Below, in pieces: positions 1 through 64,000 of a stretch of DNA of 64,000 bases. The notes under the pieces are model-generated. The model saw only the letters and a program-made list of their open reading frames with translations. It was not told the DNA's origin and made no database searches. The stretch comes from Hysterangium stoloniferum (Eukaryota; Basidiomycota; Agaricomycetes; Hysterangiales; Hysterangiaceae). Both the position numbers and the translations under genes were made by a program. Position 1 is the first letter of the stretch, and each line of letters opens with the position of its first letter. The DNA lies in NCBI GenBank assembly GCA_015178975.1, contig WHVD01000149.1:124001-188000 (forward strand), written 5' to 3'.

Positions 1-1274
1 GCTAATGAAAGAGGACGCCTCAATCATATACCGAAAGAGGGAGCCACTGGGAGGATATTCTAGTGTTGGCATTTCAGCACTACATATACTTGGAGGAGTA
101 GGGAATCCCGATTGGGAAGAACCAATCAAAATTAGACTGGATACCGGAGCCAATTTGTCCCTCATGTCAGAGGAATTCTACCGAGAACTGAAGGATCAGC
201 CTAAGCTGAAGCAAGGACTTAAGCTGCAATTAATACAGCTTACCGGGAGTGCCTGAGTACTGGGTTATATTAACATTCCTGTCTACCTTAGGGACGATAA
301 AGGAACCCTGCTGCGATTTAATGTGGAAACCTATGTAGTACAAGGGATGACCGTACCTATTGTGAGGAGTATGCTTTTACCACAGTTTCATTGTGGTAAA
401 ACACTCCTTTTATTTCATTTATATTTTACATATTCTATTCATATTTTTCTATCTTTCATATTCTTCGAATATTGCATATTTCATTAGTTTGAAGCATTGT
501 GTATACTTGTGGGTGCACTCAGCACCAATTAGAACTGAGACACACTTTAACCCAAGAACCACCACTCGTAAGACATAAACTAGGTCTACTACGAGCGGTG
601 ATCAGGGTAACGTGTCAGCTACTACATAGGTAGCACTATCTGAACTATCCAACACTTCTGGCCTCGAACTGTAACAGTCGAGGCCTCCACTCGAACCATT
701 GCACTCGTTGACTCCTTCGTCATCTCGTGCTCCTTCTCTCACTTTCTCTTATATTGCACCGAATAGGTCAATATCCTTCCTTTCTACTCATTTCTTTGTA
801 TATAGAATGGTCAGAACTTCCACCACTCTTCACACCTATCCTCTTAGGAGAAGACTTCCATATCAACTATGAGATAGGAATGTTGCGAGACCAACCCCTG
901 GGATCAAGACTAATCCTCCCTGGGAGAGCAGGATTCATTCCTGCCAGCTCCTCCAACAAACCAGTCCTGTTGACCTTTTCAGTCAACAAGATCCCTCTGG
1001 AAGATGAACTAATCACACTGACTAATCTAAAGTCCAAACCTGACAAGGGCATGTGTGCTGAGAGAGTCGTGAGAGCCCTAGGAGATTGCATGATAGAGCC
1101 CAAGGCGGTTAGGTTAATACCCACCTTTACCGGGGACCTAGAGGACGGGGAATGGATTGTGGAGTGCATAGTTTTACAGAATAAAGATGGGACTATCCTC
1201 GCCACTCCCACGACCACTATCTCTAAAGAAAAGGGTGTGGTGCCACTAGCTAATCCAACCTTAACTCCTCAAAC
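1..1274 (+). mobile_element. Ty3/Gypsy chromovirus fragment (protease region), split by a solo LTR
   Basis: Plus-strand remnant of a Gypsy pol gene. It covers the retropepsin region with motif RLDTGANLSLMSEEFY near 140-185, and resumes at 840 with LGEDFHINYEIG and the downstream linker (GRAGFIP, PDKGMCAERV) to about 1274. The same order is seen in element B (31370-32140) and element X (53841-56153), so the family assignment is secure. The left end runs off the window; the right end stops at an LTR of another family. A solo family-A LTR interrupts it. It is a fossil with a few breaks. Confidence 0.9.
361..834 (+). repeat. Solo LTR, family A (474 bp), TSD CCTAT
   Basis: Begins TGTGAGGAGTATGC and ends CTCTTCACA. 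It is flanked by the 5-bp direct repeat CCTAT at 356-360 and 835-839, and the Gypsy coding sequence resumes straight after it, so this is a clean insertion later reduced to one LTR. Family A recurs at 11166, 40111, 51468, 61017, 61753 and 63420. Confidence 0.95.
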
Positions 1275-1913
1275 TGTGAAGAGTCGATAGATTCTGACTG
1301 CTCTATATACAAAGAATAGTGTTTATTCAACTACTATTAGAAAGTATTGACCATTCAGTACAATACTATAGATTACTAGACTGATAGTACTAGTATAGGG
1401 ACGCACTACATGTCACAAGAGCAACTGTACAGTTGCTTGTGATGACTAGAACAAGAGAATAGAAGAGTTGACCCTTACAGTACAACTTGTAGCTAGAAGT
1501 AAGAGAGATAATCAGCGAAAGACTGAATATCTAGGGTACAGAGATAGCAGTGCGAGTCGACTACAGTGTCGATGAGCGCAGAGTCTTGAGAGTGGAACTC
1601 GACCTTCGTGGTTCGAGTCCAAATACTATTAGTATGCAAGAAGACACTACCTTTATGGGTAGCTGAGATATTACCCTTGACACCTCTCACTATTCGACGT
1701 CTGAGTCGTTATGAGGTGGTGTCTGCTGGGTAAAAGTGTCTGTAGTTTGACGCCGAGAGTGCCCATAGATATACACAAGGCTTCGAACTAAGAAATAAGG
1801 GTATGCTCGAAAGATATAGAGAATTAAAGAAAATAAATAAAAACTAGATAATAAAGTACTATAATACGTCTATTATTCCACAGTCCAATCATGATATATG
1901 CATACCCTTCACA
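1275..1913 (-). repeat. LTR, family B, reverse orientation, no target duplication
   Basis: Reverse complement of the element B LTRs (27703-28343 and 38247-38887): it starts TGTGAAGAGTCGATAG and ends GCATACCCTTCACA. The five bases on each side (CAAAC and CACAT) do not match, and the two flanks belong to different Gypsy elements. It therefore looks like a recombination or deletion product rather than a simple solo LTR. Confidence 0.88.
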
Positions 1914-4139
<2,226 letters not shown>

Positions 4140-4144
4140 GATTG

Positions 4145-5093
4145 TAAATTTCTTCAAAAGGTTTTCTTGGAGATATTCTTGTAGCACTTGAAGTTCTGTC
4201 TCAGATAACGAATAGATCGGACCCATAGGTGGAGTAGTTCCTTCTTCTAATGGGATAGCGTGATCATAGCTTCGATGTTGAGGTAAAGCTTCAGCTTCTT
4301 TTTTGTCAAAAACGTCTGAGAAGTCAGAATATTCGGTCAGAACGTTCGGTATGTCGAATGAAGTCGAAGTCGTAGTTTTTGCACCAGAGGCCTTACAAGT
4401 CTTGAAAGATTCATCATGAATAAAAACCACAAAAGTTTGAGAGTCTTTTGCTTTCACAGCTTGTAAGAAAGTCTTCTGATTGACTATGTTGATATTCAGA
4501 TTGACAGTCTCAGATTTTGATTCTTCACAGATTTTCTCAAATGTCGATGAATGACTCGCCGAGGTTGAAGCATGCTTCTCTTCTGATAACGTTTCAATTG
4601 ATGGTTGAATCGGATTTGGATTTGTCAAAGGTGTCGAAGTAGGTTCGAATGATATATGGCCAGATCGCCAGTCAATCACAGGATTGTATTGCTTCAGCCA
4701 GTTGAGTCCTAATACCACTTGACAAGATGAGTCGAGATTGGTTAAAAAGAATTGTAATTCTTGAATCTGCCCGGATGGAAAATGAACTTGTAATGTAGTC
4801 ATATACATGATTTGTCCTGATGTCGGAGTTGATCCGTCGATTAATTTTAATGATAACAAATTTTTCAATTGATCAAAAGATAGATTATTTTGTCGTACAA
4901 ATGTTTTGTCCATAAAAAGATGACTAGATCCTGAATCAATTAATGCTTTCATTTTCGGAATTTTCTTCAATTTAAGTTCAATAATTAAAGAATCAGAAAT
5001 TGTTACCGCTCGTAATATTACACAGGAATCTTTTTTGGTGTGATCAAGTTTTCTTCGATACTCTTCACATGCCTGAAGAGTATCCCTTTTCAA
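4145..5093 (-). pseudogene. pol: T1 pol: retropepsin and linker to RT
   Basis: A 332-residue open stretch on the minus strand. Its first third holds a retropepsin with the catalytic-type motif ALIDSGSSHLFMDKTFV near 4890-4950 and the second flap-side block VVLGLNWLKQYNPVIDW near 4665-4715. The end reaches the start of RT (LPQHRSYDHAIPLEEG, 4250-4300). This is the usual arrangement of protease just upstream of RT in Ty3/Gypsy. The solo LTR at 3518-4139 separates it from the RT palm. Confidence 0.88.
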
Positions 5094-5099
5094 TTTTCT

Positions 5100-6290
5100 G
5101 ATTTAACATTTGATGTTTGATTTGACTGATCGGATTGAGCTGTTGAATCTTGAACTTCAACGATTCGTCCTTTTGCAATTTGATGAGTTTTTCTTTTCAG
5201 GCAGTCCCTCGCTGAATAGCCTTTTTCTCCACATAATATACATAACCCTTCTTTAAATCTTCTGTCTCGTTCAGCAGGAAGTAATCATCCATCAGGTCCT
5301 AAAATTGTCGAAGATGGTTTCGCTTGAGTTGAAGGCCTAAATGTTCTTGAAGTCGAAGTTATTGGTTTTGAAGTTGAAGGTGTTCATGATGTCGAAGGAT
5401 AAGTCGTAGGCATCGTCGATTGTCTTCTTTCAAATCTTCGTGGAGTCAAACTTGATTCTGTTTCATGTTTTCATTCATTTTCTCGCATCCAATAGTAACA
5501 ATCGAGTCGAAGGGCAGCTGTTTGCAATTTGGCAAAACTTTCAGGCTGAACTTGAAGCTTCACTATTTCATCCTTAATTCGATTTGGAAGTCCTTTATAA
5601 AATCGTTGTCATAAAGCGAATTCGTCTTATTGAGTTTGAGCAGCAAGACTTGTAAATTGAATCGAATACTTTGCAACATGATGATGAGTTTTCATTCGAA
5701 AATTATCAAGTTTTTCTTCAGCTTCTCCCTCTGCATCAATTTCGCCAAACTGAGCATATAATTCATCTAGAAAGTCGAGATAATCCACAAGGAAAGATGG
5801 CAGAGGAATCAGGGGATTTAATAGAAAAGGTTGCCACCACTCTTGAGCTGTTTTCCGGAAATACAAAGTTACCATCGTAATTTTCAATTGATCGGATTTG
5901 AATGATTTTGGTCGAGATCAAAAGACCATTTCACATTGAGTGATAAAATTCTTTAACATCGAAGGTTCTTCTGCAGTAAACTCTTCGGGCTTATTCACTG
6001 TGATTTCGGGCTCCTTCGAAGACATCTGGTCCTTCAATACTTTTCCGAGTGCATCTCCAAAATGTCGTAACATTGTTTCATCTTCAGACCTAACAGATTC
6101 GGGGGGTGGGGATTTGGGCAAAGGCATTAAAGGGGATTTGGATTCTTGAATTGGTAAGATCAGTTCTTCCCGAACTTCTTCGGGTTCTCGGATTGAGGAC
6201 ATCATAGCTCTTCGAGTTTTGGTCAAAGGAGAAACTGGAATTCACGATGGCCGAATAACTCTCAGTGAAGGAATGGGAGCCATGGATTGA
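5100..6290 (-). pseudogene. gag: T1 gag with capsid domain and zinc knuckle
   Basis: The minus strand reads a proline- and acid-rich N-terminal part (about 5920-6285, probable start codon near 6285), a Retrotrans_gag-like capsid block (FRKTAQEWWQPFLL near 5825-5870, then LYAQFGEIDAEGEAEEKL near 5710-5760), and a CCHC-type knuckle region near 5200-5260 ahead of the protease. Gag forms the virus-like particle in this family. The frame is interrupted several times. Confidence 0.82.
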
Positions 6291-6367
6291 AGTGCTGTAA
6301 AACTCGATGCTTTGGTAGTCTCGGATCGTGTCCTGGGCTTTATCAACAGTAGTCAGTCGAAATATAC

Positions 6368-6797
6368 TGTCACGAATTGATTATTCTTCAATACTGTCGA
6401 ATAATATTCTACTGATTGAATCAAAAGCCTCGTTCGACGAAGTATATATTCGCCCTGTCGATGAAGTAAGAGGCTATTACCAGTCGTGAGAACTCACAGA
6501 AGTATTTGTCGAAGAAGTTACGACAAGTTAGAATTACTAGTATCACTAATTTACAGATATTTCAACTGACTTCCCTTGCTCCTTTTGTAGCCCTTTTATG
6601 CTTTTCTTTGTATCGTTATGACTATTTACGAACTAATAATGAAATCATACATGATGTCAAAATGAGACATGTCAAAAAAGATTCGATGTTGTCGAATAAT
6701 GTTCGGGTTTGTCGAGTCAAATTCAATGCATTGAAGAGTTGTCAAAAGTTACCTTTGAATATTTGTGACAGTTTTGTGACTTGTGACAGTTGTGACA
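6368..6797 (-). repeat. Probable 5' LTR of T1 (430 bp)
   Basis: On the minus strand this block starts TGTCACAACTGTCACAAG and ends AATTCGTGACA, a TG...CA unit lying directly upstream of T1 gag. Only one copy is present, so the ends are inferred from the terminal bases. No TGG-type primer site follows; the next bases are GTATATTTCGAC, which resemble what follows the LTR of the element at 60528 (GTATATTCTGA). Confidence 0.55.
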
Positions 6798-7025
6798 CTT
6801 ACCCACGCAAACCTGGACCACTATCGTCTCTCTGACCACACTCTGCGGACCTCATGTTATGTTTGGACCCATTTACATTATTCCCTGTTGCCCTATGTCT
6901 CTCTTTGCTTTTACAGGTTCTGACATGCTTTCAAGTCCTTAAGCGGATTTTCCACAGACTTTGATTTGTTATGTTTTTCACACTTTACTTTTATGTTCAA
7001 AAAATTATGAAACTTTTATATTATT
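6798..7025. other. No gene recognised
   Basis: AT-rich stretch between the T1 LTR and the stop codon of the antisense gene. I see no coding similarity and no clear repeat end. It may be the internal 3' region of the Gypsy element that owns the LTR at 8194-9008. Confidence 0.4.
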
Positions 7026-7985
7026 TCAATCTACATTTATGGGGCTATGTTTCTGCCCAACCTCAGCCATCTCCTGAGGAAGCTCTGCTACCTCTGCAGG
7101 CACCCCATCCTCATCTGACCTGGTGTCCTCGGAACTCCTGGCTTGCGGCTCCTCATATATATATCCGCTGAACTCTGGTAGGAACTTCCAAAATTCCGAG
7201 TGGAGCCCACGGAGCTCATTCGCCACCACAACTTGGACCTTGTTGCTTTTTCTGAGCAACTCATTCTGGGCCTCGATGCCCTCAGCAATGCACCCCAATA
7301 CGTCGTCCAACCCAGACATCCCGTCTGTCCCGTTAACGTCCCATGCCCCGGATCCTGTGGGTTGCTCGTGGACGAGCGAGCACCTCGCCTTGAGGTGTGC
7401 ACATTGGTAGCATCCCGATCCCCACCCGGACTTTCAATTGCACTCTGTGTTCTGGTCATTGCAACCAGAACACCGCGGATCGTTCCACATTGGTAGACAG
7501 ACTGGTGCTGCCTTCCTTGCCTTCTGTTGATATGGTTAGTTTTCCCCAGATATCCCACAGACCGAGACTTACTTTCTGGGGGCTCTCCGGCTCCCCCTTG
7601 GACTCGGACTCCACCTCTGTCACTTTGTGCTGAAAAATACAAATCAGTAAAATTTGACAAGTTGAATATTGGGACTTACTTTGCCCGCGGCAACCATGGC
7701 CCTGTCTGCAGCCACCCGGGCTTTTTCCGTGGCCACCCATGCAGCCTCCTCCTCTTCCCTCTTCCTCTGCCTCTCTGCCTCTTCCTCTGCAGCCAAGGCT
7801 GCCTGGTATTCCCTGTCCAGGGCTTCCTCCACCTCCCTCGCCTCCTTTTCCACTTCTTCACATTGACGATGCTGTTCCTCTTGCTGCGCCAGTATTTGGG
7901 CCACACTGAGTGGCACCAGATATGGAGTGCCTGTGGAGGGCCCGGCGGTTGGCATAGGTCTTCTTGGCATTGGTATTGGTCCCAT
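7026..7985 (-). pseudogene. Three-exon coiled-coil and zinc-cluster-like protein gene, antisense to a Gypsy 3' region
   Basis: Exons on the minus strand are 7680-7985, 7573-7629 and 7026-7523. Introns are 7630-7679 (50 bp, GTAAGT...TTTTCAG) and 7524-7572 (49 bp, GTAAGT...CAACAG), both phase 0. The start is MGPIPMPRRPMPTAGPSTG. Residues about 30-100 form an E/K/A-rich coiled coil (EEEAERQRKREEEEAAW). Exon 3 begins with two CX2CX6C clusters about nine residues apart (the second is CYQCAHLKARC), the spacing of a fungal Zn2Cys6 cluster, followed by an acidic tail ending SPINVD. Length is about 286 residues, with about one break in the frame. The function is unknown. It lies antisense just upstream of a polypurine tract and LTR, so it may be cargo of that element rather than a host locus. 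Confidence 0.68.
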
Positions 7986-8193
7986 AATGATGAAGATGGG
8001 GTAATAAAGAAGAAAAAAATTTATTTTTTCAAATTTATATATAGGCTTGTCATGTCTGAACCTTACCTTCCAGATCACATGACTCTTTGACACATACGTG
8101 TAACCAACATGACTTTTGACACATGTGCGTAGCCAACAAGAACCTTATTGAGGTCTAGAGCCTCTTTGGGACTTCGGCATAAAGGGAGGGTAC
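7986..8193 (+). other. 3' internal end of a Gypsy element with polypurine tract
   Basis: The stretch ends AAAGGGAGGGTAC (8181-8193) directly against TGTTACG of the LTR, the expected plus-strand primer position. On the opposite strand the same 208 bp would be the upstream region of the antisense gene starting at 7985. Confidence 0.65.
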
Positions 8194-9008
8194 TGTTACG
8201 ACTGGAAGTCCCACCGGACTCCGGGCACTAACCTATACACACCCACACCCTATATGCACCCATTGTCAGTTCACCAGACTTCCCGCCGGACTCTGTACAT
8301 CAGACTTATCTACATTCAACTTCGTTACGTTGTGTTTCAGTCACCGGAAAACCCACCAGACTCCGTCCCTGCCTATGTCCGACTTCATCCCACGCATCAG
8401 TCACTGGACCCCACTTGTAAAACCCATCATCCCTCTAACAGAGCCCCGTTCCCATTTTAGTCAAATGACCTGTCATGATTCTCACTCCGCTCCCGCTCCA
8501 TTTCCCGTTATGATTTATGATTTGTCACAATTCGGACTCCACTCCATTCCCTCCCATTCCTAACACCAAATTTGGTGTTTACTATTCCCGTTTTATGTTT
8601 TGCTAGTTTCATTTCATCATGACTGGATTTGGTATGTCATTCACTCCACGGTCTATTTAAACTGGCAGATGTTGTACATACAATCCAGTCAGAAAATCAG
8701 CTTAGATTCCCCCCAGTAATCTAATACATTTTCTGCTCTAAACTCCTACTTGAATTACACCGCTCACACTAGTCAGAGCCCACAGGCTCCGGCACATCTA
8801 TCTCTCTTACCTATCTTGACTCACGACCTCCCGACCCACGACCTCCAACCTACGACCCCTCGACCCACCCAGACTCCCTGGGATTCCCGTCTGCCTGTCT
8901 GAAATTGGACAACACAATCTCGCAAGGGCGCAGCCTATAAGCTGAAGCCAAGTCCTACCGGACAATCTGTGGGTTTCTCCAGAAACCTACTGTGTATGTA
9001 CCCTAACA
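8194..9008 (+). repeat. LTR, family E (815 bp), probably a 3' LTR
   Basis: Runs from TGTTACGACTGGAAG to TACCCTAACA. It has a polypurine tract on its left and no matching 5-bp repeats (GGTAC and CCCTC), so it is better read as the 3' LTR of an element than as a solo LTR. Related, more decayed copies start at 12130 and 20408; they share the segment with AATCAGCTTAGATTC and the 'gctgaagccaagt' block. Confidence 0.78.
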
Positions 9009-10310
9009 CCCTCCTCAATGCTGATTAGCAACTGAGGGTGACACAATGCAAAGTCAGACTCGTCTTCCTGATCGTTCCTTACTACATTATGAGAATCCCA
9101 TTCTGACTGTCAGACCTTTTGAGTCACTCCGAAAGGTTCCATAGAATCGTATATGATGGAGAAGACCACCTTCTTAGCAGGTTTGTCCTTCCATAGATTT
9201 TCCTCAGTATTCTTGTCCAGAGAGGTCAAGGTGATAGCTGGCAAGTCGTCTCTAATAGGGCTCACGAAGGCCAGTACTCGAGGGAGTCTGGACAGTGGGT
9301 CCATGTTACTGTGAACTCTTCCTGCTCAGTGTAGAATCTCGAGACCTGGAAATGCAGCATATATTGCCCCCCATGTGGCTAGTCGATGATTAGTGTTCTC
9401 ATACGATCTAGCCCATTGCAGAGCTGCATGATCCGTAATGAGCAGGACATGTTCACCTTCAATGAATGGTTGGAAGTGGACTAGTCCCTCCTTTGCTGCT
9501 AATGCTTCCCATTCAGTAGTGGAATAGTTACGTTCAGCACTTTTCAGAGTGCAACTCCAATATACAATGACTCGTTCAACGGTAACTTCAGTCTCCTCGA
9601 AAGTGGGACCCCACGAGTCTGACCACTCAATCTCGGGCTGCTTGGTTTTATACCTATGAATGAAGGATGGCACATCCTGCACATGGTCGAAAGCCAACTT
9701 GGCTTGGGCATAGATTTTAGTATCCTTTAAGTCTCCTAAAGCCATCTTCTGGACTTGTTGGATACAACAGCCTAGGGTGAAATCCGAAGTGTCCGTATAC
9801 AGATGATAAGGCATCCCACTAGCTGGATGTCCCAGCACCGGTGCTGATCCTAGGGTGGCTTTAACATCCTCGTAGGCCCTGATGTGTTCAGCAGTCCACG
9901 TCCAGGGTGTTCCCTTTTTTAGAAGTGAGAATAAAGGGGACACCATCCATGAATAGAATGGTATATACGCTGAAAAGTAAAGGACCATCCCAAGGAACCG
10001 TTGCAGTTCAGAAACCTTAGTGGGTGGGGCCAGTTCCAATATGGCGCGAACTTTCTCTTGGTAGGTCGAGAAACCCAACCTGGATACCTTATGACCCAAC
10101 AACAAGATCGAATTATATCTGATAAAACATTTCTTGGGAGAGAGAGTGATGCCAGCTGAAGTGATAGTGCCGAGCACCTGATTTAGGTGGAGGAGATGAT
10201 CATCCCAATTCTTAGAGAATATTACTATATCGTTGATGTAAACAAGACAAAAAATCCATCGATAGGGTGCTAAAACCGTTTGCGTAACGTGCTGAAACGT
10301 GGAGGGGCTG
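9009..10310 (-). pseudogene. pol: Gypsy pol fragment: RT (C-terminal half), RNase H, start of integrase
   Basis: A minus-strand reading closely parallels element B pol (32990-34250): CLVYINDIVIFSKNWDDHL, then the RNase H segment LYTDTSDFTLGCCIQQ and TDHAALQWARSYENTNHR, then NVDPLSRLPRV. It is cut on the right by a family-C LTR and on the left by the family-E LTR. The element has no LTRs of its own here. About two breaks lie in this part. Confidence 0.9.
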
Positions 10311-10943
10311 TGTGAGAGGTATGGCAAAATACGCTCAGGAAATATAGTCTGGATGAGCCTATACTATATTTCCATTATTATTTCTTCTTTCTCTCTATTT
10401 TATTATACACTTATATTAGTTCGATGACCTATGTATGCGGTACATCAACTCTTGTGGGCACATACATGCCAGACTTATGTATTCTAGCACCCATAATTAG
10501 AACTCAGACACTTTTTACCCCGCAACCACGACTTACCCAGACACCCAATTAGTGTCCTGTAAGTTGTGATTGGGGTATTGTCTCAACCATCACAGATGGG
10601 CTTCAACTATCTACACAATCAGAGTTTCAAACTGTACCAGTCAAAACTCCATCTATATCTCAATCCGTGCAGACCACATCCATGCTACTCTATTATTCGA
10701 CTCTCGTTACTCTTTTCTACACTCAAGCAGTCATTCAGAATTGCACTTAACAGTCAATTCCCTTTATTCATTTTAGCTCTCTACTCTACTTTAGATAGCT
10801 ACTTCACTCAAATGTATTGAACTAAGTAGTCAATACTCGTTCAGTGTGTATTAGACTTAGACAGTCTATACATCTACGTGTCATACCTAAACGGTCGATA
10901 TTCTTCATATATAGAACAGTTAGAACTTCCACCACTCTTCACA
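10311..10943 (+). repeat. 5' LTR, family C (633 bp)
   Basis: Starts TGTGAGAGGTATGGC and ends CCACTCTTCACA. It is followed after one base by a primer-binding-like site TGGTGATCTGGGCCAGAC and then by a gag start, so it is a 5' LTR, not a solo one. The left flank is GGCTG. Confidence 0.92.
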
Positions 10944-11165
10944 GTGGTGATCTGGGCCAGACCGTACTTTCCCTATGAAGAAAAATCTATTAAAAAAGTA
11001 ACTAATTCCTTTACAAACGATGACTACGGGCAAGGAACAGGCTGCGAAATCTTCAGCGGGATCAAGCAGTTCGTTCCCACGATGAAAGCCCACTAGTCTC
11101 GAACCACCTGGAAATGTTACAATGAGAAAGCCCTCACTGACCTTCCCAAAACAAACTTCAGCCGG
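10944..11165 (+). pseudogene. gag: Primer-binding site and gag N-terminus of a family-C element
   Basis: The primer-site-like TGGTGATCTGGGCCAGAC is at 10945-10962. A gag start at 11020 reads MTTGKEQAAKSS, matching the MTTGKNQTPRSS start of element B (28421) and element X (59124). The remainder LEPPGNVTMRKPSLTFPKQ matches X residues 25-45. The element is cut off after about 150 bp of gag by a family-A LTR; the rest is not found. Confidence 0.85.
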
Positions 11166-11569
11166 TGTGAGGAGTATGCTTTTACCACAGTTTCATTATG
11201 GTAAAACACTCCTTTTATTTTATTTATATTTTACACATTTTATTCATATTTTTCTATTCTTTATATTCTTCGAATATTGCACCATTTCATTAGTTCGAAG
11301 CTTTGTGTATACTTGTGGGTGCACTTGGCACCAAATGAAACTCAGACACACTTTTACCCAAGCACCACCACTTGTAAGACATAAACTAGGTCTACAGCGA
11401 GTGGTGATCAGGGTAACGTGTCAGCTACCACATAGGTAGCATTATCTGAGCTATCTAACACTTCAGGCCTCGAACTATAGCAGTCAAGGCCTCCACTCAA
11501 ATCATCCATCTTCCCATTCTACTCATTTCTTCGTATATAGAACGGTCAGAACTTATACCACTCTTCACA
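11166..11569 (+). repeat. LTR, family A, internally shortened
   Basis: Begins TGTGAGGAGTATGC and ends ACCACTCTTCACA but is about 70 bp shorter than the 474-bp norm. Flanks are GCCGG and CCTGC, so there is no target duplication. To its right is the second half of a family-F LTR, which suggests recombination or deletion at this junction. Confidence 0.85.
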
Positions 11570-12035
11570 CCTGCACAATGCAAGTATTGGTTTGGGGTTC
11601 TGTCTCAATAACATCTGTGTTACCACACTTATATTTCAACTGTGAGCAAAGCTTTGTACTGAAACAGTCGAAGCTTACTTGCTGCTACTCAACTCGTCTT
11701 TATGGATAAAACTTAGTGCAATAGAATGCATCTCTCGAAGCTATTCCATTCCTTTCTCATAGTAGTGACACTACTCCTACTCTCTCTCTCACTCTATAAG
11801 TAATCCCTAATTGTACCTCTAAATTGATCCACATCCTGACTACTGTCAGTCCAATTGCATCTCAAGGTCAATCTCCATTCTTAAGTATTTCATCTCATTG
11901 ATTGCACCTTGAAGGTTGATCCCAATTCTATCATTAGAGTAGTACACTACTATTCTAATAAGTTGATCTCACTATCACACTCTTACAAGTCAATATTGCT
12001 TGCACATTGAGTGGTAATTTACTCCACTCTTCACA
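11570..12035 (+). repeat. 3' part of an LTR, family F
   Basis: Matches the 3' half of the family-F LTR at 23237-24646 read on its own strand: the CCTGCAC-GCAAGTA-TGGTT block at the start and TTTACTCCACTCTTCACA at the end. The 5' half is missing at the junction with the family-A LTR. Confidence 0.75.
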
Positions 12036-12129
12036 CATTGTCTCCACTACTCCTCACCTCATCATCCTGATCTCTTCATTCATCTTGCTCTTAGGACTTC
12101 ACACTATCAATACTTGAAGTCCCTACTCA

Positions 12130-12800
12130 TGTTAGGGTCCTACTCATTTGGCCCCCCACAACCTTGTTTTACCCTCCTCACCCTCTAGTGTCCCACTATT
12201 GGTATCCCCAACCATGGTGTCACTGCCTGCAGCACCCCAACACCTGGTTCACTATAGTTTTCCCTTTTCATCATCCTGTCCCATCCTGATGCTCTCCCAT
12301 CACCTGTTCTACATGTAAACATTATTTGCCACCTTATACCCCTTTGTATACTTTAGTTACACCATATTCACTTTTAGTTTGATCCTTGTTCCTTCCCAGT
12401 CTTTCCTTTGGCCTATCACTACTTCTCGCTTCCTGATTGGCCTTCCAATCATCTGTTATACTTTTGTATAAAGTTCCTACCATATATGCTACTATTCTTC
12501 AGTTCTAATATCAACTCAGATCACCCTCATTTAGTCTTCAGCCACCTTACTCCCTCTCTAATATCCTTGAAGGCATTGCTGGCAAGCCATGACTCTTTAC
12601 CCCACAACTCTTAGCATTTTGGCCCTTTAGTTGAGTGAGCTAAATGTTGTCTTGAGTTCTTATCATACTATCTGCTCTGTCTGAAATACCAGAGCACCTT
12701 AACAGTTCATATGAGGGCACAATACATACATAAGTTGAAGCCAAGCTCCACCTGTTTTATAGAGTTGGACCTCCTGACTAGTATGATCTCTATCATCAGC
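12130..12800 (+). repeat. Decayed LTR related to family E
   Basis: Starts TGTTAGGGTCCTACTC. Near 12720-12790 it carries a block (CATAAGTTGAAGCCAAGCTCC) similar to 8938-8960 in the family-E LTR. The right end is not clear; 12800 is an estimate. The 94 bp between 12035 and this start hold nothing I recognise. Confidence 0.5.
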
Positions 12801-12989
12801 CCTCTGACATAGAGCCCCCTTTTACCCCTTTGCTTAGATTTTAACAACTCATGAGTCTCACCTCCCTACTGAATTCTACTTCAACTTTCAACTCTATATT
12901 AACTCAACCTATGACTACTAGTACTCTGTACCTACTGTCCCAGATGCCACAATCAGGGAGACCAATGTCAGGATGCTTGATTGTGGGAG

Positions 12990-13420
12990 GATGTTTGGAG
13001 TGCCTGAATTAATACCTGTCATAATGGCAGAAGGCTGTGGTTGATACAAATGTCTCACAGAGTACTTTGAGTGAAGATCATAGAGCTGGATTCATCCCTT
13101 GTATAACAACTCTTCCAACTCAAAAACAATTGTGATTTGAATTGCATTGTCAGCAGTGTCCAGGTTGGCTCAGGGAATATGACTATCAATAAGTCAGAGG
13201 ACAACCTCTGAAATAGTGGGATTGGCATATGCACACTCATGTTTTCTCACATGTACAGTTTTATATTGATGCTTCAAGAGGAACAAATCAGGGAAGAATG
13301 AAAACCTTATTCCAAGACACAGCTATGACTGCTTATGTAGTGTTCAAGGACATTATTATTGACCCATAAGTAAGTATTCAGGCTCAGTTGTAAAGATAGA
13401 CTGCCTTATATGTGTCTTTT
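12990..13420 (+). pseudogene. Very decayed Gypsy protease-linker remnant
   Basis: A plus-strand reading near 13088-13150 (AGFIPCITTLPTQKQL) resembles the linker AGFIPASSSNKPVLLTF of the fragment at 1-1274. The rest is weak. It is heavily mutated, and the assignment is tentative. Confidence 0.35.
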
Positions 13421-14337
13421 AGGTTCAATGAATTCAAAAAGTATATATAAAAGTATAGAATTAAAAATTTTTAAATAGTTTCTGAGTGTACTTAACATTG
13501 GTGCACAGGAAAGTTGTGGGGTATGTGGGGGGCAAGCCTCCCCACGGGTTCACCTTTTGTATGGTATATACGAACGGATGGGGTTAAGTTCAAATTACTA
13601 AGCTACTGTAAAGTACTATAGCCTATTGTGCATATACTAATGCATACTACCTGCTACAACTGTATGCCCTCCAAAAAACTCAGCAAAGCCGCGAGTATCC
13701 TCAACAACTTGCAGCAGAAACACCAATAAATCTCAACAGATGGTTATAATGGAATTCAACAGATAGTGCAACTTGAATAAGGTAGTGCAGTCCCTGCGTG
13801 CCTGTAGACTTACAACTTTATGTACATGGATGGCCAGCCAGAGACGCATTCTCGTGCACCCTTTCCTGTTTATTTTGTCACAATTCTTTTGCACGATTCT
13901 GATCTTGCCTCTGCCCCAGTTGGCAGCTTGACATTTGGAACTCAGAATACAACAACCAAGAAAAGAATGGAAAAGAACTGTATGCGGTTAAACTGACCAT
14001 CACGGAATCCAACTAGTTAATTTATGAAAAAGAAAATAATATTTTGATATATTGTGTTCTGTTATAACATCATTGGACCAAGTAGTCGTTAAATTACAAT
14101 GGGTTGTAATTAAAAGAAATAAATTTGACCAATAATTGTGAAAAAATGTTAGATCAATATGCGTGGTTATTTACTCAGATTAGTTTGGTTTTTGTTATTC
14201 TATCACTAGAACGTTCATGGGAAGAGGAGCCTGAGGGGATGGTACTGTTTAATCATTAAACACGATGCGTAACGGGACATTGTCACACGTCAACACCTCG
14301 TGTTTTGTATCCAACCATCTCTTCTCCTTTACAAGCC
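13421..14337. other. Left edge of the host island and upstream region of the kinase gene
   Basis: No coding similarity is seen. A G/C-rich inverted repeat (GTGGGG...CCCCAC) lies near 13517-13541. The last 330 bp are AT-rich and end in a pyrimidine-rich leader (CATCTCTTCTCCTTTAC) just before the start codon, as is usual for fungal promoters. A short palindrome TTTAATCATTAAA is at 14248-14260. Confidence 0.4.
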
Positions 14338-15685
14338 ATGTCTGGCCGACAACAGGTTCTTGACGAAATGTTAGAACTTGAGAAGACTTGGAACGACAAG
14401 GACCCGCAACAAAGACTACCTTTCGAGTACTTTTGGGTCAAACTACAGCCATGGCTCGCATCTCGCGGCTATATGTTACGGCCAAGATACCATGCGGAAT
14501 GGATTCCTTCTTGGAGAGGGACAAAGAAATTCTTTTTTTCTTGCGAGGATGGACACTGCATTAGGGCATGTTCTTCACAAATCAATCTGATGCTGACTCA
14601 TTTGTTCATCAGGGCTCCATGCTCATGGATGCAATCCGGATAGAGACTGGGGAAATGGTCGCCATCAAAAGAATTTACCACTCAAAGCTCTCTCAAGAAT
14701 TTGATATTGGAAAATTTTTTTCGAGTGGCGTGTTAGTGTCTGATCCCAAAAACCACTGTGTTCCCGTACAGCAAATATTAGAAGTTCCAACGCACCTATA
14801 CAATGGCGTATCCCTCATAGTCATGCCTTACCTTCGATGTTTAGATGATCCTCCGTTCTTGACTATTGGAGAAGCTGTTGAATTTTTCAGACAGGTCATT
14901 GAGGTACAAGCTGTTCAGATCGCGCCTTGCCCTAAGTTATAGGCGCGCTCACGATTTCATTACTACAGGGACTGCAATTTATGCACAAGCACAACATTGC
15001 TCACCGGTTCGTTTTCGTCTCTCAATAAGCTATTTCCTAACTGCTATTTGCAGCGACTGCAACTATAATAACATCATGATGGACGCAAGGGAACTTTATT
15101 TGGATGGATTTCACCCAATACGTACCGATCTTAACCCGAGTTACACCCGAAGCGCCAAACATTACACTCGAACAGAGAGATCACCAAAGTATTACCTGAC
15201 TGATTTTGGCCTTTCCCACCTTTACGACCCTAAGGATGGCCCCCGTATGGCTGAGCCTATCCATGGGGGTGACAAAAGTGTTCCAGAGTATCAAGCGGAG
15301 AGGTATTTTAAGGAGAGTGATCCTTTCCCAGTTGATATATACACCCTCGGTAACATGATCAAAACAGAATTTCTGGATGTAAGTGTATGTCCCTTCTGAA
15401 TGTCCATCCCTTGATCTTCATGTCATCTAGAACAAGCACGGGTTCGACTTTATGGGCCCCTTAATTGCTGACATGAGGCAAGATGATCCGTCCAAACGAC
15501 CAACCATAGATGTAGTTGTTAGTAGATTTGACTCTATACGTCGGTCTCTCCGCATTTCACTACTTCGATCACGTGTCATTGCACGGGACGAGATACGTGG
15601 TTTAGGCTGGTTTTTCGACCTTATTCATTTTTTCAGGTCTTTACGCTTTATTTTACTGCAGATCCCGCCTGTTCCACTTGCCTAA
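14338..15685 (+). CDS. Protein-kinase-like protein, five exons
   Basis: Host gene. Exons are 14338-14565, 14613-14903, 14969-15006, 15054-15378 and 15431-15685, giving 378 residues with consistent phases. Introns are 47, 65, 47 and 52 bp; the first is GC-AG, the others GT-AG. The N-terminus is MSGRQQVLDEMLELEKTW. Kinase signatures are VAIKRI with the lysine at residue 95, the catalytic loop HRDCNYNNIMMD (Asp187), DFG at 236-238 and DIYTLG in the C-lobe, ending SKRPTIDVVVSRF plus a hydrophobic tail. The catalytic residues are present, so it may be active; the substrate is unknown. The usual glycine loop is not obvious. ATG 14338 (context caagccATG) is chosen because it opens the frame; the in-frame codon at 14305 is TTG. 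A truncated paralogue lies at 20000-20262 on the minus strand. Confidence 0.86.
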
Positions 15686-16232
15686 ACACCTTTGGTGCCA
15701 ATGGCTGAATTTGAAGATAAAACATTTCGCCTGACTTATTCTTTTGTCCTGTAATATCTAAATATATTACTATTTAACATGTTTCTTCCTGGGTAAACGT
15801 TGCCACGAGGCATCGTGTGGACCCTCCAGAAGTCTTGCCATATTTCAACTGTATACCTCTGTGATGGATTATGTTACTAGCATAATCAAAACTGCAGAAC
15901 ACCTCAGAAAGTATTATATTGCTAATCAACCTTATACCGAGACCCTGAATGTATAAATACAACATTGTATCGTCAATGTACGTAATCTACTTCTTTACCG
16001 CACTGCGAAGCAGCATGCTAGCTGACTGACTACATAGTTAGGGTGAACACGATGCTTTCATTAGAACAAAAAGTGTCGCTTGAGAGTGCACAGGTCCTCT
16101 ACCACGTGTTCATCAACGTGTTTTCCCGAGAATATTATTATATACTATATCGTAGCTTCATTATGAGTGTTCAGCCTCCCATCATTTCTAGCCCTAATAT
16201 CTCCATAGCCTTTTCCTTTCCTCACACTTTCG
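15686..16232. other. Intergenic region between the two host genes
   Basis: About 550 bp with no coding similarity. It must hold the 3' end of the kinase gene and the promoter of the zinc-finger gene. A pyrimidine-rich stretch (CCTTTTCCTTTCCTCACAC) lies just before the next ATG. Confidence 0.5.
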
Positions 16233-17950
16233 ATGGCGGATCCCATTACTCCACTTGTGGGACCCACGTATAACCTTTTACGTTCGGCTGCGAGCGCCAT
16301 GTCTCCCACAAAACGCATCGAACAGGCTGAACAGAAGCTAGAAGACGCCAAAACTAATTTCGAACAGTACTCGAAATATTACTCTCCTGATCAGAAGGTA
16401 GAATTTTGGCAAAGGAAAAGGAAGTAAGTCGTTTATTTTCAAGTTGATTTTATCCTTTAAAGCGGACATCGAAATATGTATTACTAGTTATGATATGAAA
16501 ATCGCTCAGCTTCGGGAATCGGCTGAGGATTCCGGGGTACTCGGTGGCTTGAAAACTCTCATGAGTGCTCGTCACCAGAGTCAAGAGGCGAGTTCGTTTC
16601 ATCAAAAAATCGTGGTACGTGGAGATGCGCATATATGTATTAACGATTTCATTTTCAACTCGTCTCAAACTAACAGTCGACATCCCGTGAGTTGGAAGCT
16701 CAAGCTAAAATAAGGGAGGCCCTTCAAGAAGCAGAAGGTTGGAGTGGAGTTGAAGGGTTCAAGCAAAATTCCAGTAAGACTCATAGATATACGCATCATT
16801 CCTCTAATCAGTCTTTTTTCGAACCACCAAGGTCTTATTGATAATAATGGGAGTCCACCAGCTTTCGAAGAAAATACATCCTGTCCCACTGTAAATTTTT
16901 CGGAGAATTGTGATATTAACAAATCAGCAGCGGTAGAATCAAGCGGTCTCACAGGTGGCAGTGAGCGTATCACATGTGTAGCTAAGACCGCTTTATTGAC
17001 GTTTTACAGCTGATACGGACAAGGCACCATCGACGAAACCGTATTCACCAACATACACGCAGGCAGAGTTGAGCAATACAGGAAAGAACCCCGGAACTGA
17101 CTGGGATTCCTCACAAACTCGTTACCCAGTAAGTGGTCATGCGACGATAGGCTCATCTAGAAGAAGCCACAAGGCTGCCAGTGGTATTTCGAGAAGCGGC
17201 AGTTCACACACTGAGGGACAAGGGAGGCTCATGCGCTATGTTACTTATTCTATGATTGACAATGATGAAATTCAACAGGTGACAGATCTGAAGTAGGATC
17301 TTCCGTCGTCAATCCCACAGCTAGCCTTCCGTCTGGAACATCTGTCACTGTAAGTGAAATTGTTCGAATGTCTTTCCGAATTTGAAACTTGCTCATGACA
17401 TGTTCAGAGCTCTAGGGTTAGTCAAAGTGCCCTGACAAATAGATACCGGGGCGAGGGAAGACGGGCCGAAAAACAGAGAGCCCCCGCTGCATCTCATTCT
17501 CAGCAATCGGTTACGGTCTACGCTACAAACGTGCATGTCCACCCGCAGCCTCCGACCCAGCCCCAGAGGGGAGGTCCCCGTCAAGCGTCTTCAAGTGAAC
17601 AATATTCAGGCTCACGGACAAAAGAGTCCTCTTTCCAGACAACTCAGTCTTCATATGTCTGCCCTGTCGAGAACTGTGGTAAAGAATATCGCACAACGGA
17701 TGAATTAGCTGTAGAACTTTCTCTATCGCTTTTTGAATGTGTTTTGATTTTGATTTTTTTTTGGATTTAGAGGCACAAGAAGGCGAGACATCCATCGAGT
17801 GAGTCCTCCATTCCGCGTCCCACACTTTTAGTGAACGACTAACTGTTTCACTCTGTAGATGCAACCACCACTCTTACATGCGGCAAGTGTAGTAAGCAGT
17901 ACACGTCTGCCGACGAACTTGCTTCGCATAAGAGCAGACGCGGCCATTAA
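16233..17950 (+). CDS. C2H2 zinc-finger protein with N-terminal coiled coil, nine exons
   Basis: Host gene. Proposed exons are 16233-16423, 16488-16614, 16677-16773, 16832-16966, 17010-17201, 17279-17349, 17408-17710, 17771-17798 and 17859-17950. All phases agree and give 411 residues. Introns are 43-77 bp; the donor at 17202 (GTTCAC) is weak, so that junction is least certain. The N-terminus MADPITPLVGPTYNLLRSA is followed by a charged helix (KRIEQAEQKLEDAKTNFEQY, residues about 28-47) likely to be a coiled coil. The middle is Ser/Gln/Pro-rich and low in order. Two C2H2 fingers end the protein: C356-X4-C361-X12-H374-X4-H379 and C389-X2-C392-X12-H405-X5-H411. A nuclear nucleic-acid-binding role is likely; the target is unknown. 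Confidence 0.83.
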
Positions 17951-19999
17951 CTAAACACAACAAGCCTTCTTCTTTCAACGGCATCTTCGAATATCTCCGC
18001 TCTCGACAAATTTTTCCAGAATTTCTACTCTGCCAGACAGATGAACAAGGCTTTTTGGTTTTGGCTGCCGCCACCGCAGAAGTTGTATAATTTTGCGCGG
18101 GCAATGCGTGACTACTTGACCAAATGGTGCATGTACCGTAACATAATCAATATCAAAACGATGATTTGTTTTCCATAAATTATAACTAGTCGGTATTTCG
18201 TTTGATGGTCAGTTTAACCACATACAGCTTCCTGTCCTTTCTTGGTAGACGCTATATTCTCTCTGAATTCCAAACGTCCTGTCAACCTGAGCAGGACAAA
18301 ATCCGACTCATGCGACAATAGATAAGAGAGGTTGCGCAGGAATGCATCTCACGCTAGGGAAGCCTTTTCCCGGCTATCGATGTTGTAAGCAAAACTATAA
18401 GTTCACAGCACAGAGATTAGCCCTGACAATACAGGCAGGTACCGAGACGCTACTTCATTGCACTATCGGTTGATTCCATTATATTCACCGCCTCCCCTGA
18501 TAACGTACAATACAGGCGTGCGTTGAAATCGCATGCATCAGCATCTATGTATATTGGAGGTCCTCTTCTGTCGATGACCTACTTGAAACACGAGTGAGCC
18601 TTGAGTCAGGTCTTCGCTGTACACTAGTAAGCACACGAACATTTATATAAGGTGGCTTTGACAGCAGCCAAATGTGGTTACAAATAATAAGGCTCGTTTT
18701 GACCGGTGACGGATCGGAGCCTGGATAGTGACAAACACAGCCATCGCATGGTTAATTAGTTTAGATCTTAATCCTTGATGTCTGATATGTGCACACTACT
18801 CGTGCCCCGGAGATTACTGCTTTGGCTCTTTGCTTCAAAAGATCTCACCCATTTCAGCCTCATTTTTAGAAGGCTTCTAGAATAACAAACCAATTACTCA
18901 AGCAGCACGAGAAGACTGGAAGACTTGATACGGAGGGTCCCAAGTTGAGCGGAAAGCTCAATCGGAGAAACTTGGTAAAAGATGTATAACATGGCTGCGC
19001 ATTTTCAGTCTGCCTCATTTGGACAACACAATGACTTTGCTTTCTGTGAGGCTTCCAATGAGACAAGCACGTGTTTTCATCTGGCATACGTAAATGAATC
19101 TTGAACATACACAACTTCCCAATTAGACCGAATCTCAAATGGAACCGGTGGCGCCGGGTCATATTTCATAGTTTCGTGTGGAGACTCTTATCTTGTTGTT
19201 TTTTAATCTCACTGTATCTACCCCTCTTATACTATTGTTTCTTTGAGAAATAGAACTTTCCAGTCAGGTCCGAATCTCAAATTCATGTTGGATTTCGAGC
19301 ATCATACAAGCTCATGTTCCTTTGTTCCTTTCCCCATTGTCCTCTTGTCTCACATCCTTATTGTTTTCCTCATTAGGATTCCATTGTTCTTATTGTGTAT
19401 ATATATGTAGCTATGTGCGAATAGAGCTCCCCGCGCGTTTGCGAGGGTCCCTGCTATACTCGGGTGAGGTCGAAGTCCATCTTATCTTAACAATTCAACC
19501 AGCGGCATAGAGTATGGTTTCTTGTGTAAATTAAACTCCTATCATGTTGTTTCTTATCTCTCCAACCTACCCATATAATTCTGTGTTTCTTTGAAAAATT
19601 ACCAATTATGGAACTTAGACTTCGTAAACAGTGTGTAGTAGTGTTAAATCCGTACGATCTCTGTTGAACTGGGGCTAGTTTCATAGAAGGTTGAATGTAT
19701 ATCAAGGCTTATTGCCAAGTTCTGAGTGTGTTCTAAGCGAGGAGTCCGATGTAGAAATAGGTAATTGATGGCATGATTAGACCGACTCGGAGAAGAATGG
19801 GAGACACAATGACCACACCCTCAGGGACATAAGCGAGTTAAAATTTCTAGCAGCCCTAATCATAGTACCAACCGTTAGATAGGAGCCAACGTAATATCGC
19901 TATCCTTATCACATCACACAACGACTATTCATGACCAGCGCACCGAGAGGATAGGAACTTCCGACCTCTCATCTTCAAATTCAACCCTTTACGTCAGAG
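17951..19999. other. 2-kb region without a recognised gene
   Basis: I find no conserved protein in any frame; the longest open stretch (98 codons, minus, 18866-19162) has no recognisable motif. Two diverged direct copies of a roughly 90-bp block are visible at about 19171-19260 and 19511-19605 (shared TCTTATC-like and TGTTTCTTTGA segments), so part of this interval is repetitive. Confidence 0.45.
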
Positions 20000-20262
20000 G
20001 CCTTTAGGTAAGTGGAATAGGTGGAATAAGTAGAATCCAGAGGAAAATAAAGCGCAGAGCTGAAAGAATGGGTAGAGTCGAAAACCAGCGTAAACCACGC
20101 ATCTCGTCCCGTGGAACGATCCTCGCTCGAAGCTGTGAACGGGGAGTGACCTATATGGAGTGAAATATATTGACAGCTGCATCTATGGTTGGTCGTTTGG
20201 ACGGATCGTCTTTCTTTTATGTCCCCAACTAAAGGGACCATAAAATTAAATTCATACTTGTT
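20000..20262 (-). pseudogene. Truncated kinase-like paralogue (last exon only)
   Basis: A minus-strand reading from 20262 matches exon 5 of the kinase gene at 15431: NKYEFNFMVPLVGDIKE against NKHGFDFMGPLIADMRQ. It continues in another frame with DPSKRPTID-like and RDEMRGL-like blocks to a leucine-rich end near 20000. An intron acceptor (CATTTAG) precedes it at the same place as in the intact gene, but the upstream exons are missing; sequence beyond 20280 is unrelated. One frame slip and the lost 5' part mark it as a pseudogene. It marks the right edge of the host island. Confidence 0.75.
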
Positions 20263-20334
20263 CTAAATGGTGTGAGGATCAAAGGATACATATTCTGAGG
20301 CGACCAGCAACTGGCATCCAAGAATTCTGTCTTT

Positions 20335-20407
20335 ATCATGGTCATGGATCAGTGGGTTTTGGAGCTGGAAAATCATCAATGAATGGTGAGAGACTCGATC
20401 GCATGAG
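20335..20407 (+). pseudogene. Small Gypsy integrase fragment
   Basis: About 70 bp on the plus strand read MDQWVLELENHQ, matching MADQWILELENHRQMARDSI of element B near 35190-35250. Both sides are cut. Confidence 0.6.
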
Positions 20408-20856
20408 CTGTTAGGACCGGAAAACCTGCCGGGTCCCAGACTCCATCCTACAAGCACTTCACTCTCTTTTACAGTATGTCTCACCAACTTGGCTCCACCC
20501 AGATATTCTGGAGCCTTAGACACTTGAAAATCCTTGTCCCAATCTGCCCCTGAACCCATTTGACATTTGGTTTATTATGCCTCCCATGTTTGTTCCCATT
20601 CCATCTTGACCCTTGTCCCTAGTATGGTATGTCCAGTCTTTTCTTGTTCACCTGTTTCATCTTTTTGGCTCACCAGAGTTGTAGTACAATAATCTCTAGC
20701 TCTATATAGTCTAGTTAAACATACTTACAATCTGATCAGAAAATCAACTTAGTATACCTAGTATTCTACCTCTCACTCTAAAAAGACCAGTACCAGCATA
20801 TTTCCAGAACCTGCAGGCATTCCAACTTGACATAGCATATTCTAAGAACTCCCAGG
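20408..20856 (+). repeat. Partial LTR related to family E
   Basis: Starts TGTTAGGACCGG. It shares the block with AGAAAATCAACTTAGTATACC (about 20742-20762) with the family-E LTR near 8693-8712. The 3' end is missing where a family-D LTR begins. Confidence 0.6.
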
Positions 20857-21075
20857 TGTGAGGGGTACCCTCTCTGGGGAATGTAACCATTTCATCATAT
20901 TATATTTCCCATATTTTTTCCTTATTTTTCTACTATTTTTTAACTAAGTAAAATCTTCATTTACATGCATTTACATTAGTTCGAAGATCCATGTACACCT
21001 GTGGGTACATAGACTTTTGTGGATGCATAATTACTTTTGTCTTATGTACATTAGTAGGCATAACAGAGAACTCAG
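20857..21075 (+). repeat. 5' part of an LTR, family D
   Basis: Begins TGTGAGGGGTACCCTC and is cut after about 219 bp by the next family-D copy. The two starts are clearly homologous (TCTCTGGGGAATGTAAC). Confidence 0.8.
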
Positions 21076-21732
21076 TGTGAGAGGTACCCTTCTCTGGGGA
21101 ATGTAACTGTTCAACCATATTATACTCTTTATATTTTTTTACTCATTTTTCTATTACTCTTTTGATTAAGTAATTCTTCAATTATATGCACTTATATTAG
21201 TTTGAAGATCTATGTATGTCTGTGGGTACATAGACTCTTGTGGGCACACACTTACTATTGTCTTATGTACACTACTGGCATAACAAAGAAGACAGACACT
21301 TTTTACCCCATAACCACAACTTGCCCAAGACATTATCTCAAATGTCCTGCAAGTTGTGATTGGGGTATCATCTCAGCCATCTTTAATGGCTACTAGCTAC
21401 TACTATTCCAAACTTTATACATACTTACTGTCAAAGTCTCAAAACACATACTTGAACTCACTCATTGTGCCAACACTTCTTCACATCTTCTTATTTCTTT
21501 CTTGTGACTCATTCTTGCTTGACTCTATTTCATTGGAGTCTCTCATCCAAATGTACTGTTAAGGTCGATTCCACTTATTGCCCTAATTGCCTTCAGTTCC
21601 CTTGTGGGTGCTTGCAATGATTGTTCCCCTTTTTACTTATATTGTACTTTGATAGTCAATATAACTTAGTCAGACCTAGAAGGCTGAGATTCTTCATATA
21701 TCAAATGGTCAGAACTTCTACAACTCTTCACA
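21076..21732 (+). repeat. 5' LTR, family D (657 bp)
   Basis: Runs from TGTGAGAGGTACCC to CAACTCTTCACA, followed by a primer-site-like TGGTGATCTGGGCCAGAC and a gag start. It is a 5' LTR of a plus-strand element inserted within the preceding family-D copy. Confidence 0.88.
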
Positions 21733-21882
21733 GTGGTGATCTGGGCCAGACCATTCTTTTCCTATGAAGAAAGATTCTACTATTTTGTATTTTACTTCTA
21801 GGTAACTAAAAATGACTATGAAGGAACAGACTGCAAGGTCATTGATGACACTGAGCAATTCTCTTCCATGATGAAGACTCCC
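21733..21882 (+). pseudogene. gag: Primer-binding site and gag start of a family-D element
   Basis: The primer-site-like sequence is at 21734-21751. A gag start near 21810 reads MTMKEQTARS, parallel to MTTGKEQAAKSS at 11020. It is cut after about 75 bp by the minus-strand LTR at 21883. Confidence 0.75.
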
Positions 21883-22527
21883 TGTGAAGAGTTGTAGAAG
21901 TTCTGACCATTTGATATATGAAGAATGTCAACCTTCTAGGTACAACTAAGTTACGGTATATTGACTATCAAAGTACAATATAAGTAAAAGGAGAATAATC
22001 ATCACAAGCACCTGTAAGGGAGCTGAAGGTGATTAGGACAATAAGTGTAATTGCTTTTAATGGTACAATTTGGATGAGAGACCCCAATGAAATGGAGTCA
22101 AGTAAGAATGAGTTGCAAGAAAGAAATAGGGGGGCATGAAGAAGTGTTGGCATGATGAGTGAGTTCTAGTATATGTTTCAAGACTTTGATGGTAAGTACA
22201 AAGTTTGGAATAGTAGTAGCTAGTAGTTGTTAAAGATGGCTGAGATGATACCCCAATCACAACTTGCAGGACACTTAAGATAATGTCTTGGGCAAGTCAT
22301 GGTTACAGGGTAAAAAGAGTCTGTCTTCTTTGTTATACCCACTAGTGTACATAAGATGGAAGTAAGTATGCATAAGAGTCTATGTACCCACAGGCATACA
22401 TGGATCTTGAACTAATGTAAGAACATGTAACAGAGATTTTACTTAGTCAAAATATGGTAAAAATAAAAGGGAAAAATATGATAAAATATAAAATGGTTAC
22501 ATTCCTTGGAGAGGGGTATCCCTCACA
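21883..22527 (-). repeat. 3' LTR of element Y, family D (645 bp)
   Basis: Reverse orientation: starts TGTGAAGAGTTGTAG, ends TATCCCTCACA, and is followed by GTGCCCCCCAG, the reverse complement of the polypurine tract CTGGGGGGCAC. It lies 150 bp from the plus-strand copy 21076-21732, so the two form a large inverted repeat. Confidence 0.88.
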
Positions 22528-23236
22528 GTGCCCCCCAGTTTGAAGAGCTACAGTATGTCAGATGAAGTTCTGAAGGACATTGGGAATTCCTCCCCATGCC
22601 TCCTGTCTTGTATGAATGATTTGCTTGATTTGCTTGGTGTGTCCTAGTCCAGTGTAAGTTTCTCAAGTAGATCTACAAGGGTCCTAGCCCAGAGTATATC
22701 TGTGTATTCCAGGGGAGCACAGGATTGATCCACCAAGAGTCATCAAAACTTCAGGAGTTTGATGCTTTCAATTTCCTTGGCTAGCCTTTCCCTTTCCATT
22801 ATATTATTGATGCACAAGTACAGGTCCTTCATGTGGGTTGTTGGCATGAGTGGCCTGCTGTAGCCCCATATGCTTCCCTTGAGCAGTAGTAGTCACATTG
22901 CCTGCTCCAACTGTGTCAACATGCTTCCCACCGTGAATCACATGGATAGGTAGTTGATGGATACATGTATCCAATTGGTTGGTGTAGTAACAACCTCAGG
23001 GGTCAGGAGTGTGGGCAAGGGAGACAGGTCGACAATGGCAGATCGATTAGGGTGGTGGGGGGAGGGTCTACAACAAGTGGCTCAGTTTCTGGAGTCACAG
23101 CCTTCATCTTTCCTTTAGCTGTCTTGCTCATCTGGGCAGGTTCTGTAATCAGGCTCTTGTTAGGGCTTCCATTAGTTCCTCACTGGGTATGTGAATGGGA
23201 CTGCTGAGGGACACACAAAGAGAGGGGGTGGGCTCC

Positions 23237-24646
23237 TGTAAAGGGTCGAGTAGTTTACTACTCAATGTGCGATCGTTATCGACTAACGATAGTACGAAAT
23301 ACAACCAACTAGTAGTTTGAAGTGATCAAGTATAGATTATGATTGACCCTTAAGGTGCAATCAGTAAATAATTACAAGAGCGGATCGACCTTGCGGTATG
23401 GTCTGATTGCGTAGCTAGCTGGACTAACGGCCAAGTAGCGGAGAGAGAGTATGTATTGTGAGGGAGAGAGAATATTCTAAGAACGTGAACTACAATGGAT
23501 ATTCTTACTGCGCGAATCAAGAGGTAGAAGTCAAGTCGAGTGGTAGTAACTGACTTCGACTGTTTCAGTGTGAAGTGTAGTTACTGTAGATATAGTAAGA
23601 GAAATAAAGCGAAGACTAGTTTCAGACTAGGCCCTGAACCAGTACTTGCGTGTGCAGGTGATGGTTGTCGGGGTTGATGTTAAGAACTGAAAACTGACTA
23701 ATGTCGGTGGCCGACAGGGACCGATCGGAAGGACTTGGCTTCAGCTTATGTGCTGCGCCCTCGCAAATATCTGTAGGGTGTCCTTAAATTTTGGGTGGGC
23801 GAAGACTAATCCTAATGAGTACCTTTCGGCATGATACCGATCAGAATCGAAGGACAAGTCGAGCGTCAGGCCAAGGGGTTGGGGCCGGGAGTGGGCGAGC
23901 GCACGCGAAGGCGGATGGGGGGATTCTTAGTATGAGACTGATACAGGCGTATGAGGGTATTCTGAGTCGATATTCTGATTGCCTAGTGACTACAACTACA
24001 GCAGGTTCATATACAAGTAACAGGCATCTGGAAAATACTAATGGGGAGAAGGGCAGAACACGGTATTAACAATAAGCTTGACTAGGAACGGGAAGTTTAT
24101 GATTAGTTCGGAGGCCGATGATAACCGAGAGCGGGATTACGATAAAAGGAAATAGTTCAAGGACTACAAATATAGATAGACATATGCGAAGCATAAGATT
24201 GAACGGATCAACATAATAAAGGGGACGTATCAAAGTTTGACCAGACAATACGAGTTATTTTGACGTGGGCGTAAACGGAGTTTGATCTTCGCGAAAACAT
24301 TTGTCAGCTTCAGGGCCGATGGTTTCCGAGATGGTGACTTGAAACGTTGACAAGTGGTGATAACCTCGGGACCAATAGGGTTGCGACACGGTCGTAACAG
24401 TTGAAAAGTGTCTAAGTTCCTATCTGTGTGACTACTACCTGTGACATGTGCATACTTCTTGTGGGCGAGAGCGCCCACAAGCATACATGGACTCTCGAAC
24501 TAAATAAAGGGGGTTTGACCCATATTTATGAGATATAGAAATAGAATAAAAATATAGAACATAAAGAGAATAATGAGATTATAAAGCAGTTAAGGAGTAA
24601 GGCTTAGAGCCTTTAGCCGCACCTCCTATATGACTTATCCTTCACA
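23237..24646 (-). repeat. Solo LTR, family F (about 683 bp without the nested LTR), TSD GCTCC
   Basis: Starts TGTAAAGGGTCGAG and ends TTATCCTTCACA (reverse orientation), with GCTCC at 23232-23236 and 24647-24651. It carries a complete family-G LTR inside. A 3' half of the same family is at 11570-12035. Confidence 0.92.
23678..24399 (-). repeat. Solo LTR, family G (722 bp), nested, TSD GTTGA
   Basis: Reverse orientation from TGTTAAGAACTG to GGTCGTAACA. GTTGA stands at 23673-23677 and 24400-24404. The opposite-strand copy at 54474-55194 and the 5' LTR at 60528 are the same family. Confidence 0.95.
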
Positions 24647-25815
24647 GCTCCAGTGAAGTGATTGTGTGTGTGATGAGTTGGTATGGAGCATTGAGGTCTC
24701 TAGGGGGTTCTGGTAGAAGTATGGATGTAGGTAGTGGAGAGGTATGAAGGGATGGTCCGACTGCATAGGTGGAGGCATGATGAAGGGATCTTGCATGATG
24801 GGAGAGGTGGGATTGGGAGGATACAATATTGAGGCAACTGGTGCTGATGTCATTGGCGACTCATCCTGATGGTGAGGGAGAATGATAGGTGGTTTGTGTG
24901 TGACAGAGAAAGCATGGTTGGGGGGAACCTCATCCCAACTGCCATGGATGCCACTCCAGTCATTGCCTAACAAAATCTGTGACCTTGATGAGGAAATGTC
25001 TGCATTACCCCCAGTATGCTCAACACTTTCTGTATGAGGTGAGGGATCAGGGAGTAGTGGTGGTAGGAAATTTGGGTTTGGCTTGTTGACTTTGTGACAT
25101 AGTGTGATTGTTCAGGTGTTCAGGGAGGATGTGAGGGAAAAGAGATGGAGGAGATAAAGAGAGTCATGAAAATTTAGTGAATTTATGTTAATTTAAACCC
25201 TGCTTGGTTGTTGGTGTGAAGAGGTTGGGGGGGAATAGGGAGAGTGGGAGGGGGAGTTGATTACATCTTGAGATAGATAAATGATAAACTTGCATTCTTA
25301 ATCATGAGAAGGTAGTATATAGTTTGTTAAATCCCATAAATGGCCTTATACATAAGTCCTGAGGAGGTCATTACTGTTTAACCAAGTATCCTCTTCTGGC
25401 CCATATCCTTTCCATCAGACTTGAAAGGGTAATCAAGTTTGATGCTTTTTGTGCCCTACTCTCACTTTGACCTTGTATTCTTCATCCTTGGTATTTAATT
25501 CCCTTGGATTATTGAGTTGAGTCCTTTGTCTGAATTCCTTGGGAGAGAAATGATATTTCTTGAGATGCTTCCTGTTGATGACTGGGTACATTTGGTATTC
25601 AGAAGGGAGTTTAAGTCAGAAAATTTGAGAGTTGATTTTTTCCAAAACTTCAAATGGCCCTATTCATCTTTTAATGAGCTTTTGCCCATCACCTTTGGCT
25701 TCAACAAGTTCAAGGGAATGGGGGTTGATCAGAATGTAGTCCCCTTCCACAATCTCCTCTGCGGGCCTCCATTTCTTATTGTAGCTACAAGCTTGTATAT
25801 TTCACAGTACCTCTC

Positions 25816-27073
25816 ACAGTGCCCCCCAGGTCGAAGGGCTATGTCAAAGAAGGTGTTGAAGGATGCTTGGAACTCCTCCCCATGTGTCCTGTGAAGAACC
25901 TCTGAGTTGCAGGATAGCGTTGCCCCAGGCGAGATGCTTGGTGTGAAAGGAAAGGACAATGTCCTCCCACTTCAAAACATTGTTGGCAGATGTCAGCCCA
26001 TCCAGCCTCTGAAGGGAGGAGACCCAATGACCATAGGTCTTTTGGCACATTCAAATGATAGTGTGAATGTGATCAGCAGAGGTGGTTGTAATGCAGGTGA
26101 TGAGAGGGAGCTGGGGGTGCAGTGACGGCAGGTCAGGAGTGGGAGGTGGTGCACAGCTCACGTCCCCACCAGAGGAAAGTCCTCCTGAGGTGTCAGAATC
26201 CAATAGCAGGTGCTCTAACAGGTCAACCAGTCCACAGCCGAATGAATTGGTGCATGCTCAGGAAGGACACAAGCAGAGTCCACTAGCAGAGACCAAAACA
26301 TAGAGAGCTTCACCTGTTTGATGTCCTCCACTAAATGCAGCTGTTCATGGTGTGCCCCCATCGCTGCAATCTGTTTCCACAAAATCCATCCATTTATGAC
26401 CTGAAGGGGGAGCGATGGTTGAAGAATTGTTGTGTCCTTCCATTCTCCTCCATTCCTGCTGTGTCCGCTTTGAAGGGACATTATCCCTAGCTCCCATCCT
26501 CTGCTGTCCTTCTAAGTACTCCTCTCTCCTCTTCCATTTAAGTGTTTTCAATTCCTCCTGGACCTGTGCAGAGAAAGCCTTGGACTGCCATTTCTTTTTG
26601 ATCTCCTCTTCGGTAGAAGGGAAAATACTACAAGAAGGTGGTGGGGTTTCACTCCATGTTCCCGAGGGAGCCCCCCAAGTATTAGAGGACCAGGGCATAG
26701 CTTTTGAAGTGGAGTCCATCCGTGTAGGGTGTGTGGACAATGAGGTCTCCTCCACATGCTCGACAGTTTCTGTTCGAGGTGGTGGGGAAGGAGGAACTGT
26801 TGTTTGAGGTCGAGGTATTCTTTTAAAGTTGGGAAATCGGGGTCTGGGGAGAGGAGCGTATGGAGTAAAAGCAGTTCCATTCCCTGAGTTGGTGGACATT
26901 TCCGCTGTGTTGTCCTGCACAGCGGAGGGTATCGACGAAGGCGTTCCAGAATTACCCGTGGAGTGCTCGACTTGGTCAGTACAAGACGGTGTGGTAGAAG
27001 TATTAATAGGTTGGGGTCACGGTATTCTTTTGAAGTTGGGGAACTTGGGTTTGGGTTGTTGCTCCTGCGACAT
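25816..27073 (-). pseudogene. Accessory ORF (ORF3) and polypurine tract of element X
   Basis: The minus-strand start is near 27073 (MSQEQQPKPKFPNFKRIPRP). The tract PRFPNFKRIPRP is repeated near 26830-26850. A Lys/Glu-rich middle block follows (LKWKRREEYLEGQQRM), then SGHKWMDFVETDCSDGGTP near 26345-26405, and SSQDTWGGVPSILQHLL near 25850-25900 just before the polypurine tract. The KW-DF-ETD-S-GGTP and WGGVP blocks match ORF3 of element B (36540-36620, 38165-38205). The length would be about 400 residues. The function is unknown; no nucleic-acid-binding motif is seen. Confidence 0.65.
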
Positions 27074-27223
27074 AGTGTACTGATTTGAGAGGTTGACGTG
27101 GAGGGAAGAGATAGGGGGAATAAATTTTTCTTTAGCGGATTTACATATTTTATATTAATTTCAAGCTCCACTCAGTTATTGAGGTGAAAGGCTGAGGGGG
27201 ATGAAAGTGGGGGGTAGAGTTAG

Positions 27224-27697
27224 AAGTAAATAAACAGTGTTGTCATCGTAAGAATGTGAAATAATTATTAGATTCGATAAATAGTCTTGTAAGCTCTAAG
27301 AAGAGTGGGAGCATTACAAAGGTCATTGCTGTTTAACCAGGTGTCCTCCTCTGGTCCATATCCCTTCCATCGAACTTGGAAAAGGAGTCAATTTCGATGC
27401 TTTTTGTCCCCTACTATAGCTTCTACTTCATACTCCTTGTTGTTATGATTGAGTTCTCGAGGATTCTCGAGTAGCTCCCTGGATCCGAATTCCTTAGGGG
27501 AGAGATGGTACTTTTTAAGATGGTCTCGATTAATCACTGGGTGTAATTGATATTCCGAGGGAATGCAGAGTCAAAAGACTTGAGGATTGATCTTCTCCAA
27601 GACTTCGAACGGCCCTATCTGTCTTTGTATAAGTTTCCTTCTGGGTCCCTTGGCTTCAACGAGCTCAAGAGAATGGGGATTGATCAGAACATAATCT
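27224..27697 (-). pseudogene. pol: Element X pol C-terminus with chromodomain
   Basis: A minus-strand reading near 27290-27440 matches the chromodomain of element B (35575-35740): KEYEVEAIVG, then WKGYGPEEDTWLNSNDL. Chromodomains in this clade bind histone marks and steer integration to heterochromatin, which fits the nesting seen here. The reading continues at 38893 across the inserted element B. Confidence 0.85.
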
Positions 27698-27702
27698 CCC
27701 TC

Positions 27703-28343
27703 TGTGAAGGGTATGCATATATGCATGATTGGACAGTGGAATAATATGCATATTATAGTACTTTATTATCTAGTTTCTATTCCTTTTCTTTAATTCTCTT
27801 TATCCTTCGAGCATACCCGTATTTCTTAGTTCGAAGTCTTGTGTAAACCTATGGGCGCTCTCAGTGCCAAAAGACAGACACCTTTTTACCCAGCAGACAC
27901 CACCTCGTAACGACCCAGACGTTGAATAGCGAGAGGTGTCAAGGGTAACATCTCAGCTACTTATAAAGGTAGCAACTTCTTGCGTACTAGTAATCTTTGG
28001 ACTTGAACCGCGAAGGTCGAGTCCCACTCTCAAGTCTTTGCACTCGTCGACACTCTAGTTGATTCGCGCTGCTATATCTCTACCTTTGATATTCAGTCTT
28101 TTGCTGATTATCTTTCTTACTTCTAGCTACAAGTTGTACCGTAAAGGTCAACTCTTCTTTTCTCCGGTCCTTATCGTCACGAGCAACTGTACAGTTGCTC
28201 TTGTGACGTGTAGTGCGTCTTTTAATAGTACTATCAGTCTAGTAATTTACAGTATTGTACAGAATGGTCAATACTTAATAATAGTAGTTGAATAAATACT
28301 ATTCTTCGTACATTGAGTGGTCAGAATCTATCGACTCTTCACA
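27703..28343 (+). repeat. 5' LTR of element B (641 bp)
   Basis: From TGTGAAGGGTATGC to CGACTCTTCACA. It contains perfect palindromes at 27713-27726, 27741-27756 and 28181-28200. It is followed after one base by TGGTGATCCGAGCCGG, a primer-binding-like site. Confidence 0.96.
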
Positions 28344-28414
28344 GTGGTGATCCGAGCCGGACTGTTCTTTTTCTACGAAGAAAGATCTTATTATTGGACT
28401 ACTAAAACCCGAAC

Positions 28415-30982
28415 ATGCAAATGACTACGGGCAAGAACCAAACACCTAGGTCTTCATCAGCTCCGAGTAGCTCCATGCCTCGTCAAAAATCTGCTAATTT
28501 GGAACCACCCCGTAACGTCACTTTGAGGAAGTCTTTGTCAACTCTCCAAGGATCAACTCCTCTGGAGGATCCCTCCAGAGTAGTAGCGGAATCGTCAATG
28601 AACATTCCACCCGACCCACCTGAAGAATGCTCGTCACCCAGGCAGTTGAATGCCCCTGGAGCCAATGTTGAGCCTGGTCGAGCACCCACACCCGTTCTCA
28701 AGTTCCCTCCGAGACAGGTTATTCTCAAGCAGTTCCTCAGAGGTCATATGATTTATGCTCAGCCCATTGACTTACAATGGGATATATACTACACCGATCG
28801 AATCTCCGAGGATCTGGTTACTCCCTTTGTAGAGGAGTACAATACAGATTATCCCATTTTACCAGTGACTGTAGCAGTTTGGTTAGGTCGTTACCAGGCG
28901 ATCTTATCGGCGCGAGATCTATTCACGCGACCAGGGAACCTTGAGGACTTGACCCGATCGATTCCCAAAGGGTTGAACGAGGTGACTACCGCTACGGAAG
29001 GAGGAAGAAGGATTCTCAAGCGGGAGGTATTTTCTCTATTCCTTGAAGCACTTCGTACGCATGATGATGCATTGCAGATCCTGCACGTCCTGCTCGGTGG
29101 AGATCATGTCGTGCCTAAGGTTGACTACCAGTACATGTACATCCGCATGTTGGAGGAGTCTCTCAATGGAGTCACGCCAAATCTGCCGTTTGCATACTTC
29201 ACTTTAAGGGGTCGGCTGAAGTGAAATCAAAGAAGACTCGATAAGATGGTTTTAGAGGTACTCCTCCCCTATAATGACTTGATTCAGGTCCCCGATTCGC
29301 CTATCTCCATGACTAATTCGTTCGTTTGCAACCTAAATGGGTCTCCAGATACTCGTTTCCTATGTTCTCTCAACTGTCCTGTGATATTGGAGGACTTTCC
29401 GCTGGACTTGAGGACGCAGGTGATAGAACGCCTTCAAGAAAAGAGGATTGAGGTCTGTGCTCCCTTTCATCAACCTCAGCCGCGTCGACTCCTGAACACG
29501 ATGGAGATCGAGAGACAAATTGCGATGGAACCCAGTCCCACACCTTTTCAGGGAGATCCTCGCTCTCGCGTTGCGTTTGAGGGAGTTTCCAACAGCCCTA
29601 ACATCGGGAACGAGGTGACCACTGTCAGAAACCGATCGGTCGCCAGCAACGGTCGACCGTCCTTCTCTACAGCGTTCACTGAGGGTATAGCTGGCCGAGT
29701 CGCTGGTCGAGGATCGCTGAACCCAGACGGTCCCCACCATTCTCTGCCAATCACTTCGAATCCCTTCTTGCCATCAGGAGGACCCCCTAGTGATTCATCC
29801 GGGAGTTCGAATACTTCAGACCGAGGAGGGAACTCGGGACATAGGGAGTGCCACAATGGAGTGCCTAATACCCCTTTTCGAACTCCGATGCAGTCTCAAG
29901 CTAGCACGCTTATTGATGACTTACCTAAGGACAAGAAGATCACTCTTAACACCAACGACCTCAAGATCAAATGGTCTGACCTCCCCGAATACGATGGAGC
30001 CCAATCCAAGGCCTTGGATTATATCATGGACATCATGAGTCTTGCGGAGATATCAGACTCTTTGAGTGTGATGTTAGGAGTTGCTCTGCCAAGATGACTC
30101 ACGGGAAACGCTAAGGTCTGGTGGAGCACCCTAGACCGTGAGCATCGTACTGAATTCAGTCAATCTCATGGGTCATTTCTTTGGGGCATTGTGGAAGGGT
30201 TGCTTGGAACTCGCTGGCATGAATCCTTGGCCTTAGAATGGGAAGCCATGAAATTTCGACAAGCTGGTCACAATCGTGAGACACCCGTCCACTATATCCA
30301 GCGGAGAGTTAAACTCTATCGTTTCCTGTACGGGTTCCACCAGGACAGAGGAGATGAGACACGCAGACTCATTCTCACGCTGCCTACGGAATGGCTCTAC
30401 CTTCTTCAAGGACAACCCATCGATGATATCATGAGTTTGCAGACTTATGCTAATAACCTGCAAGAAGCTCTGATTAACGCTTGGGTCCAAACACACCGGG
30501 AACGTTACAGGTTCCAGAAACCGCGCGTAATGTTATCAGAGGGTCAGGAATTGGATTTTAGAGTCACCGACGACTTCTCTTCACCTAACCATGTTCTCGT
30601 TAGTGAGACTAACGAGAGAGGCTCGATGAGAGGGACCGTCCCTGACGTCGCTAATCCAACACAGGGAAAGCATCATGGAAAAATGTTCTTCGAGAGGAGT
30701 AACAAGAAGAGCTTGGTCAAACCCACCAAGGAATGTTGGATATGCGGAAGTCTGGAGCATTTCAAGATAGATTGCCCCCACACTGGCAAAATGTCTCATT
30801 ATGTCTCTATCAACAAATACTCCGCACAGGATATGTCGGAGGAAGCTGAGGAGCAAAGGTTATATGAAGCGGTTCATGGACTATCTATACAAGGACAAGT
30901 AAATAGCTCTGATGATGAATTGACTTTTGTTTCCATTTATGTGCCCCGAGTCGGAGACAAATTAGTAAGGGAGGAAAATTGA
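28415..30982 (+). pseudogene. gag: Element B gag
   Basis: Starts MQMTTGKNQTPRSS. The first 270 or so residues are an extension with VFSLFLEALRTHDDALQIL and FAYFTLRGRLK that lies before the usual capsid domain. The capsid-type block (FRQAGHNRETPVHYIQRRVK, then EWLYLLQGQPIDDIM) is near 30250-30440, and a CCHC zinc knuckle CWICGSLEHFKIDC is at 30736-30777. The same order is found in elements X and A2. It would form the particle and bind RNA. It is a fossil with a few breaks. Confidence 0.88.
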
Positions 30983-31369
30983 ACGACTAGTGAAGCTCTT
31001 CCGTCTGAAGTTTATGTATCCATACTGGCCGCAGATTTCTTCGAAAGGGAGACCGGTTGAGTGCTCATCGGCAGGACCTTGAAGGCCTGACCGAGAACTA
31101 CCGTCAGACTGGAGATTCTCACAAACAAATCAGCTCGAACTTGCTCTGTTCACCTGGAGCTGATGTTGACACATTCCCGTTTGATCCTAGAAACCCCCCC
31201 CGACTTACTACCGTACGAGGACTCGGATTCGGAGGACAGTGACAGTGATCCGGTATTGGATTCCCCTTCGAAGCATATTCCTTGTCAAAGTGAGTGCAGG
31301 AACGTAAGCTTGTCCCTGCACAAGGAAGGTAAGAGGCCTAGAATCCAATACCCTCGTCCCAGTTGACTG

Positions 31370-34300
31370 ATGAAGGAGGATACTACGATCCTTTATCGAA
31401 AACGGGGTCCCCCCAGTGGTTACTCTAGCATAGGAGTTGCAGCGCTCCATGTTTTCGGTCATGTAGGAACTCCCGATTCACCGGAACGCGTTAAAGTCCG
31501 AATGGACACGGGAGTGGATCTTTCCCTTATATCAGAGGAATTCTACAAGGGGCTGCAGGGCATATATAAGTTGAAACAAGGACTCAAGTTACGTCTAATC
31601 CAGTTCACGGGTAATGCTAAGGTTATCGGATATGTTAATATTCCTATTTACCTGAAGTTCGCAGCAGAAACGTATGTCGTTAGAGGAATGACGGTGCCAA
31701 TTCGTTTAGGAGAAGACTTCCATATTAATTACGAAATTGGTACTCTAAGAGATCAGCCGTTGGGATCTAGACTTATTCTCCCGGGATGACAGGGTTTTAT
31801 TCCAGCCAGTTCTTCTAAGGAACCTCAACCTTTGACCTTCACTGTCAATAAGGCCCCTTTCAGGAAGCATGAGAAGGAGCAACCCAAGCTCACCTCTCTC
31901 CCTGATAAAGGCGTGTGTACTGAAAGAGTCGCGCGAGCCTTGGAGGATTGCACTATCGATCCAGAGTCAGCTAGACTAGTGCCCATTTTTGTTGAAGATC
32001 TAAAGGGTGAGGAGTGGATTGTTGAAGGAATTGTATTGCAAAACGAGGACGGTTCCATATTAGCCACACCAATCACGGCAATTTCAAGGAATAGTGTGGC
32101 AGTACCCTTAGCCAATCCATCGCTAACCCCTAAGACTATCTGACGAGGGGAGACAATAGGGATAACCCATGACCCCGGTCGTTGGGCTCACAAGCCCAGG
32201 TCACTTGAGGAGAAAGGTTTAATGGCAGCAGGTGCGACCAAGATCGCACACCTTATCAAAAGTCTCTCTCAACTTGAGGAGGACCGTCAATTTGCCTCAG
32301 AGAGGCCTAAGCCACCTGTTGAACCAGAGATTGCGGATGATTTCGAACCGCCTGGTCCTAAGACGGCTGCGGTGGCTGATAATGAGAAATTTGCCTCAGA
32401 GGATCTTCACAAGCTAGTCAACTTGGGACCAGATATACCAACGGAGGTCCTGCCATGTCTCAGATCAGTTTTGACTGAGAACGTTAAGGCTTTCGGAGTC
32501 GACGGACGGTTAGGGCAAGTGGAATGTAGAGTCCCTGTCCCCTTGAAAGAGGGTGCCCAGCCTGTATCCATGCCTATGTTCCCTTCGTCCCCTGCCAATA
32601 GGAGAGTTATAGACGAGCAAATGGATACCTGGTTCGAACAGGGTGTCATTGAGCCATCTAAAAGCCCCTGGGGGGCGCCAGCCTTTGTAGTATATCACAA
32701 TGGTAAACCGCGCGTGGTCATCGACTATTGGAAACTTAATCATCTCACTGTTCCAGATGAATTCCCTTTACCACGTCAATCGGAGATCATGCAAGCGCTG
32801 TCGGGATCAAATGTTCTCTCTTCTTTTGACGCGCTAGCTGGGTTTACTCAATTAGAAATGTTGGAGGACGATAAGCCCAAAACAGCCTTCAGATCTCATA
32901 GAGGGCTGTGGCAATTTAAAAGGATGCCATTCGGGCTCAGAAATGGCCCCTCCACATTTCAGCGCATCATGCAAACAGTTTTAGCACCCTACTTGTGGAT
33001 TTTTTGTTTAGTCTACATCAATGACATAGTCATATTCTCTAAGAACTGGGATGATCATTTGCTTCACCTGAATCAGGTGCTTGGCGCTATCGCTTTGGCC
33101 GGCATCACTCTCTCCCCCAAGAAATGTTTTATCGGATATAATTCAATCTTGTTGTTGGGTCATAAAGTATCCAGGTTGGGTTTTTCGACCCATCAAGAGA
33201 AAGTTCATGCTATATTGGAACTGGCCCCACCCACTAAGGTTTCTGAACTACAACGGTTCCTTGGAATGGTCCTTTACTTTTCGGCGTATATACCATTCTA
33301 TTCATGGATGGTGTCCCCTTTATTCTCGCTCCTAAAAAAGGGAACACCCTGGACATGGACCGCTGAACATGTCCAAGCTTATGAGGATGTTAAAACCGCA
33401 CTAGGATCAGCACCAGTGCTGGGACATCCAGTTAGTGGGATGCCCTATCGATTGTATACGGACGCTTCAGATTTTGCCTTAGGTTGTTGTCTCCAACAAG
33501 TCCAGAAGATGGCTTTAGGAGACTTGATGGACACTAAAATCTATGCCCAAGCCAAGTTAGCTTTTGACTGTGCGCAGGATGTGCCATCCTTTGTTCATCG
33601 GTACAAAACCAAACAGCCCGAGATTGAGTGGTCAGATTCATGGGGACCCACTTTTGAGGCGACCGAAGTTACTGTTGAACGAGTCATTGCATATTGGAGT
33701 CGCACACTGAAAAGCACTGAACATAACTATTCTGCCACTGAACGGGAAGCGTTAGCAGCAAAGGAGGGACTAGTCCATTTCCAACCCTTCATTGAAGGTG
33801 AACATGTCCTGCTCATTACAGATCATGCAGCTCTGCAATGGGCTAGATCGTACGAGAACACTAATCATTGACTAGCCACATGGGGGGTGATATACGCTGC
33901 ATTTCCAGGTCTCGAAATTTTACATCGAGCAGGAAGAGTTCACAGTAACGTGGACCCACTGTCCAGACTCCCTCGTGTACCAGCCTTCGTGAGCCCTATT
34001 AGAGATGATTTACAAGCTATCACCTCGACCTCTCTGGACAAGAGTACTGAGGAAAAACTATGGAAGGATAAAACTGCTAAGAAGGTGGTCTTCTCAATCA
34101 TAAACGATTCCATGGAACCTTTTGGAGTAACTCAGAAGGTCTGACAGTCGGAATGGGATTCTCATAATGCAGTAAGGGACGATCAGGAGGACGAGTCTGA
34201 CTTTGCACTGCGTCATCCTCAGCTGCTAATCAGTATCGAGGAGGGATACATAAAGAAATTTCTAGAGGGATACTCGAAGGACCCAGTCTTCAGAAACCTC

Positions 34301-35746
34301 TACGCTCGAGATACCCCTTCACCCAATGTGGTTGTTACTCCTTCTCACTACTTTGTGGGAGCAAACAGACTCCTGTACTTTTGTGACTCGGACTGGAAAG
34401 GTCGAGTCTGCATGCCCAGAACCATGACTAACTCTATTTTAAGGTTGGTACATGATAATCCTTTTGAGGGAGCACACGCCGGAGGTCAGCGGTTGTTCAA
34501 CCTGATGAAAGACCGGTTCTTTTCGCCAAAAATGCTGCAAGATTGCATGTCATACGTGTGTACCTGTGACATCTGCCAAAAGACCAAAATTGATCGCACC
34601 ACTCGTCAAGGAGCCCTCAGACCTGCCGACATACCTTTTAGGCCTTTCAAAGTAGTTTCTATGGACCTGATCACTGGACTACCTGACTCGGGAAAGGATT
34701 TGTATTCAGCAGTTTTCATCGCCGTTGATAAATTAACGCGTTTTGCTATTACAATACCTACTTTCTCGAACCTTACGGCTGAAGGATTTGCACGAATGTT
34801 TGTCAAACAGGTGGCCAGCCCCTTTGGACTGCCCTCTTGAATAATCTGTGATCGGGACAAGAGATGGACCTGCAGGTTCTGGCGGGAAGTCTGTAAGATT
34901 TATGGTACCACCCTTGCGGTATCTTCTGCCCATCATCCCCAGACGGATGGACAGATGGAGAATATGAATGTGACCATAGAACAAATGCTTTGAGCCTATT
35001 GTGTTTCTGCCAAGGAGAGCTGGTCCCAATGGATTGAGGTGGTAGTCCACACGTACAACTCAACCGTTCACAGTTCCACGAACTACGCTCTGGCCTTCTT
35101 ATTAATGGGATACCTCCCGAGAGGGATGTCTCGAGTTCTAGGAGGTGACGAACCCCTAGTTCCTAGAGAACTATCAGACAGCCCTATGGCCGACCAATGG
35201 ATTCTCGAACTAGAAAATCATCGACAGATGGCACGCGATTCAATCGCTCGAGCCCAAGAGATTCAAGCACAAGCATATAACAAGAAGCAAAGACCTGTAG
35301 AAGATATCTCCAAGGGAGACTTCGTATTAGTGAACCCCCACTCCCTCGAACTGGTGGAAGTCAAGGGAATGGGGAAGAAACTAATACAAAGATGGATTGG
35401 ACTGTTCGAGGTCCTTGAGAAATTGAACCCTCAAGTATTTAGGCTTAAGATTCCCCCGGAGTATCTGATGCATCCAGTCATTCATCGGGATCATCTACGG
35501 AAATATCAACCCTCTCCTCCCAACCTCGGTCCAAGACCCCAACTTGAGAACCTAAGAGAGTTGAAATCAGATCATGAAGAATATGAAGTCGAAGCTATTG
35601 TTGGACATAGAAAACAGCGAAATCGTCTGCTATTTAGGGTGCGCTGGAAAGGTTATGGACCCGAAGAGGATTTGTGGTTAACCAGTACTAACCTCAGAAA
35701 TGCTCCGGCACTTCTGAGGGCATACAAGGCGCTGTTCAAAATCTAA
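31370..35746 (+). pseudogene. pol: Element B pol: protease, RT, RNase H, integrase, chromodomain
   Basis: Domains in order: retropepsin (VRMDTGVDLSLISEEFY, 31497-31548); RT (EQMDTWFEQGVIEPSKSPWG near 32615-32675, then MPFGLRNGPSTFQ and the YI-D catalytic box near 33015); RNase H (LYTDASDFALGCCLQQ near 33455-33500); integrase HHCC (VHDNPFEGAHAGG to CDICQKTK, 34445-34590); DDE core beginning SMDLITGLPD near 34655; and a terminal chromodomain (YEVEAIVGHRK, RVRWKGYGPEEDLWL, 35580-35685). This is the chromovirus layout. It has several breaks; the longest uninterrupted piece is 549 residues. Confidence 0.92.
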
Positions 35747-36095
35747 CAGGATATATGCGCTCGAGGAATCATCTATTCTATCATTTATTCCATTTCTTTC
35801 ATAACTTCCTTTCAGAAACATCTCAGTCATTCAGTGAGCCATCTCATTGGCTTTTATTCTCTTTCATTTTTCTATCCCTCCGGTCGATTGGGACAACCAC
35901 TAATTGGTGGCGGACACATTTACCCAAAACCCAGCCACAATTAATGAATTTCATTTAACGACCAACCGAGCGGAGTTTCAATTCAATATATATAAAAAAA
36001 AGTACACGTAAATTCACATAAATTTTCTTTATCTTTCATACCACATCCTTCACCTATCTACAGCCCTTCCCTCTATCTTCAACTTCACCACTTTA
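35747..36095 (+). promoter_or_regulatory. Spacer before ORF3 with a TATA-like run
   Basis: About 350 bp between the pol stop and the accessory ORF. It holds a TATA-like run (TATATATAAAAAAAAG, 35986-36001) followed by a pyrimidine-rich stretch (CATCCTTCACC...CTCTATCTTC) of the kind found in fungal leaders. This suggests ORF3 could have its own transcript. It is inferred from base composition only. Confidence 0.35.
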
Positions 36096-38246
36096 TTGTG
36101 CTACAATGCTCCCATTCCAACAAAACAAGCAAGTCCTCCTAAGTTCAAAAAGGTCCCGCGGGCCCCGACAGCCAGTACATCCACGACCGGCAGGGGATTC
36201 ATCACCCGCATGCCTCATACAGACAATGTCCCGAGCAATTGGAGTACCCAAGAATCAACCCCCCTGTCGACTTTCTCCTTTGGTGCTGAGCCGGGGGGAA
36301 ATACCGGTACAGATTGGAGTAAGCCGTTAGGGCCCTCCTTCAGACTGTCATCAGAGGAAGTCGCTGCTACTATGCGGAGGCAGGAAACATTTATGGAAGA
36401 ACACAACGCAAGGAGGCTCACCCGCAAAAGAGAAAGGCGCACTGAGTATAGAAGTCAACAGGAGGCGAGGGGAGCAAGAGAAGGAGTCCCCTCCAAGCGA
36501 CAGCGGCGTGAGGACAGAGCACAATTTGGAAGCAGAGCTTCCGCGCTGATCCTTCCCCCCCCGGGAGAGAAATGGGCCGACTTCGCGGAGACCGATGATA
36601 GCGAGGGTGGGACGCCTTGCATTAGGATGACGGGAACCAAGAGCTGGAAGGAAAAGGAGGGTACCATCTTTTATGACTGGGAACTACTTCGACGTATTAA
36701 GTTGCAACGAATAATTTGTACCCGAGGGGACGGTCAAGTGTTGCCCCAGCGAGAAAAGGGATACCGTAGGGGACCAATCGATTTTTCCTCGGATGAGGAT
36801 GAGGAGGAAGACGAGAATAGGAATGGTGCGTACAGCATCCGATATCTGGGAGAGGATTGCCATGAAGGGTTCCTCCTCCCGTCAAAAGTTCGCTTCATAA
36901 CCAGTGACCCCAACCAAAGACAAACACAGAAACCGTCATCCAAAGTATGGAGCGGTCATCGCCCTAGTCAACTGTCACAGGAATGCAAACCTTCTACACT
37001 TCCAGTCCCACGTCTTTTGCCAACGTCAAGGCCCCTTCCCATCCTCCACCCAGCACACACTCCCTCAGCCCCGATTCTAACACCTCGTCTACCTCCCTCC
37101 CCAAAAGCTGTACCGGTCCCTACCTCACTTAGGATGTCGAGGCCCCCTCCCATCCTCCACCCAGCACACACTCCCTCAGTCCAATGTGAACCTTCCCAGA
37201 TTCCAGTCCCACACCTTTCGCCAATGTCGAGGCCCCCTCCCATCCTCCTCCCAGCACACACTCCCTCAGCCCCGATTCTGGCACCTCGTCTCTCTCCCTC
37301 CCTGAAAGCTGTACCAGTCCCGACCCCACTTCCGCCATCACCAGGTATCCCTCCCGACTCTCCGTATTCATATTGCGTGTCCTTAGGTAGCCCTATCCAC
37401 GACCTTCCACAAGAGCGAATGGATGTCGATTTGGACCCTTTTACACTGGACGTCATCATTCCCATGACAAGCAGAAAGGCAAAGGAGATGCAGCCACCAC
37501 TCCTCTCCAAGAGCGATCCCCTATTCCCATCCCCGACAGCCCACTTCCCCCCACTGAGCTCATATCCACAACTTTCTGGATGCGAGTAGCTGTCAACTAC
37601 CCTTCCGAACAGTTTCCTCTCAGAAGGGTACTATCACAGCTAGTGCCGGTACTTCAGCAACCGGTCCTTCACGGGAGCCTTAAGGGTTGTTGCGGTCTTG
37701 CTCCGTTGTGGGAGATAATGGAGGATTTCTATCTCTCCTTCAAGGATCTCGCAGAGGGGAAGAACCTTGCGCGAGCAGCTCAGGAGATTAAACTCTCTAT
37801 GTTCCCGTACATCATAGTGGAGCCTCATTGTCTGCCCCCAGACTCAGCGAGTGTCCTCTCTATTGCTGGCTTCGTAGATTTAATCGAGGCCCTCGTCCTG
37901 ACACCTCCCACAGAGACCACTACGCAGCCACACATTCCTGCCCCACTACCCGCATCTTCGTTTCCCCTCCCCAATGCTCCTCTTCTCACGCAGATTTCCA
38001 CTCCACCAGTTAGTGTCTGTGCAGTCATTCGTTGCAGAGAGAAAGCCTACAGATGATGGGCTGACTCCTTGTACAGGAATTCTAGTGATTTGGCTCGGGC
38101 GAGAATAGCCGAATCCTTCAGAGTAAAAAGGGAACGATGGGGAAACATCATTTTGGACCTTGGGGGATCCTCACAGGAAGCTTGGGGTGGCGTCCCAGAT
38201 GCTCTTCGACACCTTGTATAGCACATCCCTTCGAACTGGGGGGCAC
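36096..38246 (+). pseudogene. Accessory ORF (ORF3) of element B
   Basis: Open for about 500 residues from near 36096 and continuing with breaks to the polypurine tract at about 38235. The N-terminus has PPKFKKVPRAP; next a basic, Arg-rich helix (RRLTRKRERRTEYRSQQEAR, about 36409-36465); then PPGEKWADFAETDDSEGGTP (about 36559-36618); an acidic run (SSDEDEEEDENR); a Pro-rich region with two or three copies of a PPPILHPAHTPS-like repeat (37015-37340); and SSQEAWGGVPDALRHLV at the end (38169-38218). No known domain is recognised. The KW-DF-ETD and WGGVP blocks recur in elements X and Y, and the tail in A2. A role as an envelope-like or regulatory accessory protein is conjecture; no signal peptide or membrane segment is visible. 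Confidence 0.7.
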
Positions 38247-38887
38247 TGTGAAGGGTATGCATATATGCATGATTGGACAGTGGAATAATATGCATATTAT
38301 AGTACTTTATTATCTAGTTTCTATTCCTTTTCTTTAATTCTCTTTATCCTTCGAGCATACCCGTATTTCTTAGTTCAAAGTCTTGTGTATACCTATGGGC
38401 ACTCTCGGCGCCAAAAGACAGACACCTTTTTACCCAGCAGACACCACCTCGTAACGACCCAGACGTTGAATAGCGAGAGGTGTCAAGGGTAACGTCTCAG
38501 CTACTTATAAAGGTAGCAACTTCTTGCGTACTAGTAATCTTTGGACTTGAACCGCGAAGGTCGAGTCCCACTCTCAAGTCTTTGCACTCGTCGACACTCT
38601 AGTTGATTCGCACTGCTATATCTCTACCTTTGATATTCAGTCTTTCGCTGATTATCTTTCTTACTTCTAGCTACAAGTTGTACCGTAAAGGTCAACTCTT
38701 CTTTTCTCTGGTCCTTATCATCACGAGCAACTGTACAGTTGCTCTTGTGATGTGTAGTGTGTCTTTTACTAGTACTATCAGTCTAGTAATCTACAGTATT
38801 GTACAGAACAGTCAATACTTAATAATAGTAGTTGAATAAATACTATTCTTCGTACATTGAGTGGTCAGAATCTATTGACTCTTCACA
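38247..38887 (+). repeat. 3' LTR of element B (641 bp)
   Basis: Same length as the 5' LTR. Preceded by the polypurine tract CTGGGGGGCAC and followed by the target duplication CCCTC. Confidence 0.96.
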
Positions 38888-38892
38888 CCCTC

Positions 38893-40110
38893 TGATATAT
38901 CTTCCACCAATCTCCATCTCTTATTGTAGCTGCAAGCTTGCATTTCTTGTGCTCACGCAATCGAATCCCACGCTACTTGTTGATGGTTTTCCAATTCTAA
39001 GATCCATTGGTCGGCTACAGGGCTATCCGATAATTCTCTGGGAACCACGGGGTTGTCCCCTCCTAGATAGCGAGACATTCCTCTCGGTAAGTAGCCCATC
39101 AGCAAAAGGGCCGGTGCATAGCTTGTTGAGCTTTGAACCGTCGAATTGTAGGTATGAGCCACTACCTGAGTCCATTTAGACCATTCCTCCTTCAAAGAAG
39201 TGCAGTACGCTCTGAGCATTTGCTCCACGATAGCATTGGCATTCTCCATTTGACCGTCGGTTTGAGGATGGTGGGATGAGGATACTGCAAGGGCACTTCC
39301 GTATACCTTGCAGACCTCTCTCCAGAACCTACAGGTCCACCTCTTGTCTTGATCACAGATTATCCTTGAAGGTAGACCAAAAGGAGTGGCCACTTTATTC
39401 ACGAAGATTCATGCGAATCCCTCTGTGGATAGATCTGAAGTTGTGGGTTCACAAATTAAGAAATGCATGAGTTTATCCACAGCAATGAAGATGGCTGAAT
39501 AAGCACTCTCTGTAGAAGGAGGCAATCCGGTAATCAGGTCCATCGAGACAACCTCAAACCACCTTAGGGGTACATCTGTGGGTCAAAGAGCTCCTTGTCG
39601 AGTGGAATGATCGATCTTAGTTTTCTGGCATATGTCACAACTGCGAGCATACGCCACACAGTCGTGCAATATCCTCAGCCAGAAGAAATGGTCTTTCATC
39701 AGCTTAAAGAGTCTGTGGCTGCCTGCATGAGCTCCTTTGAAGGGGTTATCATGTATTAGCTTGAGTATGGTTGACATCATGCTGCTAGGAATGCAGATTC
39801 GACTTTTCCAGTCCGAATCTCGAAAGGACAATAGCTTATTCTTGCCGATGAAATAATGCGAAGAAGTAGCTACCATGTTTGGAGAAATGGGATCGGCGGT
39901 GTAATGATTTCTGAAGGCAGGATCTTTCTGGTATCCATCGTGAAGTTTCTTAGTGTAATTTTCATCGATCTCTATAAGCAATTGTGGATTCGAGAGAGTA
40001 AAATTCGCCTCATCGGTTTCACCATTTCTGGGGAGGTTGTGCAAGTCCCATTTCGTTTGGGGGACCTCTTCCATGGTTCCAACTGGTTCAACTAACTCGT
40101 GATGAGTGAG
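38893..40110 (-). pseudogene. pol: Element X integrase region
   Basis: The minus-strand reading includes the HHCC domain (IHDNPFKGAHAGSHRL to CDICQKTK, 39600-39760), the core (NKVATPFGLPSRIICDQDKR, SSHHPQTDGQMENANAIVEQ, 39200-39400) and the following PADQWILELENHQQ. It parallels element B 34200-35260. It is interrupted on the left by element B and on the right by element A2, and has about two further breaks. Confidence 0.9.
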
Positions 40111-40584
40111 TGTGAAGAGTGGCGGAAGTTCTGACCGTTCTATATATGAAGAAATGAGTAGAAAGGAAGAATATTGACCTATTCGGTGCAATATAAGAGA
40201 AAGTGAGAGAAAGAGCACAAGATGACAAAGGAGTCAACGAGTATGATGGTTCGAGTGGAGGCCTCGACTGTTATAGTTCGAGGCCAGAAGTGTTCAGTAG
40301 TTCAGATAATGCTACCTATATGGTAGCTGACACGTTACCCTGATCACTGCTCGTAGTAGACCTAGTTTGTGTCTTACGAGTGGTGGTTCCTGGGTTAAAG
40401 TGTGTCTGAGTTCTAATTGGTGCTGAGTGCACCCACAAGTATACACAATGCTTCGAACTAATGAAATATGCAATATTCGAAGACCATGAAAGATAGAAAA
40501 ATATGAATAGAATATGTAAAATATAAATAAAATAAAAGGAGTGTTTTACCACAATGAAACTGTGGTAAAAGCATACTCCTCACA
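40111..40584 (-). repeat. 3' LTR of element A2, family A (474 bp)
   Basis: From TGTGAAGAGTGGCGG to GCATACTCCTCACA, followed by GTGCCCCCCAG, the complement of the polypurine tract. The left target duplication GTGAG is at 40106-40110. Confidence 0.95.
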
Positions 40585-41191
40585 GTGCCCCCCAGTTCGA
40601 AGGGATGTGCTATACGAAGTTCTGGAAAGCTTCAGGGATGCCCCCCAGGTGTCTTGTGTGGAGCCCCCCAAACTGCAAGGTGCCAAGACCCCAGTATTCG
40701 AAGAGAGGTTGGTGGGTTTATGGGCAGTAAGGAAAGATGTCGATGTGGAAAAAGGGAGGGAAGGGAAGGGGAAAAAAATAGATCCATTCTTTTCCTTCAG
40801 TCCCAAGTCGAGCACTCCTTCAGTCCTCGAACAGCAAATGGACTACTTGATAGCCTTCTAGACACTGCCACATTGTCTCCTTCCAGGACACGAGGCATTC
40901 CTCATAGTAGATGTCCTGTAGGCGGACAGACTGTCATGTAACTCGTTGGGCAGTACATCTTGGGGTTAGGAGGGTAAGCTATCATTAGAGTCCATCGGAA
41001 TCTCCTCCTCCTTAAATGAGTACCGGAGGAGGTTTATGATGCTTTTCTGTGGCGAGATAGTGTAAGAGTCGGGATCAGGATCTTTCCATGCTGCTAGTCT
41101 ATGGGACCTAGCAGCATGCCAGGATGTATACCCTATACCCCCTATACCGCCCCCCACTTTGCGATATTGTGATTCCACCATGATCTCGCAA
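40585..41191 (-). pseudogene. 3' part of the A2 accessory ORF and adjoining sequence
   Basis: A minus-strand reading near 40590-40650 gives QDTWGASLKLSRTSY and LRTGGHCE, the same tail as ORF3 in element Y. The part from 40966 to 41181 reads GGGIGGIGYTSWHAARSHRL and an acidic end (KEEEIPMDSNDSL). That second block is not part of ORF3 in element B and may belong to the inserted cassette to its right. Confidence 0.5.
41131..41191. repeat. Left copy of a 60-bp direct repeat with hairpin
   Basis: C-rich tract (CCCTATACCCCCTATACCGC) followed by a 33-nt imperfect hairpin (41159-41191) starting TTGCGATAT and ending ATCTCGCAA. A second copy in the same orientation lies at 49993-50054, about 8.9 kb away. 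Confidence 0.7.
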
Positions 41192-41587
41192 ATTAACCAT
41201 TATTGTGCACAGTTAGGTTGCAGTCTATGTTCCCAAAAGGTCTAGCCCATGGCAGGTCTAGAAAGTGTCCAGTAATGCTTCAAGTAGGTGGGTGAGTCTG
41301 AAGGAAAAAGAAAAAATCACGAAATCAACTGAGTTCAGTACGATTGTAATAATGAACCCGAATACGGCACTTGAGTTGGGTGTGTACACATTCCTCACTC
41401 CAAAATCCCAACACAGGCACATAACTGCTTCTCCTGCCCCCGTCGAGGCCAAATTTGACATCACAAGTCATGCCTATCAAAAATGCGTGTCGTCGCTGTG
41501 CCTAACGAAAACACACGAACTGAAATCGAACATCGGGTCACATAGTTCTGTCCAGACGTATCTGATAAAAGTAAAGGGAAGGGGGTG

Positions 41588-42262
41588 GAGGGGAAAGAGT
41601 CCCTGTCTGTTGGTGAGATGTTGTCAGGGCATGGTGTTGCACAACCAGAGGGCTACAGGCACATCGACATGTGTGAGAAGCACACTCATGAATTTGACTG
41701 CGAGTGACGAGCACATTGACACGACTCGCGAATTCCACTGGAAGTCTGTGTTCATCAGCGAAGTCGTTGAGGTGCGGTGTTGCGCGGCCAGTGAGCTTAG
41801 AGTGTACCACCATCGGTGTTGCATTGTCACGGACATCACACACCTTCCTGACACTCGTACTATGACATCAACCTGGACCGCCGCCGCGCCTTGTTGAAAG
41901 GCGTGCGCTGCACTGAACCCAAACCCGAACTTGTCGAACAATGCTGCATATGATGGATGGGTAACCGGGCATTCATGACGAGTTCCGTGTACCCAGGAGG
42001 GGAAAGAGCCCGTGTCCATTGGCAAAATACTGTCAGGGCATGGGGTTGCGTGGCCAGAGGGCTACAGGTGCATCAACGGGTGTGAGAAGGATGCTCGTGA
42101 ATTTGACCGTGAGAGATGAGCACATCAACGCAACTTGCAAATTTGACCGCAAATGATGAGCACGTTGGCGTGGCTCATGAACTCCATTAGAAGTCAGCAT
42201 CCATCGGTGAGGTCATTGAGGCATGGTGTTGTGCAGCCCGTGAGCTACGAGCGCATCAATGT
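41588..42262. repeat. Two diverged direct copies of a roughly 230-bp block
   Basis: Copy one is at about 41588-41812 and copy two at about 42000-42262. Shared landmarks are GTCAGGGCATGG, CAGAGGGCTACAGG, GATGAGCACAT and GAGGT-GTTGAGG-type segments in the same order. The roughly 190 bp between them contain one of three copies of a short motif (GTGCGCTGCACTGAACCCA, also near 42850 and 42940). The block is non-coding as far as I can tell. Confidence 0.65.
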
Positions 42263-42295
42263 AGTATATCTTCAAGCTGTGCCCCCACACCGCAT

Positions 42296-42780
42296 TTGTG
42301 CACCCGTGTAGCACAAGTTGCACACTCATGTAGCCCAGTCGCACAGTCGTACCATTGCGCAGTCGCACCATCACGCAGTCGCACCGTCATACAGTCACAC
42401 CGTCATGCACCCGTGCAGCGCAGTCATGCGGTCGCACACTCGTACAGTGCGATCGCGCAGTCACACACTTGTGCAGCACGGTCATGCGGTCGTGAACTCT
42501 TGCGGCGCAGTCATGCAGTCATACCATCGTGCAGTCGTACCATCGTGCAGTCACACTGTCGTGCTGTCGCACAGTCGTGCACTTGTGCAGCGTGGTCATG
42601 CGGTTGCATACTTGCGCACTCGTGCAGTGCAGTCGCACATGTGTGCACCCACGCAGTGCCCTTGTGTACTCATGCAGTGCGCTCGCATGCGGTGCACTTG
42701 CGTACCTGCCTGGTGAACCCGCGCACAACACACTTGCGTACCCACGCAGTGCCCTTGTGTACCCGTAAAGCCGTCAAGTG
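42296..42780. repeat. Minisatellite built on a GCAGTCGCAC core
   Basis: Irregular array of about 11-18 bp units (GTGCAGTCGCACCRTC and variants such as GTGCAGCGCAGTCATGCGGT). Several frames stay open through it only because the units lack stop codons. The second, related array is at 49200-49910. Confidence 0.85.
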
Positions 42781-43044
42781 AACATGCAGCTCAGGGAGGG
42801 AGATGTTGGTGCTGTGAAAGTGAGACCCATCATACCTCATTGAACACCGTGTGCTGCACTGAACCCAGACCTGAACCTGTGGACACTCTGTTGCAAGGCA
42901 TCACAAACCGAAACCGAAACTATGAATGCCTCATTGGAAAGTGTCGCGTGCTGAGCCCAAATTGACCTGAACCTGTAAGTTGAAAGGCTTAGAAGAACAG
43001 AGCTTCGACTATTTCAGTACGAAGCTTTAGCAGAGGGGAAGGCT

Positions 43045-43454
43045 TGTTGGAAATACAAGTGCAACACAGTCTATTGACCTTTTGTTTCCGATTGTTCCAA
43101 ATTGACACAATTGTTATATAAATTCATCCAACCCCTTTTGTTTAGTGTCTCATCACACTAACCTTGTTTCACATAGTGTTTTCAACAATGTGTTTGTTAT
43201 TGATCTACTTATTTATATGTGAAAAGACTACATTTCGTATTTAGTCTTTGAGCTAGGTGCATATCACCTCAGACATTTACATACTATTTGCACACGACTG
43301 AGGTGAGTTAATGTTTTTCTTACTTATCTACTTGCACTTATGCAACATAGTGTAACTGTCTCGGTACAGGTAATTGATATAGACGTTTGCATACTATTTG
43401 CGCACGACTGAGTGTAACTGTCTCGTTACAGGTTATCGTGCTTAAAGTCTTTTA
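43045..43454 (+). repeat. 5' LTR of the Copia element (410 bp)
   Basis: Starts TGTTGGAAATACAAG. It carries an extra roughly 110-bp segment compared with the 3' LTR, bounded by two copies of a 31-bp sequence (GAC-TTT-CATACTATTTGC type) near 43270 and 43384. The last base is set by comparison with the 3' LTR and its target duplication. Confidence 0.88.
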
Positions 43455-43517
43455 GGTTATGGGCCCCGCGCTATAATCTTCGTCTCACCATTTATACACT
43501 GCCTTACCCCGTGAACC

Positions 43518-45360
43518 ATGTCCCTTGCTGGTGCCATCACTACTGACACCCTCCCTAACAATGTACCCAAGCTTGACCCGAAAGGAACCAACTGGGCTAT
43601 TTTCATTTTTCGTTTCCAGACTGCAGTAGAAGCCAAAGAACTCTGGAATCAGTTTTATGGCAGTAATCCCTGCCCATCCCCTCTCGTCGCCACTATGCCT
43701 ACCACTGTTGAAACAGCAGATATCAACAAATGGCACAAGAATGAGAGCCTAGCGAAAAACTTGCTTACCCAACGAATCCCTGATTCAACAGCATTACATG
43801 TCAAGGGTCTTGCCACTGTCGCTGTCATGTGGGCAGAGATCACTAGGGAGTTCACTGAGAAAGGAGCATATGCACAAACAGAGCTGCGCACACAATTCCT
43901 TGAGTCGTCGTGTCCTGGTGGAGGTGATGTACGGCAGTTCCTGGATGGATTACGGACAAAGCGTGGGGAACTTGCATCAGTTGGAGTTACAATTGATGAA
44001 AAAGATTATCGCTCTACAATCATCAAATCCCTTCCGAACTCTCTTGCCAACTTCACATCAAATCAGCTCACCTCTGCCAAGCTTTGGAGTCCCACCAAGA
44101 CCATTGACCCAGATATCCTTATTTCCATCATATCTGAAGAGTGGGAACATCAAAAAATGAAGTACCCTCTGCACCATCAAGTCAAAGGCACTGACACTGC
44201 TCACGAAGCCATGGCAGTTGATAGTAAAACCAGATCCCTCAATAGTCACTACACCAGTGTGAGAGGTATGGCGAAATACACTCAGGAAATATAGTCGGAT
44301 GTGCTCTTACTATATTTCCTTTATTATTTCTATTTTCTCTCTTTCATTATACCTATAATTAGTTCGACGACCTATGTATGCGGTACATCGACTCTTGTGG
44401 GCGCACACACACCAGACTTATGTATTCTAGCGCCGGTAGTTTAGAACTCAGACACTTTTTACACTGCAACCACGACTTACCCAGACACCCGTTAGTGTCC
44501 TGTAAGTTGTGATTGGTGTATCGTCTCGACCGTCACAGACGGGCTTTAGCTACTCATTCAAACTGAGTTTCGAACTGTATCAGTTGAAACTCAATCCCTA
44601 TCTCAACTCGCGTGGACTACATCCACGCTACTCTATTATTCGACTCTCTAACTACTCTACTTGCACTGGAGCAGTTGTCCAGAATCGCACTTAACCAGTT
44701 GATTCTTCTTATTCGTTCTAGCTATCTACCTTACTTTAGATAGCTATTTCTCTCTACTGTATTGAACTACATAGTCAATACGCGTTCGGTCCGTATTAGA
44801 CTTAGACAGTCAATACATAGTGGTATCGTACTTCAACGGTCGATATTCTTCGTATATAGAACAGTTAGAACTTCTACCACTCTTCACAACCAGTGATAGG
44901 CCCCCACGGGCTTGTTGGAACTGTGGTTCAACTGAACACTTGAAGCGCAAGTGTCCACTCCCACCCACAAATAATGGCCTTCTGAAGCCGAATGAAGGTT
45001 TGGCCAATGTCGCTGAGGACTCTAACTCTGAGGATGGAGCATTCGCAGTTAGCGAGTCTGAGTTTAGTCTTTTTGATAAGAGCTCCTTACCCGAACTCAT
45101 GTCTGTAGAGTCTTCCTCTATTGCAGATATTGAAGACCACATGGAAAACGAAGAGAATGTCAATGATTGGTTCTCTGAAGTAGGTGATGACGATTCACCT
45201 CTAGGCTGTGAAATGGAAGACCTGGAAGTATCTGAGATGAGCAACAGCAGATTGTTCATGGACGAAAGGTCCCACTCACCCAGAGCCCAGGACGAGGAAG
45301 TCGGAACAGCTGCTGGGGTCAGTACAGATTGTCCTGACAAGCCAGTGTTGAGTTATATGA
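43518..45360 (+). pseudogene. gag: Copia gag with zinc knuckle
   Basis: Starts MSLAGAITTDTLPNNVPKL at 43518 and follows the UBN2-type gag fold (WAIFIFRFQTAVEAKELWNQ, then GDVRQFLDGLRTKRGELASV). The reading is continuous for about 245 residues up to the inserted solo LTR at 44258. After it the CCHC knuckle CWNCGSTEHLKRKC is at 44919-44960, followed by an acidic Ser-rich stretch. Confidence 0.88.
44258..44888 (+). repeat. Solo LTR, family C (631 bp), in Copia gag, TSD ACCAG
   Basis: From TGTGAGAGGTATGGCG to CTACCACTCTTCACA, flanked by ACCAG at 44253-44257 and 44889-44893. Gag coding resumes directly after it. It is the innermost of four layers here (X, A2, Copia, this LTR). Confidence 0.95.
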
Positions 45361-45397
45361 ATCTGGAACTACATGACACATATCCCCTTACCGGAAA

Positions 45398-48300
45398 ATG
45401 TTTGATACCCTTTCAAGCATTCCCCCGAAGTCATTCACTGCTGCAAATAAACAGAGTTTTGCCACTACAGGAGTTGGGGAAATGGTCATCCAGGTCCCAA
45501 ATGGGTTTGATGTATCTATGCTTCGACTTACTGAAGTGCCTTTTTCACCTGAAGTTGGCTACACATTAGTGTCAATTGGCCGTCTTGATGAAAAAGGATT
45601 CTCCTCCACTTTCGGAAATGGTATGTGCACTATCACCGATCCTGATGGTGAAGTCATTGGTCAGGTTCCCAAGACGGCGAAAGGACTTTACAGAGTGGTC
45701 CATGAAACTGGTGGTATTACACATGCTGTAACTGAAACAGAAAGTGTCACTGTCATGGAACTTCATCGTCAGATGGGGCACATTGCACCTGAAGTTGCAC
45801 AGCGACTAGTTAAAAAAGGCCTTGTCAGTGGCCTCAAACTGGATACAACATCAGATGAGCTTACTTTCTGTGAGCCTTGCATCTATTCCAAAGCAACTAG
45901 GAAGCCTATTGCCAAGGCTCACCAAGGGGACCGTGCCACAGAGTTCGCTGGAGAGGTCCATACAGATATTTGGGCTCCTGCACCTGTCGCTACTCTGTGG
46001 GGACGAAGATATTATATATCCTTCACAGATGATAAAACTTGTTTAACACACCTTTACCTTTTAAAGCAGATGTCTGATGCTTTTCCTGCTTACAAGGAGT
46101 ATGAAGTGTGGTGCAATACACAGATGGGAGCCAAGGTGAAAATCCTTCACTCAGATTGAGGTGGCGAGTACCTAGGAAAGGAATTCACACTCCATTTGAA
46201 GAATTCAGGTACAGCACAAAAACTTACAGTTCATGATACCCCCCAGCATAATGGTGTTGCTGAGCATTTGAATCGCACTCTCATAGAGAAGGTTCGTGCC
46301 ATGCTTCATGACAGTGGCTTACCATGTTTTCTCTGGGGAGAAGCTGTCAGTCATGCCGTATTTTTGAAAAACCAAACATCTACCAAGGCCTTGCCTAATG
46401 GTATAACACCACATGAGGCGGCGACAGGAAAGAAACCTGACTTATGGTATTTGCGGGTGTGGGCGAGCAAGGTGTGGGTGCGTCTGGAAACAGGCAATAA
46501 GCTGGGTAACTGTGTAAAAGAAGGCCGTTGGGTTGGCATTGACTCATCCAGTGAGAATGGCTGTTGAGTCTACTGGCCACTTGAGCACAGAGTCACTGTT
46601 GAGCGAAATGTCTATTTTGACCCATCTGCAGCAGCACCGATATCATGTGAGGGGGAGGAAGATGATTTTCAGATTCCAAATGCAATAATATCGACGCCGT
46701 CTGACTCACCAGATCCACCACCCAGTAATACCACCACACCTGCATCTGAACCACCCACAAAGTGTATTCGAAAGCCTAGTCAATGCATTCTGGACATCAT
46801 AAATGGCACTGGGAGAAATACTCACTGGCCTAGTGAACCTACAATCCCACATGGCATCCAACTTCCTCCACAAGTCGAGAATGTTATTTTTGAGGAAGAA
46901 GGAGTAGCAGAACAAATGATGCTTGCAATAGAAGAAGATCTTCTTGAGGCATCTGAAGTCGCAATGGAGATGAATGACGAAATTGCAGAAGCTGAAGCTT
47001 TAGAACCCAGTTCTCTAGCAGAAGCAAAGCGTCGTCCAGACTGGCTACATTGGAAGCTGCTGGTACCTGGGAGCTGACTGACTTACCCTCTGGAGCACAT
47101 CTGGTAGGATCAAAGTGGGTTTTCCATGCCAAGAAAGATGCTGCTGGCCATATTGTACGCCATAAAGCACGTCTCATAGCTCAAGGTTTCTCACAGGTCC
47201 CTGGTGTTGATTATTTCGACACCTATGCCTCAGTCGCCAACCTGTCTTCCATATGAACTGTCCTAGCCCTATCAGCTCATCTCGACCTCGAACTTCATTA
47301 GATTGACATCAAAGGTGCTTACCTGAATGGTACCCTCACTGAAGATGAGGTCCTCTACATGCGTCAACCACCAGGCTTCGAATCGTCCAAACACCCCAAA
47401 AAGGTCTGTCGATTATGTAAAACACTGTATGGCCTAAAACAAAGTGGGAGACGTTGGTATCAGAGGCTAGTCGAAATTCTAGTCGACAAACTAAACTTTG
47501 TACAGTGCAATGTTGACCAAGCCGTATTTTTTTGACGTGGAGACTCAGGTGAACACACAATTGTGGTGGTACATGTGGATGATTGCACTATAGCTGCAAA
47601 ATCCCTTGATCATGTTATTTCCCTCAAGTCGCAAATCAGCAAGTACATTGAGATTACTGATTTGGGTGAACTCCATTGGTTGCTAGGCATTGAGGTCACA
47701 AGAAATCGTGACACACATACTATCTCCCTATCCCAAGCATCCTACATCGACTCTATTCTATGTCATTTTGGTTTTGCAGAACTTAAGCCTGTATCCACTC
47801 CAATGGAGCCGAATGTTCGCCTCCATTCTGGGCAAGCCCCCTCAACTGGCGAAGAGTATGCAATAATGCGTCATGTTCCTTATCGTGAAGCGGTAGGCTC
47901 ACTGATGTATGCCTCTCTTGGCACACGTCCTGACATCTCTTATGCTGTAACCACCGTATCACGATTTTCAAGCAACCCTGGACCAACACACTGGGATGCT
48001 GTTCAACGCATCTATCGTTATCTGTTAGGCTCAAAGCATCTGAAATTGACATATGGGGGAGCTGAGAAAGTGCTGACTGGTTTTGCAGATGCGGATGGAA
48101 GTATGGGTGAAGATCGACGAGTGATATCAGGATATGCCTTCCTCATTGATGGTGGAGCCGTATCGTGGTCCTCAAAGCGTCAAGAAACTGTTTCACTTTT
48201 GACAACAGAGAGCAAGTATGTTGCTGCAACACATGCTGCGAAAGAGGCATTATGGCTCTGTACTTTTATTGGGCAACTTTTCACACCTATCTCTGGTCCA

Positions 48301-48513
48301 ACGACTCTCTTTTCTGATAAACAATCTGCTATTGCACTTGCAAAAGATCATCAATATCATGCTCGCACGAAACACATCGACATCCGTTTTCACTTCATTC
48401 GTTGGGTTATCGAAAATGGTAAACTGCACCTTATCTATTGTCCCACAGCCAACATGGTTTCCGACACTAACCAAAGCCTTGCCTTCACCGAAAGTCAAGC
48501 ATTTCGCTGCTGA
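45398..48513 (+). pseudogene. pol: Copia pol: GAG-pre-integrase, integrase, RT, RNase H
   Basis: The pre-integrase block has ELHRQMGHIAPEVAQRLV and CEPCIYSKATRKPI (45750-45910). Integrase core pieces follow (EVHTDIWAPAPVATLWGRRY; HNGVAEHLNRTLIEKVRAML near 46245-46310). RT runs from VGSKWVFHAKKDAAGHIVRH (47100-47165) to the HVDDCTIAA box (47569). RNase H follows with TGFADADGS, SGYAFLIDGGAVSWSSKRQ and TESKYVA (48070-48230), ending HIDIRFHFIRWVIENGKL (48376-48425). This is the Ty1/Copia order. It is a fossil with several breaks. Confidence 0.92.
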
Positions 48514-48542
48514 ACTAGGACTGCGCTCAACTTGAGGGGGAG

Positions 48543-48842
48543 TGTTGGAAATACAAGTGTGACACAGTCTATTGACCTTTTGTTTCCGATTGTTCCAAAT
48601 TGACACAATTGTTATATAAATTCGTCCAACCCCTTTTGTTTAGTGTCTCATCACACTAACCTTGTTTCACATAGCATTTTCAACAACACGTTTGTTATTG
48701 ATCTACTTATTTGTACGTGAAAAGACTACATTTCGTATTTAGTCTTTGAGCTAGGTGCATATCACCTCAGACGTTTGCATACTATTTGCGCACGACTGAG
48801 TGTAACTGTCTCGTTACAGGTTATCGTGCTTAAAGTCTTTTA
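48543..48842 (+). repeat. 3' LTR of the Copia element (300 bp)
   Basis: Starts TGTTGGAAATACAAG after the purine tract; it is followed by the target duplication AGGCT. It lacks the roughly 110-bp segment present in the 5' LTR. Confidence 0.92.
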
Positions 48843-48847
48843 AGGCT

Positions 48848-49199
48848 AAGAGTAGATGACGTTGAAGGTTGAGATGGTGTGAAGGCTTCGTTGTGAGGTG
48901 ACACGGCCATGTGTCCACATGTGTCCACAAGTTTTGGAGGTCAGTCCTTTACTCTGTTTCGTACTTGACTGTCGACCTCACACCATCTCCTTGTTGTTGG
49001 AGGGACTGGGTAAGATATTCTAGCACTGACTCTACACAGCACCATGGGATGGTCCTTTGAAAGTAGGCCCACGGCCCCAATCACTCGTCACTTGGAGGGT
49101 ATCTCCCCAGTGACTCAAATCTGTGCCCTTATGTTGCCTTGCTCTGCAGCACCCTCTGTTTCCATTGGCCCAGTCGCCTTTCAAACCCTAGCATGCGCG
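48848..49199. other. Non-coding cassette sequence between Copia and the second minisatellite
   Basis: No coding similarity. A 12-bp inverted repeat GAGATGGTGTGA (48871-48882) / TCACACCATCTC (48978-48989) is present. Before the Copia insertion this joined directly to 43044. Confidence 0.4.
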
Positions 49200-49910
49200 A
49201 TGCACCGCACAGCGCACCCTTGAACCGCGCCAATGGACTGCACTTACACACCTGTACTTTGTGCACTCGCACAGCACGCCCTCGAACCGCACCCATGCAG
49301 TGTGGTTGCGTACTCTCAAACCACACCCGTCCCTATGCACCCACACACAGCACACCCATGTCCATGCACTGTGCGCATGCACCACGTCCACGCGCCGTGC
49401 GCACACACTTGTGCAGTCATGCACCCATACGGCGTACCCTCATGCACCCATGCGACGTGCTGGCACGCTCACGCAGCGTGTTTGCGCACCCACATCTACA
49501 CCCCACATGCACGCCCCCCATCCACACCCCACGCACGTGCACCACAATCTACGCGCTGTGCACACGCACCACATCCACGTAGCGCACATCCGCACCCGCA
49601 CCGTGCACTTGTGCACTTGCAGTTGTGTGCACTCGTGCAGCGCTTGTGTAGTGCGGTTGCGCGCACTTGTGCAGCACCGTTGTGTGTACTTGTGCAGCGC
49701 AGTTGCGCACACTCGTGCAGCGCAATTGTGTGCACTCGTGTAGCGCAGTTGTGTGCGGTTGTGCGTACTCTCAAACTGCACCCACCACCATGCGTCGTAC
49801 CTATACGCCGCACACCTAATCCATACACCAGCACCCATATGCCTGTACCATATGCCCACACCCACACTCCCACACAGTCGCACCTATGCGCTCATGCACT
49901 GCACCCAGCT
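49200..49910. repeat. Minisatellite built on GCACTCGTGCAGCGC units
   Basis: The first half is a loose array of CACGCA/CACCCA-rich units. The second half (about 49610-49760) is more regular, with units of about 25 bp (TGTGCACTCGTGCAGCGCAGT type). Frames on both strands are open without stop codons across much of it, which is compositional. Confidence 0.82.
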
Positions 49911-51440
49911 CTCGACTGTTCCATCAGCGAGACTGGTGATGCAGATGTTAGTGTGCTCTTGCAGGCCATAGGTGACGATCCCATATGCGCCCTCTCCTAT
50001 ACCCCCTATACTGCCCCCCTGTTGCGATATCATTGTTCCAGAATGATCTCGCAATATAACGATTGTCCCCCATGTGATGTAATTTTCAAGGGAGCGTCCG
50101 GGGTCAAATGGGAATGTATTCGTCCTTCGCTTGGTCCATCGAGAGGTATCCTTCGCGGTGTGTCCATGACTGCCTTCCATTTGCAGAAACTTTGTCAGTG
50201 CCCCCCATTCTGGAACTAGGGGTTTATGTCGATGAATTCCCAGTGGTGTCTCCATGGGAAGACGTTTGTCGAGCTCTGTGAGGTGGGATAGCTTTACCAT
50301 TGGTGAGTCCTGTTCCGAGCCTTTTCTATTGTCAGAACCATCGTCTGATTTCTGCCCCCCAGTTTCCAACCCTTTACCACAGTCCCAATCATTCAAGCTA
50401 TCGGACGACTTATTGGAGGGTCCACTCGGTGGAGTAAATGGGATAGGATGGATAGGTGATGGATGGCGAGATTCGTCAGGACACTGCAAATCTCGACCTG
50501 AGAATGATGGGGAACTGGAGATGACTTTGACTGTGATCTTTTCCATAGGCACATTCGAGGAAGACAACTGTCCTTTTTTGTCAGTTGATCTGGCATGGAT
50601 CCCAGGACATTCTTCATGAAAGGGGCTAGAGCTGGAGAATGAAGATGTTTGTTCTGGCTCATCAAATCCACTGAGCAATTCTGCCATCATCTTGTTACAT
50701 CTCTCCAGGTTATGCATCAATTTTGACCTGAGAGTAAAGTAGGCGAAACACACATTCGAGGGTTTACTGTATATGGATTCCTTCAACATTTGAATGTATA
50801 TGAAATCTGTATTGACCCTTGGCACGATGTGGTCCCCTCTGAGCAATACATGCATAATCTGTAGCAAATCATCATGCACACAAAGTAAATTGGAGAGCAG
50901 AATGAACAATTCCATCTTGATACCCGCTATTCCCTTTTCTCAGAAAAGCATTACTTCATTTGACCACCTTGGGATTAACTTTGTTACCTCATTGAGAGTT
51001 CCAGGCCAAGTGAATAAGTCCTGTGCCGATATGATGCCATGGTACCTTCCTAGCCAGATGGCTATTCTCGTAGGCATGGATGGGTACTTTGTCTTCTAAT
51101 CCTTTGTGGCAATGACAACCTTATCCCTCGAAACTCGAGAAGCATAATAGGAGCTCCACTTCACATTGACAGGCTCTGAATAAAGTAGTTGGCCATGATG
51201 CTCGAGCATAACTTGTCTCGGCGGGAAGACCAGGGTATCCTTCATGAAGATGCGAGCATTTTGCCTTTCCAAGGGACTCAACTGCTCGAAGTTCGAGTTA
51301 CCTTCCATTTGACCAGATTCACAACGCTCAGCGTGCGAGGAGTTCCAGACAGCCTTTTGCGAAGTTGCGAATGTTGACACCTCGCAGCTGTATAGTTAGA
51401 ATTTCGTATTTAAATATAAAAAGAGATTTTCTTTGTAGGG
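49911..51440 (-). pseudogene. gag: Element A2 gag (N-terminal half)
   Basis: Minus-strand start near 51380. The reading has FPPRQVMLEHHGQLLYSEPV (51190-51260), then ELFILLSNLLCVHDDLLQIM, LLRGDHIVPRVNTDFIYIQM and VCFAYFTLRSKL, which parallel element B gag (VFSLFLEALRTHDDALQIL, FAYFTLRGRLK). Beyond about 50200 the similarity stops and a C-rich repeat follows; the capsid domain and zinc knuckle are not found. About two breaks. Confidence 0.82.
49993..50054. repeat. Right copy of the 60-bp direct repeat with hairpin
   Basis: CTCCTATACCCCCTATACTG, then a hairpin at 50022-50054 with a 13-bp stem (one mismatch) and a 7-nt loop (GTTCCAG). It is the partner of 41131-41191. On the minus strand the C-rich part is a run of G tracts that could form a quadruplex. 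Confidence 0.7.
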
Positions 51441-51467
51441 AAAGTACGGTCCGGCCCAGATCACCAC

Positions 51468-51942
51468 TGTGAAGAGTGGCGGAAGTTCTGACCATTCTAT
51501 ATACGAAGAAATGAGTAGAAAGGAAGAATATTGACCTATTCGGTGCAATATAAGAGAAAGTGAGAGAAAGAGCATGAGATGACGAAGGAGTCAACGAGTA
51601 TGATGGTTCGAGTGGAGGCCTCGACTGTTATAGTTCGAGGCCAGAAGTGTTCAGTAGTTCAGATAATGCTACCTATATGGTAGCTGACACGTTACCCTGA
51701 TCACCGCTCGTAGTAGACCTAGTTTGTGTCTTACGAGTGGTGGTTCTTGGGTTAAAGTGTGTCTGAGTTCTAATTGGTGCTGAGTGCACCCACAAGTATA
51801 CACAATGCTTCGAACTAATGAAATATGCAATATTCGAAGAATATGAAAGATAGAAAAATATGAATAGAATATGTAAAATATAAATAAAATAAAAAGGAGT
51901 GTTTTACCACAATGAAACTGTGGTAAAAGCATACTCCTCACA
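51468..51942 (-). repeat. 5' LTR of element A2, family A (475 bp)
   Basis: From TGTGAAGAGTGGCGG to CATACTCCTCACA. On its left, reading the minus strand onward, is TGGTGATCTGGGCCGGACCG, the primer-binding-like site. The right target duplication GTGAG is at 51943-51947. Confidence 0.95.
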
Positions 51943-51947
51943 GTGAG

Positions 51948-54236
51948 AAAGATGGCCTTTTCCGCTGGTTTGTTCTCCCATAATGTCTCGTCGTCATTCT
52001 GGTTGTAAGAATCCACTATGATTGGTAAGAGGTCGTCTCTCGCGGGGCTAGCACAGTTAGGTACTTGAGGAAGTCTAGACAGTGGGTCAACATTGCTGTG
52101 TATCCATCCCACTCTATGTAGGATTTCCAGACCGGGGTATGCAGTGTATACTGCCCCCCATGTGGCCAGTCGACGATTAGTATTCTTGTAAGATCTGGCC
52201 CATTGTAATGCCACATGGTCAGTGATCAAAAGGATATGTTCTCCCTCGATAAAGGGCTGGAAATGGACTAATCCTTCTTTAGCAGCTAATGCTTCTCGCT
52301 CTGTGGCTGAATAGTTACATTCTGCTTTCTTGAGCGTACGACTCCAATAGGCGATAACGTGTTCGACCGTGACACTGGTGTCATCAAAATCTGTGGCCCA
52401 GGAATCCATCCAGGTGAATTCCGGCTCCTTGGTTTTATAATGAGTAACAAAAATGGGCACATCTCGTGATTGATCGAAGGCTGCTCTTGCTTGGGCATAA
52501 ATTTTCATATCTTTTAGGTCCTTAAGTGTCATTTTCTGTATTTGTTGGAGACAACATCCTAGCGCGAAGTCTGAAGCATTTGTGTATAACTGAAAAGGCA
52601 TACCGCTCGTGGGGTGTCCGAGTACTGGAGCTGAGCTCAATGCAACCTTGATGTCTTCAAAAGCTCAGGCGTGTTCAGAATTCCAATTCCAACGAACTCC
52701 TTTCTTTAAGAGGTTGAAAAGTGGAGCAACCGTCCAGGAGTAAAATGGTATGTAAGCAGAGAAGTACAGAACCATCCCTAGAAAATGTTGAAGATCTGCT
52801 ATCTTAGGTGTAGCTAATTCTAACCTTTTCTTGATGGGTCGAAAAGCTGAGTCTAGACACCTTATGTCCTAGTAGTAGAATTGAATTATACCCCACATAG
52901 CACGTTTTAGGCGAGAGAGTGATTCCCACTGCAATTATAGCTGGTAGAACCTGGTCTAAATGCTCTAGATGATCGTCCCATGTCTTAGAAAAGATCACGA
53001 TGTCGTCAATATAAACTAGGCAGAATATCCATAAGTAAGGTGCAAGTACAGTTTGCATAACCCTTTGGAATATAGAAGGTCCATTACGAAGTCCAAAGGG
53101 CATTCTCCTGAATTGCCACAGTCCTCAATGGGATCTGAAGGCGGTCTTCAGCTTGTCTTCCTCTAACATTTCAAGTTGGGTAAAACCGGCTAGTGCATCG
53201 AAGGAAGATAAGATGTTGGATCCTGAGAGCGCTTGCATGATTTCCAACTGGCGTGGCAGTGGAAATTCGTCAGGAACTGTTAGACTGTTCAACTTTCTAT
53301 AGTCAATCACTACTTGTGGTTTCCCGTTGTGATAGACAACAAAGGCTGGTGCCCCCAAGGACTCTTGGACGGTTCGATTACCCCCTGTTGGAACCAAGTA
53401 TCCATTTGTTCATCGATGACTTTCCTATTAGCTGGGGAGGTTGGAAACATTGACATTGAAATAGGTTGCATGCCCTCTTTCAATGGGATGTTGACCTTGA
53501 CATCTACTTGTCCTAAATGCCCGTCTACTCCAAAGGCTAGGATGTTCTTAGTTAATACCGACTCCAAGTGGGAGGAGACGTCGGTAGGGATGTCAGGTCC
53601 TAAGTTAACCAGCTTATGCAGATCTTCCGCATGAAATGTTTCCGTGGTGGCAACCTCTGACGTTTTAGGGCCTGCCGGGTCGAAATCGTCTGTGAGTTCC
53701 CATTCTGGGGGCAGTTTGGAAGATGGAGGATTAAGGACATGCTCCTCTTCTATTCTTGATAGACTTTTGATGAGGTGGGCAATCTTGGTTGCCGTTGACT
53801 GCACTGATGCCTTCTCAGTCAAAGATCTAGGCGTTTGGGCCTATTTGTTCATGTCGTGAATTAATCCAACGGTTTCCCCTTGTCTAATGATTATTGGCGT
53901 CAGAGAGGGATTAGGGAGAGGTATCGTGGCACATTCCCTAGAGATGGCAGTGGTGGGAGCAGCTAGTATACTCCCATCATCATTCTGCAAGACAACTCCC
54001 TCAACTATCCATTGGTCACCAATAAGATCTCCCACAAAGATTGGTACTAATCGAGCCGATTCCAGTTCTATGGTACAATCCTGCAGGGCCCGTGCGACTC
54101 TTTCAGTACACACTCCTTTGTCTGGTTTGGAAGTCAATTCAGGTGAGTCATTGGCTAGTTCCTCAAGGGGGATCTTGCTAATCGAGAAGGCTAAAGGCTG
54201 TGGCTCCTTGGAAAAATGGGCTGGGATAGATCCCGC
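51948..54236 (-). pseudogene. pol: Element X pol: linker, RT and RNase H
   Basis: Minus-strand motifs: linker PDKGVCTERVARALQDC (54080-54135), DDFDPAGPK and EDLHKLVNLGPDIPTDV (53580-53690), EQMDTWFQQGVIEPSKSPWG (53350-53415), SFDALAGFTQLEMLEEDKLK near 53150-53210, MPFGLRNGPSIFQ and VYIDDIVIFSKTWDDHL (52970-53103), and RNase H LYTNASDFALGCCLQQ and TDHVALQWARSYKNTNRR (52160-52600). It ends NVDPLSRLPQV before element A2. About four breaks. Confidence 0.9.
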
Positions 54237-55590
54237 TGTGAAGAGTGGTAGAAGTTCTAACCGTTCTATATACGAAGAATATCGACCGTTGAAGTACGAT
54301 ACCACGATGTATTGACTGTCTAAGTCTAATACGGACTGAACACGTATTGACTACTTAGTTCAATACGGTAGAGAGAAGTAGCTATCTAAAGTAAGGTAGA
54401 TAGCTAGAATGAATAAGCAGAATCAACTGGTTAAGTGCGATTCTGGACAACTGCTCAAGTGCAAGTAGAGTAGTGTTACGACCGTGTCGCAACCCTATCG
54501 GCCCCGAGGTTATCGCCACTTGTCAACGTTTCAAGTCATCCTCTCGGAAACCATCGGCACCGAAGCTGACGAATGTTTCGCGAAGATCAAACTCCATTTA
54601 CGCCCACGTCAAAATAACTCGTATTGTCTGGTCAAACTTTGATACGTCCCCTTTATTATGTTGATCCGTTCAATCTTATGTTTCGCATATGTCTATCTAT
54701 ATTTGTAGTCCTTGAACCATTTCCTTTTATCGTAATCCTGCTCTCGGTTATCATCGGCCTCCAAACTAATCATAAACTTCCCGTTCCTAGTCAAGCTTAT
54801 TGTTAATACCGTGTTCCGCCCTTCTCCCCATTAGTATTTTCCAGACACCTGTTACTTGTATATGAACCCGCTGTAATTGTAGTTACTAGGCAATCAGAAT
54901 ATCGACTCAGAATACCCTCATACGTCTGTAGCAGTCTCATACTAGAAGAACCCCCTTCCGCCTTCGCGTGCGCTCGCCCATTCTCGGCCCGATCCCTTGG
55001 CCCGACACTTGACCTGTCCTTCGGTTCCGATCGGTATCTCACCGAAAGGTCCTTCTCAGGATATAGTCTTCGCCTGTCCGAAATTTAAGGACAACCTACG
55101 GATATTTGCGAGGGCGCAGCACATAAGCTGAAGCCAAGTCCTTCCGATCGGTCCCCGTCGGCCACCGACATTAGTCAGTTTCCAGTTCTTAACAAGTAGT
55201 TAGAGAGTCGAATAATAGAGTAGCGTGGATGTAGTCCACGCGAGTTGAGATAAGGATTGAGTTTCAACTGATACAGTTCGAAACTCAGTTTGAATGATTA
55301 GCTAAAGCCCGTCTGTGACGGTCGAGACGATACACCAATCACAACTTACAGGACACTAATGGGTGTCTGGGTAAGTCATGGTTGCGGTGTAAAAAGTGTC
55401 TGAGTTCTAAACTACGGGCGCTAGAATACATAAGTCCGCGTGTGTGCCCACAAGAGTCGATGTACCGCATACATAGGTCGTCGAACTAATTATAGATATA
55501 ATAAAAGAGAGAAAATAGAAATAATAAAGGAAATATAGTAAGAGCTCATCCGACTATATTTCCTGAGTGTATTTCGCCATACCTCTCACA
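54237..55590 (-). repeat. Solo LTR, family C (about 628 bp net), TSD CCCGC
   Basis: Reverse orientation from TGTGAAGAGTGGTAG to CCATACCTCTCACA, with CCCGC at 54232-54236 and 55591-55595. It sits in the protease linker of element X, whose reading resumes on each side. It contains a complete family-G LTR. Confidence 0.94.
54474..55194 (+). repeat. Solo LTR, family G (721 bp), nested, TSD AGTAG
   Basis: From TGTTACGACCGTGTCGC to CAGTTCTTAACA, flanked by AGTAG at 54469-54473 and 55195-55199. It lies inside the family-C LTR and points the opposite way. Confidence 0.95.
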
Positions 55591-55595
55591 CCCGC

Positions 55596-56350
55596 TCTCC
55601 CTGGCAAAATCAATCTAGAGTCCAGTGGTTGGTCTCGCAGTGTCCTGATCTCATAGTTCATGTGAAAGTCTTCTCCAAGAAGAATCGGGACAGTCATACC
55701 TCGGACAATGTACATTTCGGCGGTAAATTTAAGGAGCATACCGGTGTCATCCTCGAGATAAATGGGGACGTTGACATATCCTAATACTTTGGCATTACCG
55801 GTAAGTTGTACGAGGCACAGCTTGAGTCCTTGCTTGAGCTTGGCGTGGTCCTCTAGTTCCTTATAGAAGTCCTCCGAAATTAAGGAGAGGTCGGCCCCAG
55901 CATCCAGCCTGATTTTGATAGGATTTGAGGTTTCTGAGTTCCCTACGCATCCGTAGATGTGTAATGCTGAAATCCCGATACTGGAATATCCACCCGGAGG
56001 GTCCCTTCTGTGATAGATAATAGTCGAATCCTCCTCCATAAGCCAACTGGATTGAGGGTATTGAACTCTAGGTCTTTTGCTTTCTTTTCTTGTAGCCAGT
56101 TTGACGTTCCTCCTGATGCGTCTACCATTAGGTACCTTGGGAGTAGCATTCAAAATAGAGTCGTCTGCTTCAGAGTCTGACTCATCAGAAGGAATTAAGT
56201 TGGGTAATTGTCCTGGGTCAAAGGGGAAGCTCTCCTTCTCCGATCCCTCTGACTCAGAGGGGTCTTCTATAACATAGGTCTGACTTATTTCCTTAGATCG
56301 GTTTGCAAATGCTTCCTTGTCGATGATTTCCTCAATGGTGGGAGGTTCAG
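55596..56350 (-). pseudogene. pol: Element X protease
   Basis: A minus-strand open stretch of about 200 residues with IKIRLDAGADLSLISEDFY (55860-55920), QGLKLCLVQLTGNAKVLGYV and MTVPILLGEDFHMNYEI (55650-55705). It is the retropepsin of the same family as the fragments at 1-360 and 31370. The acidic region upstream (about 56160-56350) joins it to gag. Confidence 0.88.
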
Positions 56351-56399
56351 GTCGCGATAAAACTCTCGTCTCAGTGAGACCTTTCCAGTTCTGACGATG

Positions 56400-59124
56400 A
56401 GCATCTAGTCAGTCTCCTTTCTCGAGAAAATCACGGTCTGATATAGAAACATAGACTTGTGATGCCTCGTTCTCATTTGAAGATGCATTCACGTCTGAAA
56501 CGATGTTGTCCTCTGACTGAGGAAGGTAGACAGAAATGAAAATCGATTCCTCATCAATGTTATGTACTTGTCCCTGTATGCTTAATCCATAAACCGTTTC
56601 ACATGCCCTTTGATCCTCCACCTCCTCCATTGGGTTCTGCATGGAGCATTTGTTAATAGAGACATAGTGCGACATCCTGCCCGTGTGAGGGCAGTCGATC
56701 TTAAAATCCGGGCCCTCCGTATTCCTTGTGGAACTTCGAGAGGTGCAGGGCGGGAGGTTTGTGTAGTGCAATGGCGGCAGCATTCTCTAAACTCCCACAA
56801 ATCCAACACTCCTTCGGGGGTTTGGCGACGCTTTTCTTGTCACTTCATTCGAAAAAGAGCTTGCCGTGTTTCCTACCCTGTTTTGCATTCAATCTCCTAG
56901 GGACAGTTTTATCCTCGAGTTCGCCGAGGAGGACATGGCCGCGATTAGTGGGGTTGATTCCTCCAGAGTGTTCTTCCTCATGCCAGGGATCCGACTCATC
57001 TTGCTCGGCGATCATGACTCTGGGTTTCTGAAACCGATAACGCTTTTGATGTGTTTGAACCCAAGCATTAATCAGAGCTTCTTGTAAATTGTTCGCATAA
57101 GTCTGCAGGCTCATGATGTCGTCGATAGGTTGTCCCTGTAGAAGGTAAAGCCATTCCTTGGGCAGCATCAAGATGAGTCTGCACGTTTCATCCTTTCGGT
57201 TTTGGTGGAACCCATACAAGAATCGATAGAGCTTGACCCTCTGCTGAATGTAATGAACGGGTGTCTCATGATTGTGATTGGCTTGTCGAAATTTCATGGC
57301 TTCCCATTCTAGAGCTAAGGATTCGCGCCAATGAGTTCCAAGTAATCCTTCTACAATGCCCCAAAGAAATGATCCGTGAGATCGACTGAATTCAGTGTGA
57401 TGTTCACAGTCTAGGGTGCTCCACCAGATCTTGGCATCGCCGGTGAGTCATCTTGGCAGAGTGACTCCCAACAATGTACTCATGGAGTCTGAGATCTCCG
57501 AGAGACTCATAATATCCATGATGTAGTCCAACGCCTTGGGTTGAGTCCCATCGTATTCGGGAAGGTCGGACCATTTTATCTTGATGTCATTGGTGTTAAG
57601 AGCGATCCTTTTATCCTTAGGTAAGTCATTGATAGGTGCACTGGCTCGAGGCTGCATCATAGTTTGAAAGGGAGAGTTAGGTACTCTACCGTGATGCCCC
57701 CCATGTCCTGAATTCCCTCCATGGCTTGAGGTACTAGAACTCCCAGATGGATTACTAGGGGGTCCTCCTGATGGCAGAAAGGGGTTCGAGGAGATCAGCA
57801 GGGAGTGGCGGGGATCGACTGGATTCAGCGATCCTTGACCACCAACTTGACCAGCTATACCCTCAGTGAATGCAGTAGAGAAAGATGGTCGACCCCTGTT
57901 GGTGACTGATCAATTCCTAGTCACAGTTTCCTCATTACTGACGTTAGAATTACCCAGAATTCATTCGAATGCGATGCGAGAGTGGTGAATTCCCTGGTGG
58001 GGGGTAGGGCTAGGTTCCATCGCGATTTCTCTCTCGATTTCAACCGTATTCAAAGGTTGATGAGGCTGAGGTTGATAGAGGGGAGTGCAGATTTCCATTC
58101 CTTTTTCCTGAAGACGGTCTGCAACTTGCATCCTCATATCTGACAGGAAGTCTTGCAAAATAATGGGACGATTGAGCGAATGAAGGAAACGAGTGTCGGG
58201 AGACCCATTCAGGGTACAAACAAATGAACTAGTTGTGGAAATGGGTGAATTGGGTACCTGGATGGAATCACCATAAGGGTAAAGCACTTCCAAAACCATC
58301 TCATTAAGTCTCCTCTGATTTTGCCTTAACCGACCCCTTAGAGTAAAATACACAAACGAAGAATTCTGAGTGATTCCGTTAAGAGACTCCTCCAACATCC
58401 AGATGTATATATACTGGTAGTCAACCTTGGGGACGATGTGATCCCCACTGAGTAGGACATGAAGGATTTGCAATGCATCATCGTGTGTGCGGAGCGCTTC
58501 GAGAAATAAAGAGAACACTTCTTGTTTAAGAATCGTTCTTCCTCCTTCCACAACAGAAGTAACCTCACTCGACCATTTGGGAATCAAGCAGGTCAGATCC
58601 TCAAGGGTTCCAGGTCCTGTGAATAGGTCCTGCGCCGATAAAATGGCCTCATAAAGACCTAACCAGACTGCTACAGTCACCGGTAAAAGAGGGTAATCCG
58701 TATTGTACTCCTCCGCAAAGGGAGTAACCTGATCTGCAGGGATTTGATCGGTGTAGTACGCATCCCATTGTAGGTCGACGGGCTGAGCGTAAACCATATG
58801 ACCCCCAAAGAATTGCTTAAGGATGACCTGCCTAGGCAGGAACGAGAGAACAGGTTCAGGAGCACGGGTAGTCTCGACATTAGCTCCAGGAATGTTCAAC
58901 TGCTCAGTTGATGGACGTTCCTCACATGGACTTGGGGGGGCATCCGTTGATGGTCCAGCTGCTGCTCTGGGGGAACTTTCAGGAGGAACTGGTTTTTGAA
59001 AAGTCAACGAAGACTTCCTCATGGTGACGTTATGGGGTGGTTCCAGACTTGCAGGTCTTTGACAAGGTTTTGAACTACTCGGGGTCATTGAAGATCTCGG
59101 CGTTTGGTTCTTGCCAGTGGTCAT
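56400..59124 (-). pseudogene. gag: Element X gag
   Basis: Starts MTTGKNQTPRSSMTPSSSK at 59124 on the minus strand. It has the same N-terminal extension as element B (VFSLFLEALRTHDDALQIL, FVYFTLRGRLRQNQRRLN), the capsid-type block (FRQANHNHETPVHYIQQRVK; EWLYLLQGQPIDDIMSLQ, 57090-57295) and a degraded zinc-knuckle region near 56700-56810. The first 387 residues are uninterrupted. About five breaks overall. Confidence 0.9.
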
Positions 59125-59202
59125 TTACGTGCTTAGAAGCTAGTAGTCATAAAGTATCATTTTTTCTTTGTAGGGAAAGAGCGGTCCGGCCCAGATCACC
59201 AC
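59125..59202 (-). other. Element X leader with primer-binding-like site
   Basis: On the minus strand the LTR end is followed by TGGTGATCTGGGCCGGACCG and then the leader to the gag ATG. The same 17-18 bases follow the LTRs at 10943, 21732 and 51468. Confidence 0.75.
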
Positions 59203-59800
59203 TGTGAAGAGTGGTGGAAGTTCTAATTGTTCTATATATGAAGAATATCGACCGTTTAGGTACGACACTAAGATGTATTGACTACTTAGTTCAATATGGT
59301 AGAGAGAAGTAGCTATCTAGAGTAAAGTAGAGAGCTAGAACAAATAAGTAGAATTGACTGTTAAGTGCGATTCTGGATGACTGCTCGAGTATAAAGTAGA
59401 GTAACTAGAAAGTTGAATAATAGAGTAGTGTGGATGTAGTCTGCGCGGGTTGAGATAAGGATTGAGTTTCGACTGGTACAGTTCGAAACTCTGATTGAGT
59501 AGATAGCTAAAGCCTGTCTGTGATGGTCGAGATGATACACCAATCACAACTTACAGGACACTAACAGGTGTCTGGGTAAGTCGTGGTTGTGGTGTAAAAG
59601 TGTCTGAGTTCTAACTACGGGCACTAGAATACATAAGTCTGGCATGTATGTGCCCACAAGAGTCGATGTACCGCATACATAGGTTGTCGAACTAATTATA
59701 GATGTATAATAAAATAGAGAGAAAACAGAAATAATAAAGGGAATATAGTAAGAGCTCATCCGACTATATTTCCTGAGTGTATTTCACCATACCTCTCACA
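59203..59800 (-). repeat. 5' LTR of element X, family C (598 bp)
   Basis: Reverse orientation from TGTGAAGAGTGGTGG to CCATACCTCTCACA. The right flank is CTGGG; no matching repeat remains at the other end because the 3' LTR is lost. Confidence 0.9.
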
Positions 59801-60527
59801 CTGGGTGTCTTTCATTTTGAGATTAGAAAGTGTGGTTTCGGCATCACCGGTTTGGTCATAGGGACCGAAGTTTGTTTCAAGTTCCTCAACAAAGGCATCC
59901 CAATTGTGAAGCAAATCGGGATCTTTAGAGGTGAGGCAAGAGAATGCAGGTTCAAACCAGGCTGCTGTGGAATCCTTAAGGTACGAGAGTGCAAAGTTTA
60001 CCTTTCAGTCATCTGTTGCAAAAGCAGCCAGGCGGTCCCAAACATTGAATTGACATTGCATGAGAAATGTTGGCAATTTCTTTGGGTTTGTTGACTCGGG
60101 TTTGTCCAGGTTCTTTTTCCTTGGTATTGTTTTTAAGGAATCATTAAGGGATCCTAGGGTACCTGAGAACAATTCCCAGGTCTTGTCAGGATCGAAATCC
60201 GGTTTTTGCTTCACAGACGTCTTAGGACCACTAGCCTGAGGTATGGGTTGGTCGCCATCCTTGGGTTCAGGTCCCAGAGCTGATTGATTGTTAACCCCTT
60301 CAGGTGCTTTGGGTTTGGTTGCTTCAGTAACTTCTTCAGCATTGCCGGTAATTTCCACAAAGTGGGATTCTTCAGAGGTTTCTGATTGTGGGGTTCTCGG
60401 AGTAGCTCGGGCTGTATACAGGAATGGAGACTTGAGAGTGGAAGATTCTGCTTTGCCACTTGGCTTGGCATCTTTTTTCCTTGGAGGCATGATTAATGGA
60501 AAATGCAAGTGTGAAATCAGAATATAC
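59801..60527 (-). pseudogene. gag: Gag N-terminal part of a family-G Gypsy element
   Basis: The minus-strand start at 60490 reads MPPRKKDAKPSGKAESS. A Lys/Pro/Glu-rich region follows, then a capsid-type block near 59800-60010 (VNFALSYLKDSTAAWFEPAF, ETNFGPYDQTGD...) typical of Retrotrans_gag. It begins right after a family-G LTR and is cut on the left by element X. About one break. The leader starts GTATATTCTGATTTC, without a TGG-type primer site. Confidence 0.83.
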
Positions 60528-61747
60528 TGTTAAGAACTGAAAACTGACTAATGTCAGTTGGCCGACGGGGACCGATCGGAAGGACCTGGCTTCAGCTTAT
60601 ATGCTGTGCACTTGCAAATATCTGTCAGGTGTCCTTAAATTTCAGACAGGTGAAGACTAGTCCTAATGGGTACCTCTCAGTGAGTTACCAATCGGAATTG
60701 AAGGGTAAGTCGAGTGTCGAGCCAAGGGGTCAGGGACTGAGAGTGGGAGAACGCACGCAAAGGGGGAGAGCAGAATACTTAGTATAAGACTTCTAGAGAT
60801 GTATGTGGGTATTCTGAGTTGATATTCTGATTGCCTAGTAACTACAACTACAGCGGGTTCATATTCAAGTATTCAGCATCTAGAAAATACTAACTAAGGA
60901 AAGAGTGGAAAACATTATTGACAAATAAGCTTGACTAGGAATGGGAGGGTTATGATAAGTTCAGAGACCGTGATTAACTGAGAGTGGAATTATGAGAAAA
61001 GGAAATAGTCCGAGGGTGTGAAGAGTGGTAGAAGTTCAGACCGTTCTATATATGAAGAAATGAGTAGAAGAGGAGGATATTGACCTATTCGGTGCAATAT
61101 AAGAGAAAGTGAGAGAAAGAGCACGAGATGACGAAGGAGTCAACGAGTGCGATGGTTCGAGTGGAGGCCTCGACTATTACAGTTCGAGGCCAGAAGTGCT
61201 CAGTAGTTCAGATACTGCTACTTATGTAGCAGCTGACACGTTACCCTGATCACCACTTGTAGTAGACCTAGTTTGTGTCTTACGAGTGGTGGTTCTTGGG
61301 TTAAAGTGTGTCTGAGTTCTAATTGGTGCTGAGTGCACCCACAAGTATACACAATGCTTCGAACTAATGAAATATGCAATATTTGAAGAATATGAAAGAT
61401 AGAAAAATATGAATAGAATATGTAAAATATAAATGAAATAAAAGGAGTGTTTTACCACAATGAAACTGTGGTAAAAGCATACTCCTCACAGAGGGTTACA
61501 GGTATATATAGGCATATGTGAAACATAGAGTAGAATGGATCATCATAATAAAAGGGGACATATCAGAGTATAACCAGATAGTACAAGTATATTTTGACAG
61601 GGGCGTAAATGGGGTTTGATCACCATGAAAGCATACATCAGCATCGGGAGACTGAGGGTTTCCGATGTGATGACTTGAGCGATAACTTCAAATGTTGATA
61701 GGCGGTGATAATGTCGGGGACTGTCGGGTTGTGACATGGTCATAACA
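60528..61747 (-). repeat. 5' LTR, family G, carrying a nested solo LTR
   Basis: Reverse orientation from TGTTAAGAACTGAAAAC to CATGGTCATAACA; net length is about 741 bp without the nested LTR. It is more diverged than the copies at 23678 and 54474. It lies directly upstream of the gag at 59801-60490. Confidence 0.88.
61017..61490 (-). repeat. Solo LTR, family A (474 bp), TSD GAGGG
   Basis: From TGTGAAGAGTGGTAG to CATACTCCTCACA with GAGGG at 61012-61016 and 61491-61495, inside the family-G LTR. Confidence 0.95.
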
Positions 61748-62007
61748 ATTTGTGTGAAGAGTGGCGGAAGTTCTGACCATTCTATATATGAAGAAATGAG
61801 TAGAAAGGAAGGATATTGACCTATTCAGTGCAATATAAGAGAAAGTGAGAGAAGGAGCACGAGATGACGAAGGAGTCAATGAGTGCGATGGTTTGAGTGG
61901 AGGCCTCGACTGTTATAGTTCGAGGCCAGAAGTGTTCAGTAGTTCATATATTGCTACCTTTGTAGTAGCTGACACATTACCCTGATCACCGCTCGTAGTA
62001 GACCTAG

Positions 62008-63316
62008 TGTGAGGTATCAGCTTTATCTCATAATTTTCTCTTAATTTTCTTTGAATTTATTAATATTTTCTCGAATTTATTGTATTTTTTATTATATTTT
62101 TATTGTGAAATATAGGCTCTATTCCTTTTAACTTCGCATAATAATAGCATATATGAACTCATATATATGAGTTCATATATGCTATTATATCTTAGTTAAT
62201 TTATTATAATTTTTAACTAATTATTTATATTTTATTTACTTAGTTATTACCTTTCGGCACCTTGCTACAGCCTAGTTTGCGCATTTTTGGTGTCATGTGA
62301 CTTATTAGATAAGCCTCCAGTGTCGGGAGTCACACAAGTCACGATTGTGACTACCCGAGTCACACAAGTCACGAACGTGACTACCCGAGTCATTATTAGG
62401 TTCCGCCGACTCATCGTTTGCTTCCGTCCCGGGACCGCGGCCTTGAACCTTCATGTTCAAGCAAGAGGTTAGAACCCTTGTCTCAGAGAAGGGAATCACA
62501 TGTTAAACAAAGGGTAAATAATGAGTAGAATGTGAGGTCATTATGATCTCACTAATGACCTCATAAACTAAATAGTTAGCTAATCATTGAGTTAGCAAAA
62601 TGTATATAAGGAGGGCCAAGTTTCCAATAAAACCAATCTATCTCACACACATTTTACTGCACAGCTCAGAAGCTTATCTAATCATCCTAAGGACAATAAT
62701 AGCCTTAGTCTGATACACTCACTGCAAGCACCTACACTTGCAGCATCTTGAATCTTTGTCAGCAACTCTTGAACTTAGCTAATCATCTAAGTTCCCCAGC
62801 CTCACAGCTACCCTTTAGGCTTATTAATTAGATAATAAACCTAATAAGTATCTAAGTATCCTTACTGAAATCCCTGCCAATACTAGATTATTCAAGGCCC
62901 AGCCCTAAGTTTATTGAATTAATCAAGTACAAGCACTCAGATAATCCAATACATATTATTTTCTCTATTAATAAATTATTTAACACCTTGTTAAATAACT
63001 ATTAATAGTTACAAATAAGCATACAAAAATCCGAAGCTCTTATATCAAGTCTCTGCCAAGTTACTGCGCATATATTCAGCTTCCAGCCCCTATTCTCAAG
63101 GAATAGTTCTTGTATTTGCTAAAAGAGTCATACACAGTTCTATTGAACCTTTCAATAATCAAAATAAGCATTGATTTGAGTTGTTTAAGCTTCATAGCGC
63201 AACTCATTAATCTATCAGTATTTAAATTACTGGACCTTTGCTTGTTTTATTGTTGAAGCTCTGTGACACTATAGCATATATTGAGCTATCTAAGAGAATC
63301 CCCTGAATACATTACA
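62008..63316 (+). repeat. Solo LTR, family H (1309 bp), TSD CCTAG
   Basis: From TGTGAGGTATCAGC to GAATACATTACA, with CCTAG at 62003-62007 and 63317-63321. It has a 48-bp perfect palindrome at 62141-62188, two tandem 30-bp units at 62327-62386 and a TATA-like TATATAAG at 62603-62610. No protein similarity is seen. The orientation is set by the TATA-like site and the TG...CA ends; it is present once in the window. A TG...CA element of another type with a 5-bp duplication is the alternative. Confidence 0.8.
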
Positions 63317-63419
63317 CCTAGTTTATGTCTTACAAGTGGTGGTTCTTGGGTAAAAGTGTGTCTGAGTTCTAATTGGTGCCGAGTGCACCCACAAGTATAC
63401 ACAATGCTTCGAACTAATG

Positions 63420-63893
63420 TGTGAAGAGTGGCGGAAGTTCTGACCGTTCTATATACGAAGAAATGAGTAGAAAGGAAGGATATTGACCTATTCAGTGCAA
63501 TATAAGAGAAAGTGAGAGAAACAGCATGAGATGATGAAGGAGTCAACGAGTGCAATGGTTCAAGTGGAGGCCTCGACTATTACAGTTCGAGGCCAGAAGT
63601 GTTCAGTAGTTCAGATAATGCTACCTAAGTGGTAGCTGACACGTTACCCTGATCACCACTTGTAGTAGACCTAGTTTATGTCTTACGAGTGGTGGTTCTT
63701 GGGTTAAAGTGTGTCTGAGTTCTAATTGGTGCTGAGTGCACCCACAAGTATACACAATGCTTTGAACTAATGAAATATGCAATATTCGAAGAATATGAAA
63801 GATAGAAAAATATGAATAGAATATGTAAAATATAAATAAAATAAAAGGAGTGTTTTACCACAATGAAACTGTGGTAAAAGCATACTCCTCACA
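63420..63893 (-). repeat. Solo LTR, family A (474 bp), inside another family-A LTR, TSD TAATG
   Basis: From TGTGAAGAGTGGCGG to CATACTCCTCACA; TAATG is at 63415-63419 and 63894-63898. The target is a copy of the same family. Confidence 0.95.
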
Positions 63894-64000
63894 TAATGAA
63901 ATGATGGAATATTCGAAGAATATAAAAGATAGATAAATATGAATAGAATGTGTAAAATATAAATAAAATAAAAGGAGTGTTTTACCACAATGAAACTGTG

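Follow-up and report, generated by a model that had tools for sequence, protein, structure and literature searches.

A third open reading frame under purifying selection between the chromodomain and the 3' LTR of chromoviruses in Hysterangium stoloniferum

The usual description of a fungal LTR element is gag plus pol (PMC3248453, in the part of that account available). In the window, the 64,000-nucleotide stretch of Hysterangium stoloniferum DNA analysed here, a chromovirus designated element B carries a further region, ORF3, between its chromodomain and its 3' LTR, which raises the question of whether this region is a gene maintained by selection or a frame left to drift, and of what its product might do. 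The relevant features of element B are the following.

27702..28001, plus strand: 5' LTR of element B, 300 nt of repeat, 98% identity to 38246-38545
32144..33871, plus strand: element B pol, reverse transcriptase and RNase H (Pfam RVT_1 E=5.9e-23, RT_RNaseH_2 E=2.2e-26)
34994..35746, plus strand: end of element B pol, integrase C-terminal SH3 and chromodomain (Pfam Chromo E=1.7e-11, SH3_Tf2-1 E=1.6e-11)
35963..36105, plus strand: ORF3 leader, TATA-like AATATATATAAAA and then a pyrimidine-rich stretch; possible internal promoter
36106..38221, plus strand: ORF3 of element B, broken in the window copy, with frameshifts near the start and at about 37.5 kb and a TGA at 38054
36351..36527, plus strand: Arg-rich segment of ORF3, predicted to be mainly one long helix (AlphaFold); dN/dS 0.10 in X-X'
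36570..36960 (limits approximate), plus strand: ORF3 blocks 3-4 (KWADFAETDDSEGGTP ... SDEDEEE ... CHEGFLLP), 54-59% identity between L054 and L071; dN/dS 0.10-0.14 in X-X'
36982..37331, plus strand: Pro-rich linker with a 149-nt direct repeat (85%); dN/dS 0.55 in X-X'
37571..37900 (limits approximate), plus strand: ORF3 C-terminal domain (WMRVAVNYPSEQF ... VDLIEAL), dN/dS 0.11 in X-X'; related pieces in X and Y
38030..38221, plus strand: ORF3 tail, from CREKAYR and a stop to SSQEAWGGVPDALRHLV and a stop (sequence reading and translated search)
38246..38545, plus strand: 3' LTR of element B, 300 nt, with PPT-like GGGGGGCA upstream

Element B is a chromovirus (Ty3/gypsy), with Pfam matches to RVT_1, RNase H, Integrase_H2C2, and Chromo in that order between paired LTRs; the rve core of the window copy, which is broken, falls below the Pfam cut-off (18.1 vs 32.6 bits), and the gag region gives a CCHC knuckle match slightly below its own cut-off (20.1 vs 20.8 bits). 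The pol stop at 35744-35746 is followed by a spacer of 359 nt and then by the ORF3 region, which is discontinuous with pol and requires a start of its own. The preliminary description had claimed one long open frame with ordered blocks after pol, and of this claim the blocks stand but the single open frame does not. PPKFKKVPRAP, the Arg-rich stretch, KWADFAETDDSEGGTP, and the Pro-rich repeat occur in the order described and are followed by SSQEAWGGVPDALRHL in another frame. The ATG at 36106 is soon out of frame, the main frame occupies 36012-37589 (525 codons), the C-terminal domain is read in a different frame (37391-38056) ending at an in-frame TGA (38054-38056), and the tail stops at TAG 38219-38221, a few bases upstream of the PPT-like tract and the 3' LTR.

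The genome (111 Mb in 554 contigs) was searched for further copies. Using a 164-aa N-terminal piece of B as the query, 150 of 777 first-look candidates were scored, and in 28 of these the match is free of stops and the open frame reaches at least 700 aa (hand count). The 20 copies fetched from those 28 were picked for openness and are therefore uninformative on the fraction of copies that is open; all begin MLPFQQNKQ, with ATG-initiated frames of 640-706 codons, exactly 681 in 16 of the 20. A second set of 39 copies was fetched by DNA similarity to the window copy; none passes a 600-codon openness test, and at 38 of the 39 loci the match extends from 5 bases or fewer from the pol stop, through the spacer, and into ORF3. 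When the N-terminal piece of element X was used as the query, 150 of 901 candidates were scored and 8 combine a stop-free match with a frame of at least 740 aa; the four fetched, L068, L069, L070, and L071, have frames of 820, 828, 826, and 826 codons, counted from an MSQEQQ start (MLQEQQ in L069). In the open copies ORF3 is located between the chromodomain and the 3' LTR, and it is a long frame outside gag-pol that is coding and conserved across copies. An antisense gene was rejected: antisense frames in the 20 open B copies reach no more than 117-192 codons per copy. The third ORF is a genuine gene of the chromovirus lineage comprising B, B', X, X', and the decayed Y.

Within the window, pieces of ORF3 are also found in the elements X, Y, and A2.

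26348..27073, minus strand: element X ORF3, N-terminal part, broken; 89% identity to P0003 residues 1-242
25847..26299, minus strand: element X ORF3, C-terminal part and tail; 59% identity to P0003 residues 679-826
22558..23230, minus strand: element Y, decayed ORF3 C-terminal half and tail; 46% identity to P0003 599-712, E=3.5e-25
40607..40690, minus strand: A2, ORF3-like tail codons only, beside the PPT; GGIPEAFQNFV and a stop, translated by eye

The blocks of B had been said to recur in X, and they do so, in an N-terminal (27073-26348) and a C-terminal (26299-25847) part; the motif PxFPNFKRIPRP occurs twice in X. The tail block attributed to Y is readable at 22626-22558 on the minus strand, and a bigger C-terminal piece, absent from the preliminary description, lies at 22979-22638 on the same strand (46% identity, E=3.5e-25), so that Y retains the C-terminal half only, in decayed form. 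The tail block attributed to A2 is upheld in part: about a dozen tail codons next to the PPT can be read by eye, but tblastn detects no part of ORF3 there at E 1e-3. The A2-type segment (window 40575-41300, minus strand) is present in about 40 scored copies (of 400 first-look candidates) at 88-98% identity, with no long frame seen, yet with the ORF3-like tail codons and the PPT retained; it is perhaps a non-autonomous element borrowing the 3' end. A second X-like element end at 24635-25750 on the minus strand comprises chromodomain-like remains recognised by eye, then a spacer and an ORF3 start (MSQSQQAKPKFP) that diverges soon after. A separate element occupies 43045-48842, where paired repeats (43045-43302 and 48543-48800, 95% alike) enclose zinc-knuckle and integrase-like frames that appear copia-like by eye.

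The B protein (P0001, 681 aa) and the X protein (P0003, 826 aa) are 42% identical over 299 columns and 36% identical over the C-terminal 343 columns, and the Pro-rich linker between these homologous parts shows low similarity (30%). The history of ORF3 was compared with that of pol over 208-272 codons in one comparison of X with X' and two of B with X, using RT pieces assigned by their position, where pol is expected upstream of the same ORF3 copies. Between X and X' the RT piece has dS 0.683 and dN 0.098 (ratio 0.144), and ORF3 has dS 0.650 and dN 0.143 (ratio 0.219). Between B and X the identity is 77% in RT and 43% in ORF3, and both are saturated at synonymous sites (pS 0.85 and 0.82, respectively). 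The RT ratio of 0.14 at similar synonymous divergence indicates that ORF3 descended with pol, and the two kinds of comparison together indicate that ORF3 predates the split of B and X and has evolved faster than RT, under constraint. Recent exchange between B and X is rejected because synonymous sites are as saturated in ORF3 as in RT.

The preliminary description proposed that a conserved accessory protein had been kept, suggested the ratio of synonymous to replacement change across copies as the check, and named recent exchange or neutral change in all frames as grounds for abandoning the proposal. The check was run and favours the protein over drift. In five older pairs dN/dS is 0.22-0.26, namely 0.258 and 0.250 between B and B' (L054-L075 and L048-L075) and 0.251, 0.219, and 0.244 between X and X' (L071-L069, L068-L069, and L070-L069), the pairs being non-independent because L075 or L069 is common to them. 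A neutral model in which the same substitutions were placed randomly on sites of matching base and CpG state gives an expectation of 0.62-0.67, and for each pair none of 200 simulations lies at or below the observed value. Neither ground for abandonment holds, given the B-X saturation and the dN/dS of 1.0-1.2 in frames +1 and +2 of the same five pairs; the antisense frame that shares its third positions with the sense frame gives 0.30-0.40, an expected mirror effect. Three younger B-B pairs have dN/dS of 0.30-0.43 against simulated means of 0.67-0.73, each below the minimum of 100 simulations, although one only barely (0.433 vs 0.437), and values for younger X pairs reach 0.47.

Constraint is distributed unevenly along the protein. 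Between X and X', dN/dS is 0.10 in the Arg-rich helix, 0.14 in block 3, 0.10 in block 4, 0.11 in the C-terminal domain, and 0.19 in the tail, compared with 0.31 in the N-terminal stretch and 0.30-0.55 in the linkers, of which the Pro-rich linker has the value of 0.55. The regional order is broadly the same in young B copies, the tail excepted: the last 80 or so codons of the B ORF3 have dN/dS of 0.75 in young copies, though this tail is 56% identical between L054 and L071.

The frequencies of variants were also considered. Relative to expectation, the N/S ratio of the 20 open B copies starts at 0.81 in singletons, is 0.51 and 0.61 in variants carried by two and by 3-5 copies, respectively, and falls to 0.36 in those carried by at least 6; for the same classes the other 40 B copies (39 loci and the window) give 0.83, 0.81, 0.98, and 0.64. 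A value of 0.36 for common variants against 0.81 for singletons is what selection on replicating elements, ceasing after insertion, would produce. When all 60 B copies are taken together, variants found in at least three copies have an N/S of 1.31 in the true frame (expected 1.92) and of 2.52 and 2.55 in the other two frames (expected 2.05). Diversity across the whole of ORF3 is not below that of the non-coding spacer, at 0.033 vs 0.030 in the 20 open copies and 0.067 vs 0.055 in all 60. The end of pol, taken as a yardstick, comprises 282 bases with 33 variants in the open copies and is too small for a clean pattern. Purifying selection acts on ORF3 and is concentrated in discrete blocks; drift is rejected by the dN/dS values, the block-wise constraint, and the variant-frequency N/S ratios.

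As regards expression, a TATA-like box is present in the spacer of 58 of the 60 B copies and is followed by a pyrimidine-rich stretch and then the ATG; a similar leader order is seen in X and in X2, a further X-like element at 25.1-25.3 kb. Dinucleotide shuffles reach the observed spacer similarity in 7 of 500 cases for B-X, 2 of 500 for B-X2, and 0 of 500 for X-X2, and the 7 of 500 makes the likeness of the promoters suggestive only. We lean to expression of ORF3 from a putative internal promoter. The leader of one B copy, L054, is without exactly one 62-nt GT...AG stretch that is retained in 31 other copies matched by an anchor pattern (28 of the 60 are unmatched), and this gap suggests an intron spliced out before reverse transcription. 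Six of the 31 copies have in common an 18-nt deletion at the 3' end of the stretch that removes the AG, indicating that any splicing there is not essential.

Database searches place the protein apart from known families. At E 0.01 neither P0001 nor P0003 has a Pfam match, including any to a CCHC knuckle or capsid, and at E 10 P0001 has one match at chance level. PHROGs contains no match to the ORF3 protein, the PDB sequences, searched with P0001, contain none, and a scan of viral contigs gave no relative. Among the matches listed by the protein searches, which required shared 5-residue words, the only one is P0002 of Hysterangium stoloniferum itself; the first such search returned at least 7992 candidates, perhaps owing to Pro-rich words, and the protein may occur elsewhere. 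P0002 (G000:C554:230106-231566) is a public gene model in which the ORF3 N-terminus is fused to unrelated sequence, perhaps gag of another element as judged by eye; two adjacent genomic pieces match its residues 96-293 and 291-414 at 99%, and its first 95 residues lie outside both. Beyond P0002, the ORF3 family looks new in the families, structures, and proteins searched.

In the AlphaFold model of the piece at 36129-36986, helices are predicted at residues 75-117 and 123-133, the Arg-rich segment forming a 43-residue helix with a ten-residue pLDDT mean of up to 94. Beyond that helix confidence is low in both structure models, whose mean pLDDT is 44 and 46, and the C-terminal model and the remainder of the N-terminal model are mostly below 70, so that nuclear location and nucleic-acid binding rest on composition.

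Searches of proteins, Pfam, PHROGs, and PDB sequences gave no homologue of known function, and the role of ORF3 was approached from its composition and by analogy with CERV (PMC10309623) and TRP28 of Retand (PMC11963269), as far as the available parts of those papers describe them. The basic helix, acidic patch, Pro-rich linker, and C-terminal domain would best fit a nuclear nucleic-acid-binding regulator. The reading that we tentatively favour, at somewhat less than even confidence, is that of an accessory protein that binds nucleic acid in the nucleus, has a separate short transcript, and promotes expression or nuclear export of the element. ORF3 would be translated from this transcript, produced from the internal TATA-like promoter or by splicing; its product would bind nucleic acid in the nucleus through the Arg/Lys-rich helix, with the conserved C-terminal domain tethered by a disordered Pro-rich linker, and would act on element RNA or chromatin and thereby on element expression or nuclear export. 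Such a working mode would resemble that of Rev, Rex, CERV, or a plant anti-silencing factor, kinship to these not being implied. The more ambitious proposal of a new family of trans-acting nuclear regulators, in which a large basic-helix protein made from an internal promoter overcomes nuclear retention or silencing and aids high copy number, is possible but doubtful.

Two other protein functions were considered, and each appears unlikely. ORF3 might be a component of the particle, a second structural or RNA-packaging protein acting with Gag, whose basic helix holds RNA while the C-terminal domain contacts protein. The basic segment with its predicted long helix and the constant position of ORF3 in the element are consistent with this, but it is the gag region that carries the near-threshold CCHC match while ORF3 has neither zinc knuckle nor capsid match in Pfam, and it would be unusual for an abundant structural protein to start from its own ATG downstream of pol. 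Capture of a host gene, kept for manipulating host silencing or cell state rather than element RNA, is no more probable: the frame has its own ATG and leader, is large, and is unmatched in family libraries, but the searches found no cellular homologue and cannot separate a host source within this genome from the many element copies. Some Gypsy elements of insects and plants encode an envelope-like protein; for ORF3 this reading is suggested by the position between pol and the 3' LTR and is very improbable on hydropathy. The best N-terminal 19-residue Kyte-Doolittle mean is -0.11 for P0001 and -1.04 for P0003, so neither has a hydrophobic start, and the best hydrophobic segments (1.88 in B, 0.94 in X) have no counterpart common to both; this crude scan of the two proteins gave no combination of signal peptide and transmembrane segment.

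The remaining alternatives deny the protein a function in whole or in part. That the frame is a functionless captured passenger, open merely because the copies are young, might be argued from the many broken B copies and from an overall ORF3 diversity among B copies that is not below that of the spacer; it is rejected, as scarcely credible, by the dN/dS far under the matched neutral expectation in the five older pairs and by the block-wise constraint, and ORF3 has been kept in both B and X while synonymous sites became saturated. A function confined to the tail, acting in cis as DNA or RNA beside the PPT, would explain the A2 tail, in which tail codons and PPT are kept, and would agree with the weak protein constraint on the tail among young B copies. 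As an account of the whole ORF it is highly unlikely and is rejected by the block-wise dN/dS and the neutral simulations, since the constraint follows codon structure and is spread over several blocks distant from the PPT; the last ORF3 codons may have a cis-acting role additionally.

Hysterangium stoloniferum is described as ectomycorrhizal (PMC7550596), and a large third protein under selection in many-copy lineages of such a fungus is a candidate for how elements cope with host control. The putative regulator also provides a query for similar genes in other fungi.

The retroviral proteins Rev and Rex are separate proteins of a retroelement that carry an Arg-rich basic segment. ORF3 resembles them by description in its Arg-rich segment, but is far larger, and its export role is putative. 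The literature covered, in titles and abstract openings and with subscription papers mostly outside its scope, contains no description of the ORF3 protein. ORFs additional to gag and pol are familiar from LTR elements (PMC2864245, PMC5408684, PMC11963269, in the parts available). Novikova et al. 2010, surveying Gypsy elements, list an 'Additional ORF' (PMC2864245); in the accessible portion of that work its likeness to ORF3 is one of description. LTR elements of bdelloid rotifers have ORF3 types of their own, among them an env-like protein, a GDSL esterase, and a DEDDy exonuclease, as far as the available text goes; these and the Hysterangium ORF3 are alike as third ORFs besides gag and pol, and the Hysterangium one is without a Pfam family (PMC5408684). 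The TRP28 ORFs of plant Retand elements, for which DNA binding is suspected and a regulatory role proposed, likewise lie within a long region between pol and the 3' LTR, but in the excerpt available they are antisense and belong to non-chromoviruses, whereas the Hysterangium ORF3 is sense and belongs to a chromovirus (PMC11963269). CERV of the C. elegans element Cer1 is made from a spliced mRNA and is required for export of the genomic RNA, a function that has been experimentally tested, whereas the role of ORF3 is inferred; on the part of that paper available, and likened by description, both are accessory proteins of LTR elements beyond gag and pol (PMC10309623).
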